64,000 nucleotides of DNA from Mycobacterium sp. 3519A (GTDB taxonomy: Bacteria; Actinomycetota; Actinomycetes; Mycobacteriales; Mycobacteriaceae), in NCBI RefSeq assembly GCF_900240945.1, contig NZ_OESG01000014.1:242922-306921 (forward strand), given 5' to 3'. How positions within the stretch are numbered: position 1 is the first letter of the stretch; each line of letters starts with the position of its first letter. Positions 1-64,000 of the stretch are shown piece by piece. The notes below the pieces were generated by a model. The model had not been told where the DNA came from. It did not search any database and saw nothing but the letters and a program-made list of their open reading frames with translations. The position numbers and the translations under genes were made by a program.

Positions 1-226
1 CCCGCAGCAGCACGCTTTCCCCGGCCTGCAACGCACCGAGCGCCGCCTTGCGCACCGAGTTCTGCGCACACTGGCCACCGACGAAGCCCTCGATTGTGCC
101 GTCGGACAACAGGATCGCTTGATCGCCCGCATGCGCGGAGGCCGGTTGCTGCGCGCGCACCACGGTGGCGTGGACGAACGGCGTCCGTGCGCGACGCAGT
201 TGCTGGGCCCGTTCAGTGACCGTCAT
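1..226 (-). CDS. XdhC/CoxF-family molybdenum-enzyme maturation protein (partial, N-terminus)
   Basis: Only the first 75 or so residues lie in the window; the gene runs off the left edge. The translation begins MTVTERAQQLRRARTPF and contains the block DGTIEGFVGGQC, which is the N-terminal signature of XdhC/CoxI-type proteins. These help insert or sulfurate the molybdenum cofactor of xanthine dehydrogenase and CO dehydrogenase. The ATG is preceded by AGAGGAG at good spacing and lies 10 bases after the coxL stop, so it is the fourth gene of the cox operon. Its place directly after coxL supports a role in building the Mo-Cu site. The exact family member (CoxF versus CoxI) cannot be told from this fragment. 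Confidence 0.8.
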   Translation of the reverse strand, partial: MTVTERAQQLRRARTPFVHATVVRAQQPASAHAGDQAILLSDGTIEGFVGGQCAQNSVRKAALGALQAGESVLLR

Positions 227-236
227 GAAGGCTCCT

Positions 237-2627
237 CTAGATCGGCGGGGTGGCTCTGCCCTGCATGGCTTCCCACACCCGCGACGGCGTCAGCGGCATG
301 TCGGCGTGCCGAACCCCGAACGGCGCCAACGCATCCACCACGGCGTTGACCACCGCGGGCGGAGATCCGACGGTGGCTGACTCGCCGATACCCTTCGCCC
401 CGATCGGGTGATGCGGCGACGGCGTGATGGTGAAACCGGTCTCCAGGTTCGGCACCTCGACAGCGGTCGGGATCAGATAGTCCATCAGCGAACCGCCGAG
501 GCAGTTGCCTTCCTCGTCGAACGCGATCATCTCCATCAGCGCCATGCCGATGCCGTCGACGATGCCGCCGTGCACCTGACCCTCGATGATCATCGGATTG
601 ATCCTGGTGCCGCAGTCGTCGACCGCGAGGAACCGGCGCACCTTCACCACAGCCGTCCCCGGGTCGATGTCGACCACGCAGAAGTATGCGCCGTAGGGAT
701 AGGTGAGATTCTCGGGGTTGTAACAGATTTGCGCGTCGAGACCACCTTCGATGCCGTCCGGTAGATCACCTGCGCCGTGTGCGCGCATCGCGATGTCCTG
801 GATGGTCACCGAGGCCGAGGGGTCACCCTTGACGTGGAAGCTGCCCTTGTCCCACTCCAGGTCGGCGACCGATGCTTCGAGCATGCCGGAGGCGATGATC
901 TTGGCCTTGTCGCGGACCTTGCGCGCCACCAGGGCGGCGGCCGCACCCGACACGGGCGTCGATCGACTGCCGTACGTTCCGAGCCCGAACGGCGTCTGAT
1001 CGGTGTCGCCGTGCACCACTTCGATGTCGTCGGGCGGGATGCCGAGTTCTTCGGCGACGATCTGGGCGAACGTCGTCTCGTGGCCCTGGCCCTGGGTCTG
1101 AACTGAGAGCCGCACAACGGCTTTGCCGGTCGGATGCACCCGCAGTTCGCAGCCGTCGGCCATGCCGAGCCCGAGGATGTCCATGTCCTTGCGTGGGCCC
1201 GCGCCGACGGCCTCGGTGAAGAACGCCATGCCGATGCCCATCAGTTCGCCGCGCTCACGCCGCTGGGTCTGCTCGGCACGCAGCGCGTCGTAGCCGATCA
1301 TGTCCATCGCCAGCCGCATGGTCTTCTCGTAGTCACCCGAGTCGTACACCCAGCCGGTCTTCGACTTGTACGGGAACTGCTCGGGTTTCAGCAGATTCGC
1401 CAGCCGCAGCTGCGCCGGATCCATCTGCAGTTCGTGCGCCAGACAGTCCACCAGTCGCTCGACGAAGTACACGGCTTCGGTGATGCGGAACGAGCACGCG
1501 TAGGCCACCCCGCCCGGCGCCTTGTTGGTGTACACCGCGGTCATGTGGCAGTAGGCGGCCTCGATGTCGTAGCTGCCAGTGAACACCCCGAAGAAGCCTG
1601 CCGGGTACTTCACCGGTGCTGCGGTGCCGTTGAACGCGCCGTGATCGGCCAGCACGTTGGACCGGATCGCGAGGATCTTGCCGTCCTTGCTGGCGGCGAT
1701 CTCGCCGACCATGATGTAGTCGCGGGCGAAGCCGGTGCTGGTCAGGTTCTCGCTGCGGTCCTCCATCCATTTCACCGGTTTGCCGAGCAGCAGCGAGCCG
1801 ACGATGGCGCAGACGTAGCCCGGATAGATCGGCACCTTGTTGCCGAATCCGCCGCCGATATCGGGCGAGATCACCCTGATCTTGTGTTCGGGCAGGCCCG
1901 CCACCAACGCGTACAGCGTGCGGTGGGCGTGCGGCGCCTGGCTGGTCGACCAGAGCGTCAGCTTGCCGGTCACCGGGTCGAGGTCGGCCACCGCGCCGCA
2001 GGTCTCCATCGGTGCGGGATGCACTCGGGGATAGACGATTTCCTGCTTGACCACGACATCGGCCTTGGCGAAGGCCGCCTCGGTGGCGGCGGCATCGCCG
2101 GTCTCCCAGTCGAAGCAGTGGTTGTCCGTCTTGCCGTCCAGGTCGGTGCGGATCACCGGGGCGTCGGGGTCAAGCGCCTTGCGGGCGTCGATCACCGGGT
2201 CGAGCGGGTCGTATTCGACGTCGATAAGTTCCAGTGCGTCCCTGGCGGCGTACCGGTCGGTCGCGACCACGAACGCCACCTCCTGACCTTGGAACCGCAC
2301 CTTGTCGGTGGCCAGCACCGCCTGCACGTCGTTGGACAGCGTCGGCATCCACGCGAGGCCCTTCTCGGCGAGGTCGGCACCCGTGACCACCGCCTTGACC
2401 TTCGGATGTGCTTGTGCCGCAGTGGTGTCGATGCCGACGATGCGGGCGTGCGCGTACGGCGACCGCAGGATCGCCAGATGCAGCATGCCGGGCAGTACGA
2501 CGTCGTCGACGTAGTTGCCGCGTCCCCTGATGAACCGCGGATCCTCCTTGCGCAGCATCCGACCGTGTCCGCAGGGCTTCTGATCGTTGTCGGCGGTATC
2601 TTCCGGCCGGATTTCGGTGGTGGTCAT
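237..2627 (-). CDS. coxL: Aerobic carbon monoxide dehydrogenase large subunit, form I
   Basis: Molybdopterin-binding catalytic subunit that oxidises CO to CO2 and passes electrons through CoxS and CoxM to the respiratory chain. The predicted protein is 796 residues, close to the usual 800-810. The active-site loop reads AYACSFR at residues 375-381, matching the form I signature AYxCSFR, with Cys378 as the expected copper ligand; form II enzymes read AYRGAGR here. Near the C-terminus GIGESATVG holds the catalytic glutamate. The ATG at 2627 overlaps the coxS stop in an ATGA junction, so translation is probably coupled. An open frame continues about 100 codons upstream inside coxS, but this is a shadow of the coxS frame. 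Family and form assignment are firm; substrate use in vivo is inferred. Confidence 0.96.
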   Translation of the reverse strand: MTTTEIRPEDTADNDQKPCGHGRMLRKEDPRFIRGRGNYVDDVVLPGMLHLAILRSPYAHARIVGIDTTAAQAHPKVKAVVTGADLAEKGLAWMPTLSNDVQAVLATDKVRFQGQEVAFVVATDRYAARDALELIDVEYDPLDPVIDARKALDPDAPVIRTDLDGKTDNHCFDWETGDAAATEAAFAKADVVVKQEIVYPRVHPAPMETCGAVADLDPVTGKLTLWSTSQAPHAHRTLYALVAGLPEHKIRVISPDIGGGFGNKVPIYPGYVCAIVGSLLLGKPVKWMEDRSENLTSTGFARDYIMVGEIAASKDGKILAIRSNVLADHGAFNGTAAPVKYPAGFFGVFTGSYDIEAAYCHMTAVYTNKAPGGVAYACSFRITEAVYFVERLVDCLAHELQMDPAQLRLANLLKPEQFPYKSKTGWVYDSGDYEKTMRLAMDMIGYDALRAEQTQRRERGELMGIGMAFFTEAVGAGPRKDMDILGLGMADGCELRVHPTGKAVVRLSVQTQGQGHETTFAQIVAEELGIPPDDIEVVHGDTDQTPFGLGTYGSRSTPVSGAAAALVARKVRDKAKIIASGMLEASVADLEWDKGSFHVKGDPSASVTIQDIAMRAHGAGDLPDGIEGGLDAQICYNPENLTYPYGAYFCVVDIDPGTAVVKVRRFLAVDDCGTRINPMIIEGQVHGGIVDGIGMALMEMIAFDEEGNCLGGSLMDYLIPTAVEVPNLETGFTITPSPHHPIGAKGIGESATVGSPPAVVNAVVDALAPFGVRHADMPLTPSRVWEAMQGRATPPI

Positions 2628-3100
2628 GCCTTCGCCTCCACGTCGGCGTGCTCGGCGGCCCACTGGATGGACCGCACGATCGTGGTGTAGCCCGTGCAGC
2701 GGCAGATCTGCCCGGAAATGGCCTCCCGGATGGTCTCCTCGTCGGGATCCGGTATGCGGTCGAGAAGTGCGCGCGCGGTGATCATCATGCCCGGCGTGCA
2801 GAACCCGCACTGCAGTCCGTGGCACCGCATGAAGCCCTCCTGCACGGGATCCAGTCGGCCGTCGGTTTCGAGGCCTTCCACGGTGCGGATGCTGTGTCCG
2901 CCCGCCATCGCCGCGAGCACCGTGCACGACTTGACGGGTTCACCGTCCATCTCGACGACGCAGGTGCCGCAGTTGCTGGTGTCGCAACCCCAGTGAGTTC
3001 CGGTGAGCCGCAACTGGTCCCGCAGGAAGTGAACGAGCAGTGTGCGAGGCTCGACCTCGGCGGTGACCGGTTCACCGTTGACCGTCATGGTGACCTGCAT
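2624..3100 (-). CDS. coxS: Carbon monoxide dehydrogenase small subunit, [2Fe-2S]
   Basis: Iron-sulfur subunit (158 residues, normal length) carrying two [2Fe-2S] clusters that relay electrons from the Mo-Cu centre in CoxL to FAD in CoxM. The N-terminal plant-type ferredoxin domain shows GCDTSNCGTCVV. The C-terminal helical domain shows CGFCTPGM and CRCTGY, supplying the four cysteines of the second cluster. It starts 2 bases after the coxM stop and its own stop overlaps the coxL start, so the three genes form one tight transcription unit in the order M-S-L seen in carboxydotrophs and mycobacteria. Confidence 0.96.
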   Translation of the reverse strand: MQVTMTVNGEPVTAEVEPRTLLVHFLRDQLRLTGTHWGCDTSNCGTCVVEMDGEPVKSCTVLAAMAGGHSIRTVEGLETDGRLDPVQEGFMRCHGLQCGFCTPGMMITARALLDRIPDPDEETIREAISGQICRCTGYTTIVRSIQWAAEHADVEAKA

Positions 3101-3102
3101 GG

Positions 3103-4023
3103 CTAATTCCCTTCCACAGCCGGGGCGTTGCGTATCCGCCGCACCGCGCTGCGCAGTGTTCGGACGGTGAGTTCGCTGGCGAGGTGGCGCTTGTACTCCG
3201 CGCTGCCCCGCATGTCGGTGACCGGGCTGCAGGCCTGCGCGGCGTCGCGCCCGGCGTCGGCGAAGGTGTCCTCGGTGGCGGGCCTGCCCGCCAGGCCCGC
3301 GCCGACGGCGGCCAGTGCGGCAGCGTCGGTGTTGACCGCCGTCAACCCCAACCGGGCCGTCACGATGGTGTCCCCGTCGAGCGTCACCGCGGCGCCCGCC
3401 GCGGCCACCGCCCAGTCGCCGACTCGCCGCTCCACCTTGGCGTAGGCACTCGAGCTGTTGTGCCGCAACGGAATCCGTATCTCGATCAGGATTTCATTGT
3501 GGGCCAGCGACGTCTCGTACGGACCGGCGAGGAAATCGTCGATCGGGATCTCGCGTTCACCGGACGGGCCGCGGGCCAGGCAGACCGCGTTCAGCACAGT
3601 GCACACCGTGGTGAGATCCTCGGCCGGGTCGGCCTGGCACAGCGAACCTCCGACCGTGCCGCGGTTGCGCACGACGGGATCGGCGATCACGCGTTCGGCG
3701 TCGCGGAAAATCGGGCACACCGCGGCCAGTTCGTCCGACTCCAGGGCCTCCCGGTGACGCGTCATCGCACCGATCCGCACCAGCGTCGGGTCGATGCCTG
3801 ATGTCGCCGGCCTTCCGGCTCCGACCACGATGTAGCCGAGTTCGGGGACCAGGTCGTTGATGTCGACCAGGTATTCGGGGTTGGCGATGCGCAATTTCAT
3901 CATCGGCAACAGGCTGTGCCCCCCGGCGACGAGCATTGCTCCGTCACCGAGTCGGTCGAGTAACCCGATGGCGTGATCGACGCTGGTGGCACGTTCGTAT
4001 TCGAAGGGTCCTGGAACCTGCAT
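3103..4023 (-). CDS. coxM: Carbon monoxide dehydrogenase medium (FAD) subunit
   Basis: FAD-binding subunit (306 residues) of the CO dehydrogenase heterotrimer. The N-terminal FAD loop reads AGGHSLLPMMKLR and the second FAD motif TVGGSL follows in the middle; the C-terminal CO_deh_flav_C domain ends the protein. It is the first gene of the operon, and the 76-base gap to the divergent LysR gene holds the shared promoter region. In related enzymes this subunit delivers electrons to the quinone pool or CoxG-type anchors; that part is family knowledge, not visible here. Confidence 0.95.
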   Translation of the reverse strand: MQVPGPFEYERATSVDHAIGLLDRLGDGAMLVAGGHSLLPMMKLRIANPEYLVDINDLVPELGYIVVGAGRPATSGIDPTLVRIGAMTRHREALESDELAAVCPIFRDAERVIADPVVRNRGTVGGSLCQADPAEDLTTVCTVLNAVCLARGPSGEREIPIDDFLAGPYETSLAHNEILIEIRIPLRHNSSSAYAKVERRVGDWAVAAAGAAVTLDGDTIVTARLGLTAVNTDAAALAAVGAGLAGRPATEDTFADAGRDAAQACSPVTDMRGSAEYKRHLASELTVRTLRSAVRRIRNAPAVEGN

Positions 4024-4065
4024 GCTGCGAGTGTTCGCTGGGCTGTAGGCGGCGTCAATAACGGG

Positions 4066-4081
4066 TTAAGTGATCGCTTAA
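4066..4081. promoter_or_regulatory. LysR-type operator between coxM and its regulator
   Basis: A perfect inverted repeat TTAAG-N6-CTTAA sits in the 76-base gap between coxM and the divergent LysR gene. It has the T-N11-A shape favoured by LysR-type regulators. It is the likely binding site through which the adjacent CutR-like protein controls both directions. The motif is seen; the binding is inferred. Confidence 0.6.
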
Positions 4082-4099
4082 GTCACTAGTCTTGCAAGC

Positions 4100-5074
4100 G
4101 TGACACCGGCTCAACTACGGGCATTTTCAGCTGTCGTGCGCCACGGTTCGGTCCACGCTGCGGCGGAAGAACTGGGGATGTCCGATGCGGGCATCTCCAT
4201 GCACGTCGCGCAGTTGCGCAAGGAACTCGACGATCCGTTGTTCTCGCGCACGTCGGCCGGCCTGGCGTTCACCCCTGGCGGGTTGCGGCTCGCCAGTCGC
4301 GCGGTGGAGATCCTCGGGTTGCAGCAGCAGACCGCGATCGAGGTGACCGAGGCCGCGCACGGGCGGCGGCTGCTGCGGGTCGCGGCGTCCAGCGCGTTCG
4401 CCGAACACGCTGCGCCGGGGTTGATCGAGTTGTTCTCATCGCGCGCCAAGGATCTGTCCGTCGAGCTGAGCGTGCACCCGGCGAGCAGGTTTCGCGAACT
4501 GATCGCCTCGCGCGCCGTCGACATCGCGCTCGGCGAGGTCGTCCAGCCGGGCGCGGCCGACCGCGACGCCGATTCCGCGATCGTGGTCCGGCCGTTCCTG
4601 AACTATCAGATGCTCACCGTGACGCCGCCGGGGAACGCCGCACTCACTCATCCGCCGACCCCCGCATCGCTGCGCGATCAGCAGTGGATGCTGGGGCCGT
4701 CGGCCGGCAGCGCCGACGGTGAGATCGCGGCGATGCTGCGCAGATTGGCGATACCGGAAGCCCAACAGCGGATTTTCCAGAGTGACGCGGCAGCGCTGGA
4801 GGAGGTGCAGCGGGTCGGCGGGGTCACCCTGGCGATCGGCTTCACGGTCGGAAAGGACCTGGCCGCGGGCCGGCTGGTGCAGCTGAAGGGCGACGGGCTG
4901 CAGGCGCCCGGTGAGTGGAGTCTGCTCACGCTGACGCCGGCCGCCCGCCAGCCCGCGGTTTCCGAGCTCGTGCGGTTCATCACCACGCCGCGGTGCACCC
5001 AGGCCATGCTGCGCGGCACCGGCGTCGGCGTGACCCGGTTTCGGCCCAAAATCCACGTCACGCTGTGGAGCTAG
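4100..5074 (+). CDS. LysR-family regulator of the CO dehydrogenase operon (CutR-like)
   Basis: 324-residue LysR-type regulator. The N-terminal winged helix-turn-helix spans roughly residues 1-60 (MTPAQLRAFSAVVRHGS, then AAAEELGMSDAGISMHVAQL), followed by the substrate-binding domain. Start is GTG at 4100. It is transcribed away from coxM across a 76-base gap that contains a perfect TTAAG-N6-CTTAA repeat. The same arrangement (LysR gene beside coxMSL, Rv0377 in M. tuberculosis, CutR in carboxydotrophic mycobacteria) makes it the probable CO-responsive activator. The effector is unknown from sequence. Confidence 0.88.
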   Translation: MTPAQLRAFSAVVRHGSVHAAAEELGMSDAGISMHVAQLRKELDDPLFSRTSAGLAFTPGGLRLASRAVEILGLQQQTAIEVTEAAHGRRLLRVAASSAFAEHAAPGLIELFSSRAKDLSVELSVHPASRFRELIASRAVDIALGEVVQPGAADRDADSAIVVRPFLNYQMLTVTPPGNAALTHPPTPASLRDQQWMLGPSAGSADGEIAAMLRRLAIPEAQQRIFQSDAAALEEVQRVGGVTLAIGFTVGKDLAAGRLVQLKGDGLQAPGEWSLLTLTPAARQPAVSELVRFITTPRCTQAMLRGTGVGVTRFRPKIHVTLWS

Positions 5075-5340
5075 GCCGCGGCTGCCGGATGCCCGCTGGA
5101 TAGCCGAAAGCCCGCATTTCGTTGCGAATGCGATGATTTTTCAGCAATCTCGCTTTTGCTATGTGTGCCTTCTATCGGCGCATTTTCTGGTTATTGCAAG
5201 GATTTACCGCTGCATTTCGTTGCTATTGACCGTCATCCCGCTGTGATTCTTACGCAGCCGTAGATTTGCCCTTGGTGGTTTAACTGACGTGGGAGTAAGT
5301 TTTGTGTGTCTAACGTCACAACGCCATAAAGGGGTGCCAT
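5075..5340. promoter_or_regulatory. AT-richer leader region of the porin gene with direct repeats
   Basis: This 266-base gap is clearly richer in A and T than its surroundings. It contains the 12-mer GCATTTCGTTGC twice, at 5114-5125 and 5212-5223, 98 bases apart. No convincing -10/-35 pair could be fixed. It most likely holds the promoter and operators of the downstream porin gene. Confidence 0.4.
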
Positions 5341-6663
5341 ATGCACACTGCGCTTCGCCCGTACGTGACGACCGGCGTGGCTCTGGTCGGGGCCAGCGTC
5401 ATCGCCGTCAGTCCCATCTCGCCACCGCCCGCCGAGATAGCCGCCGCCGCGCCGCGCGTTTCATCTGCGTCGGTCGAGCTGACCGCGGCCTTCGATCCCA
5501 TCACCGCGTACAGCCAACTGGTTAGCAACACAGTCAACAACATCTTGGGCCTCGCCGGCGAGGTGGCGGCCAACCCAGCACCGATCCTGCAGCAGGTGCT
5601 TGCCAATTCGATCGCCAACGCGCAGACGCTCGTCACCGCGCTCCAGGGAGCGGGGAACGGCCTGTTGAACGCGGTTCAGGGCCTACCCGCGACGCTTCAA
5701 ACCGCCGCCGGCCAGTTGTCGGGGGGCAACTTCGCCGGTGCGCTGGACACCGTGTTCTCGTATCTGGGCGGTGCGCTGCTGTTCGGCGCCGGGCTGCCTC
5801 TGTTGACAGGAGTGATACCAGTCGCTCAGAACGTTGTTGGCAATATCAATAACGTCGTACAGAACGGCGTCCTCGCACTACTGCTGCCCGTCCTCGGCGT
5901 GCTTTACCCGGTGAACGCCACCGTATCGGCGATCGGCGCGCTCGGCCAAGACATCGTCGACTCGGTCGGCGGCGGCGATGTCGTCGGCGTCGTGAGCGAT
6001 CTCCTCAGCGCCCCTGCCGTGCTCGCTGACGCCTTCCTCAATGGGTTCCCCGGTGGCATTTCCTCACTCATCGATCCAGCCGGCGGCCTGCTTACCACCG
6101 CCGCAGGTGTCGGATTCGGGACGATCGAGAATGTGCTGCAGGCTGCCAACATCATCGCGGGCTTGCTCACCGCGCCTACCGCAACCGCGAAGGTAACCAG
6201 CGCCAGCACGGCGAGCGACAACCTGGTCACCCTCAATGTGACGTCCGATCCGCAGAACAGCGCGGATGTGAAGGACCAGTCAGGTCAGGACGTCGGCCCG
6301 CAGTCGGTCGACAGCAGCACCGTCAGCGATGCCGTCAAGTCGGCCACCACAAACCGGTTGGCCAAGACTGCCAACGGCGCAACCGAGCTGAGCAACGGCA
6401 ATCCGGCCGACCCGGCCACCGCTGCCACGCCGTCGGCTCCCCGCAAGCGGGCAATCGACGCCATCGGTAAGGTGCAGGCCAAGCTGACCGACAAGCTCGG
6501 TGAGGCGCCCTCCGGTCTCGACGCGGCCGCCGACCACGTCACCAAGACACCGCCCGCCAAGACTGCCAAGCCGGCTAAGACCGCCAAGACTGCCAAGCCC
6601 GCCGCCGGCGATACGGCAGACAAGGACAGCGGGGATAGCGCTTCCGGGGACACCACCAAGTAG
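5341..6663 (+). CDS. GjpA-type outer membrane porin
   Basis: 440-residue exported protein. The N-terminus (MHTALRPYVTTGVALVGASV, with cleavage likely near the Ala run around residues 33-37) is followed by VELTAAFDPITAYSQLV, the entry typical of mycobacterial and gordonial proteins annotated as outer membrane porin GjpA. The middle is made of repeated hydrophobic, Gly/Ala/Val-rich stretches separated by polar turns. The last 45 residues change to a Lys/Ala/Pro/Thr tail with repeated KTAKPAK units that looks histone-like and disordered. It stands alone, with the next gene converging from the other side. Porin function is by family name only; no beta-barrel can be proven by eye. Confidence 0.75.
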   Translation: MHTALRPYVTTGVALVGASVIAVSPISPPPAEIAAAAPRVSSASVELTAAFDPITAYSQLVSNTVNNILGLAGEVAANPAPILQQVLANSIANAQTLVTALQGAGNGLLNAVQGLPATLQTAAGQLSGGNFAGALDTVFSYLGGALLFGAGLPLLTGVIPVAQNVVGNINNVVQNGVLALLLPVLGVLYPVNATVSAIGALGQDIVDSVGGGDVVGVVSDLLSAPAVLADAFLNGFPGGISSLIDPAGGLLTTAAGVGFGTIENVLQAANIIAGLLTAPTATAKVTSASTASDNLVTLNVTSDPQNSADVKDQSGQDVGPQSVDSSTVSDAVKSATTNRLAKTANGATELSNGNPADPATAATPSAPRKRAIDAIGKVQAKLTDKLGEAPSGLDAAADHVTKTPPAKTAKPAKTAKTAKPAAGDTADKDSGDSASGDTTK

Positions 6664-6681
6664 TCCCCATTTGAAATCGGC

Positions 6682-8529
6682 TTACGGCACAGCCGCTTCC
6701 AGCGCACGAATCAGGCTCGCGGCGTCCCACGGGCCCTTGTGCCGCTTGCCGTTGACGAAGAACGTCGGCGTGGACTTGAGGTCCATCAGTTCGGCGTCCT
6801 GCGCGTCGTCCTGCACCCGGTGCAGCACCTTGGTCGGATGCACCCGCACGTCCTGGTCGAACCGTTCGAGGTCCAGACCCAACTCGTTGGCGTAGCGGTA
6901 GATGTCCGACCACTCCAGTTGATCCTGGTTGGCAAACAGCATCTCGCTCATCTCGAAGAACTTGCCCTGCAACCCCGCTGCCTCCGCGGCCCGCGCGGCG
7001 TCGAAGGCGCGCGGATGCACCCGCTCCAGCGGCAGATGACGCCACACATACCGCAGCCGGTCGCCGAAGTGTTCGACCACCTCGTCGATGGCTCCGGTCG
7101 CCCGGCTGCAGAACGGGCACTCGAAGTCGCCGTACTCGACCAGCGTCAGCGGGGCCTGCGGGTTGCCGCGAATGTGATCGCGCTCGGGGTCGACGGGCCG
7201 AATCAACTTGAGCCCCACCGGTTCAGGCGGACTCAACTTGTCGGTGATCCGGAAGATCGCCCAGCCCAGCGCGAACGCGGCCACCGAGGCGAGCAGCACG
7301 CCGACGCGCGCCTGGTCCTGGCGCGCCGGTTCGGAGATCGCGATGTCGACGATGAACAGCGCGATGGTGAAACCGATTCCGGACAGCGCCGCTCCGCCGG
7401 CCACCCGCTGCAACTGTGCGCCGGGCGCAAGCTGGCCAAGACCGGTCCGCTGCATGAACCATGTCGCGCCGGTGATGCCGATGAGTTTGCCGATCACCAG
7501 ACCCGCGACGATGCCCCAGGTCAGCGTCGAGCCCATCGCGGCCGTCACGCTGTCCCAGTCCAACCGGACCCCGGCGTTGGCCAGCGCGAACAACGGCAGC
7601 ACCACGAACGACACGTAGGGCCCGACGTCGGTCTGCAGTCGTTCGTTGATCGAGATCGACTCCCGCAGACCGCGAGTGGCGGCCCTGGCGTACTGCGAGT
7701 TGGGCGACTGCCGGAAGGCGCGGATCATCTCGACAGTCGACTCCACCTGCTGGCGATCAGGGGTGAAGACGGGGATCAGCAACGCGACCGCGACGCCGGC
7801 GAGGGTGGGGTGAATGCCCGCGGCGGACAACGCGACCCACAGCGCGAAGCCGAGCACCGCGTAGGCAGGGCCGCGCGCGGCGGGCAGGAACCGGACCAAC
7901 GCCAGCGCGGCGATCAGGACAATCGAGACCACCAGCGGGACCACCGCGATGTGGTCGGAGTAGAACAGGGCGATCACGCAGAGCGCGCCGATGTCGTCGA
8001 CAACGGCCAAGGTGAGCAGGAAGATCCGCAGCCGAGACGGGTATTTGGGTCTGATGATGGCCAGCGCGCCGATCAGGAACGCGGTGTCGGTCGAGATCAC
8101 CACTCCCCATGCGTGCGTGTTCTCCCCGGACGGATTGAACAGCAGGAAGATGACGGCGGGCAGGGTGAGCCCGGCGATCGCGGCGACCACAGGTACCGCG
8201 GCACGCGCCCGATCGGTGAGCTCGCCGATCGTGAACTCGCTGGTGACCTCGAGTCCGACGATGAAGAAGAAGAACGTCATCAGGCCGTCGTTGATCAGAT
8301 GCTTGACGGTCATCTCGAAGGTGTGATCACCGAAGGTGAAGCCGACGTGAGTGTCCAGCAATGTCCAATACGTCTGCGCCCACGGCGAATTGGCCCACAG
8401 GATGGCCACCACGGTGAATGCCAGCAACAGCGCGGCCGCAGTATTCTCCTTGGTGCCAGGCGCTTTGGGATCGCGGCTGAAGCGCCCCGGCAGCAGGCGA
8501 ACGATGCGCGGCAGCGGCTCGGCGGTCAC
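6682..8529 (-). CDS. nhaA: Na+/H+ antiporter NhaA fused to a DsbA-like thioredoxin domain
   Basis: 615-residue fusion. Residues about 20-415 form the multi-spanning NhaA antiporter (HLINDGLMTFFFFIVGLEV, later VVDDIGALCVIALFY with the paired aspartates used for Na+/H+ exchange). Residues about 440-615 form a DsbA/thioredoxin-fold domain with the active site CPFC in VEYGDFECPFCSRA and a cis-Pro region STPTFFVNG. The GTG start at 8529 overlaps the stop of the glycosidase gene (GTGA), which fixes the start better than the longer open frame. Such NhaA-thioredoxin fusions are known in actinobacteria; the role of the redox domain is not settled. It is the last gene of a minus-strand operon. Confidence 0.9.
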   Translation of the reverse strand: MTAEPLPRIVRLLPGRFSRDPKAPGTKENTAAALLLAFTVVAILWANSPWAQTYWTLLDTHVGFTFGDHTFEMTVKHLINDGLMTFFFFIVGLEVTSEFTIGELTDRARAAVPVVAAIAGLTLPAVIFLLFNPSGENTHAWGVVISTDTAFLIGALAIIRPKYPSRLRIFLLTLAVVDDIGALCVIALFYSDHIAVVPLVVSIVLIAALALVRFLPAARGPAYAVLGFALWVALSAAGIHPTLAGVAVALLIPVFTPDRQQVESTVEMIRAFRQSPNSQYARAATRGLRESISINERLQTDVGPYVSFVVLPLFALANAGVRLDWDSVTAAMGSTLTWGIVAGLVIGKLIGITGATWFMQRTGLGQLAPGAQLQRVAGGAALSGIGFTIALFIVDIAISEPARQDQARVGVLLASVAAFALGWAIFRITDKLSPPEPVGLKLIRPVDPERDHIRGNPQAPLTLVEYGDFECPFCSRATGAIDEVVEHFGDRLRYVWRHLPLERVHPRAFDAARAAEAAGLQGKFFEMSEMLFANQDQLEWSDIYRYANELGLDLERFDQDVRVHPTKVLHRVQDDAQDAELMDLKSTPTFFVNGKRHKGPWDAASLIRALEAAVP

Positions 8530-9638
8530 TCGTCGTCGCTCGCCGCGGCTGTCGCGTGGGCCGCCTCCATCAGCATCCAGCCCGACAACTGCACCGACAG
8601 ATCGCGTTCGGGAACCTCGGAGGCGTTGACCGCGCCCTCGACGAACTGCGCTTCCGTCCCTGCAGCGCTTGGTATTTCGGCGGTTCGGTCCCAGAACGCT
8701 GCGAACAGCGGCAGGCCGTCGACGGTCTGCCGGTTCTCCCATGCCGACTCGGCCGAGGTGAGCACCAGCGTTTGGGCGATGTCGCGGGCCTCGGCGTCCG
8801 CGGGCCCGTTCCGCGGCAGGGTGGTGACCACCAGCGCGAGGTAGCGGGCCAGGATGCCGTTGAACAGTCCGCCGTCACCGCCGCCCGCGCCCTTGATGAT
8901 GCCGTCGGGCGCCATGTGCTCGCGCACCGCCTTGACCAGCCTGTGCACCCGCTCGGCGTGCTGCGGGTCTTTCGTCCGTGCGGCCAGTTCGGTGTCAAGG
9001 CCGATCACCACGCCCTGGCAGTAGGTGTACTGCGCGCGCACCAGGGAGCCTGCCTTGATGCCGTCGAACACCAGATGGGTTTCCGGGTCGATCAACGTTT
9101 CGTCGATCCAGTCCGACATCTGCTGCGCGCGGCGCAGTCGGTCGTCATAGCGGGACAGGAAGATGGCCGCGGGCCCGTTCGCGGGGGCGTTGAAGAACTG
9201 GTCCTGCTTGCGCCACGGGATGCCGCCGCCGTCCTCGGGCACCCAGGCGTTGAGGAACTGTTCGGAGAGCTTCTTCAGTGCGCCCGGTTTCTCGACACCG
9301 GCCAACCGGCCTGCCCGCTCCAGCGCCAGCGCAAGCCACGCCATGTCGTCGTAGTAGTCGTTGGTCCATCCGGTGTTGCGCAACCAATGCGCGCGGATCT
9401 GGCGCTCGATCTTCGTCTTGCGCTCCGGTTGCGGATCGCGCACCTGCGCGTCGACGAGGTTGTCCAGCAGATGCGCCTGCCACCAGTAGTGCCAGATGCC
9501 GAACGTGCGGTGCCTGCGCGACGCCGGCCACGCGACGACGCCGAGTTGGGTGCCCGGCAGTCCCCACAGCTTTTTCAGGTGTCGCTTGGCAATCGCCGTC
9601 TCCGCGCTCGCCGCGCGGTTAGCCCATACCTGATCCAT
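8526..9638 (-). CDS. Glycoside hydrolase family 76 protein (alpha-1,6-mannanase type)
   Basis: 370 residues, similar in size to M. tuberculosis Rv0365c. The GH76 (alpha/alpha)6-barrel is indicated by HYWWQAHLLDNLVDA near residue 50 and by TNDYYDDMAWLAL with the neighbouring aspartates D97-D98 that serve as nucleophile and acid/base in GH76 mannanases. No signal peptide is visible, so it appears cytoplasmic. The likely substrate is an alpha-1,6-linked mannose backbone such as that of lipomannan or arabinomannan; this is family inference. It lies 15 bases after the RNA methyltransferase gene and overlaps the nhaA start by four bases. Confidence 0.85.
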   Translation of the reverse strand: MDQVWANRAASAETAIAKRHLKKLWGLPGTQLGVVAWPASRRHRTFGIWHYWWQAHLLDNLVDAQVRDPQPERKTKIERQIRAHWLRNTGWTNDYYDDMAWLALALERAGRLAGVEKPGALKKLSEQFLNAWVPEDGGGIPWRKQDQFFNAPANGPAAIFLSRYDDRLRRAQQMSDWIDETLIDPETHLVFDGIKAGSLVRAQYTYCQGVVIGLDTELAARTKDPQHAERVHRLVKAVREHMAPDGIIKGAGGGDGGLFNGILARYLALVVTTLPRNGPADAEARDIAQTLVLTSAESAWENRQTVDGLPLFAAFWDRTAEIPSAAGTEAQFVEGAVNASEVPERDLSVQLSGWMLMEAAHATAAASDDE

Positions 9639-9653
9639 GGGACCGATCCTGCC

Positions 9654-10319
9654 CTACCAGGCGTTGGAAATGTCCGCATGTTGAGTGATCCAGGTGTGCA
9701 TCGCGATACCCGCAGCAACACCGGCGTTGATGCTGCGGGTCGAGCCGAATTGCGCGATTGACACGGTCACCGCGGCGCCTGCCTTGGCGTCGTCGGTAAT
9801 GCCGGGACCTTCCTGCCCGAAGATCAGAAGGCAGTCCCGCGGCAACGCGGTGTGCTCGATGCGGACCGACCCGGCGACGTTGTCGACGGCGACCACGGTG
9901 AGGCCTGCGTCGGCGGCGAAGGCCAGCAGTCCGGCCGTGCTGTCGTGGTGGTGCAACCGCTGATAGCGGTCGGTGACCATGGCGCCGCGGCGGTTCCACC
10001 GGCGCCTGCCGACGATGTGCACGGTGTGGACGGCGAACGCGTTGGCGGTGCGGACCACCGCGCCGATGTTCGCGTCGCTGCCGAAGTTCTCGATCGCGAT
10101 GTGCAGCGGGTGCCTGCGCCGGTCGATGTCGGCGATGATGGCTTCCCGCGTCCAGTACCGGTACGCGTCGACGACGTTGCGGGAGTCGCCGTCGCGCAGC
10201 AGCGCGGGGTCGTAGCGCGGGTCGTCGGGAAGCGGCCCCTGCCAGGGGCCGACGCCGGGCCCCACACCCCATTCGGTGGGTCCCGGTTCGGCGGCGACAT
10301 CAGGCCTGGGTTCCGTCAT
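9654..10319 (-). CDS. SpoU/TrmH-family RNA 2'-O-methyltransferase
   Basis: 221 residues. The knotted SPOUT fold is shown by the three family motifs: IENFGSDANIGAVVRTANAF, LIFGQEGPGI and SINAGVAAGIAMH. It methylates ribose 2'-OH in tRNA or rRNA using S-adenosylmethionine; the target base cannot be told. It corresponds to Rv0380c. The ATG at 10319 overlaps the upstream lipoprotein stop (ATGA); a longer frame starting 28 codons upstream would run into that gene and was rejected. Confidence 0.92.
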   Translation of the reverse strand: MTEPRPDVAAEPGPTEWGVGPGVGPWQGPLPDDPRYDPALLRDGDSRNVVDAYRYWTREAIIADIDRRRHPLHIAIENFGSDANIGAVVRTANAFAVHTVHIVGRRRWNRRGAMVTDRYQRLHHHDSTAGLLAFAADAGLTVVAVDNVAGSVRIEHTALPRDCLLIFGQEGPGITDDAKAGAAVTVSIAQFGSTRSINAGVAAGIAMHTWITQHADISNAW

Positions 10320-11209
10320 GTCGACGTCCACAGCGCGGCGTGGGTGCCCGCCACCGACACCGTCGCGTACAGCAGCGCCCTGTTGATCTCGCCCTGGGTG
10401 CACAGCGACACCCGGACTTGGACCGCGTCCCGCGTCGAGTCGGGCAGCACCAGCACCGACGCGCCGTAGATGTCGCAGGCGTGGCTCAACCCTGGCGCCG
10501 GCAGCGTCGGTGCGACGAACACCATCAGTGGACCGCCGCGGCGGCCCGAGTCGTCGCGGTATCGCGTTGCCAGCCCATCGATTTCGAGGCCGAGCAGCAT
10601 GTAGCCGTTGCCGGAGAACGCGCTGGGATCACCCACCGCCGTGGGGTCGAGTTGCGCACCGTCGGCGCGGAACGCGTCGACGCTCGTCGTCTTCAACACC
10701 AGCCCGGTGTCGTTCTCGTTGGTGGGCAGCAACCCGACGGGAAACGCCGCCGGGTAGGCGGCGACGGTATCGGGGATCCGCTCGCGCGGGGAGTATGCGT
10801 ATACACCGCGCACCTGGGACCGGTCACGCTGCGGTCCGAGGCACGCCGTGCCGGTGATCCGGTCCGGGCTCGGCGCCGAAACCGGTTGCAGCCCAAGGCT
10901 TGTCACGTCCTTGCAGCCGCCGATGGCGTTGGCCTCGATCGGATGCGTCAGTGCGCCGTACAGTCCGAACCGGATGTCCTCGGCTTTCGCGTGCGGCTTG
11001 TCCTGCTCTGCCACCGACCCGTCGACGTCCACGAGTACGTAGTCGGCGTCGAACCGCAGATTCTTCAGCGTGAGGTTCCAGCCGAGGATCGACTGCGTCT
11101 GGCCGATGGCGGTGGCCTGCGTCGAGTACGGATGCGGGCGCGCGTCGCTGCCGGAGCATCCGGATACCACCATGACGACCGCCGCGACGGCGGCGATGAG
11201 CGCACGCAC
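10316..11209 (-). CDS. Secreted lipoprotein, Rv0381c-like
   Basis: 297 residues with a short hydrophobic signal peptide and a lipobox at VVSGC (Cys18), so it should be acylated and exported. The rest has no domain I can name; it is mixed alpha/beta in character with several Cys residues (GGCKDV, TACLGP, SHACDIYG, VSLCTQG) that could form disulfides. It sits between an SDR gene and the SpoU methyltransferase, as Rv0381c sits beside Rv0380c. Function unknown. Confidence 0.75.
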   Translation of the reverse strand: MRALIAAVAAVVMVVSGCSGSDARPHPYSTQATAIGQTQSILGWNLTLKNLRFDADYVLVDVDGSVAEQDKPHAKAEDIRFGLYGALTHPIEANAIGGCKDVTSLGLQPVSAPSPDRITGTACLGPQRDRSQVRGVYAYSPRERIPDTVAAYPAAFPVGLLPTNENDTGLVLKTTSVDAFRADGAQLDPTAVGDPSAFSGNGYMLLGLEIDGLATRYRDDSGRRGGPLMVFVAPTLPAPGLSHACDIYGASVLVLPDSTRDAVQVRVSLCTQGEINRALLYATVSVAGTHAALWTST

Positions 11210-11213
11210 CGGC

Positions 11214-11990
11214 TCAGGTTCTGTTTCGGCCGCGACCTACAACCTTCGTCATGGCGCGCAACACATTTCGCGGCACCACTCGGCCCCCGGTGGTGAGCGC
11301 CTTGTACTGCAGGCCCGGCACGATCACCACCTTGTTCCTGGCGACGTCGACCATGCAGTCGCGCACGACGTCGTCGACCTCGAGCCACAAGAACGACGGT
11401 GTTCCGCTCATCTCGATGCCTGCGCGCGCATGGAATTCGGTGTGCACGAAGCCGGGGCACAGCGCATGCACCCCCACCCCGGTGTCGGTCAGGCCGTTGG
11501 CCAGCCCTTCGGAGAACGCGATCACCCACGCCTTGGACGCCGAATAGGTGGAACCGCGGCCGGGCAGCAGGCCCGCGACGCTGGCGACGTTGATCACGGT
11601 GCCCTCGTCGGCGGCCAGCATCGGCGGCAGCGCCGCGTGCGTCAACTGCATCACCGCGGTCACGTTGACGTCGAGTTGGTTCTGCAGCAGCGCATAGTCG
11701 GCGGTCCAGAACTCGCCCGACGTGCCGAATCCCGCGTTGTTGACCAGCACCCGCACACCCGCGGCCAGTCGATCCGCCACCTTCGCGCGGTCGGCTTCCT
11801 GGCCGAGGTCGGCGACCAGGACTTCCACGTCCGCGCCCGCCTCGTCATGCAGTTCGGCGGCGAGGCACTCCAACCGCTCGGCATCGCGGGCGACCAGCAC
11901 CAGGTCGTAGCCGTCGATCGCGTAGCGGCGGGCGAACCCCGCGCCGAGCCCGGACGTCGGTCCAGTGATCAGCGCGACGGGGCGAGACAT
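11214..11990 (-). CDS. Short-chain dehydrogenase/reductase
   Basis: 258-residue classical SDR. The NAD(P) glycine motif TGPTSGLG is at residues 9-16, NNAG follows near residue 88 and the catalytic pair appears as SVAG...YSASK with Tyr and Lys. The C-terminal half resembles the mycobacterial oxidoreductases acting on lipid-like substrates, but the substrate cannot be assigned. It lies 14 bases after the Rv0383c-like gene and 4 bases before the lipoprotein gene, so all are probably cotranscribed. In M. tuberculosis this slot holds pyrE (Rv0382c). Confidence 0.88.
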
Positions 11991-12004
11991 GCGTATGAGA
12001 GTAA

Positions 12005-12844
12005 CTACCGCTGGTAGTGCGGAGACTGCCGCCCATTGCGTGATGGCGGCGGCGGAGGACGGCGCACCCCTTCGGCGCGGCCTGCCTCAGGCCGGGGGGC
12101 GTAGCGGGGTACGTCAGCGCGACCCGGCGGCAGGTCGGTGCGGCCCGGAGGCAGCTCCGAGCGGGCCGGGGCGGGCGTGAGCGGGCGACTGGGTGAGCCG
12201 CTGCGCCGCGCGACGGGCTGGCCGCCTGCGCCCTGCGGAACGGGTGGCAGCACGCGCAGCAGGTCGTTGAATTGCCGGACGGTGCGCAGACCTTCGTCCC
12301 ACTGGGCGCGGGTGCTGGTCACCGGCATCGAGACCAGCGTCCAGTTCTGCTCGTTCCACATGATCTCGGCGCAGTCGGGTGCGGTGTGCGCGAACGTCAC
12401 CATGCGGCGGTCGCAGGCGCGCCTGGCGGCGTCGAGGTTGGTGGAGTACACCATCCGCGGGCCGATCGCGCCGAGCAGCCAGATGTCGTTCTCGCGCGGC
12501 TCCTTGATGCCCTTGAGTCGAAGGTCGACGACGACATTGGTACCGACCTTGCGGTGCAGCGCGATGACCGTCGCGACGTCCTCCAGATCGAAGATGAACA
12601 CGGCTTCGCCGCGGATCTGGCCGAGCACCACGTTCTTGGCGTTGATGTCACCGACGGTCGACATCACGCCGCGCTTCCAGCGCTTCATGATGTCCGCCGA
12701 TTCGTGCTCGTAGTCGAAGCCGTGCGACTTCGCCCAGGACTTCCTGCGGCGGCCCAGGCCGCGTCGACGGTCGATGTCGACGTACAGCAGCACCGCCGCA
12801 CCCACGAAACAGAGTGCGGACAGCGTGAACCAAAGCGGGACCAT
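12005..12844 (-). CDS. Membrane-anchored conserved mycobacterial protein, Rv0383c-like
   Basis: 279 residues with one N-terminal transmembrane segment ([19 protein letters not shown]), then a soluble domain of about 180 residues ([15 protein letters not shown]...) and a Pro/Arg-rich, probably disordered tail from about residue 205. Size, topology and position next to clpB match Rv0383c. The long basic and proline-rich tail suggests protein-protein contacts in the cytoplasm or periplasm. No catalytic motif was recognised. Confidence 0.75.
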
Positions 12845-12899
12845 CGTCGCCTAGCCTACTTGCCGGGGCCACGTAATCCCGAACTCAACGAGATCACGG

Positions 12900-14243
12900 T
12901 CACATCTCAGGAGCAATCTGGCAGAAGATCGCCGCGGCCAGCGCCAGAATCTCCTCGCGATCGACCGCCAGAATGAACCCCGCGGCGATCGCGCTGTCGA
13001 GCGCAGCGGTGAACCGTTTGAGGTAGTCGGCCGCGCCGCCGGGATACAGCCTCTCCAGCGTCGGGGCATCGAACAGTTCACCGGAGCCGAACAGGAACGA
13101 CATCGGGCTCTCGGCGGGCGCCAAGCCCGACGTCCGCGCGATCGGCACGTCGACCCAGGGGGTGCGCACCCCGCCCTTGGCGAGCCCGTTGACGTCGAGC
13201 AGCAACTCCGGCGGGTCACCTTCGGTCATCGCGATGGGCTCGGCGCTCGGTGCCGGCTGACCGCGCCGCACCCAGGTGTTCAGCCCCGCGACGGCGGCCT
13301 GCAGGACGTAGTGGTGTTGCGGGGCGAAGTTGACGAAGTAGGACAACCGCGTGCCCAACAGTTCGTTGGTCGGCGTGTACGCCGCCGCCAGGTCTTCCAG
13401 CGCGGCCGATCCGCTGTCGATGAAGCTGACCCGGATCGTGTAGTTGTCGGCGTGCGCGGTGCCGGGGACCTCCCACGCCCGGAAAAGCTGGCTATCGGGT
13501 TGTCTCGCAAGGTGATATCCGGCCCGCTGGCCGCCGATGAGGTCGGTCTCGGTGATCACCGTGATTACCGGGACCCGCACCGACAAAAACGGCACCGGCC
13601 GAGCCGCGATCTCGTCGAATACGCTGGTGCCGTCCAGCGGCGCGGCGGGCCCGAAGCGGGAATGCACCAGGAATCCATCGTAGACCGCGGCGGTCGGGTC
13701 GACCTCGTTGACATAGGTGGTCAGGAACATCGCGGATTGTGATTCGCCAACGGCCAGAACGGCTTCCGGCTCGAGGCCGTCGATCGCGCCGTCGCGGATC
13801 AGCAGGCCGACCTGGGAGAAGATGTCGTAGGCGAACTTGTCACCGGGATGGTGCAGGCCCGAATAGCGTTGAGGATTCTGGGCTTTCAACGACATGTCGG
13901 CACCCACCAGGCTGGCTCCGCCTTCGACACCGACCCGCTGCGCCGACACCGCGACGAAACCGCAACCGGCGCGGACGATCTCGCGATGTGCCATCAGCCA
14001 GACGGCAGGCGCGTCGATGCCTCCGCTGACGTTGAGCCATTCGACGATCACGGTGCCGGTGAACTTCGTCGGATCGGTTGGTGTCACGACGACGATGCGG
14101 GTGGTGTAGTCCGCCGTCTTCCCGTCGTGGGAGCGCGCCGTCCCCGAAACGAAAAACTCCTCGGCGCCGTAACCCAGCGTGGCCAGGTCATAGGCGCCGA
14201 GGAGCAAATTCGGCTTACCGGGAGCGGCTTCGACAGACGTCAC
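12900..14243 (-). CDS. Alpha/beta-hydrolase domain protein (Abhydrolase_10 type)
   Basis: 447 residues. The pattern YGAEEFFVSGTA near the start, VEWLNVSGG, then the nucleophile elbow VGESQSA with the probable catalytic Ser, and the late GTAHAD with a probable catalytic His match the large alpha/beta-hydrolase domain family often seen in actinobacteria. The substrate is unknown. The GTG start at 14243 follows a long hairpin by only four bases, so a ribosome-binding site would be buried in it; translation may be leaderless or start slightly downstream. The gene lies between clpB and the Rv0383c-like gene, all on the minus strand. Confidence 0.75.
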   Translation of the reverse strand: MTSVEAAPGKPNLLLGAYDLATLGYGAEEFFVSGTARSHDGKTADYTTRIVVVTPTDPTKFTGTVIVEWLNVSGGIDAPAVWLMAHREIVRAGCGFVAVSAQRVGVEGGASLVGADMSLKAQNPQRYSGLHHPGDKFAYDIFSQVGLLIRDGAIDGLEPEAVLAVGESQSAMFLTTYVNEVDPTAAVYDGFLVHSRFGPAAPLDGTSVFDEIAARPVPFLSVRVPVITVITETDLIGGQRAGYHLARQPDSQLFRAWEVPGTAHADNYTIRVSFIDSGSAALEDLAAAYTPTNELLGTRLSYFVNFAPQHHYVLQAAVAGLNTWVRRGQPAPSAEPIAMTEGDPPELLLDVNGLAKGGVRTPWVDVPIARTSGLAPAESPMSFLFGSGELFDAPTLERLYPGGAADYLKRFTAALDSAIAAGFILAVDREEILALAAAIFCQIAPEM

Positions 14244-14246
14244 CCG

Positions 14247-14303
14247 CGAAACTGTATTCCAGCACGGAAAGTTCGAGTGAACGCGTGCTGGAATGCAGTT
14301 TCG
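14247..14303. repeat. Long palindromic hairpin between clpB and the hydrolase gene
   Basis: Arms 14248-14266 and 14284-14302 pair over 19 bases with one G-T wobble, around a 17-base loop containing GTTCGAGTGA. The outer arm starts CGCGAAACTG. The same loop and outer arm recur at 52977-53037, so this is a dispersed repeat. Here it lies directly after the clpB stop and can act as terminator or attenuator. Confidence 0.75.
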
Positions 14304-14311
14304 GCGAAGGC

Positions 14312-16882
14312 TCAGCCCAAAACCAGCGAGTCGCCGTCCGCGCTGACGTTCACCGGCACGACGTCGCCGTCGTGTACCTCGCCGGCCAGCAGCATCTTGG
14401 CCAACTGGTCGCCGATGGCCTGCTGGATCAGCCTGCGCAAAGGCCGGGCACCGTAGAGCGGGTCGAATCCCCTTTGCGCCAGCCACTGCTTCGCGGGCAG
14501 CGACACCTCGAGGGTGAGCCTGCGCTGCGCCAACCGCTTCTGCAGCTGGGCCAGCTGGATGTCGACGATCTGGACCAGCTCACCGGGTTCGAGCCCGTCG
14601 AAGATGATCACGTCGTCGAGCCGGTTGATGAACTCGGGCTTGAACGCCGAGCGCACCGCGGCCATCACCATCTCGTCGTCGCCACCCGCGCCCAGGTTGG
14701 ACGTCAGGATCAGGATGGTGTTGCGGAAGTCGACCGTGCGACCCTGACCGTCGGTCAACCGGCCCTCGTCGAGCACCTGCAAAAGCACGTCGAACACGTC
14801 CGGGTGGGCCTTTTCGATCTCGTCGAACAGGATCACCGTGTACGGCCGCCGCCGCACCGCCTCGGTCAGCTGCCCGCCCTGGTCGTAGCCGATGTAGCCG
14901 GGAGGCGCACCGACCAGACGCGCGACGGAGTGCTTCTCGCCGTACTCGCTCATGTCGATCCGGACCATGGCGCGCTCGTCGTCAAACAGGAACTCCGCCA
15001 ACGCTTTTGCGAGTTCGGTCTTACCGACACCGGTCGGGCCGAGGAACATGAACGAGCCGGTCGGCCGGTTCGGGTCCGCGACACCGGCACGGGACCGGCG
15101 CACCGCATCGGACACGGCCCGCACGGCCTTGGTCTGCCCGACGACGCGCTTGCCGAGCTCCTCTTCCATCCGCAGCAGCTTGGCGGTCTCGCCTTCGAGC
15201 ATGCGGCCCGCCGGAATGCCGGTCCACGCCGACACGACGTCGGCGATGTCGTCGGGTCCGACCTCCTCCTTGAGCATCACGTTCTCGCGAGCCTCGGCCT
15301 GCGGAATGGCGGCGTCCAGCTTCTTCTCCACCTCGGGGATGCGCCCGTAGCGCAACTCCGAGGCCTTGGCCAGATCACCGTCGCGCTCGGCCCGGTCGGC
15401 CTCGCCACGCAACGTCTCCAACTGCTCCTTGAGCTCGCGGACGACGTCGATGGCGTTCTTCTCGTTCTGCCACCGCGTGGTCAGCTCGGCCAGCTTCTCC
15501 TTCTGGTCGGCCAGTTCGGCGCGCAGCTTTTCCAACCGCTCCTTGGAGGCCTCGTCTTCCTCCTTGGCCAGCGCCATCTCCTCGATCTCGAGTCGACGCA
15601 CCAACCGCTCGACCTCGTCGATCTCGACGGGCCGCGAGTCGATCTCCATGCGCAGCCGCGACGCGGCCTCGTCGACCAAGTCGATGGCCTTGTCCGGCAG
15701 GAACCGCGCGGTGATGTAGCGGTCGGACAGCGTCGCCGCGGCCACCAACGCCGAGTCGGTGATGCGCACGCCGTGGTGCACCTCGTAGCGGTCCTTGAGG
15801 CCGCGCAGGATGCCGACGGTGTCCTCCACCGACGGCTCACCGACGAACACCTGCTGGAAGCGGCGCTCCAGCGCGGCGTCCTTCTCGATGTACTTGCGGT
15901 ACTCGTCGAGCGTCGTCGCGCCGACCAGGCGCAGCTCACCGCGGGCCAGCATCGGCTTGATCATGTTGCCGGCGTCCATCGAGCCCTCGCCGGTCGCGCC
16001 CGCACCCACGATGGTGTGCAGCTCGTCGATGAACGTGATGATCTGACCGGCCGAGTTCTTGATGTCGTCGAGCACGGCCTTGAGTCGTTCCTCGAACTCG
16101 CCGCGGTACTTCGAGCCCGCGACCATCGAGCCGAGGTCCAACGAGATGACGGTCTTGTCGCGCAGGCTCTCCGGCACGTCGCCTGCCACGATGCGCTGGG
16201 CCAAACCCTCGACGATCGCGGTCTTGCCGACGCCGGGCTCACCGATCAGCACCGGGTTGTTCTTGGTGCGCCTCGAAAGCACCTGCACGACGCGACGAAT
16301 CTCGTTGTCGCGTCCGATGACCGGGTCCAACTTGCCCTCGCGGGCACGCGCCGTCAGGTCGGTGGAGTACTTCTCCAGAGCCTGATAGCTGCCCTCGGGG
16401 TCGGGGCTGGTGACGCGGGCGCTGCCGCGCACCTTGACGAACGCCTCACGCAGCGCCTGCGGTGAGGCGCCGTGGTTGGTGAGCAGCTTGGCGACGTCGG
16501 AATCGCCTGCGGCGGCCGAGCCGCCCATGCCTCCAGCGAGCCCGACCATCAGGTGCTCGGTCGAGACGTACTCGTCGTCCATCTCGGTGGCGAGGTTCTG
16601 CGCGGTCGTGATCGCGGCCAGCGACTGCGGGCTCAGCTGCGGCTGCGATGCGGCGCCGCTGGCGCTGGGCAACCGGTCGAGCAGCCGTTGCGTCTCGGTG
16701 CGGATGGTCGCCGGTTCGACGCCGACGGCCTCCAACAGGGGCGCGGCGATGCCGTCGTTCTGGGTCAGCAGCGCCATCAACAGGTGGGCGGGCGTGATCT
16801 GCGGGTTGCCCGCGGCCGTGGCGGCCTGCAGGGACGCGGTCAGCGCCGCCTGGGTCTTGGTCGTCGGATTGAACGAATCCAC
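14312..16882 (-). CDS. clpB: ATP-dependent disaggregase ClpB
   Basis: 856 residues, full length. Order of domains: N-terminal substrate domain (about 1-145), first AAA+ module with [13 protein letters not shown], coiled-coil M-domain (about 400-520, rich in Glu, Lys, Leu), second AAA+ module with [13 protein letters not shown] and Walker [14 protein letters not shown], and C-terminal oligomerisation domain. It extracts proteins from aggregates together with DnaK, DnaJ and GrpE, all encoded about 8 kb away. The upstream gap carries an HspR-type HAIR operator overlapped by a SigH-like promoter, which fits heat and oxidative stress control known for mycobacterial clpB. Confidence 0.98.
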
Positions 16883-16935
16883 GACGGTCCTCCGATCATT
16901 CGAAAAGGGCCTGATAAATGCTTGTCGCCATGTTC

Positions 16936-16968
16936 AACGTCGTCAAGGTTGAGTCTGTTCCGCTCAAG
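16936..16968 (-). promoter_or_regulatory. HAIR operator (HspR) with overlapping SigH-like promoter of clpB
   Basis: On the minus strand CTTGAGC-N7-ACTCAAC (16968-16948) matches the HspR consensus CTTGAGT-N7-ACTCAAG at 12 of 14 positions. Inside it GGAACA (16961-16956) is followed 17 bases later by CGTT, the layout of SigH promoters. HspR bound here would cover the promoter -35 element. The motifs are seen; promoter use is inferred. Confidence 0.75.
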
Positions 16969-17034
16969 TCTAGCTTTTTTCCGTGCCCGGCGCGTCGCGC
17001 GGCCGTTCCAAGGCCCGTCGGCCACGCTTGACCC

Positions 17035-17430
17035 ATGCACGCACTGCTCGCCGGCCTGACGATCGTGGCGGTGGTGGGCGTGGCGACCGCGGGTCCGGCC
17101 GCGGCGGCCACCGACGCGGATCAGGTCCGCGCGATCCTCAACGGAATGAACAGCTCATACAACCGCTCCGACTTCGCAGGCTTCGCGGCGCATCTGTGCG
17201 CGGACATGCTGAAGCCCGCGGACTTCCAAACAGGTTGGTACGCAAGCAGGAAATCCGACGGGCCGACAGAGATCGTCATCAACTCGATCCAGGTGACGGG
17301 AGCGAATGCCGTCGCCAACGTCCAATTCCAGGCCGCCAACCAGCCGCACACCAAGACGTTGGACGTCGAGTTCCTCCGCGACGGCTCAGACTGGAAAGCC
17401 TGCCGCTACGACGCCGGTCGCTCCCTATAG
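17035..17430 (+). CDS. Small secreted NTF2-like protein
   Basis: 131 residues with a signal peptide (hydrophobic core LLAGLTIVAVVGVATAG, cleavage likely after AAAA near residue 25). The mature part of about 105 residues (ADQVRAILNGMNSSYNRSDF, later DVEFLRDGSDWKAC) has the helix-then-sheet pattern of DUF4878/NTF2-like secreted mycobacterial proteins. One Cys pair may form a disulfide. Function is unknown. Transcribed divergently from clpB; the next gene starts 9 bases downstream and is likely cotranscribed. Confidence 0.7.
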   Translation: MHALLAGLTIVAVVGVATAGPAAAATDADQVRAILNGMNSSYNRSDFAGFAAHLCADMLKPADFQTGWYASRKSDGPTEIVINSIQVTGANAVANVQFQAANQPHTKTLDVEFLRDGSDWKACRYDAGRSL

Positions 17431-17438
17431 TTCGACGA

Positions 17439-18095
17439 GTGCTGACCGAACTCATTCCGCTGGCTCTGGTCATCGCGCTGTCGCCGCTGTCCATCATCCC
17501 GGCGGTGCTGGTGCTGCACACGCCGCATCCCCGACCGACCGGCCTGGCGTTTCTCGCTGGTTGGCTGATCGGCCTTGCGGCGCTGACGATCGTCTTCCTC
17601 GAACTGTCGAACCTCGTCGTCGACCTCGGCAAGCCGCCGACATGGGCGTCCTGGGTCCGCGTCGTCGTCGGCGCCGCGCTGATCGTGTTCGGCGTCTACC
17701 GCTGGCTCACCCGAAAGCGGGCAGCGCACTCCCCGGCCTGGCTCCAGAAGCTGGGCACGCTCTCGCCCGCACGCGCCTGCCTGGCCGCCATGGCACTGGC
17801 CGTGGTGAACCCCAAGGTGCTGTTCATGTGTGTCGCAGCGGGTTTGGCGATCGGCACCGCGGGCCTCGGCAGCGCCCACGTGTGGGTCGCCGTGGTGTGG
17901 TTCGTCGCGGTCGCGGGTTCGACGGTCGCGCTTCCGATCCTCGCCTATGCGGTGTCGGGCGATCGCCTCGACGAACCCCTACAGCGGCTCAAGGACTGGA
18001 TGGAGCAGCAGCACGCGACGCTGGTCGCCGCGATCCTGGTGGTCATCGGACTCTTGGTGTTGTACAAGGGAATTCACGGGTTACAGCTCGGGTAG
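17439..18095 (+). CDS. GAP-family (Sap-like) lipid-addressing membrane protein
   Basis: 218 residues with six or so membrane spans. The start VLTELIPLALVIALSPLSIIPAVLVL and the block LAAMALAVVNPKVLFM are typical of the GAP/SfLAP family, whose members assist export of glycopeptidolipids or sulfolipids in mycobacteria. The GTG at 17439 was chosen since it begins the first membrane span; the open frame upstream overlaps another gene. The 3' end overlaps the convergent TetR gene by 15 bases. Which lipid it serves cannot be inferred, as no polyketide or MmpL gene is near. Confidence 0.8.
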   Translation: MLTELIPLALVIALSPLSIIPAVLVLHTPHPRPTGLAFLAGWLIGLAALTIVFLELSNLVVDLGKPPTWASWVRVVVGAALIVFGVYRWLTRKRAAHSPAWLQKLGTLSPARACLAAMALAVVNPKVLFMCVAAGLAIGTAGLGSAHVWVAVVWFVAVAGSTVALPILAYAVSGDRLDEPLQRLKDWMEQQHATLVAAILVVIGLLVLYKGIHGLQLG

Positions 18096-18719
18096 CCGCA
18101 GCTGCGACGCATCCGCCGTCAGGTATCGCGTCACGGTCGGCGCGATCAGCGCGACCACGTCGTCGGTGGCCAGCGTCGCCAGCGGCGGCACCTCCATGAC
18201 ATAGCGCAGCAGCGCCGTTCCGACCAGTTGACTCGCGGCCAGCATCGCCCGCAACCGTGCCTGCTCGCCGCCTCCGAGCACCTCCGAGACCGCGGTCAGC
18301 ACGTAGTTCTGCATGAAACCGCGGAACGCGTCGTGCGCGTCGGTGTTCGACGTGGCCGACTGCAGCATCACCCGCATGCTGTCGGCCGTTTCTGGCGACT
18401 CCCAGATCCGCAGATACGTGCGCACCATCCGGGTCCCGATGTCCGGATGCTCGTCGGGCCCGCCGGCGAGCGCGGCCACCAAAACGTCCGGATCGATGAT
18501 CAAACGCAGCGATTGACGGAACAGCTCCTCTTTCGACCCGAACAGATAGAGCACCATCGACGGGTCGACGCGCGCGTCGGAGGCGATCGCGCGCAGCGTC
18601 GTCTTCTCGTATCCGTCCGCCGCGAACCGTTGTTTGGCCGCGGCCAGCACCGCGTCGCGGGACACCGGTTCACCTTGACGACGGCCACGACGCTTCGGCG
18701 TCTTGGCAGGTGGCGGCAC
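18081..18719 (-). CDS. TetR-family transcriptional regulator
   Basis: 212 residues, GTG start. After a basic leader (KTPKRRGRRQGE) the TetR DNA-binding domain spans about residues 20-66 (AVLAAAKQRFAADGYEKTTL, then VDPSMVLYLFGSKEELFR). The remaining helices form the ligand domain. It is divergent from a membrane protein gene and the gap between them holds a perfect ATTTCAA-N6-TTGAAAT repeat, so it probably represses itself and that gene. The ligand is unknown. Confidence 0.9.
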   Translation of the reverse strand: MPPPAKTPKRRGRRQGEPVSRDAVLAAAKQRFAADGYEKTTLRAIASDARVDPSMVLYLFGSKEELFRQSLRLIIDPDVLVAALAGGPDEHPDIGTRMVRTYLRIWESPETADSMRVMLQSATSNTDAHDAFRGFMQNYVLTAVSEVLGGGEQARLRAMLAASQLVGTALLRYVMEVPPLATLATDDVVALIAPTVTRYLTADASQLRLPEL

Positions 18720-18733
18720 CTCTCGACATTAGC

Positions 18734-18753
18734 ATTTCAATGCTTGTTGAAAT
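18734..18753. promoter_or_regulatory. Palindromic TetR operator
   Basis: Perfect inverted repeat ATTTCAA-N6-TTGAAAT lying 15 bases upstream of the TetR start and about 65 bases upstream of the divergent membrane protein gene. Size and symmetry fit a TetR dimer site. Inference from position and symmetry. Confidence 0.6.
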
Positions 18754-18819
18754 CTGGGCGGCACGGCGTTACGCTCACACACAGCGATTAATTCAACAAC
18801 GGATGAAAAGGACTTCGAG

Positions 18820-19839
18820 ATGACAGGGACTTCGCTGGGCACGCCGGTACGGCACGCTCAACACGCGTCACCCGTTCATGAACCGCCCGCGGCGATCCGA
18901 GCCACCGGCGTCGTCGTCGTCCTGGCCGTCGTGATCGCGATCCTCGCGATCGCGTTCGCACTGCCTGCCGTGCGGTCCAAGCCGAACCACATCCCTGTCG
19001 GCGCGGCAGGGCCGACGGCGGCCAGCGGACAAATCGCCGACATGCTCGAGCAGCACACGCCTGGCGCGTTCACCGTCACCTACTACCCCGGCGAGGATGC
19101 GTTGCGCGATGCGATCCGCAACCGAGATGTCTACGGCGGCATCGCATTCGGGGCCGATCGGCCGTCGCTGCTGATCGCCACGGGCGCCAGCCCGATGGTC
19201 GCGCAGATGCTGACCCAGATCGGCGCAGGCATCGCGCAGCAGTCGGGCATGCCGCTGCACACCGAGGACCTCGCGCCGCCGACCGCGTCGGACCCGCGCG
19301 GCGCGGGCCTGGCCGCCTCGGCGCTGCCGATCACGTTGGCTGGGCTGCTGCCCGCCATCGCCCTGGTGCTGGTTCTGCGGCGCGAGATCTGGACCCGCTT
19401 CGTCGCCGCGGTGGCGTTCGCCGGCGTCGCAGGCATCGGCATCGCGGCGCTGCTGCGCTACGTGTTCGGTTCCATCGACGACGACATGTGGCTGGCGGCG
19501 GCCGGACTAACGCTGGGCCTGCTTGCCGCTGGCCTGGCGATGCTGGGACTGGGCTCGCTGTTCGGCCGGGTGGGGTTGGCGATCGGGGCGGCGCTGGCGA
19601 TGCTGTTGGGCAATCCGCTGTCAGGGCTGGCCAGCGCGCCGGAGATGCTGCCCGCCGGCTGGGGCGCCCTTGGCCAGTGGCTGCCACAGGGTGCGACGGC
19701 GACGTTGCTGCGGTCGACCGCCTTTTTCGACGGTGCAGGCGCGGCGACCGCGATCGCGGTGTTGACCGGCTGGGCCGTTGCCGGTACCGCGCTGATCATG
19801 CTCGCCGCGGTTCGCCAGCGCAGGACAGCTATCGCCTGA
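18820..19839 (+). CDS. YhgE/Pip or ABC-2-like membrane protein
   Basis: 339 residues. One N-terminal membrane span (VVVVLAVVIAILAIAFALP) is followed by an extracytoplasmic domain of about 120 residues and then five or six spans from about residue 170 to the end (SALPITLAGLLPAIALVLVL onward). This one-plus-five topology with an outer domain is shared by YhgE/Pip-like and ABC-2 permease-like proteins. No ATPase gene is adjacent. The divergent TetR gene with a shared operator suggests a drug- or lipid-induced exporter component. Function is inferred only. Confidence 0.65.
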   Translation: MTGTSLGTPVRHAQHASPVHEPPAAIRATGVVVVLAVVIAILAIAFALPAVRSKPNHIPVGAAGPTAASGQIADMLEQHTPGAFTVTYYPGEDALRDAIRNRDVYGGIAFGADRPSLLIATGASPMVAQMLTQIGAGIAQQSGMPLHTEDLAPPTASDPRGAGLAASALPITLAGLLPAIALVLVLRREIWTRFVAAVAFAGVAGIGIAALLRYVFGSIDDDMWLAAAGLTLGLLAAGLAMLGLGSLFGRVGLAIGAALAMLLGNPLSGLASAPEMLPAGWGALGQWLPQGATATLLRSTAFFDGAGAATAIAVLTGWAVAGTALIMLAAVRQRRTAIA

Positions 19840-19860
19840 CCCCGCCTAAACTCGGGCGGC

Positions 19861-21027
19861 GTGGGACTGGACGACCGCGATGCGCTGCGCACACTGCGCG
19901 ACGCGGTCGACCCCGCGTTGGGGTCCGACGGGCTGATCCGTCGGTTCTACACCCGCTGGTTCGCCATCGACACGTCGGCGCGGGACCTGTTCCCGCCGGA
20001 CATGGCGGCGCAGCGCCACGCGTTCGCCCAGGCGGTCACGTGGTTGTTCTCCGAGATGATCGCCCAGCGCGCCGAGGAACCGATCGCATTTCTCGCCCAG
20101 CTGGGCCGCGACCACCGCAAATACGGTGTGCTGCAACGGCATTACGACAGCATGCAGGATGCGCTGCTGACCACGCTGCGCAGCCACCTGATCGAGAGCT
20201 GGGACGACCGACTGGCCGCGACCACCCATGACGCCGTCGCGTTGATCATCGGGGTGATGCGCGGCGCCGCCGACGCCGAGAAGGGTCCCCCGTTCCGCGA
20301 CGGCACGGTGATCGAGCACCTGCGGCTCACCCGCGACGTCTCGGTGATCCGGCTGCAACTCGATCAGCCGCTGTACTACCACCCGGGCCAGTACGTCACG
20401 GTGCAGGTGCCGCAGTGGCCGCGGCGGTGGCGGTTCCTGAGCCCCGCGATCCCCGCCGACCGCGGCGGGGCCATCGAGTTCCACGTCCGCTCGGTGACCG
20501 GCGGCATGGTCAGCCCCGCGATCATCGGCGAGACGGAACCCGGTGACAGGTGGCGGCTGTCGAACCCGCACGGCGGCATGCACGTCGACCGGACCGCAGG
20601 CGACGTGCTGATGGTCGCGGGCAGCACGGGTCTCGCGCCGCTGCGCACGCTGATCATGGACCTCACCCGGTACGGCGAAAACCCGCGCGTGCATTTGTTC
20701 TTCGGTGCCCGCTACCCCAGTGAGCTCTACGACCTGCGCACGCTGTGGCAGATCGCGTCGACGAATCCGTGGTTGTCGGTGACGCCGGTGTCGGAGTTCA
20801 ACACCGATCCGCCGTGGGCCGCCGACTACCCCGACGTGCAACCGCCGCGCGGGTTGCATGTCCGGCAGACTGGCCTGCTCCCCGAGGTCGTGACGCGTTA
20901 CGGCGGGTGGGGTGATCGGCAGATCCTGATCTGCGGGGGCCCACAGATGGTCGAGGCCACCAAGGCGGCGCTGATCGCCAAGGGCGCACCGGCAGAGCGG
21001 ATCCAACACGATCCGCTTGCCAGCTGA
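19861..21027 (+). CDS. Type II flavohemoglobin, Rv0385-like
   Basis: 388 residues: globin domain about 1-140, FAD domain about 150-245, NAD(P)H domain to the end. The proximal haem ligand is His85 in DHRKYGV. The FAD motif is RFLSPA where classic flavohemoglobins have RxYS, and the NAD motif is AGSTGLAPLR. These changes are those of type II flavohemoglobins such as Rv0385, which were reported to oxidise D-lactate rather than act as NO dioxygenases. GTG start at 19861. Likely cotranscribed with the preceding gene or on its own promoter; the next gene follows within 20 bases. Confidence 0.85.
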   Translation: MGLDDRDALRTLRDAVDPALGSDGLIRRFYTRWFAIDTSARDLFPPDMAAQRHAFAQAVTWLFSEMIAQRAEEPIAFLAQLGRDHRKYGVLQRHYDSMQDALLTTLRSHLIESWDDRLAATTHDAVALIIGVMRGAADAEKGPPFRDGTVIEHLRLTRDVSVIRLQLDQPLYYHPGQYVTVQVPQWPRRWRFLSPAIPADRGGAIEFHVRSVTGGMVSPAIIGETEPGDRWRLSNPHGGMHVDRTAGDVLMVAGSTGLAPLRTLIMDLTRYGENPRVHLFFGARYPSELYDLRTLWQIASTNPWLSVTPVSEFNTDPPWAADYPDVQPPRGLHVRQTGLLPEVVTRYGGWGDRQILICGGPQMVEATKAALIAKGAPAERIQHDPLAS

Positions 21028-21047
21028 GCGTGGCAGGATCGTTCACC

Positions 21048-21950
21048 ATGGCCGAGTTCGAAAGCGTCGTGCTGAAGGACCCCTCGTCGTCGGTGACCGC
21101 CACCTTCGTCCCCGTCGCGGGCATGGTGGGCACCTCGCTCGCCGACGGCGGCGACGAGTTCCTCGGCCAACGCCGCGGGCTCGACGCCTATGTGAACGCG
21201 GGCAAGACCATGGGCATCCCGATCCTGTACCCGTGGGCAAACCGGTTGAGCGCCAGCAAGTATGGGATCAACGGCGCCGTGGTCACCCTGACGCCGGGGA
21301 CCGGCGGGGTACGCACCGACGAACACGGTGTGCCGATCCACGGTGTGCTCGCCGCCTACCCCGGGTGGCTGGTCACCGCGCGCACGGAGAACACGCTGAC
21401 GGCCGTCCTCGACTTCGGCGGCAAACCACGGTTGCTGGCGTCGTTCCCGTTCCCCCATCTGCTCACCCAGCACGTGACGTTGCAGGATCGCACGCTGGCC
21501 ATCGAGACGACCGTGATGCCGACGACGTCGGCGTCGGTGCCGTTGTGCTTCGGCTATCACCCGTATTTCACGATTCCCGGTGTGCCGCGCGAAGAGTGGC
21601 GGCTGACCACGCCGTCGATGCGCCATCTGCCGGTGGACAACTGGGGCATCCCCACTGGTGAGCACGAGGATTGGAACGGCGCCACCGAGCCGCTGAAGAC
21701 CGTCACGTACGACGACGGCTTCGACAATGTGCCCGAAGGGGCGGTGTTCGCGCTGTCGGGCGGCGACCGCCGCGTCGAGGTCACGTTCGACAAGGGCTAT
21801 CCGGCGGCTCAGCTGTTCGCGCCCAAGACGGACGACATCGTGGCGATCGAACCGATGGCGGCGCCGACGGATTCACTGCGTCGCGGCACGTACCGCTATG
21901 CGGTGCCGGGTAAGCCGGAAACCGCCCGGTTCTCGATCACCGTCACTTAG
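21048..21950 (+). CDS. Aldose 1-epimerase family protein
   Basis: 300 residues. Galactose mutarotase-like beta-sandwich indicated by PILYPWANRL near residue 70, HGVLAAYPGW and CFGYHPYF with the probable catalytic His, and late AIEPMAAPTDS with the likely catalytic Glu. The ATG at 21048 has AGGAT about ten bases upstream; an upstream GTG at 21030 is less well placed. It interconverts alpha and beta forms of a sugar or sugar phosphate; the sugar is unknown. Its stop overlaps the convergent hspR stop by four bases. Confidence 0.85.
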   Translation: MAEFESVVLKDPSSSVTATFVPVAGMVGTSLADGGDEFLGQRRGLDAYVNAGKTMGIPILYPWANRLSASKYGINGAVVTLTPGTGGVRTDEHGVPIHGVLAAYPGWLVTARTENTLTAVLDFGGKPRLLASFPFPHLLTQHVTLQDRTLAIETTVMPTTSASVPLCFGYHPYFTIPGVPREEWRLTTPSMRHLPVDNWGIPTGEHEDWNGATEPLKTVTYDDGFDNVPEGAVFALSGGDRRVEVTFDKGYPAAQLFAPKTDDIVAIEPMAAPTDSLRRGTYRYAVPGKPETARFSITVT

Positions 21951-22330
21951 CGTTTGTTGCGCGGCTGCCACACCACGACCGCCGTGCTCTTGGGTACGAC
22001 GGCAACCTCGCGGCGTTGGCGGGCGCGCAATTCCTCTAGCTCCTGGGCCATTTCACGGACCCGGGCCTGAAGGGCCTCCACCTGATTGGTCAGCTCGATG
22101 ATGCGCTTGATCCCTGCCAGGTTGACGCCCTCGTCCTGGGACAGCCGTTGCACCTCGCGCAGCAGATCGACGTCGTGCTGCGAGTAGCGGCGGCCGCCCC
22201 CTGTACTGCGCTGCGGGCTGACCAGGCCGAGCCGGTCATACGTGCGCAGTGTCTGCGCATGCATGCCTGCCAGCTCGGCGGCCACCGAAATCAGGAAGGT
22301 GCGTGCCTCATCGTTACGCTTGGAGGTCAT
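21947..22330 (-). CDS. hspR: HspR, MerR-family repressor of heat-shock genes
   Basis: 127 residues. MerR-type winged helix at about residues 14-60 (ISVAAELAGMHAQTLRTYDR, then GRRYSQHDV) and a coiled coil (QVEALQARVREMAQELEELR) for dimerisation. It binds HAIR sequences, two of which precede dnaK and one clpB in this window, and uses DnaK as corepressor in related bacteria. The start codon overlaps the dnaJ stop by one base (TGATG), closing the dnaK-grpE-dnaJ-hspR operon and giving an autoregulatory loop. Confidence 0.96.
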   Translation of the reverse strand: MTSKRNDEARTFLISVAAELAGMHAQTLRTYDRLGLVSPQRSTGGGRRYSQHDVDLLREVQRLSQDEGVNLAGIKRIIELTNQVEALQARVREMAQELEELRARQRREVAVVPKSTAVVVWQPRNKR

Positions 22331-23499
22331 CACGCACCCGCCCATCCCGCTCGCGGATCGAATCCACTGGCCCGCTCCGCCTTCGCGTAGGCCTCGAGCG
22401 CTTCGGCCGCTTCGCCCTCCAGGTTCGGCGGCACCGCGACCTTGACCGTCACCAGCAGATCGCCGTGACCGCCAGAGCGTTTCGGGACACCGCGGCCGCG
22501 CACCCGCAGGATGCGGCCGTCCGATGTGCCCTTGGGCACCCGCACCCCGACCTTGCCTTCCAGGGTGGGCACGGAAAGCGTTGTTCCCAACGCCAACTCG
22601 TGGAAGGCGACCGGAACGGTGACGGTGAGGTCATCGCCGTCACGGCCGAACACCTTGTCGGGCTTGACATGTACGGTCACGTACAGATCGCCCGACGGCG
22701 CGCCACGCAGGCCGGCTTCGCCCTGCCCGGCCAGCCGGATCCGCTGGCCGTCCTCGACGCCAGGTGGGATCCGCACGTTGATGGTCCGGGTCCTGGTGGT
22801 GACACCGGTGCCCTTACATTCGTCGCAGGGGTGCTCGATGATCGACCCGCTGCCGCGGCATTCGGTACAGGGTTCGGAGAACCCGAACGCACCCTGGTTG
22901 CGGCTGACCACCCCGGAGCCGTTGCAGTTCGGGCACACCTTCGGGCTGGTGCCCGGACGTGCCCCGCTGCCATGGCAATTCGTGCACGGCGCCGGGCTGG
23001 TCAGCCGAAGCGGCATCGCCACACCCTTGGTGGCCTCCATGAACGACAACTCGGTTTCGGTCTCCAGGTCGTTGCCCCGGCGCGGCCTGCTCGGGCGTGG
23101 CTGCGCGCCACGGCCGAACAGTCCACCGAACAGATCGCCGATGTTCGCGCCGCCGGTTTGCCCGGCGGCGTCGAACAAGTCGTTCAGGTTGAACTCGACT
23201 CCATCGCCGCCGAACCCGCCGAAGTTGCCGCCTGGACTGAAGCGGCCCCTGCCGAATCCGCCGCCTGCGAACAGCCGTCGGGTTTCGTCGTATTCCTTGC
23301 GCTTAGCCGGATCCGACAGCACGCTGTGCGCCTCGGACACCGCCTTGAATCTCTCGGCGGCGCTGGGGTCGGAGTTGGTGTCGGGATGTAGATCGCGGGC
23401 CAACTTCCGGTAGGCCCGCTTGATCTCGTCGGCGTTGGCGTCAGAGGAGACGCCGAGCTCCTTGTAGAAGTCCTTCTCGACCCATTCGCGTTGGGCCAT
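22330..23499 (-). CDS. dnaJ: Chaperone DnaJ (DnaJ1)
   Basis: 389 residues. J-domain at 1-75 with HPD in [11 protein letters not shown], Gly/Phe-rich linker ([18 protein letters not shown]), zinc-binding domain with four CxxCxGxG repeats ([32 protein letters not shown]) and C-terminal substrate-binding domains. It delivers unfolded proteins to DnaK and stimulates ATP hydrolysis. It follows grpE by 23 bases in the operon. Confidence 0.97.
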
Positions 23500-23522
23500 G
23501 CCGCGTCACCTCCTTACCTGTA

Positions 23523-24148
23523 CTAGTCGTTCTCTGATTGTGGGGCTTGCGCAGCGGGCTCGCCGCCCTTATCGGGCGTGTCCGCTGCCTCTTCGGCCTC
23601 CGGCACGGTGTCCACCACACCGACGAGGGCATGGCGTACCACCTGTTCACCGACCTTGTAGCCGCGTCGCATCACGGTGCCGACGATGGGATGCGTGCCC
23701 TCGCCCTCGTGCTGCACGGCTTCGTGCAACGCAGGGTCGAACGGGTCGCCTTCATCGCCGAAGCCCGAAAGACCAAGCCCCTCAAGTGCGGTCGCCAGCT
23801 TGTCGGCGACCGACTTCAGCGGTCCGGACTCCAGGTCACCGTGGCTGCGGGCACGGTCGAGGTCGTCAAGCACCGGAAGCAGTTGGGTGACAACGGCGGC
23901 CTTGGTCCGCTCGGCAGCCATCTGCTGGTCGCGCAGCGCGCGCTTGCGGTAGTTGTCGTACTCCGCCTTGACGCGCTGCAGGGTGGCCTTCAGTTCGGTG
24001 ACTTCCTCAGACGTCGATCCCGTTTCGGCTTCCGTGGCCGGCCCACTCGGGGCCGGCCCGGTCGCTGCCGGTTCACGAAGTTCGCCAGTCTCGGGATCGA
24101 TACGCCGTTTGTCGGTGACAGTCACCGGCTCGTGCGAATCGTGTTGGC

Positions 24149-24152
<4 letters not shown>
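23523..24152 (-). CDS. grpE: Nucleotide exchange factor GrpE
   Basis: 209 residues. Disordered Glu/Pro/Ala-rich N-terminus, long helix from about residue 48 ([20 protein letters not shown]) and beta-domain with [27 protein letters not shown] core near the end (residues about 145-175). It releases ADP from DnaK. The start overlaps the dnaK stop in ATGA, so translation is coupled. Confidence 0.96.
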
Positions 24153-26011
<1,859 letters not shown>

Positions 26012-26067
26012 GGTTTTGCCTCCTGAATAGTCCTGCTAGTGGTCACGGGTGCGTAGCACCCATTCAG

Positions 26068-26088
26068 TGTGAGTGCACCGCACTCAAG
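26068..26088 (-). promoter_or_regulatory. HAIR-like HspR site, proximal to dnaK
   Basis: TGTGAGT-N7-ACTCAAG: the right half matches the HAIR consensus fully and the left half at 5 of 7 positions. Centre is about 67 bases upstream of the dnaK ATG. Confidence 0.65.
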
Positions 26089-26122
26089 CCTTCACCGGCC
26101 GACCCTATCGTGTCAAGCCAGA

Positions 26123-26143
26123 CTTGAGTCTTGACGACTCAAC
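26123..26143 (-). promoter_or_regulatory. HAIR operator (HspR), distal to dnaK
   Basis: CTTGAGT-N7-ACTCAAC matches the HspR consensus at 13 of 14 half-site positions. It lies 55 bases from the weaker proximal site, so two dimers could bind cooperatively. It also lies about 60 bases upstream of the divergent antitoxin-like gene, whose expression could be affected. Confidence 0.8.
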
Positions 26144-26199
26144 TGTCGATGTGGTCAACGGGAGGCCGACGGGTTTTGTTCCCGGCGTCCCGATCGCCG

Positions 26200-26685
26200 A
26201 TGACTACCGATGAGCTCGACCAACTTCTCCTAGACCGTTTCAACTTGCGCCGCTCCGACCTGATCGCAGCACTCAAGACGCTCCCCGCGCAGCGGCCGTG
26301 GGCAGCCACACTCACCACCGACGAGGCCCGGCTGCTCGATGACGCCGGCTTCACCGACGACCGCGAAGGACTGGGCGTCAACGATTGCCGCGTGAGGCAG
26401 CGCCGCCGCGCCCGCACGCTATGGGCGATCAACGACGGCGGCACGTGGGTGTACCCGTCGATTCAGTTCGAGATCGTCGGCCGCGGCCGCAACAAGCCAC
26501 TCAAACTCAAGCACGTCCGCGGCCTCGACGAGGTGCTACCGCATCTGCTCGTCAGGGGACGGCACCCCACCGCGGTGGCCGGCTTTCTCATGACCCCGCA
26601 GTCCGAATTGCGAATCGACGGGCAACCGAAGTCAGTGCGGGAGTGGCTGTTACACGGTGAATCCGTCGAGCCGTACCCGGACTGA
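26200..26685 (+). CDS. Xre/MbcA/ParS-like antitoxin of a decayed RES toxin pair
   Basis: 161 residues from the ATG at 26200 (MTTDELDQLLLDRFNLRRSD). The N-terminal part resembles a helix-turn-helix region; the C-terminal part (RHPTAVAGFLMTPQSELRID, then EWLLHGE) has the pattern of the toxin-binding end of antitoxins that pair with RES-domain NAD+-degrading toxins. The frame ends PYPD, but the neighbouring frame continues LIEIGESAAN and stops at 26714, exactly where the toxin remnant begins. This suggests a one-base frameshift near 26672 in the antitoxin as well. A longer frame starting near 26131 overlaps the dnaK promoter and is less likely. Confidence 0.6.
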   Translation: MTTDELDQLLLDRFNLRRSDLIAALKTLPAQRPWAATLTTDEARLLDDAGFTDDREGLGVNDCRVRQRRRARTLWAINDGGTWVYPSIQFEIVGRGRNKPLKLKHVRGLDEVLPHLLVRGRHPTAVAGFLMTPQSELRIDGQPKSVREWLLHGESVEPYPD

Positions 26686-26710
26686 TCGAGATCGGCGAAT
26701 CGGCGGCGAA

Positions 26711-27296
26711 TTGACCGTCGACCCCATGCTGCCCGGCCCTCCGCCCCCGCACGTACTGCGTTCGCTCGGCATCGACGATGACGAGATGCGCGCAATCGGC
26801 GTCGACGAGATCTGGTGACGCGTCCATCGCGCTGAGGGCGAGCACGTTCTGGCGTGGAACGCATTACGCACTTTCGGGCCGGTGCTGCGGTTCGACCCTC
26901 ACCCCCTCCCCAAAGGTGAACATGTGCAGCATGGCGTTTGGTACTGTCGTTCGCCCGCCCACGCAAGGTCCTCGACCTCGCCGCTGACAGTCAGGGACCG
27001 TGGCCACCCGCGCCGGCGGCACGTTCGCCATTTCGACGGCCCCGCATACCGTGACTCAGGCATTCCCCGATTTGGACGGCCTGCGCTACAACAGCCGATT
27101 CGCTGGCGAGCCATGCCTCGCACTATTTGCACCGGCCGCATCGCCAGCGCTGCGAAACGTCTCGGCTGCGGCGTGGTTTGACAGACGACGCGGTGGGGAT
27201 TCCCGACTCGCCGCTGCGGCAAGTCAGCGCCGAGTTCCGGTCGAGTGGATTAATAGCGACCGCATCGTCGCTTTTAAGGACGAAACCGAGACATGA
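26711..27296 (+). pseudogene. Degraded RES-domain toxin
   Basis: Pieces of a RES-family (MbcT-like NAD+ phosphorylase/glycohydrolase) toxin are readable in order: PPPPHVLRSLGIDDDEMRAI from 26726, an in-frame TGA after DEIW, then RVHRAEGEHVLAWNALRTFG and GVWYCRSPAHA in the same frame. A one-base shift gives KVLDLAADSQGPW, another gives TRAGGTFAIS, and the C-terminal FPDLDGLRYNSRFAG and CLALF end the domain at about 27250. A stretch between VTQ and FPDLDG seems deleted. With a stop, at least two frameshifts and a deletion the toxin cannot be active. The gene begins overlapping the shifted end of the antitoxin, as in intact pairs. Confidence 0.7.
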
Positions 27297-27305
27297 AGGG
27301 GAACA

Positions 27306-27788
27306 GTGAAAATCACAGCGATCGTAGCGACAGCGGCGGCAACTCTGGCCATGGGAATGGTCGGTGTGGCCGCCAGCCCGACCGCGTCGGCGGCTGCCTA
27401 TCCGATCACCGGCAAGCTGGGCAGTGAGTTGACGATGACCGACACCGTCGGGCAGGTCGAGCTCAGCTGGAAGGTCAGCGACCTCAAACCCAGCTCGGAC
27501 GTGATGCCGGGCTACCCCGTCGCCGGCAAGCTCTGGGAAGCCACGGCCACCGTCAGGGCCATCCGGGGCACCGTCACCCCCGCCATTTCGCAGTTCAACG
27601 CCGTCGCCCCCAACCAGGACGCCTACCGGGTGCTGTGGCAGGTCGCCAGCCCGGTCAACATCAGCGGAGCCACCATCCCCGAGGGCGCCGAAGCGACGGG
27701 CAAGATCCATTTCGACGTCACGGGAGCACCTCCCACCACCGTCACCATGAACAACGGCATGGAAGACCTGATGATCTGGACCCCGTAG
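27306..27788 (+). CDS. MPT63/DUF1942-family secreted immunogenic protein
   Basis: 160 residues. Signal peptide (MKITAIVATAAATLAMGMVG, cleavage likely after ASA near residue 30) followed by an immunoglobulin-like beta-sandwich domain: YPITGKLGSELTMTDTVGQV, later LWEATATVRAIRGTVTPAIS. This matches the secreted antigen family of MPT63 (Rv1926c). GTG start with AGGGGAA eight bases upstream. A strong terminator hairpin follows. Function unknown; structural relatives suggest adhesion or binding at the surface. Confidence 0.85.
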   Translation: MKITAIVATAAATLAMGMVGVAASPTASAAAYPITGKLGSELTMTDTVGQVELSWKVSDLKPSSDVMPGYPVAGKLWEATATVRAIRGTVTPAISQFNAVAPNQDAYRVLWQVASPVNISGATIPEGAEATGKIHFDVTGAPPTTVTMNNGMEDLMIWTP

Positions 27789-27805
27789 GCCCAGACCCTG
27801 GATTG

Positions 27806-27846
27806 CGACCGGACCCACCAGCGCGAAGGCTGGTGGGATCCGGTCG
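27806..27846 (+). terminator. Intrinsic-type terminator hairpin after the MPT63-like gene
   Basis: Two stacked stems, CGACCGGA pairing with TCCGGTCG and CCCACCAGC with GCTGGTGGG, around the loop GCGAAG with a single bulged A. It starts 18 bases after the stop codon. There is no U-run, as usual for mycobacterial terminators. Confidence 0.75.
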
Positions 27847-27969
27847 TCGTCGGTGCCAGTGACTGGGGTACCGCACCACGGGCAATTGGGGTAGCGCACT
27901 ACCCCAGCAACGCACTTCCGCCGTGGCGACACTCGATCCGAGTTTGCACATACGGCAACGGAGGATGCA

Positions 27970-29694
27970 GTGTCCCGACATCTAGCGACCCGCAAGAACT
28001 TATTGACCACCGCGGCGTTTTTCGGCGGTGCGGGCGTCATGACAGCGGTCCCTGCGGTGGCTCTGCTCGCCGCGCCAACCGCGAGCGCGCAACCCCAATC
28101 GACGTGTAGCAGAACAGTTCTCGCCTGCATCGCACCGTCGCAGGCGCTCGGCGACGGATCGGTCGCCGAACTCGCGAGCCGGCTCACTGCCAGGGCGCCG
28201 ATGGATCCGTTGGCCCCGCTGCTGAACAACCCGGTGATGGACCTCGCAGGACGGGTGCCGGTACTCAACCTCTTCGTCGGCAACGGGATGGACGGAACCG
28301 CCCTGCACCCCAACGGTTTCAGCGGCGGACTGTTCATCGGCAACGGTGGCGACGGTTGGAACTCCACGACGCCCGGTGTGGCGGGTGGCAACGGCGGCAG
28401 CGGCCGGTTGTTCGGTAGCGGCGGCAACGGCGGCAACGGGTACTCCGACATCCGGACGTCGGGAGATGCCACCGGGACCAACGGCGGCAGGGGTGGCAAC
28501 GGCGGGGTCCTCCGCGGCGCAGGCGGTGCGGGCGGAGCAGGCGGCGACGCAGTCACCTACGGCGCCACCGCAACCGCTGGGCGGGGCGGCAACGGCGGCA
28601 GCAGCGTCAACACCGACGGCGGCGACGGTGGCGACGGCGGCTACGCCTACGCGGGTTCGATCGTGACGACCGACCCCACCACCGGCCTGAAGACCGTTCA
28701 GGTGGGCACCGCCATCGGCGGGGCAGGCGGCCACGGCGCCGTCTCGGGACCGACATTCCCGAGCGACAGCACCGGCGACGGCGGTGACGGTGGCGACGGC
28801 GGCTACGCAATTGCCTACGGCGGCAACGCGACCGGCGGCGCGGGTGGAGGCGGCGGTAACGCCACCGGCACGGGTGTCGGCGGCGACGGCGGGCACGGCG
28901 GCTACGCCATCGCTGTCGACGAATTGAGCGTCACCGGCACCACCACGCAGTCGACTCCGGGCTTCCCCGGCCCCGTCACGGTGACCACCGGCGAGGTGAT
29001 CGGTGGTGACGCCGCGGGCGGCGACGGCGGGTCCGGTGGCACGTCATATGAGGGCACCGGCGGGGACGGCGGCCAGGGTGGCAGCGCAACCGCCGCCGCA
29101 GGCAACGCGACCGGCGGTGACGGCGGCGGTGGTGGCGACAACTGGATCGGCAACATCGACGGCCACGGCGGGGATGCGGGCAACGGCGGCAACGCGCTTG
29201 CCACACCTGGCGGGCAGTACACGATCACGTCGGTCGCGCAGACCGGCACGCAGATCGGTTCGACGTTGACCCCCGCTGCGGGTGAGGGCGATGCGACCGG
29301 CGGCCGTGGCGGCGCCGGCGGCGAATCGAGCCACACCGGGGGCGGTTTCGGCAGCGGGGATGGCGGCGACGGCGGCGACGGCGGCAACGCGATCAGCGAG
29401 TACAAAAACGCCACCGGCGGCAACGGCGGACCGGGCGGTCACGGCGCTACGGGCGGCGTCGGCGCGGGCCAACCACAGGACGACGCCAACGGTGGCCATG
29501 GCGGCGACGGCGGGAATGCGCAGGTACGCAATACTTCTGACTTCCCGAGCACGGTCACCGGCAGCGCCAAGGGCGGCAACGGCGGTAAGGGCGGTTTCGA
29601 GGGCACCAACGGCACCGGCGGCACCGGCGGGGACGGCGGCACCGCAAGCGGCGGCGTCTCCAACGACCCCGGCAGCGACGGCGCCGACGGCTAG
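27970..29694 (+). CDS. PGRS-type glycine-rich secreted protein without a PE domain
   Basis: 574 residues. It starts with an ordinary Sec signal peptide (LLTTAAFFGGAGVMTAVPAV, cleavage near ASA-Q around residue 41) rather than a PE domain. A linker of about 60 residues leads to the PGRS entry GNGMDGTALHPNGFSGGLFIG, then hundreds of residues of GGxGG repeats (GGDGGDGG, GGNGGSG, GGAGGAGG) that in structures fold as polyglycine helices binding calcium. Spacers of 20-30 non-repeat residues (for example GSIVTTDPTTGLKTVQVG) interrupt the array. GTG start. PE-PGRS proteins are typical of slow growers; this signal-peptide form is the type found in fast growers. The protein is expected at the cell surface. 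Confidence 0.85.
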   Translation: MSRHLATRKNLLTTAAFFGGAGVMTAVPAVALLAAPTASAQPQSTCSRTVLACIAPSQALGDGSVAELASRLTARAPMDPLAPLLNNPVMDLAGRVPVLNLFVGNGMDGTALHPNGFSGGLFIGNGGDGWNSTTPGVAGGNGGSGRLFGSGGNGGNGYSDIRTSGDATGTNGGRGGNGGVLRGAGGAGGAGGDAVTYGATATAGRGGNGGSSVNTDGGDGGDGGYAYAGSIVTTDPTTGLKTVQVGTAIGGAGGHGAVSGPTFPSDSTGDGGDGGDGGYAIAYGGNATGGAGGGGGNATGTGVGGDGGHGGYAIAVDELSVTGTTTQSTPGFPGPVTVTTGEVIGGDAAGGDGGSGGTSYEGTGGDGGQGGSATAAAGNATGGDGGGGGDNWIGNIDGHGGDAGNGGNALATPGGQYTITSVAQTGTQIGSTLTPAAGEGDATGGRGGAGGESSHTGGGFGSGDGGDGGDGGNAISEYKNATGGNGGPGGHGATGGVGAGQPQDDANGGHGGDGGNAQVRNTSDFPSTVTGSAKGGNGGKGGFEGTNGTGGTGGDGGTASGGVSNDPGSDGADG

Positions 29695-29707
29695 GCGGTC
29701 GGCGGGA

Positions 29708-31207
29708 TCACTTGTCCTTGTCGTCCTTGTCGGGCGGCAGCGGGCGGTTCGCGACGACCGGGAACTGCCCGGTGAACCCTTCGCGTTCCCGCGCGATCTC
29801 CAGCACCCGGCCGCGGACGATGAACCAACCGGCGATCAGCGCCGGGATGATGATCACCAGCGTGGCCACGGTCCACGTGCCGATCGGGGGGTCGAAAGCC
29901 ATCAACACGACGACACCGAACAGGAACGCCAAGGTGAGATAACCGGTATACGGCGAGCCCCACAACCGGAACGCCGGTCGCTCGAGAATGCCGCGTTTCG
30001 ACCAGCGGAAGAGCTGAATCTGGCAGATAACGATGGTGGCCCACGACGCGATGATGCCGAGAGCGGCGATGTTCAGCACGATCTCGAAGGCCTCACCGGG
30101 TACGAGCAGGTTGAGGATCACGCCGAACAATCCGACGACGGCGGTCAGGAAGATGCCGCCGTACGGCACGCCGCGACTGGACATCCGCGCGGTGAACTTC
30201 GGTGCGCTGCCGTTCATCGCCATCGAACGCAGGATCCGGCCGGTCGAGTACAGGCCGGCGTTGAGGCTGGAGAATGCGGCGGTCAGCACGACGACGTTCA
30301 TCACCGTGCCGGCGCCATTCACGCCGATCTTGGAGAAGAACGTGACGAACGGGCTCTCGTCGGCCTTGTAGGTGGTGTACGGGAGAAGCAGCGCCAGCAG
30401 GAACAGCGAGCCGACGTAGAAGACCGCGATACGCGCGATCACCGAGTTGATGGCTCGCGGCATGATCTTGTGCGGATGAGCCGTCTCACCGGCCGCGGTT
30501 CCCACGAGTTCCACTGCGGCATAAGCAAACACGACACCGGACATGACAATCACCAGCGGGAAGAGGCCGGTGGGGAACAGCCCGCCGTTGTTGGCGATCA
30601 CGCTGAAACCGGTCGCCTGCCCTTGGATGTGGTAGCGGCCGGCCAGGAAGATCGTGCCTGCGACCAGGAACGTCAGCAGCGCAAGGACTTTGATGGCCGC
30701 CGCCCAGAACTCGAGCTCGCCGAACAGCGTCACCGAGATCAGGTTCAGGCTGACCACGGCCGCCAGCGCGATCAGCGCGATCAGCCACTGCGGCACGGCT
30801 TCCATCGCCCGCCAGTAGTGCACGTAGGTGGCGATCGCCGTCGAGTCGACGATGGAGGTGAACGCCCAGTTCAGCCAGTACATCCAGCCTGCGACGAAAG
30901 CCGCCTTCTCGCCGAGGAATTCGCGCGCATACGAGACGAAGGAGCCCGACGACGGCCGGTGCAGCACGAGTTCACCGAGAGCGCGCAGGATCAGGAACAC
31001 GAAGACGCCGCAGAATGCGTAGCTCAGGAACAGCCCCGGCCCGGCGTTGTGCAGGCGGCCGCCCGCGCCGAGGAACAACCCGGTGCCGATCGCGCCGCCG
31101 ATCGCGATCATTTGCAGCTGACGAGGTTTGAGTCCCTTGTGGTAACCCTGGTCTTCCGCCGTCAGTGCGGAGTTGTCGTACGCCGAGGCCTTGGGTGTGG
31201 TGGTCAT
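29708..31207 (-). CDS. Amino acid permease, asparagine permease (AnsP) type
   Basis: 499 residues with twelve membrane spans, APC superfamily. The first span has the AAP signature [18 protein letters not shown] and the second the [14 protein letters not shown] motif. Closest recalled relatives are the mycobacterial AnsP1/AnsP2 asparagine and aspartate permeases, and Rv0346c (ansP2) occupies the matching place near the ini and dnaK loci. The ATG at 31207 has AAAGGGA upstream. It imports an amino acid with protons as nitrogen source. A small membrane protein gene precedes it by 19 bases. Exact substrate is inferred. Confidence 0.85.
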
Positions 31208-31226
31208 CGGATCCCTTTCGCTGTCG

Positions 31227-31478
31227 TCAGTTACCGCGCGAAGCGGGATCGATGGGATTTCCCCTGGCATCCCACTGTTCCGGCGGTCCCGGCGTATCGC
31301 TGACGTCGCGGAAGGTCATCACAAAGCCGCACACGGCGACGACGGCCGCGATCGCGTAGCCGATGATCGAGTACCAGCCTGCGTGCAGATAGGCGGTGAC
31401 CGCGACGATGAACATCGCGAGGAACACCAGGGACATCCCGATCAATGGAATCTTTGCAAACAAATCAATGCGTGCCAT
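31227..31478 (-). CDS. Small two-span membrane protein upstream of the permease
   Basis: 83 residues from the ATG at 31478, which has GAGGTGGG upstream. Two membrane spans ([20 protein letters not shown] and [17 protein letters not shown]) and a short Pro/Asp-rich cytoplasmic tail. It is followed after 19 bases by the permease gene and is probably cotranscribed. It could be a helper subunit of the permease; no family was recognised. Confidence 0.6.
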
Positions 31479-31630
31479 GAGACCCACCTCGATAGATCGA
31501 ATGACGGTCATCACAGTGAACACCCTCTCGGGCTCCTGCGCTTGCCGAATGGAAACTCCGTGTCGCGCGCGAGCATCTGCTCATTGGCCAAACACCCGCA
31601 GGCGCCGTCGTGCGGAGTGATGATCGAGCC

Positions 31631-32347
31631 ATGGAGACCACCGTCGCCGAGATCGCACCAGACATCTACCGGCTGTCCACCTGGATCCCCGACATCGGCG
31701 AGCACGGGTTCACGATGAATCAGTTCCTGCTCACCGGTGACGAACCGTTCCTGTTCCATTGCGGGCAGCGGCAACTCTTCGGCCTGGTCTCGCAGGCCAT
31801 CAATCGCGTACTACCGGTCGAGAAGCTGCGCTGGATCTCGTTCGGCCACCTCGAAGCCGACGAATGCGGCGCCATGAACTCCTTTCTCGCGGCTGCACCC
31901 AACGCCGAAGTCACCCACGGCGCTCTCGCCTGCATGCTGTCGTTGATCGACATGTGCGACAGGCCGCCCGTGCAGGCCCCCGACGGGCTACTGGATACCG
32001 GCGGCCATCGGTTGCGCTTTATCCCGACGCCCCACGTACCGCACAACTGGGAGGCCGGGCTGTGGTTCGACGAAACCACCTCGACGCTGCTCGCCGGTGA
32101 CCTGATGACACACGTGGGCAACCCCGCGCCGTTGACCGAATCCGACTGCGTGGCACCGGCACTAGCGGCCGAGAACATCTTCCACGCGACCGGATTGACG
32201 ACGAACCTGCAACCCACGCTGCACCAGCTCGCCGACCTGCAGCCGACTACCCTGGCGATCATGCACGGGTCGTCCTACACCGGGGACGGCGCCGGTCAGT
32301 TACGGGCGTTGGCCGACGGCTACGCCGCGATGGCGGGCCCTGGATGA
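31631..32347 (+). CDS. Metallo-beta-lactamase-fold protein of the diiron (ODP) type
   Basis: 238 residues. The metal motif reads HLEADE, as in the oxygen-binding diiron domain of flavodiiron proteins (HxExD), rather than HxHxDH of hydrolases. Later ligands appear as THGALACM, LAGDLMTHVG and IMHGSSY. No flavodoxin domain is attached, so electrons would have to come from a partner. The role may be oxygen or NO sensing or reduction; this is inference. Its stop overlaps the lipoprotein start (ATGA). Confidence 0.75.
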   Translation: METTVAEIAPDIYRLSTWIPDIGEHGFTMNQFLLTGDEPFLFHCGQRQLFGLVSQAINRVLPVEKLRWISFGHLEADECGAMNSFLAAAPNAEVTHGALACMLSLIDMCDRPPVQAPDGLLDTGGHRLRFIPTPHVPHNWEAGLWFDETTSTLLAGDLMTHVGNPAPLTESDCVAPALAAENIFHATGLTTNLQPTLHQLADLQPTTLAIMHGSSYTGDGAGQLRALADGYAAMAGPG

Positions 32348-32874
32348 GAGCGACTATCGCCGTTGTCGTCGCGCTTGGCGCAGTGCTGACCGGCTGCCAG
32401 ACCACCACGCCGGGAACGGCTGTCATCAATCCGAACGAGCCGACCGAGCCCAGCTTTCCGACCAGCAGGCCGCCGAGGCCGACGGCCGCGCCGCCGAGCA
32501 CACTCACACCCACGAGCACCGCCCCGCCACCGGGCGCCCAGGTGCTGACACCCGAGAACGGTTACGTGTTCATCGAGACGAAGTCGGGCAGGACACGTTG
32601 CCAGCTCAACGAGGACGAGGTCGGCTGCGAGGCCCAGTTCAGCAATCCACCGGTGGTCGGCGGCGTCCCCGCCAACGGTGTCCGGGTCACCACCGACGGC
32701 CAAATCAATTGGGTCGTCGGCAATTTGGGCGACATTCCGGTGGTCACCCTCGATTACCAAACGTACTCGGCCGTTGGCTGGACCATCGACGCCCGTGAAG
32801 ACGGCACCAGGTTCACCAACGACCGGACCGACCACGGGATGAATGTGGCCATCGATGGCGTGCAGGCGTTCTAA
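32344..32874 (+). CDS. Lipoprotein with Pro/Thr-rich linker
   Basis: 176 residues. Signal peptide with lipobox AVLTGC (Cys18), then about 45 residues rich in Pro, Thr and Ser (PTSRPPRPTAAPPSTLTPTS) acting as a stalk, then a compact domain with two cysteines (TRCQLNEDEVGCEAQF) that may form a disulfide. Start overlaps the preceding gene stop. Related in build to several mycobacterial Lpq/Lpr proteins (an LpqJ-like role is possible from location), but no function is known. Confidence 0.75.
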   Translation: MRATIAVVVALGAVLTGCQTTTPGTAVINPNEPTEPSFPTSRPPRPTAAPPSTLTPTSTAPPPGAQVLTPENGYVFIETKSGRTRCQLNEDEVGCEAQFSNPPVVGGVPANGVRVTTDGQINWVVGNLGDIPVVTLDYQTYSAVGWTIDAREDGTRFTNDRTDHGMNVAIDGVQAF

Positions 32875-32883
32875 GGTCGAGCA

Positions 32884-33504
32884 ATGACCGCAGCACAGCG
32901 CGAACGCGCCGCACTCGTCGAAACCATGCGCGCCGTCGGTCCCGACGCGCCCACCCTCTGCGGTGACTGGACCACTCGCGACCTCGCGGCCCACCTCGTG
33001 GTGCGCGAACGCAGGCTGGACGCCACCGCCGGGGTGGCCGTGCCGTTTCTCGCCGGCTACACCGCCAACGTGCAGCGTCAGGTCACCGAGGCCAACGAGT
33101 GGGATGCCCTGCTGGAGAAGGTCGCGGCGGGCCCACCGCTGTATTCGCCGTTCAAGCTTCTCGATCCTGTCGCCAACCTCGGCGAGATGTTCATTCACCA
33201 CGAGGACGTTCGGCGCGCCCAAACAGGTTGGGAGCCAAGGCAACTCGACGCCACGCTGGCCAAGGCGCTGGGCCGCGGTCTTCCGCTGATGGCCCGGCTG
33301 AGCCTCGGCAAATCCCCTGCCCGCGTCACGCTGAAGACCCCGGACGGCAAGACCGTGGCCACGGTCGGACACGGCGAGGACCTGATCGTCACCGGCGAGG
33401 TGCCGGAGCTCCTGCTGTTCCTGTCCGGCCGCGACGAGGTGCGGCTGACGTTCTCCGACGCGCAGGCCGCCCAGGCGGTGCGCGCCGCGCGCCGCGGCTT
33501 GTGA
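32884..33504 (+). CDS. TIGR03085/DinB-like metal-binding protein, maleylpyruvate isomerase superfamily
   Basis: 206 residues. Typical opening LCGDWTTRDLAAHLVVRERR with the first metal-ligand His, and later MFIHHEDVRRAQ with the paired His ligands of the four-helix DinB-type bundle. Members often use mycothiol as cofactor. The substrate is unknown. It starts 9 bases after the lipoprotein gene, so the three plus-strand genes from 31631 form an operon. Confidence 0.8.
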   Translation: MTAAQRERAALVETMRAVGPDAPTLCGDWTTRDLAAHLVVRERRLDATAGVAVPFLAGYTANVQRQVTEANEWDALLEKVAAGPPLYSPFKLLDPVANLGEMFIHHEDVRRAQTGWEPRQLDATLAKALGRGLPLMARLSLGKSPARVTLKTPDGKTVATVGHGEDLIVTGEVPELLLFLSGRDEVRLTFSDAQAAQAVRAARRGL

Positions 33505-33505
33505 G

Positions 33506-33784
33506 CTAGACCGTCTGGTGCTTCGACGCCAGGCCCGCGGGGGCCGAGGCGATCGCCCGGTGGATCGCGTCGGCGAGGGCGAGCGCCGACTCCTCTGTCA
33601 GCTCCAGCGCCACCCGCGCCGACGGGCCCAACGCCGGGTTGAGCAGGTCGATGTTGACGGTGTGGCTGTAAGAGGCGTGCACCGGATGGTCGACGTAGAC
33701 GGTGGCGTGGCTGGCGCCGAACCAGCCCGTCGCACCCTTACCGCTGCCGTCGACCTCGATCTTCTCGGTCAGATACGTACACAT
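33506..33784 (-). CDS. Small conserved protein, DUF6295-like
   Basis: 92 residues starting MCTYLTEKIEVDGSGKGATG, with His residues in HATVYVDHPVHASYSHTV. This opening is shared by a small actinobacterial family of unknown function. It lies 5 bases after the dienelactone hydrolase stop and is probably translated from the same message. The ATG at 33784 is the only sensible start; the longer open frame upstream shadows the hydrolase gene. Confidence 0.7.
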   Translation of the reverse strand: MCTYLTEKIEVDGSGKGATGWFGASHATVYVDHPVHASYSHTVNIDLLNPALGPSARVALELTEESALALADAIHRAIASAPAGLASKHQTV

Positions 33785-33789
33785 CGACC

Positions 33790-34551
33790 TCAGCCCTTCA
33801 ACTGCTTGGCGAAGAAGTCCTCGATCCGGCGCCAGCCGTCCAGCGCGGCTTCCACCCGGTACGCCGGGCGATCCACCGAGAAGAACGAGTGGCCTGCCCC
33901 GTCGTAGGAGTGGAACTCGTGCTCCTTGCCCAACCGGGTCAGTTCGGCGTCCAGTGTGGCCACCGCGTCGGGCGCCGGGTAGCGGTCGTCGTTGCCGAAC
34001 AGCCCGAGCAGCGGACAGCTCAGATTGGGCGCCAGGCCCAGAATCGGTTTCATGGCCTTGGGCATGCCTTCCGGCGGATCCTCGACGACGAACGCGCCGT
34101 AGCAATCCACCGCGCCGTCCAACGGCAGCGAGCAGGCCGCCAGGAACGCGTGCCTGCCGCCTGAGCAGTGGCCGATCACGCCGATCTTGCCGTTTGCGCG
34201 CTCCAGGCCCCGCAGATACTCCGCGGCGCCCGCCACGTCGCCGACGAGACGGTCGTCGGGTACCCCGCCCGCCGCCCGGACGGTGGCCGCGGCGTCGTCG
34301 GGATCTGCTCCTGGCGCCTCACGCGAGTACAGGTTCGGGCACACCGCGTGATATCCGGCCACCGCCAACCGGCGAACGAACTCCTTGGTCTCCCGGTCGT
34401 AGCCGGGCATGTGGTGAATCCACACCACACCGCCGCGCGAGCCCGCCGCGAGCGGCACTGCGCTGTAGGCCTCGATCTCGTCGCCGCCGTGCCCGGTGAT
34501 GGTGACGGTCTCGGCGCGAATTGCGTCCGCGGCCAACGGATCAGACCGCAC
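33790..34551 (-). CDS. Dienelactone hydrolase family protein
   Basis: 253 residues, alpha/beta-hydrolase. The nucleophile elbow is GHCSGG with the Cys typical of dienelactone hydrolases, the acid is in [10 protein letters not shown] and the His in [11 protein letters not shown] at 34551 was preferred over an adjacent TTG at 34557; both overlap the tpx stop. It may hydrolyse dienelactones from chlorocatechol-type degradation or other small esters; true substrate unknown. Confidence 0.82.
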
Positions 34552-35044
34552 TGCCAAGTGCCGACCAGCCCTCGTCGTAGCTCGGCTCGGTGCCGATCTC
34601 GGGCACCAGTTCGGTGTAGGCGACCTTGCCGTCGGCGTCGATCACCACGACCGCGCGGGCGAGCAACCCGGCCATCGGACCGTCCGCGAGCGCGACGCCG
34701 TAGTCTTTGCCGAAATTGTCCCGGAACGCCGACGCCGTGGTCACGTTCTCGATGCCCTCTGCTCCGCAGAATCGCTTCTGTGCGAACGGCAGATCATTCG
34801 AGACACACAGCACCGTCAGCCCGCTGGCCTGCGCGCGCTCGTTGAATTTGCGAACGCTCATGGCGCACACAGGCGTGTCAACCGAGGGAAAGATGTTGAG
34901 CAGCAACGGCTTACCGCGGAACTGCGCGCTGGTCACCTCGCCGAGATCGGTGCCGATCAGGGTGAAATCGGGGGCGGGTGATCCGACGGCGGGCAGCTCG
35001 CCGACAGTGTTGATCGGGTTTCCACGAAGCGTTATCTGAGCCAT
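34541..35044 (-). CDS. tpx: Thiol peroxidase Tpx
   Basis: 167 residues, atypical two-Cys peroxiredoxin. Peroxidatic Cys60 lies in SVDTPVC and the resolving Cys93 in KRFCGAEG, with Cys80 between, the same three positions as in M. tuberculosis Tpx. It reduces hydrogen peroxide, alkyl hydroperoxides and peroxynitrite with thioredoxin. The ATG at 35044 ([10 protein letters not shown]) was chosen over a longer frame because it matches the family length. First gene of a three-gene unit with DLH and the DUF6295-like gene. Confidence 0.94.
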
Positions 35045-35131
35045 TCGTACAGTGTGCCAGCGCCAACCTGTGCGGGTCATGTCAGGGGTCTTCGGTCGAC
35101 GGCCGCCCAGCGCGCCTCTACGCTTGCGGTC

Positions 35132-36061
35132 GTGGATTTCCGCGTCTTCGTCGAACCCCAGCAGGGTGCCACCTACTCCGATCAGCTTGCTGTCGCCAGA
35201 ACCGCCGAGGAGCTGGGTTATTCAGCGTTCTTCCGGTCCGACCACTACGTCGCGATGAGCGGCGACGGGCTGCCGGGCCCGACCGATTCGTGGGTGACGC
35301 TGGCGGGCATCGCCAGGGAGACGTCGACGATCCGGCTCGGCACCATGGTCACCTCCGCCACGTTCCGGTTCCCAGGACCGTTGGCGATCTCCGTCGCGCA
35401 GGTCGACGAAATGAGCGGTGGCCGTGTCGAATTGGGGCTCGGCGCCGGCTGGTTCGAAGCCGAGCATCAGGCGTACGCGATTCCGTTCCCGCCGCTCGGT
35501 GAGCGCTTCGACCGGCTGCAGGAGCAACTCGACATCATCACCGGCCTGTGGGCAACGCCCGTCGGCGAGAAGTTCGACTACACCGGAACGCACTACACGG
35601 TGGTGGAATCCCCCGCGCTGCCCAAACCGGTGCAGTCGCCGCCACCGATCGTGATCGGAGGCGGTGGCCCCAAACGCACACCCGCGCTGGCCGCGAAGTT
35701 CGCCACCGAGTTCAACATCCCGTTCGCACCGTTGGACGCGACGAAGGCCCAGTTCGAGCGGGTCGCGGCCGCGGTGGCCGATGCGGGCCGGCCCGCGGAC
35801 GCGTTGACGTATTCGGCGGCGTTCGTCGTGTGCGCCGGCCGCGACGAGGCCGAGATCGCGCGGCGCGCCGAGGCCATCGGCCGCGAGGTCGACGAACTGC
35901 GCAGCAACTCCCCACTGGTGGGCACGCCCAGTGAGATCGCGGATAAGCTCGGGCCGTTCATCGAGGCCGGCGTGCAGCGGACCTATCTGCAGCTTCTGGA
36001 CATGTCCGACCTGGACCACCTGGAGTTCTTCGCCAGCCAGGTCGTCACCCAGTTCAGCTGA
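35132..36061 (+). CDS. LLM-class F420-dependent oxidoreductase
   Basis: 309 residues, luciferase-like TIM barrel. Start [19 protein letters not shown] from a GTG at 35132; typical blocks are [25 protein letters not shown] and [12 protein letters not shown]. The C-terminal [18 protein letters not shown] is the usual substrate-lid region. In mycobacteria such proteins use cofactor F420 for hydride transfer; F420 use and substrate are inferred. Confidence 0.85.
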
Positions 36062-36101
36062 CCCGGCTAACCGCCGGACGCCAGGGCTACTATCACTGGC
36101 C

Positions 36102-36557
36102 ATGGCAGGCGAGGATCCCGACGACTACGCCCAGTCGCCGTCGGAGACGCCCTGGTACAACCGCACGCCCAACGTCATCGGGGCGAGCGTGGCCGGCCTG
36201 GCCCTGATCGGCATCCTCATCGCGGCGGTGACGTTCGTGGCGCGCCAGTTCAACGAGCCGGAGCAGGCGCCGCTGAATTACGTCGAGCCCTCGTTCTCGG
36301 CGACCGCGAGCCGTTCGACGACGCCGACCACCACCGAGACGATCACCAGCACCAGCCCGCCGGTCACCACCGACATCAACGGGCCGTCGTCGACCACCCC
36401 GTCGTCGTCGGACACCTCGAGCACCGAAACGCCGAGCACCACCCACACCGCGTGGACCCAGCCGTACACCCCGCCCCCAGGCGAGGATTCCGAACCGTCG
36501 ACGACGCGGCGCGGCCCACGCACCAATGTGACGCGCACGCTTTATCCGCAGCCCTGA
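36102..36557 (+). CDS. Small membrane protein with PWY motif and Ser/Thr-rich outer tail
   Basis: 151 residues. About 20 cytoplasmic residues end in ETPWYNRTP, followed by one membrane span (GASVAGLALIGILIAAVTFV) and an outer tail of about 90 residues dominated by Ser, Thr and Pro (TTPTTTETITSTSPPVTT). The same PWY-span-Thr tail layout occurs in the next gene and in the Hsp70-like protein at 42527, so it belongs to the ini neighbourhood. No known domain. The tail is likely disordered and may be O-mannosylated. Confidence 0.65.
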   Translation: MAGEDPDDYAQSPSETPWYNRTPNVIGASVAGLALIGILIAAVTFVARQFNEPEQAPLNYVEPSFSATASRSTTPTTTETITSTSPPVTTDINGPSSTTPSSSDTSSTETPSTTHTAWTQPYTPPPGEDSEPSTTRRGPRTNVTRTLYPQP

Positions 36558-36574
36558 CCGCCTACTATCAGCCC

Positions 36575-37039
36575 GTGGCGCGCTACGGATCTCCCGACGA
36601 CCCGAACAATCCCGACAACCAACCGACCGCCTACATCAACTACGGCGACTACGGCCCGCCGACAGCCGAACCGGTGCCCTGGTACCGCAAACCCGCTGCG
36701 CTGGTCTCCTTCGGCGCCATCGGCGCGGTGCTGATCGCGCTGATCATCTTCGGCCTCGTCAAACTCCTCACCGGCGGCGACGCGCCGGAGCCCGCGACCA
36801 CGCTCACCCCCATCACCCGCACCACCACATCGGTGACCGCACCGACGACCACCACGGCCGCCACCACGACCACAGAGCCGACCACCACCGACGAGACCAC
36901 GACAACCACCACCACCGAGCCCACGACGACGACCACCACCACGACCACGACAACCACGACGACGACCGAACCGAGCGTCAGCACGAGCGTCAGCACCAGC
37001 ACGGTCACTCAGACCGTCACCGTTTCGCCGACGCCCTAG
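36575..37039 (+). CDS. Small membrane protein with PWY motif and polythreonine tail
   Basis: 154 residues, GTG start. Cytoplasmic part rich in Asn, Pro, Tyr (DDPNNPDNQPTAYINYGDYG) ending in EPVPWYRKP, one membrane span (GAIGAVLIALIIFGLVKLL), then a Thr-rich tail containing a run of 15 threonines and the end SVSTSVSTSTVTQTVTV. Paralogue in layout of the preceding gene, 17 bases apart. Converges with iniC, overlapping its stop by four bases. Polythreonine tracts are encoded by mixed ACC/ACG/ACA codons, so this is selected protein composition, not simple DNA slippage alone. Confidence 0.65.
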   Translation: MARYGSPDDPNNPDNQPTAYINYGDYGPPTAEPVPWYRKPAALVSFGAIGAVLIALIIFGLVKLLTGGDAPEPATTLTPITRTTTSVTAPTTTTAATTTTEPTTTDETTTTTTTEPTTTTTTTTTTTTTTTEPSVSTSVSTSTVTQTVTVSPTP

Positions 37040-38532
37040 CGGCCCCTCGCCGCGTATTCGGCGACCAACGCCTCGGCGCTGCGAACCGCCGCGCGGCAGG
37101 CCCGTGTGGTGAACGGATCGTTGAGCGGATGGTCGGCGCGGCGGCGCCAGCGTTGCGCGGCCGCGAACGCCGCCCGCGGCCCGTCGTAGGGTGCGTCGGG
37201 TTGCAGCCCAAGCCTGCTGGCTGCGTCGGTGCCGGAACCGCCGATGATGCGCCGCAGCGACGCCATCTCGTCCTCGTTCAAAGTCGTTGGGCGCGAACGC
37301 AATGCGCTCAACAGCCGGAGCTCCTCGAATGCGTGGGTGTCGGCAAGCAGCGGGTCGATGTCGGCGAGAATGTAGCGCGTGGCGTAGATCGGGTTGGCCT
37401 GCACGAACTGCCGCAGTGATAGCAGCGCGGTGTGCGCCTTCAGCAGATCCGAGCGCTGCGCGAACTGCTGGTCGATCACATCGCGAAGCGCGACCAGACC
37501 GCTGCGCTCCAGCAGTTCGTCGGCGAGCGCCACCGAATCGCTGACGCCGGCCCGCAACACCGCGATGGAGATCCTGATGCCGAACATGCCGAACCGGTCC
37601 AGCAGTGCGGCCCTGGTGGCGGCATCAACAGGCAACGAACTGTCCTCCCGCACGAAGCGGTCCACCGACAGCATCGCCTTGGTGAGTTCGGCGGCATCCA
37701 CTCCCGCCAACTTCTCCAGCGCGACGAACTCGCTCTGCCGCAGCGTGCGGGCGGTCAACGCCAACAGACCCGACACCGGCACCACGGCCTGGCAGATGCC
37801 GGTCTTGTCCATCTCGGCGGTGAACCGCTTGGCCACGTCCTTGGCTGAGAGCATCGCGTCGATGCGGCCCGCGCCGATCTCGTCGGCGCGCGACGCCACC
37901 CCGATCACCCCGAGCGCGCCCGTCGACCCGCCGACCAACTCGCCGATCTGCTTGAGCAGGGCGATATCGGCCGCGTTCAGCGTGCGCAACAGGAACACCA
38001 CCGCGTCGACGCGCGGGACGCCGTCCTCCGGCACCAACAACCGTAGTGTGCGTTCGGAGACGTCGCGGCTCAGCGAGGACGTGCCCGGGGTGTCGATGAT
38101 GGTCGCATCGATCAATTCGGCTGCGGGCCATTCGACGTCGAGATCGGCGATGTCCTCCGGGTCGAGGCTGGCGAAGTCGAACGTCAGGCCGGCCGAACCG
38201 TTCGAGCCGCGGGCGATCGGCACGTTCGACCGCCTGCCGCCGCGATGGTTGGCCGTCACCTTCGGGATCGGGCCGTGCCGGAACCAGGTGACGATGCGGG
38301 TGGCCTCGGTGGCGTCGGTGGGCGCGATGTCCTCGCCCACAAGGGCATTCACGAGGGTGGACTTGCCCGCCTTCAGCGTGCCCGCGAGCGCGATGCGGAT
38401 CGGCTGATTGAGCCGGTAGCCGATGCGCTCCAACTCGTTGTGCACATCAGGCCGATTCCGGTACGCCGGATCGTTGCGGTACGCCTGGATCGTGCCGCCC
38501 AGGATCGCCCGCACCTGATCGCTCGTGCTCAT
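37036..38532 (-). CDS. iniC: IniC, dynamin-like GTPase of the isoniazid-inducible operon
   Basis: 498 residues. GTPase domain with P-loop GTLKAGKS (residues 51-58) and G3 motif IIDTPGTSSLS; the helical part follows. It lies 47 bases after iniA and is the last gene of iniB-iniA-iniC. The operon responds to cell-wall-acting drugs such as isoniazid and ethambutol. IniA and IniC are bacterial dynamin-like proteins thought to remodel or repair membrane; this is family knowledge. Confidence 0.92.
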   Translation of the reverse strand: MSTSDQVRAILGGTIQAYRNDPAYRNRPDVHNELERIGYRLNQPIRIALAGTLKAGKSTLVNALVGEDIAPTDATEATRIVTWFRHGPIPKVTANHRGGRRSNVPIARGSNGSAGLTFDFASLDPEDIADLDVEWPAAELIDATIIDTPGTSSLSRDVSERTLRLLVPEDGVPRVDAVVFLLRTLNAADIALLKQIGELVGGSTGALGVIGVASRADEIGAGRIDAMLSAKDVAKRFTAEMDKTGICQAVVPVSGLLALTARTLRQSEFVALEKLAGVDAAELTKAMLSVDRFVREDSSLPVDAATRAALLDRFGMFGIRISIAVLRAGVSDSVALADELLERSGLVALRDVIDQQFAQRSDLLKAHTALLSLRQFVQANPIYATRYILADIDPLLADTHAFEELRLLSALRSRPTTLNEDEMASLRRIIGGSGTDAASRLGLQPDAPYDGPRAAFAAAQRWRRRADHPLNDPFTTRACRAAVRSAEALVAEYAARGR

Positions 38533-38579
38533 CTGGCGCCGTCTCCACTCGGTAATGACCGGAGATCCAGCTTAGAGCG

Positions 38580-40439
38580 TTAGGTGGTCCCCACAGGCTC
38601 TCGGGCTGCCTGCCCGGCATCCGGCGCCAGCTTGACGGCGTGCTCAGTCACCTGTTTGAGGATGTTGAGCTGGCGTTCCAGTTCGCGGATTCGGGTGTTG
38701 CGCTCGTTTTCCTCCAACGCCGCCGACGCGATGGTGGCCTGCAGCGACTCGTTGAGCGAGCGGGTGGTCTGGTTGGCGATGCCGCGGTAGTGGTCGCGCA
38801 GTTGGCGCTGGATTCCCTTGAGCCGGTCCCGGGATTCCTTCGACACGACGAACGACACGTCGTCGACGAACCGCCGCACGTTCAGCTTGGCCTCGTTGCG
38901 GACCCGCATCATCCGGTTCTCCATGTCTTCGCGATAGGCCTTGCGGCCCAACAGAAGACCGGCACCCAGCGACAGCGGGTTGAACATGCCGAGTCCCGCG
39001 AACGACGTCAGCATGCCGAACATCAGCACGCCGCCGTACGAGCCACGCATTCCGGTGACCACCTTGTGCCCGGTCTTGATCGGCTTGGCCTCCAACTTGG
39101 CCAGCGACTTCAATTCGCCGAAGCTCGCGCCCATTTCGCTGGCGTCGAGTTGCGGCATCTTGATGGCCTCGAGCCCCGCCTCGACGAATGTCCGCGCCAC
39201 CTCCTGGGCGAGCACCTCGGCCCGCTGATAGGCCCACACGAAGTTGTCGCCGACGGCCGTCGCGATCGCCTCCTCCACTTCGGCGCCGATCTCCGCCCAG
39301 TGGTGCGTCGGATCGGTGGTGTCGATGACGTGCTCGGTGTGCTGGCTGATGGCACGGAACCGGGCGCGCAGATCGTGGTCGACATCGGCTGTCAGGTCGG
39401 CGATTCCGTCGTTGAGCACCTGCTGCCACAGCGCGGTCTGCTGCAACGCGTCCTGCGCCTCCTGTTTACGCTGCTCCAGATCGGCCTTCAACCGGTCGCG
39501 GGCTTCGGGGTCGTTGAGCGCGGACAGCTCCGAGTCGGCCGCCAGCGTCAAATGCTCAGCGGCGGACCGGATCTCGGCGAGCACCTGATCGCGCACCCGG
39601 TCGTTCTCCCGCGACAGCACCTTCTCGCTGAGGAACTTGACGATGGCCGGGAAATTGGACTCCTCGTTGAGTTCCTTGTCGTTCAGTTGGATCGCGTGGC
39701 TGCGCAGCAGCGACGACGCCGGAATGATCGGTATCGACAGGCCGGCCCGCTGCAGGTGGGCCTTGTTGGTTTCGACGATCTGGCGCCAGTGCGGGTAGAG
39801 ATCCGTCTTGGTGGCGACAATCGTTGCGACAGGGCAGATTTCAAAGGCCTGCCGGATGAACGTCATCTCGGGTTCGGTGAATTCCTGGCTGGTGTCGCTG
39901 ACCATCAGCATCGCGTCCGCGTCGGGCAGCAGCCCAAGCGTGGCCGACAGGTGCGGCTGGCCAAGGCCGCCGACGCCGGGGGTGTCGACGAACACCAGAC
40001 CGCCCTTGAGCAGCGGGCTGTTCGCGGTCACCGCGACACGCAGCACCTGCCTGCCACCCGCCGCGGGGTGGCGGCGCAGATCCTGTTTGATGTCGGCGAT
40101 CGGGATCTCGACCTCCTCGGGCTCGCCGTCGTCGGCGCCCGCGACGATCAACTTCGCGCTGGCCTGCTCGGCGAACGACACCATGGTCGCCAGCACCGTC
40201 GTCTCGTCGTCGCCGACCCGCGACACCGGAACGTTCAGCAGCGAATTGAGCAGTTGGCTCTTGCCCTGCTTCAGCTGCCCGGCGATGACCACCCGGATCT
40301 GGGGGTCGGTGATCCGCTCGTTGGCCCTTGCCATCCGCTCGACCAGGTCGCCGCGGCCCTGAGCCTCGGCGATCTTGCTCGTGTGGTCGATCAGTTCAAC
40401 GATGACCTTGACCTTGCGGGGGTCATTCGGCTGCGTCAT
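38580..40439 (-). CDS. iniA: IniA, dynamin-like membrane-remodelling GTPase
   Basis: 619 residues. P-loop GQLKQGKS at residues 54-61, G3 motif FVDTPGVGG, G4-like ATKTDLYP. A long helical bundle with QERKQEA-type heptads (DRLKADLEQRKQEAQDALQQ) follows, and a hydrophobic membrane loop at about residues 470-500 (GGVLMFGMLTSFAGLGMF). Structures of mycobacterial IniA show membrane fission activity. It follows iniB across a 93-base gap that contains two hairpins, so its level may be set apart from that of iniB. Confidence 0.94.
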   Translation of the reverse strand: MTQPNDPRKVKVIVELIDHTSKIAEAQGRGDLVERMARANERITDPQIRVVIAGQLKQGKSQLLNSLLNVPVSRVGDDETTVLATMVSFAEQASAKLIVAGADDGEPEEVEIPIADIKQDLRRHPAAGGRQVLRVAVTANSPLLKGGLVFVDTPGVGGLGQPHLSATLGLLPDADAMLMVSDTSQEFTEPEMTFIRQAFEICPVATIVATKTDLYPHWRQIVETNKAHLQRAGLSIPIIPASSLLRSHAIQLNDKELNEESNFPAIVKFLSEKVLSRENDRVRDQVLAEIRSAAEHLTLAADSELSALNDPEARDRLKADLEQRKQEAQDALQQTALWQQVLNDGIADLTADVDHDLRARFRAISQHTEHVIDTTDPTHHWAEIGAEVEEAIATAVGDNFVWAYQRAEVLAQEVARTFVEAGLEAIKMPQLDASEMGASFGELKSLAKLEAKPIKTGHKVVTGMRGSYGGVLMFGMLTSFAGLGMFNPLSLGAGLLLGRKAYREDMENRMMRVRNEAKLNVRRFVDDVSFVVSKESRDRLKGIQRQLRDHYRGIANQTTRSLNESLQATIASAALEENERNTRIRELERQLNILKQVTEHAVKLAPDAGQAAREPVGTT

Positions 40440-40450
40440 GGTTTCCCTTC

Positions 40451-40511
40451 CCTACCTATGACGGTAGGCGTGCCAACTGGCGGGGACCTATGGGTGGGTC
40501 CCCGCCAGTTG
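40451..40511 (-). terminator. Two intercistronic hairpins between iniB and iniA
   Basis: Stem CAACTGGCGGGGACC (40474-40488) pairs perfectly with GGTCCCCGCCAGTTG (40497-40511) around an 8-base loop. Next to it CCTACC-N6-GGTAGG (40451-40468) forms a second stem that includes the iniA ribosome-binding region (GGGAAGGG lies just after it). The first looks like a partial terminator or RNA-stability element, the second could gate iniA translation. Confidence 0.65.
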
Positions 40512-40532
40512 CGCTATTCGGTTGTCGCCTGG

Positions 40533-41531
40533 TCAGAACAGATCGACGTCGACGCCCTGGTGGATGTCGGTGTCGTGGCTGTCGTGCGTCGAGTTGTCGA
40601 TGTTGTCGTGGCTGTCGTGCGTCGAGTTGTCGGTGTTGTGGCTGTTCGACGAGTTGTCGTCGTGGCTGGCGTCCACGTTGCCGGAGATGTCCCCGCCGTG
40701 GGTTTCGACGGTGGTGACGTCGCCGCCGGCCGTGGTGGTCGTGGTCTGCGTCGGAGCGATGACCACGCCGCCGCCTGCGCCGCCGGTCGCATTGCCGCCG
40801 TCGCCGCCGCCACCCGTGAGAATGCCGCCGCCGTGGCCGCCGTCGCCACCGACCGCACCGCCACCGCTGGTGTCGATGTCGCCGGTCTTGACGACCGGGC
40901 CTTCGTTGCCCGAGATGACGTCACCGTCACCGCTGTTGTGGATGCTGCCGGAGCTGTCGCTGGTGTTGCCGACGCCGCCGGCCTGAACGGTCGAACCCTC
41001 GCCTGCGAGGATGTCGCCGGTGTTGGCGCCGACGTTGCCGTCGCCGACCACATTGCCGTCACCTTCGACGTTGGTGTTGTCGATGTCACCTGCGGTGCCG
41101 GTGTTGATCACGCTGCCGTGGTCGGCGTTGTTCGTGGTCTTGTCGCCGAAGGTGATGTCGCCGAAGTCCAGGTTGACGTTGCCGACGCCCTGCTGCTGAT
41201 CCTCACCCGCGTGGTTGACCACGTTGGTCTCGGGGCTCAGGAACCGGGTGTCGTTGTGGCTCAGCGTGTCGTTGTTGCTGAACGCCGAGGTCTGCGGGAC
41301 GAAGGCCAGCCCGTGGGTCTCGGCCACCGCCTGCTGCAGTCCGTGCACCGGGTTGCCGCCACCGTGCAGCACCGCAGCGGGCGCCACGGTCGCGGCAACG
41401 GCGTTCACCTGAGCCGCCGTCACACCCTGAACGCCTGCGTTGGCCATGGCGCGGTCGGGGTCGTTGACGAAGGCCTGGGCCTGAACCGGGTCGCGGAACA
41501 GGTCGAGAATCCAATCGATCACGTTGGTCAT
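40533..41531 (-). CDS. iniB: IniB, isoniazid-inducible Gly/Asn-rich protein
   Basis: 332 residues. The IniB N-terminal domain covers about residues 1-60 (MTNVIDWILDLFRDPVQAQA, NDPDRAMANAGVQGVTAAQV). The remainder is low-complexity: pentapeptide-like Asn/Asp/Gly stretches (NVEGDGNVVGDGNVGANTGD), a Gly-rich segment and a C-terminal His/Asp/Ser segment with NSTHDSHD repeated twice. No signal peptide is visible. First gene of iniBAC. The 253-base upstream gap holds three TTAGGGG copies. Function unknown; the domain with its abundance in stress suggests a structural or granule-like role. Confidence 0.9.
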   Translation of the reverse strand: MTNVIDWILDLFRDPVQAQAFVNDPDRAMANAGVQGVTAAQVNAVAATVAPAAVLHGGGNPVHGLQQAVAETHGLAFVPQTSAFSNNDTLSHNDTRFLSPETNVVNHAGEDQQQGVGNVNLDFGDITFGDKTTNNADHGSVINTGTAGDIDNTNVEGDGNVVGDGNVGANTGDILAGEGSTVQAGGVGNTSDSSGSIHNSGDGDVISGNEGPVVKTGDIDTSGGGAVGGDGGHGGGILTGGGGDGGNATGGAGGGVVIAPTQTTTTTAGGDVTTVETHGGDISGNVDASHDDNSSNSHNTDNSTHDSHDNIDNSTHDSHDTDIHQGVDVDLF

Positions 41532-41682
41532 TTCTGTGGTCCTTTTCTTGTGTGTTTCGGGGGTCCTGGTCGCCGGCGCTCCGGCGAACTGCTGACAACG
41601 TTATGGAGCGGACGACAGCTGGGAAACGGGGCCGAATCCCCTCCCTACCGGCAGCCCTCCCGGGATGCCGACTGGGGGATCG

Positions 41683-41708
41683 TTAGGGGATTAGGGGCTC
41701 GTTAGGGG
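41683..41708. promoter_or_regulatory. TTAGGGG triplet upstream of iniB
   Basis: Three exact copies of TTAGGGG at 41683-41689, 41691-41697 and 41702-41708 in the gap between iniB and the Rv0340-like gene, about 150-175 bases upstream of iniB. The same heptamer recurs in the other intergenic regions of this locus. Proposed binding site of the linked LuxR-type regulator; inference. Confidence 0.6.
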
Positions 41709-41784
41709 ACATTGAATTTCCGCACGTCAAACGCACAAAATGCGCGGCCCGAGCGGACCGCGCATTTCGAAGTGCCGTCGAAGG

Positions 41785-42327
41785 TCAGGAATCGAAGATG
41801 TCCAATCCCGTCCCGTCGGCGTCGAGATGGTGATCCTCGGGGGCGGCGTGGCTCCAGGTGTCCTCGGTCGGTGTGTCGATGATCGGCACATCGTCGACGA
41901 CTGGGCCGTCGAAGTGCAGCGACGCATCGTCGGCGGTAGCCACGTCCGGCACGCCGGCGTCGGCGAGCATGTCGACGCCCGACTGCACCGCGGCCCCGGG
42001 ATCGTCGACGACGTTGGCGGCCATCGCGTGCACGTCGTCGACGGCAACGGTCGGCACGTGGTCGTCGAAGGCATCGAACGCGGCGGTCGCGGCCCCGCTC
42101 GTCCACACATTGCTGGCATGGTCGTCGACCTGCGCGTCAGCCCCCGTCGACGGCACCGCCATCGACAGCGACTCGGACACGACGGGGATCAGATTGTTGA
42201 CGTCCACGCTGGTCACATCGGTCAAATTGGCGTCGGCGATGGCCTGCGCCGGGTCAGCAGCGTAGGCTGCGGCGGCGTCGGGGTCACGCACCACCGACAT
42301 CACGAAGTCGAGTAGCGAGTTTGCCAT
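41785..42327 (-). CDS. IniB N-terminal-domain protein, Rv0340-like
   Basis: 180 residues with the same opening domain as IniB (MANSLLDFVMSVVRDPDAAA, DPAQAIADANLTDVTSVDV). The rest is rich in Asp, Val and Ala with acidic VDD motifs and ends DADGTGLDIFDS. Rv0340, of about 179 residues, occupies the same place before iniB in M. tuberculosis. The ATG is preceded by a strong GGAGGG. It is divergent from the Hsp70-like gene across a 199-base gap carrying three TTAGGGG copies. Confidence 0.8.
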   Translation of the reverse strand: MANSLLDFVMSVVRDPDAAAAYAADPAQAIADANLTDVTSVDVNNLIPVVSESLSMAVPSTGADAQVDDHASNVWTSGAATAAFDAFDDHVPTVAVDDVHAMAANVVDDPGAAVQSGVDMLADAGVPDVATADDASLHFDGPVVDDVPIIDTPTEDTWSHAAPEDHHLDADGTGLDIFDS

Positions 42328-42444
42328 GGAACACCCTCCTTTCCATTGCAGAGATAGCAGGCAACAGCACTAAGGCCTGACCCGATGCTATCGGCGCGGC
42401 AGCCGCCGCAGATCGGTGCGAAACCCAGCTCTGCCGCTGGGGCA

Positions 42445-42484
42445 TTAGGGGACGCGGCGTTAGGGGTTTACCACCCATTAGGGG
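42445..42484. promoter_or_regulatory. TTAGGGG triplet between the Rv0340-like and Hsp70-like genes
   Basis: Exact copies of TTAGGGG at 42445-42451, 42460-42466 and 42478-42484, spaced 15 and 18 bases, ending 42 bases before the plus-strand ATG and about 120 bases before the minus-strand one. A shared operator for both directions is likely; inference. Confidence 0.6.
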
Positions 42485-42526
42485 AATCAGCGGCTATGGT
42501 TTTGAACGGTCGAACACGAGGAGACC

Positions 42527-44299
42527 ATGAACGACTCACTTGGGTTGTCCATCGGGATGACCAACTTGGTGGCCGCCAGGATCGGCCGCCCGCCGGTCAT
42601 GCGCCGTTCGGTGCTCACGTTGTTCAACGACCGGGCACCTGAAGTCGGGGTGCCGAGCGAGAACCCGAATTTGACCCAACCGGGTCTGGTGCTGACCGGC
42701 TTCGTCGAGCGGGTCGGTGACCCGGTTCCGCTGGTCGCCACCGACGGCTCTCCGCACCGAGGGGAGCGGGTGCTGGTGGAGGCGCTCGATGCGATGGCGC
42801 AGGCGGTCGGTGGCGGCTCGCCCGTCGCGATCGCGGTACCCGCGCACTGGGGTCCCGGCACCATCGGTGCGCTGCGGGGCGCGCTGCGCGCGAAGCAGAG
42901 CCTCGCCCCCAACGGGGTGCCGGCCGCGCTCATCCCGGATTCCGTTGCCGCCCTTGCCGCTTTGCAGGCCGCACCGGGATTGCCGTCGACGGGCGTGGTC
43001 GCGCTGGTGGACCTCGGCGCCAGCGGCACCAGCGTCACGCTGGCCGACGCGGCCGCGAACTTCGCCCCCATAGGTCAGACCGTCCGGTATCCCGACTTCT
43101 CCGGCGACCAGATCGACCAGGGATTGCTCAACCACGTGCTGGCGGGTATCGCCGACGCAAGCAATGCCGATCCGACCGGCACGCTGGGCCTTGGCTCGCT
43201 GGCCCGGTTGCGCGAGGACGCCAGGTTGGCCAAGGAGCGGCTGTCCGCTGAGACCGCGACCGTCGTGCCCGTCGAACTGCCCGGGTTCAACTCCGACGTC
43301 AGGGTGACCAGGAACGAACTCGAGACCATCATCGCCGAGCCGCTCGCCGGGCTGCTCAATACCATCGAAGAAACGTTGCAGCGCAACAACATTGCGGTGG
43401 CGAACGTCTCGGCGGTGGCGACCGTCGGCGGCGGGGCCAACATTCCGCTGGTCACCCAGCAGCTCTCGGCGCGATTACGCGCCCCCGTCGTCACCACGCC
43501 GCAGTCCGGGGTCAACATCGCGACCGGCGCGGCGCTGGCCGCCGAACGCGGCCTGGAGGCCGACGCCCCGACCGGCATGGCGCCCACGGGTTTGGCGCCG
43601 GCCGCCGATGCGCCGACGGGCATGGCCGCAGCCGGGTGGGCGGCAGGCGCGGCGGGCGTGGCGGCGGCTGACGACGCCGGATCCTCCACCTTCCGCGCGT
43701 TGGCGTGGTCGCAGGACGATACGCCCGGCGAACCGGTGCCGTACTCCGGTGAGGACTACACCTTCGACCAGGGCGTCACCGGCGCGCGGCCGCAGATGGA
43801 GTTCTCGCACGAAGAGGAGGGCTACGGGCCCGAGACCGGCCCGCTGCCGTGGTACAAGCGTCCGCCCGTGCTGTTCGGCGCGGCGGCCGCCGCGGTGCTG
43901 TTGGCGATCGGCGGGCTGGCGATCACGCTGACCAGCGGCAGCGGCAGCTCCAACCCGGTGACCGAGACGGCGACGCAGGGCGAAACCGGGCCCAAGCCCA
44001 CCGAACCGGTCACCGAGGGCGCACCCGTGACGGTCACCGTCACCGGCCCCAACGGGGAGCCGAGCACGACGGTCGTGCCGTCGCCGCCGCCGTCGCCGAG
44101 CGAAACCACCAGCCCGACGACCACCACCACCACGATTACCACGACAACGACGACGACCACCACCACCACGACGACCACCCCGCCGACCACCACCACGACC
44201 AAGCCTCCGACCACGACCACCCAGCCGCCGACGACCACACAACAGCAGGAGACCACCACCACGGCCGCCGCGTTGTCGCCGGTGACGACCACACCGTGA
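42527..44299 (+). CDS. Membrane-anchored degenerate Hsp70-like protein with Thr-rich tail
   Basis: 590 residues. Residues 1-345 have the actin/Hsp70 ATPase fold: first phosphate loop GLSIGMTNLVAA, second loop VDLGASGTSVTL, PDSVAALAAL, adenosine motif VATVGGGANIPLV. The catalytic Asp of the first loop is Ser and the following Thr is Met when aligned with Dna[13 protein letters not shown]. There is no peptide-binding domain. Instead an Ala-rich linker leads to GPLPWYKRP, one membrane span (VLFGAAAAAVLLAIGGLAIT) and an outer tail with Thr runs. Divergent from the IniB-domain gene and only 3 bases before the LuxR gene. Probably a nucleotide-binding sensor or scaffold rather than a chaperone. Confidence 0.8.
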   Translation: MNDSLGLSIGMTNLVAARIGRPPVMRRSVLTLFNDRAPEVGVPSENPNLTQPGLVLTGFVERVGDPVPLVATDGSPHRGERVLVEALDAMAQAVGGGSPVAIAVPAHWGPGTIGALRGALRAKQSLAPNGVPAALIPDSVAALAALQAAPGLPSTGVVALVDLGASGTSVTLADAAANFAPIGQTVRYPDFSGDQIDQGLLNHVLAGIADASNADPTGTLGLGSLARLREDARLAKERLSAETATVVPVELPGFNSDVRVTRNELETIIAEPLAGLLNTIEETLQRNNIAVANVSAVATVGGGANIPLVTQQLSARLRAPVVTTPQSGVNIATGAALAAERGLEADAPTGMAPTGLAPAADAPTGMAAAGWAAGAAGVAAADDAGSSTFRALAWSQDDTPGEPVPYSGEDYTFDQGVTGARPQMEFSHEEEGYGPETGPLPWYKRPPVLFGAAAAAVLLAIGGLAITLTSGSGSSNPVTETATQGETGPKPTEPVTEGAPVTVTVTGPNGEPSTTVVPSPPPSPSETTSPTTTTTTITTTTTTTTTTTTTTPPTTTTTKPPTTTTQPPTTTQQQETTTTAAALSPVTTTP

Positions 44300-44302
44300 G
44301 CC

Positions 44303-46816
44303 ATGGTCACCAGCCCGGCGTCCGATCCGCTGACCGACATCCCGCCGGCCGCACGCGACGTGGTCGCGGCTGTGACGGCCGCGCCGACCGCGCCGGTCAA
44401 GGTGCTGGTCTCCGGCGGCATCGGCACCGGTAAGACTTCGGTACTCGCAGCGATCCGGTCGGCGTTGCGCACCGCGGAGGTCGCGGTGCTGACCCGGCCG
44501 CCGAGAAATGGCGACGAGACGGCGTCGGCGGTCGTCATCGACGACGCGCACCTGCTCGACGACACACAACTCGGTGTCGTCGCGGACCTGGTCGCCGATC
44601 CGGTATCGACAGTCGTCGTCGCCGCCGAACCCCTCGCCCACCGGCAGGCGCTGCGGACGCTGCGCATCGCCATCGAGCGGGAGAACCCTGTCGTCTCGCT
44701 TGGCGCGTTCAGCCCGGCCGAGGTCAACCGGCTCACGACCGAAACACTGGGTAGCTCAACGAGTTCCGAGATCATCCGGTCGCTGATGGTCGCGACCGCG
44801 GGGCTGCCGTTCCTGCTGCGGCCAGCGATCGCGGCGGCGGTCTCACCCGACGGTGAGGCCCCTGCGAACGCGATCATGCAGGCCGCGCGGTTCGCGTTGA
44901 TCGAGCGACTGCGCCACCTCGAGGAACCGTTGCTCGACACGCTGCTGGTGTCGTCGCTGAGCCCGGATCTGGGACCTGACGACGTCGCGGCGGCGCTGCG
45001 GGTCGGCGCCGAGGAGGCGCAGGATCTCGTCGACCGCGCGCGTGCCAGCGGGCTGATCGAGCCGTCGCACAGCCAGACCTTCATCCGGTCGGTGCACCGC
45101 TGCATCGCGGGCATCATCGGCGCGGCGCGCCACCACGACACCGAGCTGTCACTGCTGGTGTCCCAACTCGAATCATCAACGCTGTCAAGTGATCTCGCGT
45201 TACGGATGGCCGAACACGGGCTGCGCGACGACCGGCTTGCGGCCGCGCTGACCGACCTCGCATCCCGCGCCCATGGTCACCCGGCGCGCGCCGCCCGGCT
45301 GTACCGGGCCGCCGCCGACGCGGGCGCGACGGCGCTGTCCGCCCGGCTTGCCGACGCGCTGGCACAGACCGGTGACTGCACCGCCGCGGGCCGACTGGCC
45401 GACGAACTGCTCGGGTCCGAGGACATGGCCGAGCGGGTGGCGGCGGTCCGCATCGCCGCCAGCATCGCGATGCACGACGGCAGCGCCACCCAGGCGGCCG
45501 ACCTGTTCCGTTGGCTGGGGCCGTATCCGGACACCTTCATCAGTGCGGCGGGGGCCGTCGTCGCGATCGCCGCGGGTGACGCCGAGGCGGCGCGGACCGC
45601 GCTGAGCGCCGAGACCGCCGGGCCACCGACGTCCACCGCCCGCGCCGCCCGCAGCCTCGCCGAAGGGCTGCTGCTGTCGCTGGACCAACCGTTCCCCACT
45701 GCCATTGCGCGGCTCAGCCAGTCGATCACCGCCGAACAACTCCCGACGGGTGTCGCACCGGACACCCCCGCGGCGCTGGTGACGTTGGCCGCGCTGCACG
45801 GCGGCGATCCGGTGCGCGCCCGCAGCGTGATCGGCCGTGCCGTCCGCACTGGGGCAGACGAACCCTTCACCGTGCATCGGCACCGCCTGCTGCACGGCTG
45901 GGTGCGCATGCAGGACGGTCAATTGTCGGCAGCGGCGGCCGACGTCGCGTCGACGGCCGATGTTGCGCTGCACCGCCGCGACGCGTTGTGGGCCGCCGCG
46001 TTGCAGACCGCGATCGCCAGACGCAGCGGCGACACCGGCGGCGTGCAGAAGCATTGGTATGCCGCGATGGAAGTGCTTGCCGAATACTCACCCGACCTGT
46101 TCTGCCTGCTGCCGCTGGGCGAACTGTGGGTGGCCGCCGCAAGGATGCGGTTGGTCGATCGGCTGCAACACACGATGACCGAGGCGTTCGGACTGCTCGA
46201 GTCGCTCGACAATCCCGTGCTGTGGTCAGTGCCGTTGCACTGGGCGGGCGTGCACGCGGGCATCCTGGCCAATTCGCCGGAAGCCGTTGCGCCCCATGGT
46301 CAGGCGCTGACGGCCGCGGCGCCGCACAGCGCGTTCGCCAAGGCGCTCGCCAAGGCGGGCCGCACCTGGCTGCGGGTACTGGCCAACCACGTCGACGTGG
46401 ACGAGGTGACCTCCGCGGCGCGCGGGTTGTCACAGTTCGGCATGACATGGGACGGCACCCGACTGGCCAGCCAGGCCGCGCTGCAGACGCCGGATGGTCG
46501 CGTCTCCGGCGCGATGCTGCAACTGGCCCGCGACCTCAAACAGACCGCTGCCGTCGACGAGCCGCCAGGGCTGGAGCCGACGGCGCCCGTCGCGGAAGGC
46601 AAGCCGCGGCCCACGTCGTCGCGGCTGTCGGACCGTGAGCGCGAAGTCGCCGAACTGCTGTTGCTCGGGATGCCGTACCGCGATATCGGCAGCCAACTGT
46701 TCATCTCGGCCAAGACCGTCGAACATCACGTGGCGCGGATCCGGCGCAGGCTCGGCGCCGAATCCCGCTCCGAGATGTTGTCGATGCTGCGCGCCATGCT
46801 GACGTCTCAGTCGTAA
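44303..46816 (+). CDS. iniR: LuxR-family ATPase regulator, IniR/Rv0339c-like
   Basis: 837 residues, close to Rv0339c in size. Walker A GGIGTGKT (residues 38-45), Walker B AVVIDDAHLL, then a long alpha-helical repeat region (TPR/MalT-like) and a C-terminal LuxR helix-turn-helix: LSDREREVAELLLLGMPYRD, then AKTVEHHVARIRRRLG. This is the LAL/MalT layout in which a ligand-bound ATPase oligomerises on DNA. The M. tuberculosis homologue was named IniR as activator of iniBAC with a sugar ligand (recalled). It starts 3 bases after the Hsp70-like gene, so the two are cotranscribed. The TTAGGGG repeats nearby are its best candidate sites. Confidence 0.85.
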   Translation: MVTSPASDPLTDIPPAARDVVAAVTAAPTAPVKVLVSGGIGTGKTSVLAAIRSALRTAEVAVLTRPPRNGDETASAVVIDDAHLLDDTQLGVVADLVADPVSTVVVAAEPLAHRQALRTLRIAIERENPVVSLGAFSPAEVNRLTTETLGSSTSSEIIRSLMVATAGLPFLLRPAIAAAVSPDGEAPANAIMQAARFALIERLRHLEEPLLDTLLVSSLSPDLGPDDVAAALRVGAEEAQDLVDRARASGLIEPSHSQTFIRSVHRCIAGIIGAARHHDTELSLLVSQLESSTLSSDLALRMAEHGLRDDRLAAALTDLASRAHGHPARAARLYRAAADAGATALSARLADALAQTGDCTAAGRLADELLGSEDMAERVAAVRIAASIAMHDGSATQAADLFRWLGPYPDTFISAAGAVVAIAAGDAEAARTALSAETAGPPTSTARAARSLAEGLLLSLDQPFPTAIARLSQSITAEQLPTGVAPDTPAALVTLAALHGGDPVRARSVIGRAVRTGADEPFTVHRHRLLHGWVRMQDGQLSAAAADVASTADVALHRRDALWAAALQTAIARRSGDTGGVQKHWYAAMEVLAEYSPDLFCLLPLGELWVAAARMRLVDRLQHTMTEAFGLLESLDNPVLWSVPLHWAGVHAGILANSPEAVAPHGQALTAAAPHSAFAKALAKAGRTWLRVLANHVDVDEVTSAARGLSQFGMTWDGTRLASQAALQTPDGRVSGAMLQLARDLKQTAAVDEPPGLEPTAPVAEGKPRPTSSRLSDREREVAELLLLGMPYRDIGSQLFISAKTVEHHVARIRRRLGAESRSEMLSMLRAMLTSQS

Positions 46817-46834
46817 CCCCCAACGCGGCGCAAT

Positions 46835-46855
46835 CCCCTAACCAAGATCCCCTAT
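46835..46855. promoter_or_regulatory. TTAGGGG sites upstream of the second Hsp70-like gene
   Basis: On the minus strand TTAGGGG at 46841-46835 (exact) and ATAGGGG at 46855-46849 (one mismatch), 14 bases apart, in the 107-base gap between iniR and the second Hsp70-like gene. The orientation is opposite to the copies at 42445 and 48637. Confidence 0.5.
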
Positions 46856-46923
46856 CGGGCCCGGCCCAGTGACGGGTGCGGCACCGGATTTGCTGTAACG
46901 CCGTTCGCCATACCGTCGATCGC

Positions 46924-48636
46924 ATGTTGAATTCGCCAGGCAACCACGGCCGTTCGATCGGCCTGTCGGTCGGCGCGACGAACCTCGCCGGCACCCGCGA
47001 CGGGTATGCCGCCATCCTGCGTCCCGCCGAGCTGACCCTGCACGGTCAACGACTGACCGGGTTCGTCGACCGCGTCGGCGACCCGGTGCCGCTGATCGCA
47101 CCCGACGGCGCCACGTACCGGTCGGAGCGCCTGCTCGCCGACGCACTGGCCGCGATGGCCGACGCGATCACCGACGGGTTGCCGGTGACCGACGCCGCGG
47201 TGACGGTGCCCGCGCACTGGCGTCCGTCGATCGCCGACATTCTGCGCAGGAACCTGCGCGGCAAGCTGCCGGTGGTGTCCGATGCGACGGCGGCGCTGAC
47301 GGCGTTGCGCAACAACCCGGGCCTGCCCACGCACGGCGTCATCGTGCTGTGCGACTTCGGTGGCAGCGGCACCAGCATCACGCTGGCCAATGCGGCACGG
47401 GACTTCTCGGTGTTCGGCGAGACGGTCCGATTCTGCGATTTCTCCGGCGATCTGATCGATCAGGCGCTGCTGGCGCACGTGGTCGGCGGACTCGCCGACA
47501 TCGACCCGTCGGGCACCGCGATGGTCGGTTCGCTGGTGCGGTTGCGCGACGAATGCAGGCGGGCCAAGGAGCGACTGTCCGCGGAAACCGCGACGGCGGT
47601 GGTCGCCGACCTGCCCGGCCAACGCGCGGACATCCGCGTCACCCGCACCGAACTCGAGGACCTGATGCGGGCGCCACTCACGGATTTCCTTGCCGCACTT
47701 GACGATACGCTGGAGCGCTACGGCGTGCCCGCAGCCAGTGTCACTGCCGTCGCCACTGTCGGTGGCGGAGCGCGGATACCGCTGATCACCCAGCGGCTGT
47801 CCGAACATCTGCGCGCCCCCGTCGTCACCACGCGTTCGCCCGCGCTGACCGCCGCCGAGGGCGCCGCGCTGATCGCGCACCGAAGCCGCGTCGTCGACGA
47901 AGCCACCGTGCTGACGCCGACCGCCACCGCACTGGTGCCTGCCGCGCAGCCGCTGGCCTGGTCCGAGGGCGACGTCAGCCAGGACGTGCTGCCCTACAGC
48001 GACGCGACCCAGTCCCGCCCCGAGGTGTCCTTCCGCCGCGAGCAGTGGCGCGACGACGAGCCACCGCGGCGCAGTCCGCTGGTGTTGTTCGGGCTCTCGG
48101 CGGTCGCCGCGGCCGTCGCCGCAGCGGTGTTCGGCTTCACGCTCCTCAACGACACCGCGACGACACCGGTCGACGCGGCAAGCACGTCGACCACCACGAC
48201 CACCCCCCAACCGCCTGCGGCGCCGGCCACTCTCCCAGCTACCCCGGCGCCGCAGGCCCCTCAAATCACCACCGTCGTGGTGCAGCAACCCGCGCCCCGC
48301 TTTCAGGCGCCGCGGCGAGTGCAGCCGCAGGCGCCCGTGCCGCATCAACCGCCGGTGGCCCCTCCCCCGACATCCGAGACGCCAGAGACGCCGGAGCCGA
48401 CGGATCCCACTCCGCCGCCGACGTCCGAGACTCCACCCACGTCGCCCGAGCCGCCGACGTCGCCCAAGCCCCCGCCGATCGATCCAGGCCCCGGCGACGG
48501 ATCCGGCACCGGCACCGGGACCGGCGGTACCGAAACCGGTGGTACCGGAACCGGAACGGAGACAAGCGGACCCGGCTCGCAGACGGGTGCCGCCGGCACC
48601 GGCGACGGCGGCACCTCGACCACCCCCGAGGCGTAG
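46924..48636 (+). CDS. Second membrane-anchored Hsp70-like protein with Pro/Thr/Gly-rich tail
   Basis: 570 residues. Residues 1-330 have the same actin/Hsp70 fold as the protein at 42527: GLSVGATNLAG, CDFGGSGTSITL, VATVGGGARIPLI, and the shared RAKERLSAETAT helix. The catalytic Asp of the first loop is again Ser. One membrane span lies at about 385-407 (LVLFGLSAVAAAVAAAVFGF). The outer tail is Pro/Thr-rich (PPPTSETPPTSPEPPTSP) and ends in a Gly/Thr repeat (GTGTGTGGTETGGTGTGT). It lacks the PWY motif before the span. Located directly after iniR; with the first copy it brackets the regulator. Confidence 0.8.
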   Translation: MLNSPGNHGRSIGLSVGATNLAGTRDGYAAILRPAELTLHGQRLTGFVDRVGDPVPLIAPDGATYRSERLLADALAAMADAITDGLPVTDAAVTVPAHWRPSIADILRRNLRGKLPVVSDATAALTALRNNPGLPTHGVIVLCDFGGSGTSITLANAARDFSVFGETVRFCDFSGDLIDQALLAHVVGGLADIDPSGTAMVGSLVRLRDECRRAKERLSAETATAVVADLPGQRADIRVTRTELEDLMRAPLTDFLAALDDTLERYGVPAASVTAVATVGGGARIPLITQRLSEHLRAPVVTTRSPALTAAEGAALIAHRSRVVDEATVLTPTATALVPAAQPLAWSEGDVSQDVLPYSDATQSRPEVSFRREQWRDDEPPRRSPLVLFGLSAVAAAVAAAVFGFTLLNDTATTPVDAASTSTTTTTPQPPAAPATLPATPAPQAPQITTVVVQQPAPRFQAPRRVQPQAPVPHQPPVAPPPTSETPETPEPTDPTPPPTSETPPTSPEPPTSPKPPPIDPGPGDGSGTGTGTGGTETGGTGTGTETSGPGSQTGAAGTGDGGTSTTPEA

Positions 48637-48643
48637 TTAGGGG
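48637..48643 (+). promoter_or_regulatory. TTAGGGG copy at the end of the ini locus
   Basis: A single exact TTAGGGG directly after the stop of the second Hsp70-like gene, 120 bases upstream of etfD. It may extend control to etfD or be a chance end of the series. Confidence 0.35.
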
Positions 48644-48700
48644 AGCCTTTGTAGCGGCGTTTCCCGGCTGGATGCAACTATGAGCTGGCATCCAGCGAAA

Positions 48701-48741
48701 GTTACTGGCCAGTAACATGGGATAAGTTACCCTTGGGTAAC
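48701..48741. promoter_or_regulatory. Paired GTTAC-N6-GTAAC operators upstream of etfD
   Basis: Two palindromes of the same class: GTTACTGGCCAGTAAC (48701-48716, perfect) and GTTAC-CCTTGG-GTAAC (48726-48741, arms extending to AAGTTACCC and GGGTAACTT). Their centres are 25 bases apart. The second ends 21 bases before the GTG of etfD, so a bound dimer would block initiation. A TetR-type lipid-responsive repressor is a plausible ligand; no regulator gene is adjacent. Confidence 0.65.
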
Positions 48742-48762
48742 TTGCGAAACGGGAGGCACGCG

Positions 48763-51654
48763 GTGGAAACCCAGATGCTGATCAGGCTCGTCGTCGGCCT
48801 CGGATTGACGGCACTCGTGCTGGTGTTCGCCGCCAAACGGGTGCTGTGGCTGACGAAGCTGATCCGCTCCGGTGCCCCGACCAGCCCGGAGAACAACCGC
48901 AAGGACCACCTGGGCAAGCGCATCACCACCCAGATCGAAGAAGTCTTCGGGCAAACCCGGCTCCTGCGCTGGTCGATCCCCGGTATCGCCCACTTCTTCA
49001 CGATGTGGGGCTTCTTCATCCTCGCGTCGGTGTACCTGGAGGCCTACGGCCTGCTGTTCGTCGACGATTTCCACATCCCGTTCATCGGCCGTTGGGACGC
49101 CCTGGGCTTCCTGCAGGACTTCTTCGCCGTCGCGGTGCTGCTCGGCATCATCACGTTCGCGATCATCCGCGTGATGCAGGAGCCCAAGCAGCACGGCCGC
49201 GAGTCGCGGTTCTACGGCTCGCACACCGGCGGCGCGTGGCTGATCCTGTTCATGATCTTCAACGTCATCTGGACCTACGCCCTGGTGCGCGGCGCCGCGG
49301 TGAACAACGACACCCTGCCGTACGGCAACGGGGCGTTCTTCTCGCAGTTGATGGGCGCGGTGCTCAATCCGCTCGGCCACACCGCCAACGAATGGATCGA
49401 GACCATCGCGCTGCTGCTGCACATCGGCGTGATGCTGGTCTTCCTGTTGATCGTGCTGCACTCCAAGCACCTGCACATCGGTCTCGCGCCGATCAACGTC
49501 ACCTTCAAGCGACTGCCCGACGGCCTCGGGCCGCTGCTGCCGGTCGAGTCCAACGGTGTTCCGGTCGACTTCGAGGATCCCGCCGAGGACGCCGTGCTCG
49601 GCCGCGGCAAGATCGAGGACTTCACCTGGAAGGGCTACCTCGACTTCACCACCTGTACGGAGTGTGGTCGCTGCCAGTCGCAGTGCCCGGCGTGGAACAC
49701 CGGCAAGCCGCTGTCGCCCAAGCTCGTGATCATGAACCTGCGCGATCATCTGTTCGCCAAGGCGCCCTACATCCTCGGCGACAAGGAGACGCCGCTGGAG
49801 AACACGCCCGAGGGCGGTCTCGGCGAAGAACTGCGCGGGGAGAAGCACGACGAGCAGCACCACGTTCCTGAATCCGGCTTCGAACGGGTGCTGGGCTCCG
49901 GCCCTTTGCAGGCCACCCGCCCGCTGGTGGGCACGGCCGAACAACTCGGCGTCATCGACCCCGATGTGCTGTGGTCGTGCACCACGTGTGGCGCGTGCGT
50001 CGAGCAGTGCCCGGTGGACATCGAGCACATCGACCACATCGTCGACATGCGTCGCTACCAGGTGATGATGGAGTCGGAGTTCCCGTCCGAACTCGGCGTG
50101 TTGTTCAAAAACCTTGAGACCAAGGGCAATCCGTGGGGTCAGAACGCCAAGGACCGCACCAACTGGATCGACGAGGTCGACTTCGACGTGCCGGTGTACG
50201 GCAAGGACGTCGAGTCCTTCGAGGGCTACGAGTACCTGTTCTGGGTCGGCTGCGCGGGCGCCTACGAGGACCGCGCGAAGAAGACCACCAAGGCCGTCGC
50301 CGAACTACTCGCGATCGCGGGCGTGAAGTATCTGGTGCTCGGCGAGGGCGAGACCTGCAACGGCGACTCGGCCCGCCGGTCGGGCAACGAGTTCCTGTTC
50401 CAGCAGTTGGCCGCGCAGAACGTCGAGACCCTCAATGACCTCTTCGAAGGTGTGGAGCGGGTGGACCGCAAGGTCGTCGTCACCTGCCCGCACTGCTTCA
50501 ACACGCTGGGCCGCGAGTACCCGCAGGTCGGCGGCAACTACACCGTGCTGCACCACACCCAGCTGCTGAACCGGCTGATCCGGGACAAGAAGCTGGTGCC
50601 GGTCACCGCGCCCGACGGCGGACGCGACGTCACCTATCACGACCCGTGCTACCTCGGCAGGCACAACAAGGTGTACGAGGCGCCGCGTGAGCTGATCGGG
50701 GCCTCGGGCGCCCAGCTGACCGAGATGCCCCGGCACGCCGACCGCGGCCTGTGCTGCGGCGCGGGCGGCGCGCGGATGTGGATGGAAGAGCACATCGGCA
50801 AGCGCGTCAACGCCGAGCGCACCGAGGAGGCGATCGACACCGGCGCGTCGGCGATCGCGACCGGCTGCCCGTTCTGCCGGGTGATGATGACCGACGGTGT
50901 CGACGACGTCTCCGCCGCCAGGGACATCGAGAAGGTCGAGGTGCTCGACGTGGCCCAGCTGCTGCTGGGGTCGCTGGACAAGAGCGGCGTCACGCTGCCC
51001 GAAAAGGGCACGGCGGCAAAGGAAGCCGAGGAGCGTGCGGCGAAGGCGGCGCCGAAGGTGGAGGCGTCGACGGCGGTCGCCGAACCCGAAGCCAAGCCGG
51101 AGCCCAAGGCTGAGCCTGCCGAGACGAAGCCGGTCACAGGCCTCGGCATCGCGGGCGGTGCCAAGCGCCCCGGCGCGAAGAAGGCCGCGCCGAGTGCGGA
51201 GGCACCCGCTGCGCCCGCCAAGGGGCTGGGCATCGCGGCGGGCGCGAAGCGTCCCGGTGCGAAGAAGGCCGCGGCACCCGAGGCGTCCACCGCGGAGGCG
51301 CCTGCCAAGGCAGAACCCGAGGTCAAGGGCCTCGGCATCGCCGCGGGCGCCAAGCGGCCCGGGGCCAAGAAGGCCCAGCCTGCCGCGCCTGCCGCCGAGA
51401 AACCGGCCGAGGCGCAACCCGCCAAGCCCGAGCCGGAGGTCAAAGGTCTGGGCATCGCGCCCGGCGCCCGTCGACCGGGTGCCAAGAAGGCCGCAGCGGC
51501 ACCGAAACCGGCTGCGCCGCAACCAGAATCGCCGTCAGAGAGTGAATCCAGCGCTGCGCCTGAGCCTTCCACCGATGGCAACGGCGAGAAGCCACAGCCG
51601 CCCGTGAAGGGCCTGGGTATCGCCAAGGGCGCACGTCCGCCTGGTAAGCGATAA
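48763..51654 (+). CDS. etfD: EtfD-type membrane iron-sulfur oxidoreductase, Rv0338c-like
   Basis: 963 residues. N-terminal membrane domain of five or six spans (from MLIRLVVGLGLTALVLVFAA), two [4Fe-4S] motifs CTECGRCQSQCP and CTTCGACVEQCP, and two CCG domains (CPHCFNTLG, later CCGAGGARMW) as in heterodisulfide-reductase-like proteins. The C-terminal 220 residues are Ala/Lys/Pro-rich and contain five copies of a KGLGIA-xGAKRPGAKKA unit. Rv0338c was renamed EtfD as the acceptor of electrons from ETF during fatty-acid beta-oxidation. GTG start with GGGAGG upstream; two palindromic operators precede it. Longer than Rv0338c (about 882) mainly by the repeat tail. Confidence 0.9.
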   Translation: METQMLIRLVVGLGLTALVLVFAAKRVLWLTKLIRSGAPTSPENNRKDHLGKRITTQIEEVFGQTRLLRWSIPGIAHFFTMWGFFILASVYLEAYGLLFVDDFHIPFIGRWDALGFLQDFFAVAVLLGIITFAIIRVMQEPKQHGRESRFYGSHTGGAWLILFMIFNVIWTYALVRGAAVNNDTLPYGNGAFFSQLMGAVLNPLGHTANEWIETIALLLHIGVMLVFLLIVLHSKHLHIGLAPINVTFKRLPDGLGPLLPVESNGVPVDFEDPAEDAVLGRGKIEDFTWKGYLDFTTCTECGRCQSQCPAWNTGKPLSPKLVIMNLRDHLFAKAPYILGDKETPLENTPEGGLGEELRGEKHDEQHHVPESGFERVLGSGPLQATRPLVGTAEQLGVIDPDVLWSCTTCGACVEQCPVDIEHIDHIVDMRRYQVMMESEFPSELGVLFKNLETKGNPWGQNAKDRTNWIDEVDFDVPVYGKDVESFEGYEYLFWVGCAGAYEDRAKKTTKAVAELLAIAGVKYLVLGEGETCNGDSARRSGNEFLFQQLAAQNVETLNDLFEGVERVDRKVVVTCPHCFNTLGREYPQVGGNYTVLHHTQLLNRLIRDKKLVPVTAPDGGRDVTYHDPCYLGRHNKVYEAPRELIGASGAQLTEMPRHADRGLCCGAGGARMWMEEHIGKRVNAERTEEAIDTGASAIATGCPFCRVMMTDGVDDVSAARDIEKVEVLDVAQLLLGSLDKSGVTLPEKGTAAKEAEERAAKAAPKVEASTAVAEPEAKPEPKAEPAETKPVTGLGIAGGAKRPGAKKAAPSAEAPAAPAKGLGIAAGAKRPGAKKAAAPEASTAEAPAKAEPEVKGLGIAAGAKRPGAKKAQPAAPAAEKPAEAQPAKPEPEVKGLGIAPGARRPGAKKAAAAPKPAAPQPESPSESESSAAPEPSTDGNGEKPQPPVKGLGIAKGARPPGKR

Positions 51655-51692
51655 CCAGCGTCTTTGCTAATTAATTGGACTCCGGTGCGATC

Positions 51693-52967
51693 ATGGACCA
51701 CGTGACCACCCACCATGTGCCGTGGCAGACCACCGGGCATCATCCGCGGCCGCGCACGTTCACGCAGTCGTCCAAGCTGCAGGACGTGCTGTACGAGATC
51801 CGCGGTCCGGTGCACGATCACGCGGCACGACTGGAGGCCGAAGGTCACCGCATCCTCAAGTTGAACATCGGCAACCCCGCGCCGTTCGGCTTCGAGGCGC
51901 CCGACGTGATCATGCGCGACATCATCTCCGCGCTGCCCTACGCGCAGGGCTACTCGGATTCCAAGGGCATCATGCCTGCCCGTCGCGCGGTGTTCACCCG
52001 CTACGAACTCGTGGACGGCTTCCCGAAGTTCGATGTCGATGACGTCTACCTCGGCAACGGCGCGTCCGAACTCATCCAGATGACGTTGCAGGCGCTGTTG
52101 GACAACGGCGACCAGGTGCTGATTCCCGCGCCGGACTATCCGCTGTGGACGGCGTGCACGTCGCTGGCGGGCGGCACCCCGGTGCACTACATGTGCGACG
52201 AGACGCAGGGCTGGATGCCCGACATCGCCGATCTGGAGTCGAAGATCACCGACCGCACCAAGGCGATCGTGGTGATCAACCCGAACAATCCGACGGGTGC
52301 GGTATACAGCCGCGAAACTCTCACGCAGATAGCGGATCTCGCGCGTAGGCATCAGCTGCTGCTGTTGGCCGACGAGATCTATGACAAGATCCTCTACGAC
52401 GACGCCAAGCACATCGCAATGGCGTCGGTGGCGCCCGATGTGCTGACGCTGACGTTCAACGGGCTGTCGAAGGCATACCGGGTCGCCGGTTACCGGTCCG
52501 GGTGGCTGGTCATCACCGGTCCCAAGGAACATGCGGCCAGCTTCATCGAGGGCATCAGCCTGTTGGCCAACATGCGGCTGTGCCCGAACGTGCCTGCGCA
52601 GCACGCCATTCAGGTTGCCCTCGGCGGCCACCAGAGCATCGAGGATCTGGTGTTGCCCGGCGGCAGGCTGCGCGAGCAGCGAGACGTCGCATGGGCCAAG
52701 CTCAACGAGATCCCCGGGGTGTCGTGCGTGAAGCCCGAGGGCGCGCTGTATGCGTTCCCGCGCCTGGATCCCGAGGTCTACGACATCCACGACGACGAGC
52801 AGCTGGTGCTCGACCTGCTGCTGCAGGAGAAGATCCTGGTCACCCAGGGCACCGGATTCAATTGGCCGACACCGGATCACCTGCGCATCGTGACGCTGCC
52901 GTGGTCACGCGACCTCGCCAACGCGATCGAGCGGCTCGGCAACTTCCTGTCGTCGTACCGGCAGTAA
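51693..52967 (+). CDS. Alanine/aspartate-type aminotransferase, Rv0337c-like
   Basis: 424 residues, fold-type I PLP enzyme. NPNNPTGAVYS binds cofactor, the PLP lysine is in NGLSKAYRVAGYRSGW, and the C-terminal Arg is in HLRIVTLP. The N-terminal LNIGNPAPFGFEAPD is typical of AlaA/AspC-type transaminases. Rv0337c lies next to Rv0338c likewise. It probably makes alanine from pyruvate and glutamate; aspartate use is possible. The 39-base gap after etfD lacks a terminator, so the two may be cotranscribed. The ATG at 51693 has a weak ribosome site. Confidence 0.88.
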   Translation: MDHVTTHHVPWQTTGHHPRPRTFTQSSKLQDVLYEIRGPVHDHAARLEAEGHRILKLNIGNPAPFGFEAPDVIMRDIISALPYAQGYSDSKGIMPARRAVFTRYELVDGFPKFDVDDVYLGNGASELIQMTLQALLDNGDQVLIPAPDYPLWTACTSLAGGTPVHYMCDETQGWMPDIADLESKITDRTKAIVVINPNNPTGAVYSRETLTQIADLARRHQLLLLADEIYDKILYDDAKHIAMASVAPDVLTLTFNGLSKAYRVAGYRSGWLVITGPKEHAASFIEGISLLANMRLCPNVPAQHAIQVALGGHQSIEDLVLPGGRLREQRDVAWAKLNEIPGVSCVKPEGALYAFPRLDPEVYDIHDDEQLVLDLLLQEKILVTQGTGFNWPTPDHLRIVTLPWSRDLANAIERLGNFLSSYRQ

Positions 52968-52976
52968 GCCCGTTTC

Positions 52977-53037
52977 CGCGAGGCTGTAGTTATCGTGGGC
53001 CTCACTCGAACTTTTCCACGGCAACTCCAGTTTCGCG
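52977..53037. terminator. Palindromic repeat acting as bidirectional terminator
   Basis: Arms CGCG-AGGCTGTAGTTATC-GTGG and CCAC-GGCAACTCCAGTTT-CGCG pair at 18 Watson-Crick and a few wobble positions. Read on the minus strand it starts CGCGAAACTG and its loop is AAAGTTCGAGTGA, the same as in the element at 14247-14303. It fills the whole gap between two convergent genes. Confidence 0.7.
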
Positions 53038-53042
53038 CACGA

Positions 53043-53762
53043 TCACCCCGCCGGGCCGATCAGAAAGTCGTCGAACACCTTGTCATGCTCGACGGCGAAG
53101 GCCTCGTCGAATGTCGCGCTGGCACTGCTGATCAGGTAACGCTTTGCGGCTTCGAGCGCGGCCTGCGGGGCCTCGATGATCGACCGCGCCATCGCGAACG
53201 CCTCGCTGTGCAACTCGTCGGGTTCGGTCACGCGGGTGACCAGGCCGATGCGCAGCGCTTCTGCCGCGTCGATCCGCCGTCCCGTCAGGCACAGTTCGCG
53301 GGCATTGCCCAACCCGACGATCCACTGCAGCGGTGTGAACAGCGGCGCAGCGCCGAACTTGATCTCGGGATGCCCGAAAACCGCTGCGGTGGAAGCGATT
53401 CTGCAGTCGCAGAGCACGCTGAGGTCCATCCCGCCGCCCATCGCGGGCCCGTTGACCGCGGCCACCAGCGGCTTCGGGAAGTTCCACACCGCACGGTGAT
53501 ATCGACGGGAGCTGTCCTTGATCTGGGTGGCAAGCTCGCGTTGGCCGAACTCGTTGAGGTCGAAGCCCGCGCAGAAGGTCGGCCCCGACCCGGTCAGCAC
53601 CACCACACGCACGCCCGCGTCCGCGGCCCAGTCGTCGAGTTGCGCGGTGATCTCGTCACGCAACTTGATCGACAGCGCGTTGCGCCGCTCCGGCCGCGCC
53701 AGCGTCAGCGTCGCGACTCCGTCGTCGGCGACCCGCGTCTCGATGTCCCTACTCATCGACAT
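53043..53762 (-). CDS. Enoyl-CoA hydratase/isomerase family protein
   Basis: 239 residues, crotonase fold. Oxyanion-hole motifs CAGFDLNEFG and GPAMGGGMDLSVLCDCRIAS, and FGHPEIKFGAAP with one catalytic Glu. A second catalytic Glu at the usual crotonase position of the first motif is not evident, so it may be an isomerase or another crotonase activity. No good ribosome site is seen for either ATG at 53762 or 53756. Divergent from the YibE/F gene across about 40 bases. Confidence 0.85.
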   Translation of the reverse strand: MSMSRDIETRVADDGVATLTLARPERRNALSIKLRDEITAQLDDWAADAGVRVVVLTGSGPTFCAGFDLNEFGQRELATQIKDSSRRYHRAVWNFPKPLVAAVNGPAMGGGMDLSVLCDCRIASTAAVFGHPEIKFGAAPLFTPLQWIVGLGNARELCLTGRRIDAAEALRIGLVTRVTEPDELHSEAFAMARSIIEAPQAALEAAKRYLISSASATFDEAFAVEHDKVFDDFLIGPAG

Positions 53763-53803
53763 GTTGTAAATCACGCCCAGCCCCCGCGTCTACCCTGTTG
53801 CGC

Positions 53804-55063
53804 GTGACGCACTCGCACGCCCATTCGCACTCCATGGGCGGCCAGGCCCCCTTGGGGCCCACCGCCGCCAAAGTCGTGATCGGGGCACTGATCGCGATCG
53901 GCGTCGCGGTGCTCGCGGGCGCGGTCTGGCTGTGGCCCAGCCACGAGAAGGTCGACATCCCGCTGCCGTTCCAGAACGCCGCGGGCGGATCGGTCACCAC
54001 CGAGGCCGGACATGTGCTGTCCAGCAAGGTGGCGTCATGCGGCAGCCCGTCGAACGGCGCCGTGCTGACCGCCGACCCGGCGCCGGGGCCGGAGGGCGGC
54101 GGCCCGTGTGTGCAGTCATTGATCAGCATCGACTCCGGCCCCAACAAGGGCGCCAACACAATGCTCGAGTTCAGTCAGGGACCCGGCCAGCCGCACCTCG
54201 CCGCAGGCGACCACGTCCGGATCAGCCGTCAGGTCGATGCCGGCGGCGCGACCAGTTACGCGTTCTACGACTACGAGCGGACGTGGCCGCTGATCGCGTT
54301 GGCGGCAGTGTTCGCGGTCGTCATCGTCGCGGTGGCGGGTTGGCGCGGGCTGCGCGCGATGATCGGCATCGTCGTCGCGTTCGTGGTGCTGGTGGTCTTC
54401 CTGCTGCCCGCCCTGCGCGACGGCGCGTCGGCGATTCCGGTCGCCCTCGTCGCATCGGCAGCCATCCTGTACGCGGTGATCTATCTGGCTCACGGGGTGA
54501 GCCTGCGCACCAGCGCGGCACTGCTCGGTACCTTGACCGCGCTGCTGCTCGCCGCCCTGTTGTCGTGGGGCGCAATCGAATTGGCGCATCTGACCGGCCT
54601 GTCCGAGGATCAGAACAACGAGGTCGCCGCGTATATGGGCAACGTGTCGATCACAGGGTTGCTGTTGGCCGGGTTCATCATCGGCTCGCTCGGTGTGCTC
54701 AACGACGTCACGGTTACCCAGGCGTCGACCGTGTTCGAGTTGGCCGAGACCGGGGTCAGTCGCAGGGCGATCTTCCTCGGTGCCATGCGGGTGGGCCGCG
54801 ACCACATCGCCAGCACCGTCTACACACTGGTGCTGGCCTATGCGGGTAGCGCGCTGCCGCTGCTGCTGTTGTTCAGCGTGGCCAACCGGTCGCTCGGCGA
54901 CGTGTTGACCAGTGAGAGCGTGGCCATCGAGGTCGCCCGTTCGGCGGTCGGCGGTATCGCGTTGGCGTTGTCGGTGCCGTTGACGACGGCGATCGCCGCC
55001 GTGCTCGCTACCCCGGAGGCCGCTCGAGCAACTCCAGCAGGTAGGCGCCGTAGCCGGACTTGA
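53804..55063 (+). CDS. YibE/F-family integral membrane protein
   Basis: 419 residues. His-rich cytoplasmic start ([12 protein letters not shown]), one membrane span ([21 protein letters not shown]), an outer domain of about 110 residues with two Cys, then seven or more spans ([20 protein letters not shown] onward) containing [19 protein letters not shown], the conserved YibE/F core. Proposed transporters; substrate unknown, although the His-rich start may hint at metal. Start is GTG 53804. The 3' end overlaps the convergent rmlA by 56 bases. Confidence 0.85.
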
Positions 55064-55880
55064 GCAGGGTGCGCGCGCGGGCGGCCAGTTGGTCGTCGTC
55101 GATGAAGCCGACGCGCCATGCCACCTCTTCGGGCACGCTGATCTTGAGCCCCTGCCTGCGTTCGATGGTGCGGACGTAGTCGCCCGCGTCCAGCAGTGAG
55201 TCGAACGTGCCGGTGTCCAGCCACGCGGTGCCGCGGGCCAGCACCTCGACCTTCAGCCTGCCCTGGTTCAGATACGTCTGGTTGACCTCGGTGATCTCGT
55301 ATTCGCCTCGCGCAGAGGGTTTCAGCGAACGCGCGATCTCGATGACGTCGTTGTCGTAGAAGTACAATCCCGGCACCGCGTAGTTCGACTTCGGGGTGGC
55401 CGGCTTCTCCTCGATGGACAGCGCCGTCCCGTCCGCCGAGAATTCGACGACGCCGTAGGCCGTCGGGTTGGCCACCCAGTAGGCGAAAATCGCTCCGCCA
55501 CTGATGGTTTGGAAGCGGTGCAGACTGGTACCCAGACCTGGGCCGTAGAAGATGTTGTCGCCCAACACCAATCCCACCGGGCCGTTGCCGATGTGGTCCG
55601 CGCCGATCACGAACGCCTGCGCCAGACCGTCGGGTTTCGGCTGCACCGCGTAGCTGATGTTGATCCCGAAATCCGAACCGTCGCCCAGTAATCGCTGGAA
55701 CGCCTCCGCGTCCTCGGGTGTGGTGATGACCAGGATGTCGCGGATGCCCGCCATCATCAGCGTCGACAGCGGGTAGTAGATCATCGGCTTGTCGTACACG
55801 GGCATCAACTGTTTCGACGCACCCTTGGTGATCGGATACAGCCGGGTGCCCGATCCGCCGGCAAGGATGATCCCGCGCAT
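55008..55880 (-). CDS. rmlA: Glucose-1-phosphate thymidylyltransferase
   Basis: 290 residues, full length. Nucleotide-binding [17 protein letters not shown], then [35 protein letters not shown] and [10 protein letters not shown], all classic RmlA blocks. It joins dTTP and glucose-1-phosphate to dTDP-glucose, the first step to dTDP-rhamnose for the arabinogalactan linker. The gene starts inside the stop of the NTF2-like gene (TGATG) and so is coupled to the P450 operon. The other rml genes are not in the window. Confidence 0.96.
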
Positions 55881-56227
55881 CAGCCTGCGAGATCCTTTTC
55901 GGTCAACTCGGTCGCGGCGAGCGCGCTGGCCAGGTCGGGGTGCCGGAAGACCGAGGTGACATGGTCGTGCACCACCCGGAAGGCCACGCCTGCGCCGTCC
56001 TGCTCCTCGGCGACCACCACGCCGTCGCGCACATACATCCGGCCAGGGTCGGCGGCGGTCACGGACAACGACTGCGCCCACTGGATCAACGCCTCATGGC
56101 CCTGGCCCGCGCCGTTGGCGTCACCGAATTCGATGTCGTCGCTGGACACCTGCGCCAGGGTGTCGTAATCCTGCTCGTTGAGCGCGTCATGCCAGGCGAG
56201 GACGGTGGCGATCTCCGATGTGGTCAT
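55880..56227 (-). CDS. SnoaL/NTF2-like protein
   Basis: 115 residues, start [20 protein letters not shown], with [20 protein letters not shown] and a C-terminal [17 protein letters not shown]. The helix-helix-sheet pattern is that of SnoaL-like cone-fold proteins, which may be small isomerases or binding proteins. Corresponds to Rv0333 next to rmlA. Overlaps the rmlA start by one base. Function unknown. Confidence 0.78.
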
Positions 56228-56246
56228 GTCGAGAACGTACGCCTTC

Positions 56247-56999
56247 CTAGAACGGTGTGTGCTCCAGCCAGCCGTCCCAGACGGCGGCGTCGCCGAACAC
56301 CTCGATTCCGCTGTCGGCGGCGGTGCGCCTGCGCACGATGGCCAGCAACAGATCCTTGGCCGCCCCGCGCAGTGCGGCGTCGCCCTTGCCGTGTTCGTGC
56401 GACCAGGTGATGCCGTCCTCGGCGTCACTGGTGATGGTCCACTCCCCGCTGGGGCCCAGCCCGTCGTCGGTCGCGTGCAGGTGCAGCGTCTGCCCGAGGG
56501 CGAGGGGCAACGCGCGCGGTCTTGCTTCGACGCTGACCCGCTCGATCCATTCGCTGATCGCGTCGGCGGCCACCTCAGCGGGCAGGTCGTAATCCACCCC
56601 CAACGCCATTGCGGCGTCGGCGCGGTGCACGGTGGCCTCGTGCAGTCGCCGACGGATCCACCAGCCGCACGGACGTAGGCCCAGAAACGTCCACACCCGG
56701 GTCTCTGGTCCGACGCGGTCCACCGCGTCGATGACCAGGTCCGCGCTCGCGTTCAGCCAGTCGATCGCGCCGTCGATGTCGTCGGGTGGTTTGCCGTCGC
56801 GGACATCACGCGGGTCCAACGGTTCGGATCTGCGGTCGGCGATGATCTGTGCAGCCCAACGGTTTCCGCGTCCGACGTGGCGGAACAGCTGTTTGATCGT
56901 CCAGTCGGGGCAGGTCGGTACGGGCGTCGACGGGTCCGCTCCACGGATGAGCTCGCCGAAGTCCCGGGTCTGATCGCGCAGCGCCGCTCGAAAATCCAC
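56247..56999 (-). CDS. Maleylpyruvate isomerase-family mycothiol-dependent enzyme, Rv0332-like
   Basis: 250 residues, GTG start one base after the P450 stop. TCPDWTIKQLFRHVGRGNRW supplies the first His ligand and LHEATVHRADAAMA the His-rich metal motif of the MDMPI N-terminal domain; the C-terminal domain (LPLALGQTLHLHATDDG) is the usual partner. Likely uses mycothiol and a divalent metal. Its tight link to the P450 suggests it acts on the product of that enzyme or removes a toxic intermediate; inference. Confidence 0.85.
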   Translation of the reverse strand: MDFRAALRDQTRDFGELIRGADPSTPVPTCPDWTIKQLFRHVGRGNRWAAQIIADRRSEPLDPRDVRDGKPPDDIDGAIDWLNASADLVIDAVDRVGPETRVWTFLGLRPCGWWIRRRLHEATVHRADAAMALGVDYDLPAEVAADAISEWIERVSVEARPRALPLALGQTLHLHATDDGLGPSGEWTITSDAEDGITWSHEHGKGDAALRGAAKDLLLAIVRRRTAADSGIEVFGDAAVWDGWLEHTPF

Positions 57000-57000
57000 G

Positions 57001-58326
57001 CTACGAACCTACAGCGGTGCGCGCCCTTCCAAGTGTGATCGGTAGGGATGCCCATCCCCGCAACACCCGGGTGTCGCGACGGCTGCCGTTGCCGGCAAGT
57101 CGCGCATCCGGGAAGCGCTCGAAGAACGTGCGCAGCCCGACCTGGCCTTCCTGGCGGGCCAACGCGGCGCCGAGGCAGAAGTGCCTGCCGCCGGAGAACG
57201 ACAGATGCTTGCCCGCGTTCTCGCGTTCGACGTCGAAGCGGTGCGGATCGGCGAACACCTTCGGATCGCGGTTGGCGCCTGCCAGGTAGATGATGATGCC
57301 CTCGCCGGCGCGGACCACCGCGCCGGGCAGTTCGGTGTCGACGGCCGCCACCCTGGCCGTCATCTGGACCGGCGACTCCAGGCGCAGAATCTCCTCGACC
57401 GCGGTGGGCCACAACTCCGGCTGCGCCTGCAGCTTCTCCAGTTGCTCGGGCGCGTCGAGCAGCATCCGAATTCCGTTGCCCAGCAAGTTCACTGTGGTTT
57501 CGAAGCCGGCCGCCAGCACGAGGCCTGCGGTGGCCAGCAGCTCATCGTTGCTCAGCCGCGCGCCTTCGGCGCTGTTTGCCGACGCCTGGATCAGCTGGCT
57601 CATCAGGTCGTCACCGGGGTTGCGCCGCAAATGATCCAGATGATCGGACAGCCAGTTGTTGAAGCCCTCGATGCCGCGGTACACCTGGCGGTACTGCTGC
57701 CAACTGACCCCCATGTCGAGGCTCGGTGCGCCGAGCTCACCGAATTCCAGAATGCGTGGCCGCGCCTCGTCGGGCACGCCGAGGATGTCGCCGATCACGG
57801 TGACGGGCAACTGGGAGCAATACCGGTCGACGATGTCCACGGTGCCCCCATCGTCGATCAGTTCGTCGAGCAACCGATCCGCGGTGGCCTGCACCCGATC
57901 CCGCAGCGCCGCAACGGCTCTGGTGGTGAACACCGACGACACCAGTTTGCGGTACCGGGTGTGGTCGGGCGGTTCGACCGACAGCATCGACGGCGGCTCC
58001 ACCGGATGTAGCAGCCCCGGATCGGTGTGCCGGACCACCCACTGCAGCGGTTTGGGCAGGGTGGACCCGAATGCGATGACACGGAAGTCGTCGGAGCGCA
58101 GCAGGTCGTTGGCGATCTTGTGGTCGACGGTCATGTACATCAGCCGGCACTTGACGATCGGCCCCATGCCGCGCAGTTCGTCGATGAACGGGACGGGGTT
58201 GCGGCGCAACTGGCGATCGGAGATGAGCCGGCCCTGCGGGTCGCCGCGACGGGCGAGCCTCCGCGAGGTGGCACGGACGACGCCGTGCATGGCAAGCCAG
58301 CGGATGCGGTGCTTGATGACGCCCAT
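57001..58326 (-). CDS. Cytochrome P450
   Basis: 441 residues. Haem-binding FSGGRHFCLGAALAR with Cys384, I-helix AAGFETT, K-helix EEILRLESP. Soluble bacterial class. The ATG at 58326 follows a good CTCC complement (GGAGG) and begins MGVIKHRIRWLAMHG. The promoter gap carries two ACCGAA-N6-TTCGGT operators shared with the divergent TetR gene. First gene of the operon P450-Rv0332-like-NTF2-rmlA. Position matches Rv0327c/Rv0328, but I could not decide the CYP family. Substrate unknown; lipid or steroid is plausible. Confidence 0.9.
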   Translation of the reverse strand: MGVIKHRIRWLAMHGVVRATSRRLARRGDPQGRLISDRQLRRNPVPFIDELRGMGPIVKCRLMYMTVDHKIANDLLRSDDFRVIAFGSTLPKPLQWVVRHTDPGLLHPVEPPSMLSVEPPDHTRYRKLVSSVFTTRAVAALRDRVQATADRLLDELIDDGGTVDIVDRYCSQLPVTVIGDILGVPDEARPRILEFGELGAPSLDMGVSWQQYRQVYRGIEGFNNWLSDHLDHLRRNPGDDLMSQLIQASANSAEGARLSNDELLATAGLVLAAGFETTVNLLGNGIRMLLDAPEQLEKLQAQPELWPTAVEEILRLESPVQMTARVAAVDTELPGAVVRAGEGIIIYLAGANRDPKVFADPHRFDVERENAGKHLSFSGGRHFCLGAALARQEGQVGLRTFFERFPDARLAGNGSRRDTRVLRGWASLPITLGRARTAVGS

Positions 58327-58337
58327 GCGACTCCTCC

Positions 58338-58391
58338 AACCGAATTGTGGTTCGGTTATGTTCTGCGAGCTTACCGAATTACAATTCGGTA
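58338..58391. promoter_or_regulatory. Two TetR operators between the P450 and TetR genes
   Basis: Two copies of ACCGAA-N6-TTCGGT. The first extends to AACCGAA-N6-TTCGGTT (58338-58357), 12 bases before the P450 start. The second is a 9-2-9 perfect palindrome, TACCGAATT-AC-AATTCGGTA (58372-58391), ending on the first base of the TetR ATG. Binding would shut off both genes. Confidence 0.8.
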
Positions 58392-59011
58392 TGGCAAGGA
58401 CGCGGATTCCGGCGGCACAGCGACGGGCCCGCATCCTCGATGCGGCGGTCGAGACCTTCGCCGAGCACGGTTTCGCCGAGGCGAAGATGCAGGACATCGC
58501 CGCCCGCGCGGGCGTGGTGCCGTCGGTGCTCTACGACCATTTCGGCTCCAAACGCGAACTGCACATCACGCTGCTCGAACAGCACGCCGAGCAGATCAGG
58601 AACCGCTCGCTGCGGCACGTCGAGGGCGCGTCGGCGCAGCAGTTGGTCCGGGCGAGCATCGAAAGCTACTTCGAATCCGTCGAGCACGACCCGTTCATGT
58701 GGCGGTTTTTGCACCGCGATCCGCCCGCCGATCCGGAGGTCGCCGCGGTCTGTCAGGAGATCGCCGACCGGGGCACCGCGGCCATCGCCGATCTGATCCG
58801 ATTCGGGGCGGCGGACGCGAAGTCGGTGAAGGGGATCACCGTCGACGACGCGGCCTGGATCCTGGCCCGCGCCACGCAGTCGGCGTGTTCAGGGGTGGCC
58901 ACCTGGTGGTACGAGAACCGCGACGTGCCTCGCGAGCGGGTCGTCGAACTCGTCTACATGCTGCTGTGGCAGGGCTTCGACGGCATGCTCAAACAGGCGT
59001 CGGCAGGCTGA
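58391..59011 (+). CDS. TetR-family regulator of the P450 operon
   Basis: 206 residues. DNA-binding domain about 9-55 (RRARILDAAVETFAEHGFAE, then VVPSVLYDHFGSKRELHI), ligand domain behind. Corresponds to Rv0328. Its ATG lies inside the second operator, so it is autoregulated and probably leaderless or nearly so. The 3' end overlaps the convergent udgA by 23 bases. Ligand unknown, possibly the P450 substrate. Confidence 0.9.
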   Translation: MARTRIPAAQRRARILDAAVETFAEHGFAEAKMQDIAARAGVVPSVLYDHFGSKRELHITLLEQHAEQIRNRSLRHVEGASAQQLVRASIESYFESVEHDPFMWRFLHRDPPADPEVAAVCQEIADRGTAAIADLIRFGAADAKSVKGITVDDAAWILARATQSACSGVATWWYENRDVPRERVVELVYMLLWQGFDGMLKQASAG

Positions 59012-60329
59012 CGCTCCTGCCGAGGCAGTAGATCCGCCATCCCGCGTTGGCCCACTGTCCGGTGTCGAGGCAATTGCGGCCGTCCACAATGACTTTCGCG
59101 CGTACGGTGCCGGCCAGTGCGGCGGGGTCGAGTTCGACGAACTCGCGCCATTCGGTGAGCACCAACACGGCGTCGGCGCGGTCCGCGGCCTCGACCACCG
59201 ACGTCGAGTAGTTCAGCGTCGGGAACAGCCGCTGCGAGTTCTCGATCGCCTTGGGGTCGTAGACGTTGACCGTGGCGCCGTTGAGTTGCAGCATGCCCGC
59301 GACGTTGAGCGCGGGCGAGTCACGGACGTCGTCGGACTCCGGCTTGAACGCGGCGCCGAGCACCGCGATGTTGGCGCCAAGCAGCGACCCGCCGCACGCC
59401 TTGGTCGCCAACTCCACCATCCTGGTGCGGCGCCGCATGTTGATGCTGTCGACCTCGCGCAGGAACGTCAGCGCATGGTTGGCGCCCAGTTCACCGGCGC
59501 GGGCCATGAACGCGCGGATGTCCTTGGGCAGGCAGCCGCCGCCGAATCCGAGGCCCGCGTTGAGGAATCGACGCCCGATGCGGGGGTCGTAGCCCAGCGC
59601 GTCGGCAAGCAGGGTGACGTCGGCGTCGACGGCTTCGCACACCTCGGAGATCGCGTTGATGAACGAGATCTTCGTCGCGAGAAACGCGTTGGCCGACACC
59701 TTGACCAGTTCGGCGGTCTGCAAATCGGTGACCAGCAACGGCGCGCCGTCGGCCAGCAGCGGGGCGTACAGTTCGCGGATCGCGTCCTCGGCGTGGGTCG
59801 AATCACGTTGCACGCCAAGCACAATGCGGTCCGGATGCAGTGTGTCGTAGACGGCGAAGCCCTCACGCAGGAACTCGGGATTCCAGGCGATCTCGACGTC
59901 GACCCCCGCAGGGGCAAGCTCGCGTGCGCGGTGCGAGAGGTCGGCGGCGGTGCCGACGGGCACCGTCGACTTGCCGACGATCACCACGGACCTGCGCAGC
60001 CGCGGCACCAGCGCGTCGATGACGGCGTGCACGTGGCGCAGATCGGCGCCGTATTCGCCCTTCTTCTGCGGTGTTCCGACGCCGAGGAAATGCACGTCGG
60101 CGAAGTCCGCCGCCTCGTCGTAGTCGGTGGTGAACCGCAGCCGGCCCGCAGCGATGTTGTCGCTCAACACCTTCCGCAGACCAGGCTCGTAGAACGGGAT
60201 GTCGCCGGAGGACAACTTGGCGACCTTGCCTGCGTCGATGTCGACACCGATCACGTCGTGGCCGAGTTCGGCCATGCCGGCGGCGTGTGTCGCGCCGAGA
60301 TAGCCCGTGCCGAATACGGTGCATCGCAT
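58989..60329 (-). CDS. udgA: UDP-glucose 6-dehydrogenase
   Basis: 446 residues. N-terminal Rossmann motif FGTGYLGATHAAGMAELGHD, EIAWNPEFLREG, and the catalytic Cys266 in GFGGGCLPKD; C-terminal UDP-binding domain with LGAAFKPESDDVRDSP. Oxidises UDP-glucose to UDP-glucuronate with two NAD+. Corresponds to Rv0322. The use of glucuronate in this organism (glycolipids or polysaccharide) is not shown by neighbours. Confidence 0.93.
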   Translation of the reverse strand: MRCTVFGTGYLGATHAAGMAELGHDVIGVDIDAGKVAKLSSGDIPFYEPGLRKVLSDNIAAGRLRFTTDYDEAADFADVHFLGVGTPQKKGEYGADLRHVHAVIDALVPRLRRSVVIVGKSTVPVGTAADLSHRARELAPAGVDVEIAWNPEFLREGFAVYDTLHPDRIVLGVQRDSTHAEDAIRELYAPLLADGAPLLVTDLQTAELVKVSANAFLATKISFINAISEVCEAVDADVTLLADALGYDPRIGRRFLNAGLGFGGGCLPKDIRAFMARAGELGANHALTFLREVDSINMRRRTRMVELATKACGGSLLGANIAVLGAAFKPESDDVRDSPALNVAGMLQLNGATVNVYDPKAIENSQRLFPTLNYSTSVVEAADRADAVLVLTEWREFVELDPAALAGTVRAKVIVDGRNCLDTGQWANAGWRIYCLGRSVSLPTPV

Positions 60330-60416
60330 ACTGCTTCTATATGCAGCCGCGATGAGCTAACCGCTACGTGAACCCAAGCGTCAGACCAACGCTGGGTTAC
60401 CAGTGGTGTTCGACGG

Positions 60417-60960
60417 TCAGCCGCGGCAGAAGATCAGGAAGCAGCTGGGTCCGCGACCGCCGTGACCGCCGCCGGAGCCCGGGTATCCGCCGCCGGGGTA
60501 TCCGCCACCGTTGCCGGGGTAATTGCCTCCGCCACCGGGGCCCGGGTAGTCGCCTCCGTGCCCGGGTGACTGCGGATAGTCCGGCTCGTCGTGCTGCCAC
60601 GGCGGACTCCACGGCGGTTTGGGCCGTGGGTAGTACGCGGGCGGCGGGATGTACGGGTTGTAGATGGGCGGGTTGTACACCGGCGGCGGGATGTACGGAA
60701 CCGGCGCGGGCGCCACAGGAGGCGGCGCGGGCGGCGCCTCGGGAGCGGGCGGCGGTGCGGCCGGTGCGGGCGGCGGCGCCTGCGGGGCGGGCGCCTGCTC
60801 GACGAACACCTGACGCGGCGCCTGCTTGGGCGCGGGCGCTTCCTGCACGGCGACCGGCACCGGCGGCTTGATGGTCTCGGCCGCGGGCGGGGGTGCCGGC
60901 GGCGCGATGGGCTGTTGTGCCTCCTGCACCGGGGCCGGTGCGGCGGCGGGGGGCGCCCCT
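60417..60960 (-). pseudogene. Frame-displaced Pro/Gly-rich C-terminus of the DUF7159 protein
   Basis: In a different frame from the N-terminal part, codons from about 60960 to the stop at 60417 read a Pro/Ala-rich tail (APAPVQEAQQPIAPP, then YIPPPVYNPPIYNPYIPPP) and a Gly/Tyr/Pro end (NYPGNGGGYPGGGYPG) closing with SCFLIFCRG. This composition is what Rv0312-like proteins carry after the membrane span, while the N-terminal frame turns Arg-rich here. The shift is explained by a 152-base imperfect duplication. Confidence 0.6.
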
Positions 60961-62089
60961 GGGGGGCGCGCGGGCTGTCGGCCCGGGGTCGGGTGCCGGT
61001 CCAACCGCGGGCCGGCGTCCCTGGGCCACGGCAGTAGCACCTCTCCCACCTCCGGCCTCTCCGATCAGGGCGCGCCTGCACCGGGGCCGGTGCGGCGGGC
61101 GGGGCCACCTTGGTGGGCGCGATGGCGTTCGGCCCGGGATCGGGTCGCTGGTCAACCGTCGGCCGGATGCTCACGGCCAGCGAAATAACAAGTGCCACAA
61201 CGCCGATCACGAAGATCGAGGTCAGCGCGCTGCCGACGAGCAGGAATGGCTTACGTCCCTCTTCGGGAGCTACTTCCTCGAGGTCGGTCCGCGCGTCGGC
61301 ATCGAGGGGTGCCATCTGGGTCTCGGCCGCGGCGAGCGCGGTGTACGCATTGCCTGCGGTGGTGCCGTCGGGGTCTTGCGAGTAGGCAAGGCCGACGGTG
61401 GAGGCTTCGAGAGCGGGCGCGTGCGCAGAGGCCAGCGCCGCGCCGCGGGCCAACGCGACGTCGGCGTCGTCAGGCGCGCTGACGGGGATGCTGACGAGGT
61501 GCTCGAGATGCGCCTTCACGGCGCTGACGTCGACGCCGGAGCCGACGACGAACATGCCTTGCGGCGGCGAGTCCTGCGCGTCGACGGCGGCGGCCATGTC
61601 CGCGAGCACGGCCATCGCGTCACCGCTGTGCAGCGAGCGACTCAGCACCTTGACGATCGAACCGTCCTCGGTCTGCACCACCGACAGGGTGGCGGTGTCG
61701 CGATCGATGAACAGCAGCGCGGTGGTGGCGTATCCGACGGCGCGTCCCACCGCTTGGGCGAGGGCCCCGGCGGCGTGGCCGTCGGAGACCAGCATCACGT
61801 CGTCGATGCCGCGGGCGGCCAGTGTGTCGCGCAGTGTGGACGCCTCGGCGTGGTCGCTCCACGTGACGCCGATCGACTTGAGATGATGACCGCCTGCGGC
61901 GGCGCTCTCCTTGGTGCCGAGGATGGCCTCGACGACCTGTTCTGCCGCGTTGGCAGACGTTGCTGAGCCGTCGACAGCAGCCACGTCGAAAGCGTCGTGA
62001 TCGACGATCGCGCCGTCGGCCTTCTCGCCCTCAACCAGCACCATGCGGACCGTCGTAGGTGTCATTGACACACCTAATACGATGTCCAC
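60434..62089 (-). CDS. DUF7159/Rv0312-like membrane protein, frame-disrupted after the membrane span
   Basis: The open frame of 551 codons begins MDIVLGVSMTPTTVRMVLVE (GTG at 62089 with GGAGGG upstream). Residues 1-260 form a cytoplasmic domain with actin-like flavour (LLFIDRDTATLSVVQTEDGS, FVVGSGVDVSAVKAHL). One membrane span follows (LVGSALTSIFVIGVVALVIS). After PNAIAPTKVAPPAAPAPVQ at about residue 340 the frame becomes Arg-rich and unlike the family, because the true Pro-rich tail continues in another frame (stop 60417). Either the gene is broken or the assembly has an error in G-runs near 60950. Layout resembles the Hsp70-like ini proteins: cytoplasmic domain, one span, disordered outer tail. 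Confidence 0.65.
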   Translation of the reverse strand: MDIVLGVSMTPTTVRMVLVEGEKADGAIVDHDAFDVAAVDGSATSANAAEQVVEAILGTKESAAAGGHHLKSIGVTWSDHAEASTLRDTLAARGIDDVMLVSDGHAAGALAQAVGRAVGYATTALLFIDRDTATLSVVQTEDGSIVKVLSRSLHSGDAMAVLADMAAAVDAQDSPPQGMFVVGSGVDVSAVKAHLEHLVSIPVSAPDDADVALARGAALASAHAPALEASTVGLAYSQDPDGTTAGNAYTALAAAETQMAPLDADARTDLEEVAPEEGRKPFLLVGSALTSIFVIGVVALVISLAVSIRPTVDQRPDPGPNAIAPTKVAPPAAPAPVQARPDRRGRRWERCYCRGPGTPARGWTGTRPRADSPRAPQGRPPPPHRPRCRRHNSPSRRRHPRPRPRPSSRRCRSPCRKRPRPSRRRVRCSSSRRPPRRRRRPHRPHRRPLPRRRPRRLLWRPRRFRTSRRRCTTRPSTTRTSRRPRTTHGPNRRGVRRGSTTSRTIRSHPGTEATTRAPVAEAITPATVADTPAADTRAPAAVTAVADPAAS

Positions 62090-62303
62090 TGACCCTCCAA
62101 AAGTGTTTGCTACGCTATCTAGATTTCCGTTCAGGCCTCACCAAATACGAGCCGACGACCCGATGATTCATCGTCGCAGCCAGCCTGGCCGTTACATCCC
62201 GCGGCGTTAGCTGAGAAGCGGTCACCTGCGCCGGTAATAAAACCCTACTCGGGTCAACGACAACGGGCGTCGGCCCGTTCAAATTCCGCTGCGAAGAGAC
62301 GCG

Positions 62304-63614
62304 TCAGCCTTCTTCGGCGGTCTCGGGCCGCGGCCCGGGAACCCCGAAGTCGCCGAAGGTGGTCGGCCGGCGCGACGGCTGGTATCCGTGCACGGCTTCG
62401 GCGTACGCGGTCTCGGCGTGCTGGGTGAAGTCGACGCCGGTGGTCTCGTCCTCGGCGCTGATCCGGAAGCCCATCACCCGGTCGATGATCTTGCCGAGCA
62501 GATACGACACCCCGAATGCGTAGGCGCCGACGACCACCGCAGCGAGCGCCTGCTTACCGAGTTGGCCGAGGCCGCCGCCGTAGAACAGACCGTGCGCGCC
62601 GCCGGTCATCACCGGCGTGGCCAGCAGGCCGATCAGCAGCACACCGACCACACCGCCGACGAAGTGCACGCCCACGACGTCGAGCGAATCGTCGTAGTTG
62701 AAGCGGAACTTCGCGCCCACCGCGAACGAGCAGACGATGCCCGCGGCGATGCCGACGACTGCGGCGCCGAGGGTGTTCACGGTGCCGCAGGACGGGGTGA
62801 TGGCGACCAGGCCGGCGATCACGCCAGAGGCGGCGCCGAAGGTGGTGGGCCTGCCGTCGCGGATCTGCTCGACGACGATCCAGCCCAGCATGCCGAGGCA
62901 TCCCGCGACCAGGGTGTTGAGGAAGACCGCGGACGCCATGCCGTTGGCGGCCAGCGCGGAGCCTGCGTTGAAGCCGAACCAGCCGAACCACAGCAGGCCG
63001 CAGCCGAGCAGCACGAAGGGCAGGTTGTGCGGGCGCATGGCGTCCTTCTTGAAGCCGATGCGGGGGCCGAGGACGAGCGCCAGCGCCAACGCCGACATGC
63101 CGGAGACGATCTCGACGACCAGACCGCCCGCGTAGTCGAGCGCGCCGAATTCGAACAGCCAGCCGCCGGGGGCCCACACCCAGTGCGCGACGACGGAGTA
63201 CACCGCGACGGTCCACAGCGGGACGAACACCATCCAGGCGGCGAACTTGGCGCGGTCGGCGATGGCGCCGCTGACCAGTGCGGCGGTGACGATCGCGAAG
63301 CCCAATTGGAAGGTGGCGAACAGCAATTCGGGCACGTGACCGTGCAGCGTGTCCGGGTTGATGCCGAGCATGCCGATGTGTTCGAGGCCGCCGATGAAGC
63401 CGCCCGCATCGCCGGTGAACGCCAGGCTGTAGCCGACCAGCAGCCACGCGACCGTCACCAGCGGGATCGAGATGAAGCTCATCATGATCATGTTGAGCAC
63501 GCCGGTGGTGCGGACCATGCCGCCGTAGAAGATGGCCAGGCCCGGCGTCATCAGCAGGACGAGTGCGGTGCTGGCGAGCAGCCACGCGGTGGCGGCAGGG
63601 TCGATGGCGTCCAA
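62304..63614 (-). CDS. amt: Ammonium transporter with substituted twin-His motif
   Basis: 436 residues, eleven membrane spans, Amt/Mep/Rh family. TTG start at 63614 with AAAGGAG eight bases upstream; the protein begins LDAIDPAATAWLLAS. Conserved features: Asp160 in LDYAGG, FNAGSAL with the Phe gate region, and His317 in VVGVHFVGG. The first His of the central twin-His pair is Glu168 (GGLVVEIVSG where E. coli AmtB has VVHI). The C-terminus contains the usual regulatory helix (ISAEDETTGVDFTQHAETAY) bound by GlnK in relatives, but no glnK gene is in the 300 bases downstream. A GlnR-like operator lies upstream. Confidence 0.92.
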   Translation of the reverse strand: MDAIDPAATAWLLASTALVLLMTPGLAIFYGGMVRTTGVLNMIMMSFISIPLVTVAWLLVGYSLAFTGDAGGFIGGLEHIGMLGINPDTLHGHVPELLFATFQLGFAIVTAALVSGAIADRAKFAAWMVFVPLWTVAVYSVVAHWVWAPGGWLFEFGALDYAGGLVVEIVSGMSALALALVLGPRIGFKKDAMRPHNLPFVLLGCGLLWFGWFGFNAGSALAANGMASAVFLNTLVAGCLGMLGWIVVEQIRDGRPTTFGAASGVIAGLVAITPSCGTVNTLGAAVVGIAAGIVCSFAVGAKFRFNYDDSLDVVGVHFVGGVVGVLLIGLLATPVMTGGAHGLFYGGGLGQLGKQALAAVVVGAYAFGVSYLLGKIIDRVMGFRISAEDETTGVDFTQHAETAYAEAVHGYQPSRRPTTFGDFGVPGPRPETAEEG

Positions 63615-63679
63615 GTCGGGCTCCTTTGCACGGTTCGCCCGAGAATGTCGGTCCCGCGTTTCAGCCACGCGGCAAATCT

Positions 63680-63713
63680 GTTACCGGCATGTTTCGTGTT
63701 TCGGCGGAGTTAC
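63680..63713 (-). promoter_or_regulatory. GlnR-like operator upstream of amt
   Basis: On the minus strand GTAAC-N6-GAAAC (63713-63698) is followed by GAAAC-N6-GTAAC (63695-63680). Both match the actinobacterial GlnR half-site pattern gTnAC-n6-GaAAC. The pair lies 66-100 bases upstream of the amt start, in keeping with GlnR activation of ammonium uptake under nitrogen limitation. Confidence 0.6.
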
Positions 63714-63780
63714 CGAAAGCTCACGGCTGTTGTGCGGTTGCGCCGAGTGGCCAGTTATTGCACGCAAATCGCGGGCGGTT

Positions 63781-64000
63781 TCACGCTGTGATTGCAACAG
63801 CGGGTGGTTTTGACGGGTTTGAGAGTAGTTCGTCGAGGGTTTCGGCTGGGGTCTTCCAGCTCAGGGTTTGCCGGGGCCGGTTGTTGAGCTTGGCGGCGAC
63901 GTAGTCCAGATAGTCTGCCGGGAAGATCGACAAGTCGGTGCCTTTAGCAAAGTATTGGCGCAGCAGTCCGTTGGTGTTCTCGTTGGTCCCGCGCTGCCAT
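63781..64000 (-). mobile_element. IS30-family transposase, C-terminal part
   Basis: The last 72 codons of a transposase are visible; the rest lies beyond the right edge. The translation starts [20 protein letters not shown] and continues [20 protein letters not shown], the end of the DDE domain of IS30-type transposases, including the catalytic Glu of NEN. Stop at 63781. The terminal inverted repeat should lie between about 63720 and 63780 but could not be fixed without the other end. It marks an insertion upstream of amt. Confidence 0.85.

What the first reader, a model, noticed from the sequence alone, without database searches (positions are those of the whole stretch)
41683..48643. TTAGGGG heptamer clustered in every intergenic region of the ini locus: candidate IniR box
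Exact TTAGGGG occurs three times before iniB (41683, 41691, 41702), three times between the Rv0340-like and Hsp70-like genes (42445, 42460, 42478), once plus a one-mismatch copy before the second Hsp70-like gene (46835-46855, reverse) and once after it (48637). I noticed no other copies elsewhere in the window while reading. The series coincides with the genes around a LuxR-type ATPase regulator. Chance clustering in GC-rich DNA is unlikely. I infer one regulon covering iniBAC, the IniB-domain gene, both Hsp70-like genes and perhaps iniR itself.
Basis: partly seen in the sequence, partly recalled or inferred. Interest (0 to 1): 0.75.

Follow-up and report, generated by a model that had tools for sequence, protein, structure and literature searches.

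The report
Switch sequence for mycobacterial wall-stress genes
A seven-letter DNA word, TTAGGGG, stands in repeated copies at fixed distances before the iniB, iniB-like and second Hsp70-like genes of this mycobacterium, recurs before iniB-type genes in related bacterial families, and is likely the landing site through which the regulator IniR would switch these cell-wall stress genes on.

Summary
In detail: all 8 exact TTAGGGG copies of the window lie at the ini locus, and elsewhere in the genome (49 copies in 7.3 Mb) no two lie within 1 kb. The repeats are conserved at base level. A pair, nTAGGGGnTTAGGGG, precedes iniB in 51 of 51 mycobacterial regions (37 of 37 found by IniR similarity alone), with a TANNNT -10 hexamer 78 or 79 bases downstream; flanking columns are saturated (97% versus 30% pairwise identity). 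iniB* and the second Hsp70-like gene share one promoter frame. Pairs occur in 175 of 181 iniR-carrying and 2 of 67 iniR-lacking Mycobacterium genomes. Seven of nine examined pairs remote from iniR stand before an iniB-type gene. The box recurs in iniB/Hsp70/iniR loci of Micromonospora, Pseudonocardiaceae and others, with a conserved stretch of IniR's recognition helix. Best reading: TTAGGGG is the operator of IniR, the STAND/MalT-like activator of iniBAC; binding is inferred. The published G-quadruplex reading of the M. tuberculosis copy is not supported as the conserved feature. Corrections: 48637 is not conserved and probably chance; the Hsp70-1/iniR direction is uncertain; published M. tuberculosis RNA-seq named iniBAC alone.

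The parts
37036..38532 (-). iniC (dynamin-like GTPase)
   Evidence: Pfam Dynamin_N; order iniB-iniA-iniC
38580..40439 (-). iniA (dynamin-like GTPase)
   Evidence: Pfam Dynamin_N
40533..41531 (-). iniB
   Evidence: NCBIfam IniB_NTERM NF038175, 75.6 bits, cut-off 40
41598..41603 (-). predicted -10 of iniB (TAACGT)
   Evidence: TANNNT 78 or 79 bases after the box pair in 51 of 51 regions; coordinates
41637..41642 (-). proximal element AGGGGA of iniB promoter, 39 bp before -10
   Evidence: its two central G columns invariant in 51 of 51; coordinates
41662..41666 (-). degenerate element (GGGAT on +), about 60 bp before -10 of iniB
   Evidence: two columns invariant in 51 of 51
41683..41689 (+). IniR box A1 (TTAGGGG), CCCCTAA in iniB sense
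41691..41697 (+). IniR box A2, spaced 8 from A1
41702..41708 (+). IniR box A3; degenerate (TAGGG) in many relatives
41785..42327 (-). iniB* (Rv0340-family, IniB-domain gene)
   Evidence: NCBIfam NF038176, 216 bits, cut-off 100
42385..42390 (-). predicted -10 of iniB* (TAGCAT)
   Evidence: at column 61 in 45 of 48; coordinates
42411..42418 (-). CACCGATC element, -35 region of iniB*
   Evidence: columns 33-40 conserved
42422..42427 (-). proximal element TGGGTT of iniB* promoter
   Evidence: columns 24-29 conserved
42445..42451 (+). IniR box B1, 61 bp before -10 of iniB*
42460..42466 (+). IniR box B2, 76 bp before -10 of iniB*
42478..42484 (+). IniR box B3, 94 bp before -10 of iniB*
42495..42500 (+). 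candidate -10 of the Hsp70-1/iniR operon (TATGGT), low confidence
   Evidence: position varies between species
42527..44299 (+). Hsp70-like gene 1 (ATPase half; Thr-rich tail by reading)
   Evidence: Pfam HSP70 at 154-339
44303..46816 (+). iniR, STAND/LuxR-type activator
   Evidence: NCBIfam NF038181 1431.7 bits, cut-off 750; GerE domain; model and fold search
46835..46841 (-). IniR box C1 (CCCCTAA in Hsp70-2 sense), 76 bp before -10
46849..46855 (-). IniR box C2 (CCCCTAT in Hsp70-2 sense), 62 bp before -10
46873..46878 (+). proximal element CGGGTG of Hsp70-2 promoter
46911..46916 (+). predicted -10 of Hsp70-2 (TACCGT); transcript would be leaderless
   Evidence: a box 75-76 bp before TANNNT in 9 of 9 loci with this gene
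46924..48636 (+). Hsp70-like gene 2
   Evidence: Pfam HSP70
48637..48643 (+). isolated TTAGGGG, probably not a functional box
   Evidence: TTAGGGC in closest relative

Best explanation
The TTAGGGG copies at 41683-41708, 42445-42484 and 46835-46855 are most likely operator boxes through which the MalT-like activator IniR is predicted to switch on iniBAC, the iniB-like gene iniB* and the second Hsp70-like gene. Shown here: the boxes are conserved base by base, stand at fixed distances from a conserved TANNNT hexamer, read CCCCTAA in the sense of the gene at these three promoters, and go with the ini gene set across several families. Inferred: that the hexamer is the -10 element, and that envelope stress, read as free trehalose in the published work, converts IniR to an ATP-bound oligomer. 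The oligomer would cover two to three boxes between about 61 and 105 bp before the -10 element plus a proximal GGGG/GGGT about 37-39 bp before it, and would recruit RNA polymerase to promoters whose -35 slot holds CACCGAT/CCCCGTTTC rather than a usual hexamer. The central array may also act on the Hsp70-1/iniR operon; that step is the least certain.
For: Conservation: in 51 of 51 mycobacterial iniB upstream regions the pair matches within two mismatches (40 exact) and TAGGGG is invariant in both copies. Eleven of the 51 had been fetched because they carry pairs; of the 37 found by IniR similarity alone, 28 are exact, 7 have one and 2 have two mismatches, and 37 of 37 have the hexamer in place. 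Box columns are 96.8% identical pairwise, flanking columns 29.9%. Density is 9.34 per kb in these regions against 0.025 per kb in the rest of the same loci. Geometry: iniB* 45 of 48; Hsp70-2: box at 75-76 in 9 of 9, at 61-62 in 8 of 9. Co-occurrence: 175 of 181 iniR-positive and 2 of 67 iniR-negative genomes have pairs. Trans action: 7 of 9 examined pair sites remote from iniR precede an iniB-type gene. Depth: box in 29 of 30 named distant loci, and in 31 of 34 further loci with ini genes, 0 of 5 without. Helix stretch ISAKTVEHH conserved where the ATPase part is 28% identical. Published ChIP-seq puts IniR directly upstream of iniBAC in M. tuberculosis (PMC5760070, passages).
Against: No binding experiment on these boxes. 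iniR and iniA are absent together (iniA in 1 of 67 iniR-negative genomes), so co-occurrence cannot separate IniR from another factor of the same system. Boot et al. report that only iniBAC changed in the M. tuberculosis iniR mutant, although that species has boxes before iniR (Table 2 of PMC5515968). A third IniB-domain gene of this genome has no exact box or array within the 1.5 kb fetched on each side. Six iniR-positive genomes lack the spaced pair: three have degenerate or wider-spaced copies, three are unresolved. Three non-Mycobacterium ini loci have no exact box. Helix sequences like IniR's are common in LuxR-type proteins (recalled), so that match alone is weak.
Confidence: 0.85

Rival explanations
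1. The boxes are bound by another regulator that acts on the ini promoters, for example HpoR, MtrA or an unknown factor, and not by IniR.
For: HpoR (PMC13413693, passages) and MtrA (PMC2945938, passages) are reported to bind the iniBAC or iniB promoter. Phyletic co-occurrence fits any member of the ini system.
Against: The published HpoR palindrome and MtrA heptamers match the 51 iniB upstream regions about as well as one shuffle of each. Of the seven window proteins scanned, IniR alone has a DNA-binding domain; a stretch of its recognition helix is conserved with the box; and published ChIP finds IniR itself at iniBAC.
Confidence: 0.09
2. The G runs are conserved because they form a G-quadruplex near the promoters, as proposed for the M. 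tuberculosis copy upstream of Rv0339c (iniR).
For: Sci Rep 2017 (PMC5515968, Table 2 passage) lists this region as a predicted G-quadruplex; array A of the window has several GGGG runs.
Against: A canonical motif (runs of 3 or more G, loops up to 7) is present in 9 of 51 iniB arrays and 2 of 49 iniB* arrays; with loops up to 12 it is 34 of 51 and 2 of 49. The T and A of TAGGGG are invariant in 51 of 51, which a quadruplex does not need. Spacing to -10 is fixed.
Confidence: 0.03
3. The boxes belong to the core promoter of a special sigma factor rather than to an activator.
For: Conserved -35-like elements (CACCGATC, TCCCCGATG, CCCCGTTTC) accompany the -10 hexamers.
Against: Boxes start 61-105 bp before the -10 element, vary in number, and outside Mycobacterium the pair ends 78-80 or 67-69 bp before it. 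That suits an upstream activator, not a sigma factor.
Confidence: 0.02
4. Chance clustering in GC-rich DNA.
For: Single copies occur elsewhere (41 outside the window), and the 48637 copy is not conserved.
Against: Shuffles, genome-wide spacing and cross-species conservation exclude it for the three arrays.
Confidence: 0.01

Closest known systems
IniR-iniBAC system of Mycobacterium (Boot et al. 2017, PMC5760070: abstract, sections 10, 12, 17 and passages read)
   Same: IniR equivalog and iniBAC; the paper shows by ChIP-seq that IniR binds directly upstream of iniBAC, names the iniB* gene, and notes a dnaK-like gene next to iniR in M. smegmatis.
   Different: In the parts I read, and by a term search of the main text ('binding site' 0, 'palindrom' 0), no operator is defined. 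Here the heptamer, its spacing, the promoter frame, likely further targets and the spread beyond Mycobacterium are added.
MalT and its MalT boxes (E. coli; PMC4381067 and PMC7567727, passages read)
   Same: STAND ATPase with C-terminal LuxR-type HTH; several short asymmetric G-rich boxes per promoter; inducer-driven multimer bound cooperatively.
   Different: E. coli box core GGA(T/G)GA, given as GGGGA(T/G)GAGG, versus TTAGGGG here; regulon is envelope stress, published cue trehalose.
Predicted G-quadruplex upstream of Rv0339c (PMC5515968, passages read)
   Same: The corresponding DNA: two TTAGGGG copies 16 bp apart before iniR in M. tuberculosis.
   Different: There it is listed as a G-quadruplex; here the conserved feature is the heptamer and its spacing.
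iniBAC promoter analysis of Alland et al. 2000 (J Bacteriol)
   Same: Same promoter in M. tuberculosis.
   Different: Not held in the library; nothing seen, so overlap with elements described there cannot be excluded.

Membership tests
IniR regulon (IniR operator) | IniR gene present at the locus | tested here: met
   NF038181 1431.7 bits versus cut-off 750
IniR regulon (IniR operator) | Conserved site upstream of iniBAC | tested here: met
   51 of 51 regions within two mismatches; 37 of 37 not chosen for the pair
IniR regulon (IniR operator) | Site present at target genes far from iniR | tested here: met
   7 of 9 examined remote pairs precede an iniB-type gene
IniR regulon (IniR operator) | IniR binds the box and activates | not testable with these tools
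   ChIP upstream of iniBAC is published for M. tuberculosis (PMC5760070), not at box resolution in what I read
IniR regulon (IniR operator) | Genes other than iniBAC respond to iniR | not testable with these tools
   predicted for iniB* and Hsp70-2; published M. tuberculosis RNA-seq named only iniBAC
STAND / MalT-like activators | NTPase with Walker A and B | tested here: met
   G41, G43 invariant and K44 nearly so in the GGIGTGK stretch; D80 D81 invariant in 26 sequences
STAND / MalT-like activators | Superhelical (TPR-like) sensor | tested here: inconclusive
   model is all-helical from residue 258 to 751; best fold hit is STAND-TPR protein 6mfv, and a chain of maltose-system entry 8bob is among the hits (which molecule, not checked), both with low TM-scores
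STAND / MalT-like activators | C-terminal LuxR/GerE HTH | tested here: met
   PF00196, E 2e-14
MalT-box operators | Box GGGGA(T/G)GAGG | tested here: not met
   the conserved unit is TTAGGGG
G-quadruplex elements | Four G runs with short loops conserved | tested here: not met
   9 of 51 and 2 of 49 arrays

The most novel reading that the evidence does not exclude
TTAGGGG and IniR form an ancient envelope-stress switch of the order Mycobacteriales that predates mycolic-acid walls: a dynamin-like pair (IniA, IniC), an IniB-domain protein, a Hsp70-like ATPase and IniR travel together under one operator from Micromonospora and Lentzea to Mycobacterium, and the isoniazid- and ethambutol-inducible iniBAC promoter is one specialised branch of it.
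Probability: 0.55. Interest if true: 0.75.

Novelty: new member of a known kind. Interest (0 to 1): 0.62.

Why it matters
The iniBAC promoter is a standard reporter for cell-wall damage in mycobacteria, yet I found no description of what IniR reads on DNA in the searches that I ran (several listings were capped and supplements were not readable). A base-level operator with a fixed promoter frame would make IniR targets predictable in any genome. It adds a second Hsp70-like gene and iniB* as likely targets, offers a different reading of a published G-quadruplex candidate, and turns the question of what the ini system does into one that can be tested in harmless actinomycetes.

Tried and rejected
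Rejected: 48637 as a box. Rejected: a remote near-pair in the own genome (C13:2027507, L138). It is unchanged in the nearest relative at 90% flank identity, not seen in the five other relatives whose matching stretch was compared, and has no TANNNT within 200 bp on either side. Rejected as ini sites: six paired sites in Micromonosporaceae-like genomes (L115-L120), with no ini gene found near and mostly in C/G-rich runs, and two remote pairs in Mycobacterium (L089, L090). Rejected: HpoR and MtrA motifs as the conserved feature; G-quadruplex. Led nowhere: a plasmid search (no match), a phage search (one 74-residue HTH match), a literature search for iniA and iniC with Micromonospora (0 papers), and PMC8265627 (passages, not used).

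Limits: sequences were not thinned for relatedness before counts. Of the 51 iniB regions, 11 had been fetched because they carry pairs and 2 because they lack exact ones. The nine remote pairs were picked from capped listings; others, such as one in G093, were not examined, and whether the iniB-type genes there are moved or second copies was not settled. Of 89 non-Mycobacterium genomes with an IniR-family match I fetched 40, and one of these held only 405 bases.
Full report
WHAT IS THERE. The window is a Mycobacterium ini locus of the fast-grower type; the closest named relative, Mycobacterium sp. ACS1612, has IniR 95% identical. On the minus strand lie iniC (37036-38532), iniA (38580-40439), iniB (40533-41531) and iniB* (41785-42327, NCBIfam Rv0340 family). 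On the plus strand lie an Hsp70-like gene (42527-44299), iniR (44303-46816; NCBIfam NF038181, 1431.7 bits against a cut-off of 750) and a second Hsp70-like gene (46924-48636), followed by an iron-sulfur oxidoreductase gene.

THE OBSERVATION. The whole genome has 49. Six of these have a neighbour within 18 bp, and all six are at ini; the next closest two copies are 1,400 bp apart. The copy at 48637 is TTAGGGC in the closest relative although the close flanks are unchanged, so I drop it.

CONSERVATION. In mycobacterial loci with upstream sequence, TTAGGGG recurs in two arrays. Array A, before iniB, was aligned in 51 regions: the window, 37 loci found by IniR similarity, 11 regions fetched because they carry pairs and 2 fetched because they lack the spaced pair; related species were not thinned. 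The best match to TTAGGGGnTTAGGGG has 0 mismatches in 40, 1 in 9 and 2 in 2, and TAGGGG is invariant in both copies; for the 37 alone the numbers are 28, 7 and 2. The distance to the iniB start is 133-171 bp, and in the scan of exact copies the orientation is CCCCTAA in the iniB sense without exception. Box columns are 96.8% identical pairwise, flanking columns 29.9%, so the flanks are saturated and the boxes appear held by selection. Array B, between iniB* and the Hsp70-1 or iniR start, matches a 15-bp-spaced pair within two mismatches in 48 of 49; the exception, L023, has two exact copies 16 bp apart. CCCCTAA/TTAGGGG is the commonest heptamer with two or more copies in both upstream regions (41 of 51 and 47 of 49). 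Its density is 159 in 17,020 bases there, against 15 in 608,022 bases of the rest of the same loci.

PROMOTER FRAME. In the iniB sense a TANNNT hexamer follows the pair after 79 bases in 41 and after 78 in 10 of 51; of the 37 loci not chosen for the pair, 37 have it. Between them lie a CCC element with two invariant columns, AGGGGA with two invariant columns, and CCCGTTTC with three. In iniB* the hexamer (TAGCAT in the window) is at column 61 from box B1 in 45 of 48, with TGGGTT and CACCGATC conserved before it. Measured from the first base of the hexamer, iniB* boxes of the window start at 61, 76 and 94. The second Hsp70-like gene was found directly after iniR in 9 of the 57 mycobacterial entries listed, some of which have little downstream sequence. 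There, CCCCTA copies start 75-76 bp before a TANNNT in 9 of 9, 61-62 in 8 of 9 and 93 in 4 of 9; one of the nine, L013, has a second TANNNT. The iniB boxes in the window start at 86, 94 and 105, with the degenerate CCC at about 60 (coordinates). A proximal GGGG or GGGT lies about 37-39 before the hexamer in all three window promoters. Two promoters of different genes thus superpose within a base or so. Toward Hsp70-1/iniR the hexamer is loose (TANNNT at 68-70 in 32 of 48) and in the window it lies at 50. I therefore do not claim a conserved activation frame in that direction.

WHO CARRIES IT. In 248 Mycobacterium genomes (drawn from a larger group) the spaced pattern TTAGGGGN{1,12}TTAGGGG occurs in 177, IniR in 181. 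The cross table is 175 with both, 6 iniR only, 2 pattern only, 65 neither. Of the 6, G082 and G157 have single or wider-spaced copies at both places and G173 has degenerate arrays; G089, G100 and G210 stay unresolved, because the fetched stretches do not reach the place or hold only GTAGGGG. Of the 2, G005 is an incomplete genome that has iniA; G116 has neither gene. iniA was found in 1 of the 67 iniR-negative genomes: the system is absent whole, so this table cannot tell IniR from another member of the system.

PAIRS FAR FROM iniR. I examined nine pair sites far from iniR or on other contigs in Mycobacterium, picked from capped listings: L080-L084, L089, L090 and L110, L112. Seven stand before an iniB-type gene (matches over the N-terminal domain or more) at similar distance; iniA and iniC were not found beside L080-L084. 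L089 lies inside a coding region, and L090 has no ini gene near. The box therefore goes with iniB-type genes also away from iniR, as expected for a trans-acting factor. Whether these genes are moved or second copies was not settled.

BEYOND THE GENUS. Among 30 named distant IniR loci (Micromonospora, Lentzea, Solihabitans, Actinophytocola, one Microbacterium and one unclassified Micromonosporaceae), 29 carry exact TTAGGGG between the IniB-type or iniA gene and the Hsp70-like or iniR gene, with iniA and iniC relatives beside them. The exception, Microbacterium L073, has no iniA/iniC in the fetched stretch and a changed recognition helix. An order-wide scan for the tight pair gave 39 of 298 genomes: 21 Mycobacterium, 13 of the family called f14, 5 of f15, and 0 of 20 other members of the window's family. 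All 12 f14 sites fetched are ini loci; a thirteenth, in G379, was not fetched. Of the f15 sites, L121 is an ini locus and L122 stands before another IniB-domain gene with a TANNNT 79 bases after the pair, while L115-L120 show no ini gene. Of 89 non-Mycobacterium genomes with an IniR-family match I fetched 40 upstream regions. Of 39 usable ones, 31 have an exact box: 31 of 34 with ini genes nearby and 0 of 5 without (L188, with only a weak Hsp70 match, counted as without). The misses with ini genes are L149, L161 and L170. In 16 iniB-type promoters with a tight pair (12 of f14, L121 and three named), the hexamer follows after 78-80 bases in 10 and after 67-69 in 6, about one helical turn apart, behind a CCCCGATG-type element in most. 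The IniR helix stretch ISAKTVEHH is conserved at 90% or more in the Mycobacterium (50), Micromonospora (21) and Pseudonocardiaceae (21) sets, while the ATPase part of the latter two is 28% identical to the window protein. Similar helices are common in LuxR-type proteins (recalled).

MECHANISM. IniR has a Walker-type ATPase, an all-helical middle and a GerE HTH. A model (mean pLDDT 87.9) finds a STAND-TPR protein as best fold match and a chain of a maltose-system entry lower down, both with low TM-scores. MalT, as described in PMC4381067 (passages), multimerises on its inducer and binds several MalT boxes cooperatively; PMC7567727 (passages) gives its E. coli box as GGGGA(T/G)GAGG. By analogy (inference) IniR would bind TTAGGGG arrays as an oligomer and recruit RNA polymerase. 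Published work (PMC5760070: abstract, sections 10, 12, 17 and passages) shows that IniR activates iniBAC, that trehalose is a cue, and that a ChIP-seq peak lies directly upstream of iniBAC in M. tuberculosis. The M. tuberculosis array before iniR is printed in PMC5515968 (Table 2 passage) as a predicted G-quadruplex with two TTAGGGG 16 bp apart.

AGAINST. Boot et al. state that only iniBAC changed in the iniR mutant and that drug treatment does not raise iniR mRNA. This weighs against iniB* and iniR as targets in M. tuberculosis. The third IniB-domain gene of this genome has no array in the fetched flanks. G-quadruplex motifs with loops up to 12 are present in 34 of 51 iniB arrays, though in only 2 of 49 iniB* arrays. 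Alland et al. 2000 on the iniBAC promoter is not held and could already describe part of array A. Searches of the library for an IniR box found none, but one search listed 20 of 63 papers, one search listed 20 of 32 and one search listed 10 of 858, and I opened only the few named here; supplements could not be read.

VERDICT. It is ordinary in kind, a transcription-factor box, but unusually well defined, adds likely targets, and reveals a widely spread ini circuit.

Noticed in passing
L050-L079, L121, L123-L134: iniA/iniC-like dynamins, an IniB-domain gene, an Hsp70-like gene and an IniR relative form a recurrent cluster in Micromonospora, Lentzea and other actinobacteria that, from recalled knowledge, lack mycolic acids.
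   Followed up: partly
42527-44299 and 46924-48636: Two Hsp70-like proteins match only the ATPase half of Hsp70; by reading they end in Thr- or Pro-rich tails. Their role in the ini system is unknown.
   Followed up: no
L137 (own genome C14:110319-110465): A third IniB-domain gene in the genome with no TTAGGGG array in the fetched flanks.
   Followed up: partly
L138 around 6000 (own genome C13:2027507): A near-perfect pair CTAGGGGATTAGGGG outside ini, unchanged in the nearest relative only, with no -10 hexamer in frame.
   Followed up: yes
L084 and L110: iniB-type genes more than 1 Mb from iniR that carry the box pair, in genomes that also have a pair near iniR.
   Followed up: partly
L122 7001-7443: In an unnamed f15 genome a second IniB-domain gene, apart from its ini locus, has a tight box pair and a TANNNT 79 bases after it.
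   Followed up: partly
L092 16048-17364: An additional Hsp70-like gene beyond iniC in one genome (G082).
   Followed up: no
42411-42418 and similar places in other loci: A conserved CACCGATC/CCCCGATG element fills the -35 region of iniB*-type promoters across families; whether it belongs to the activator site or the core promoter is open.
   Followed up: partly
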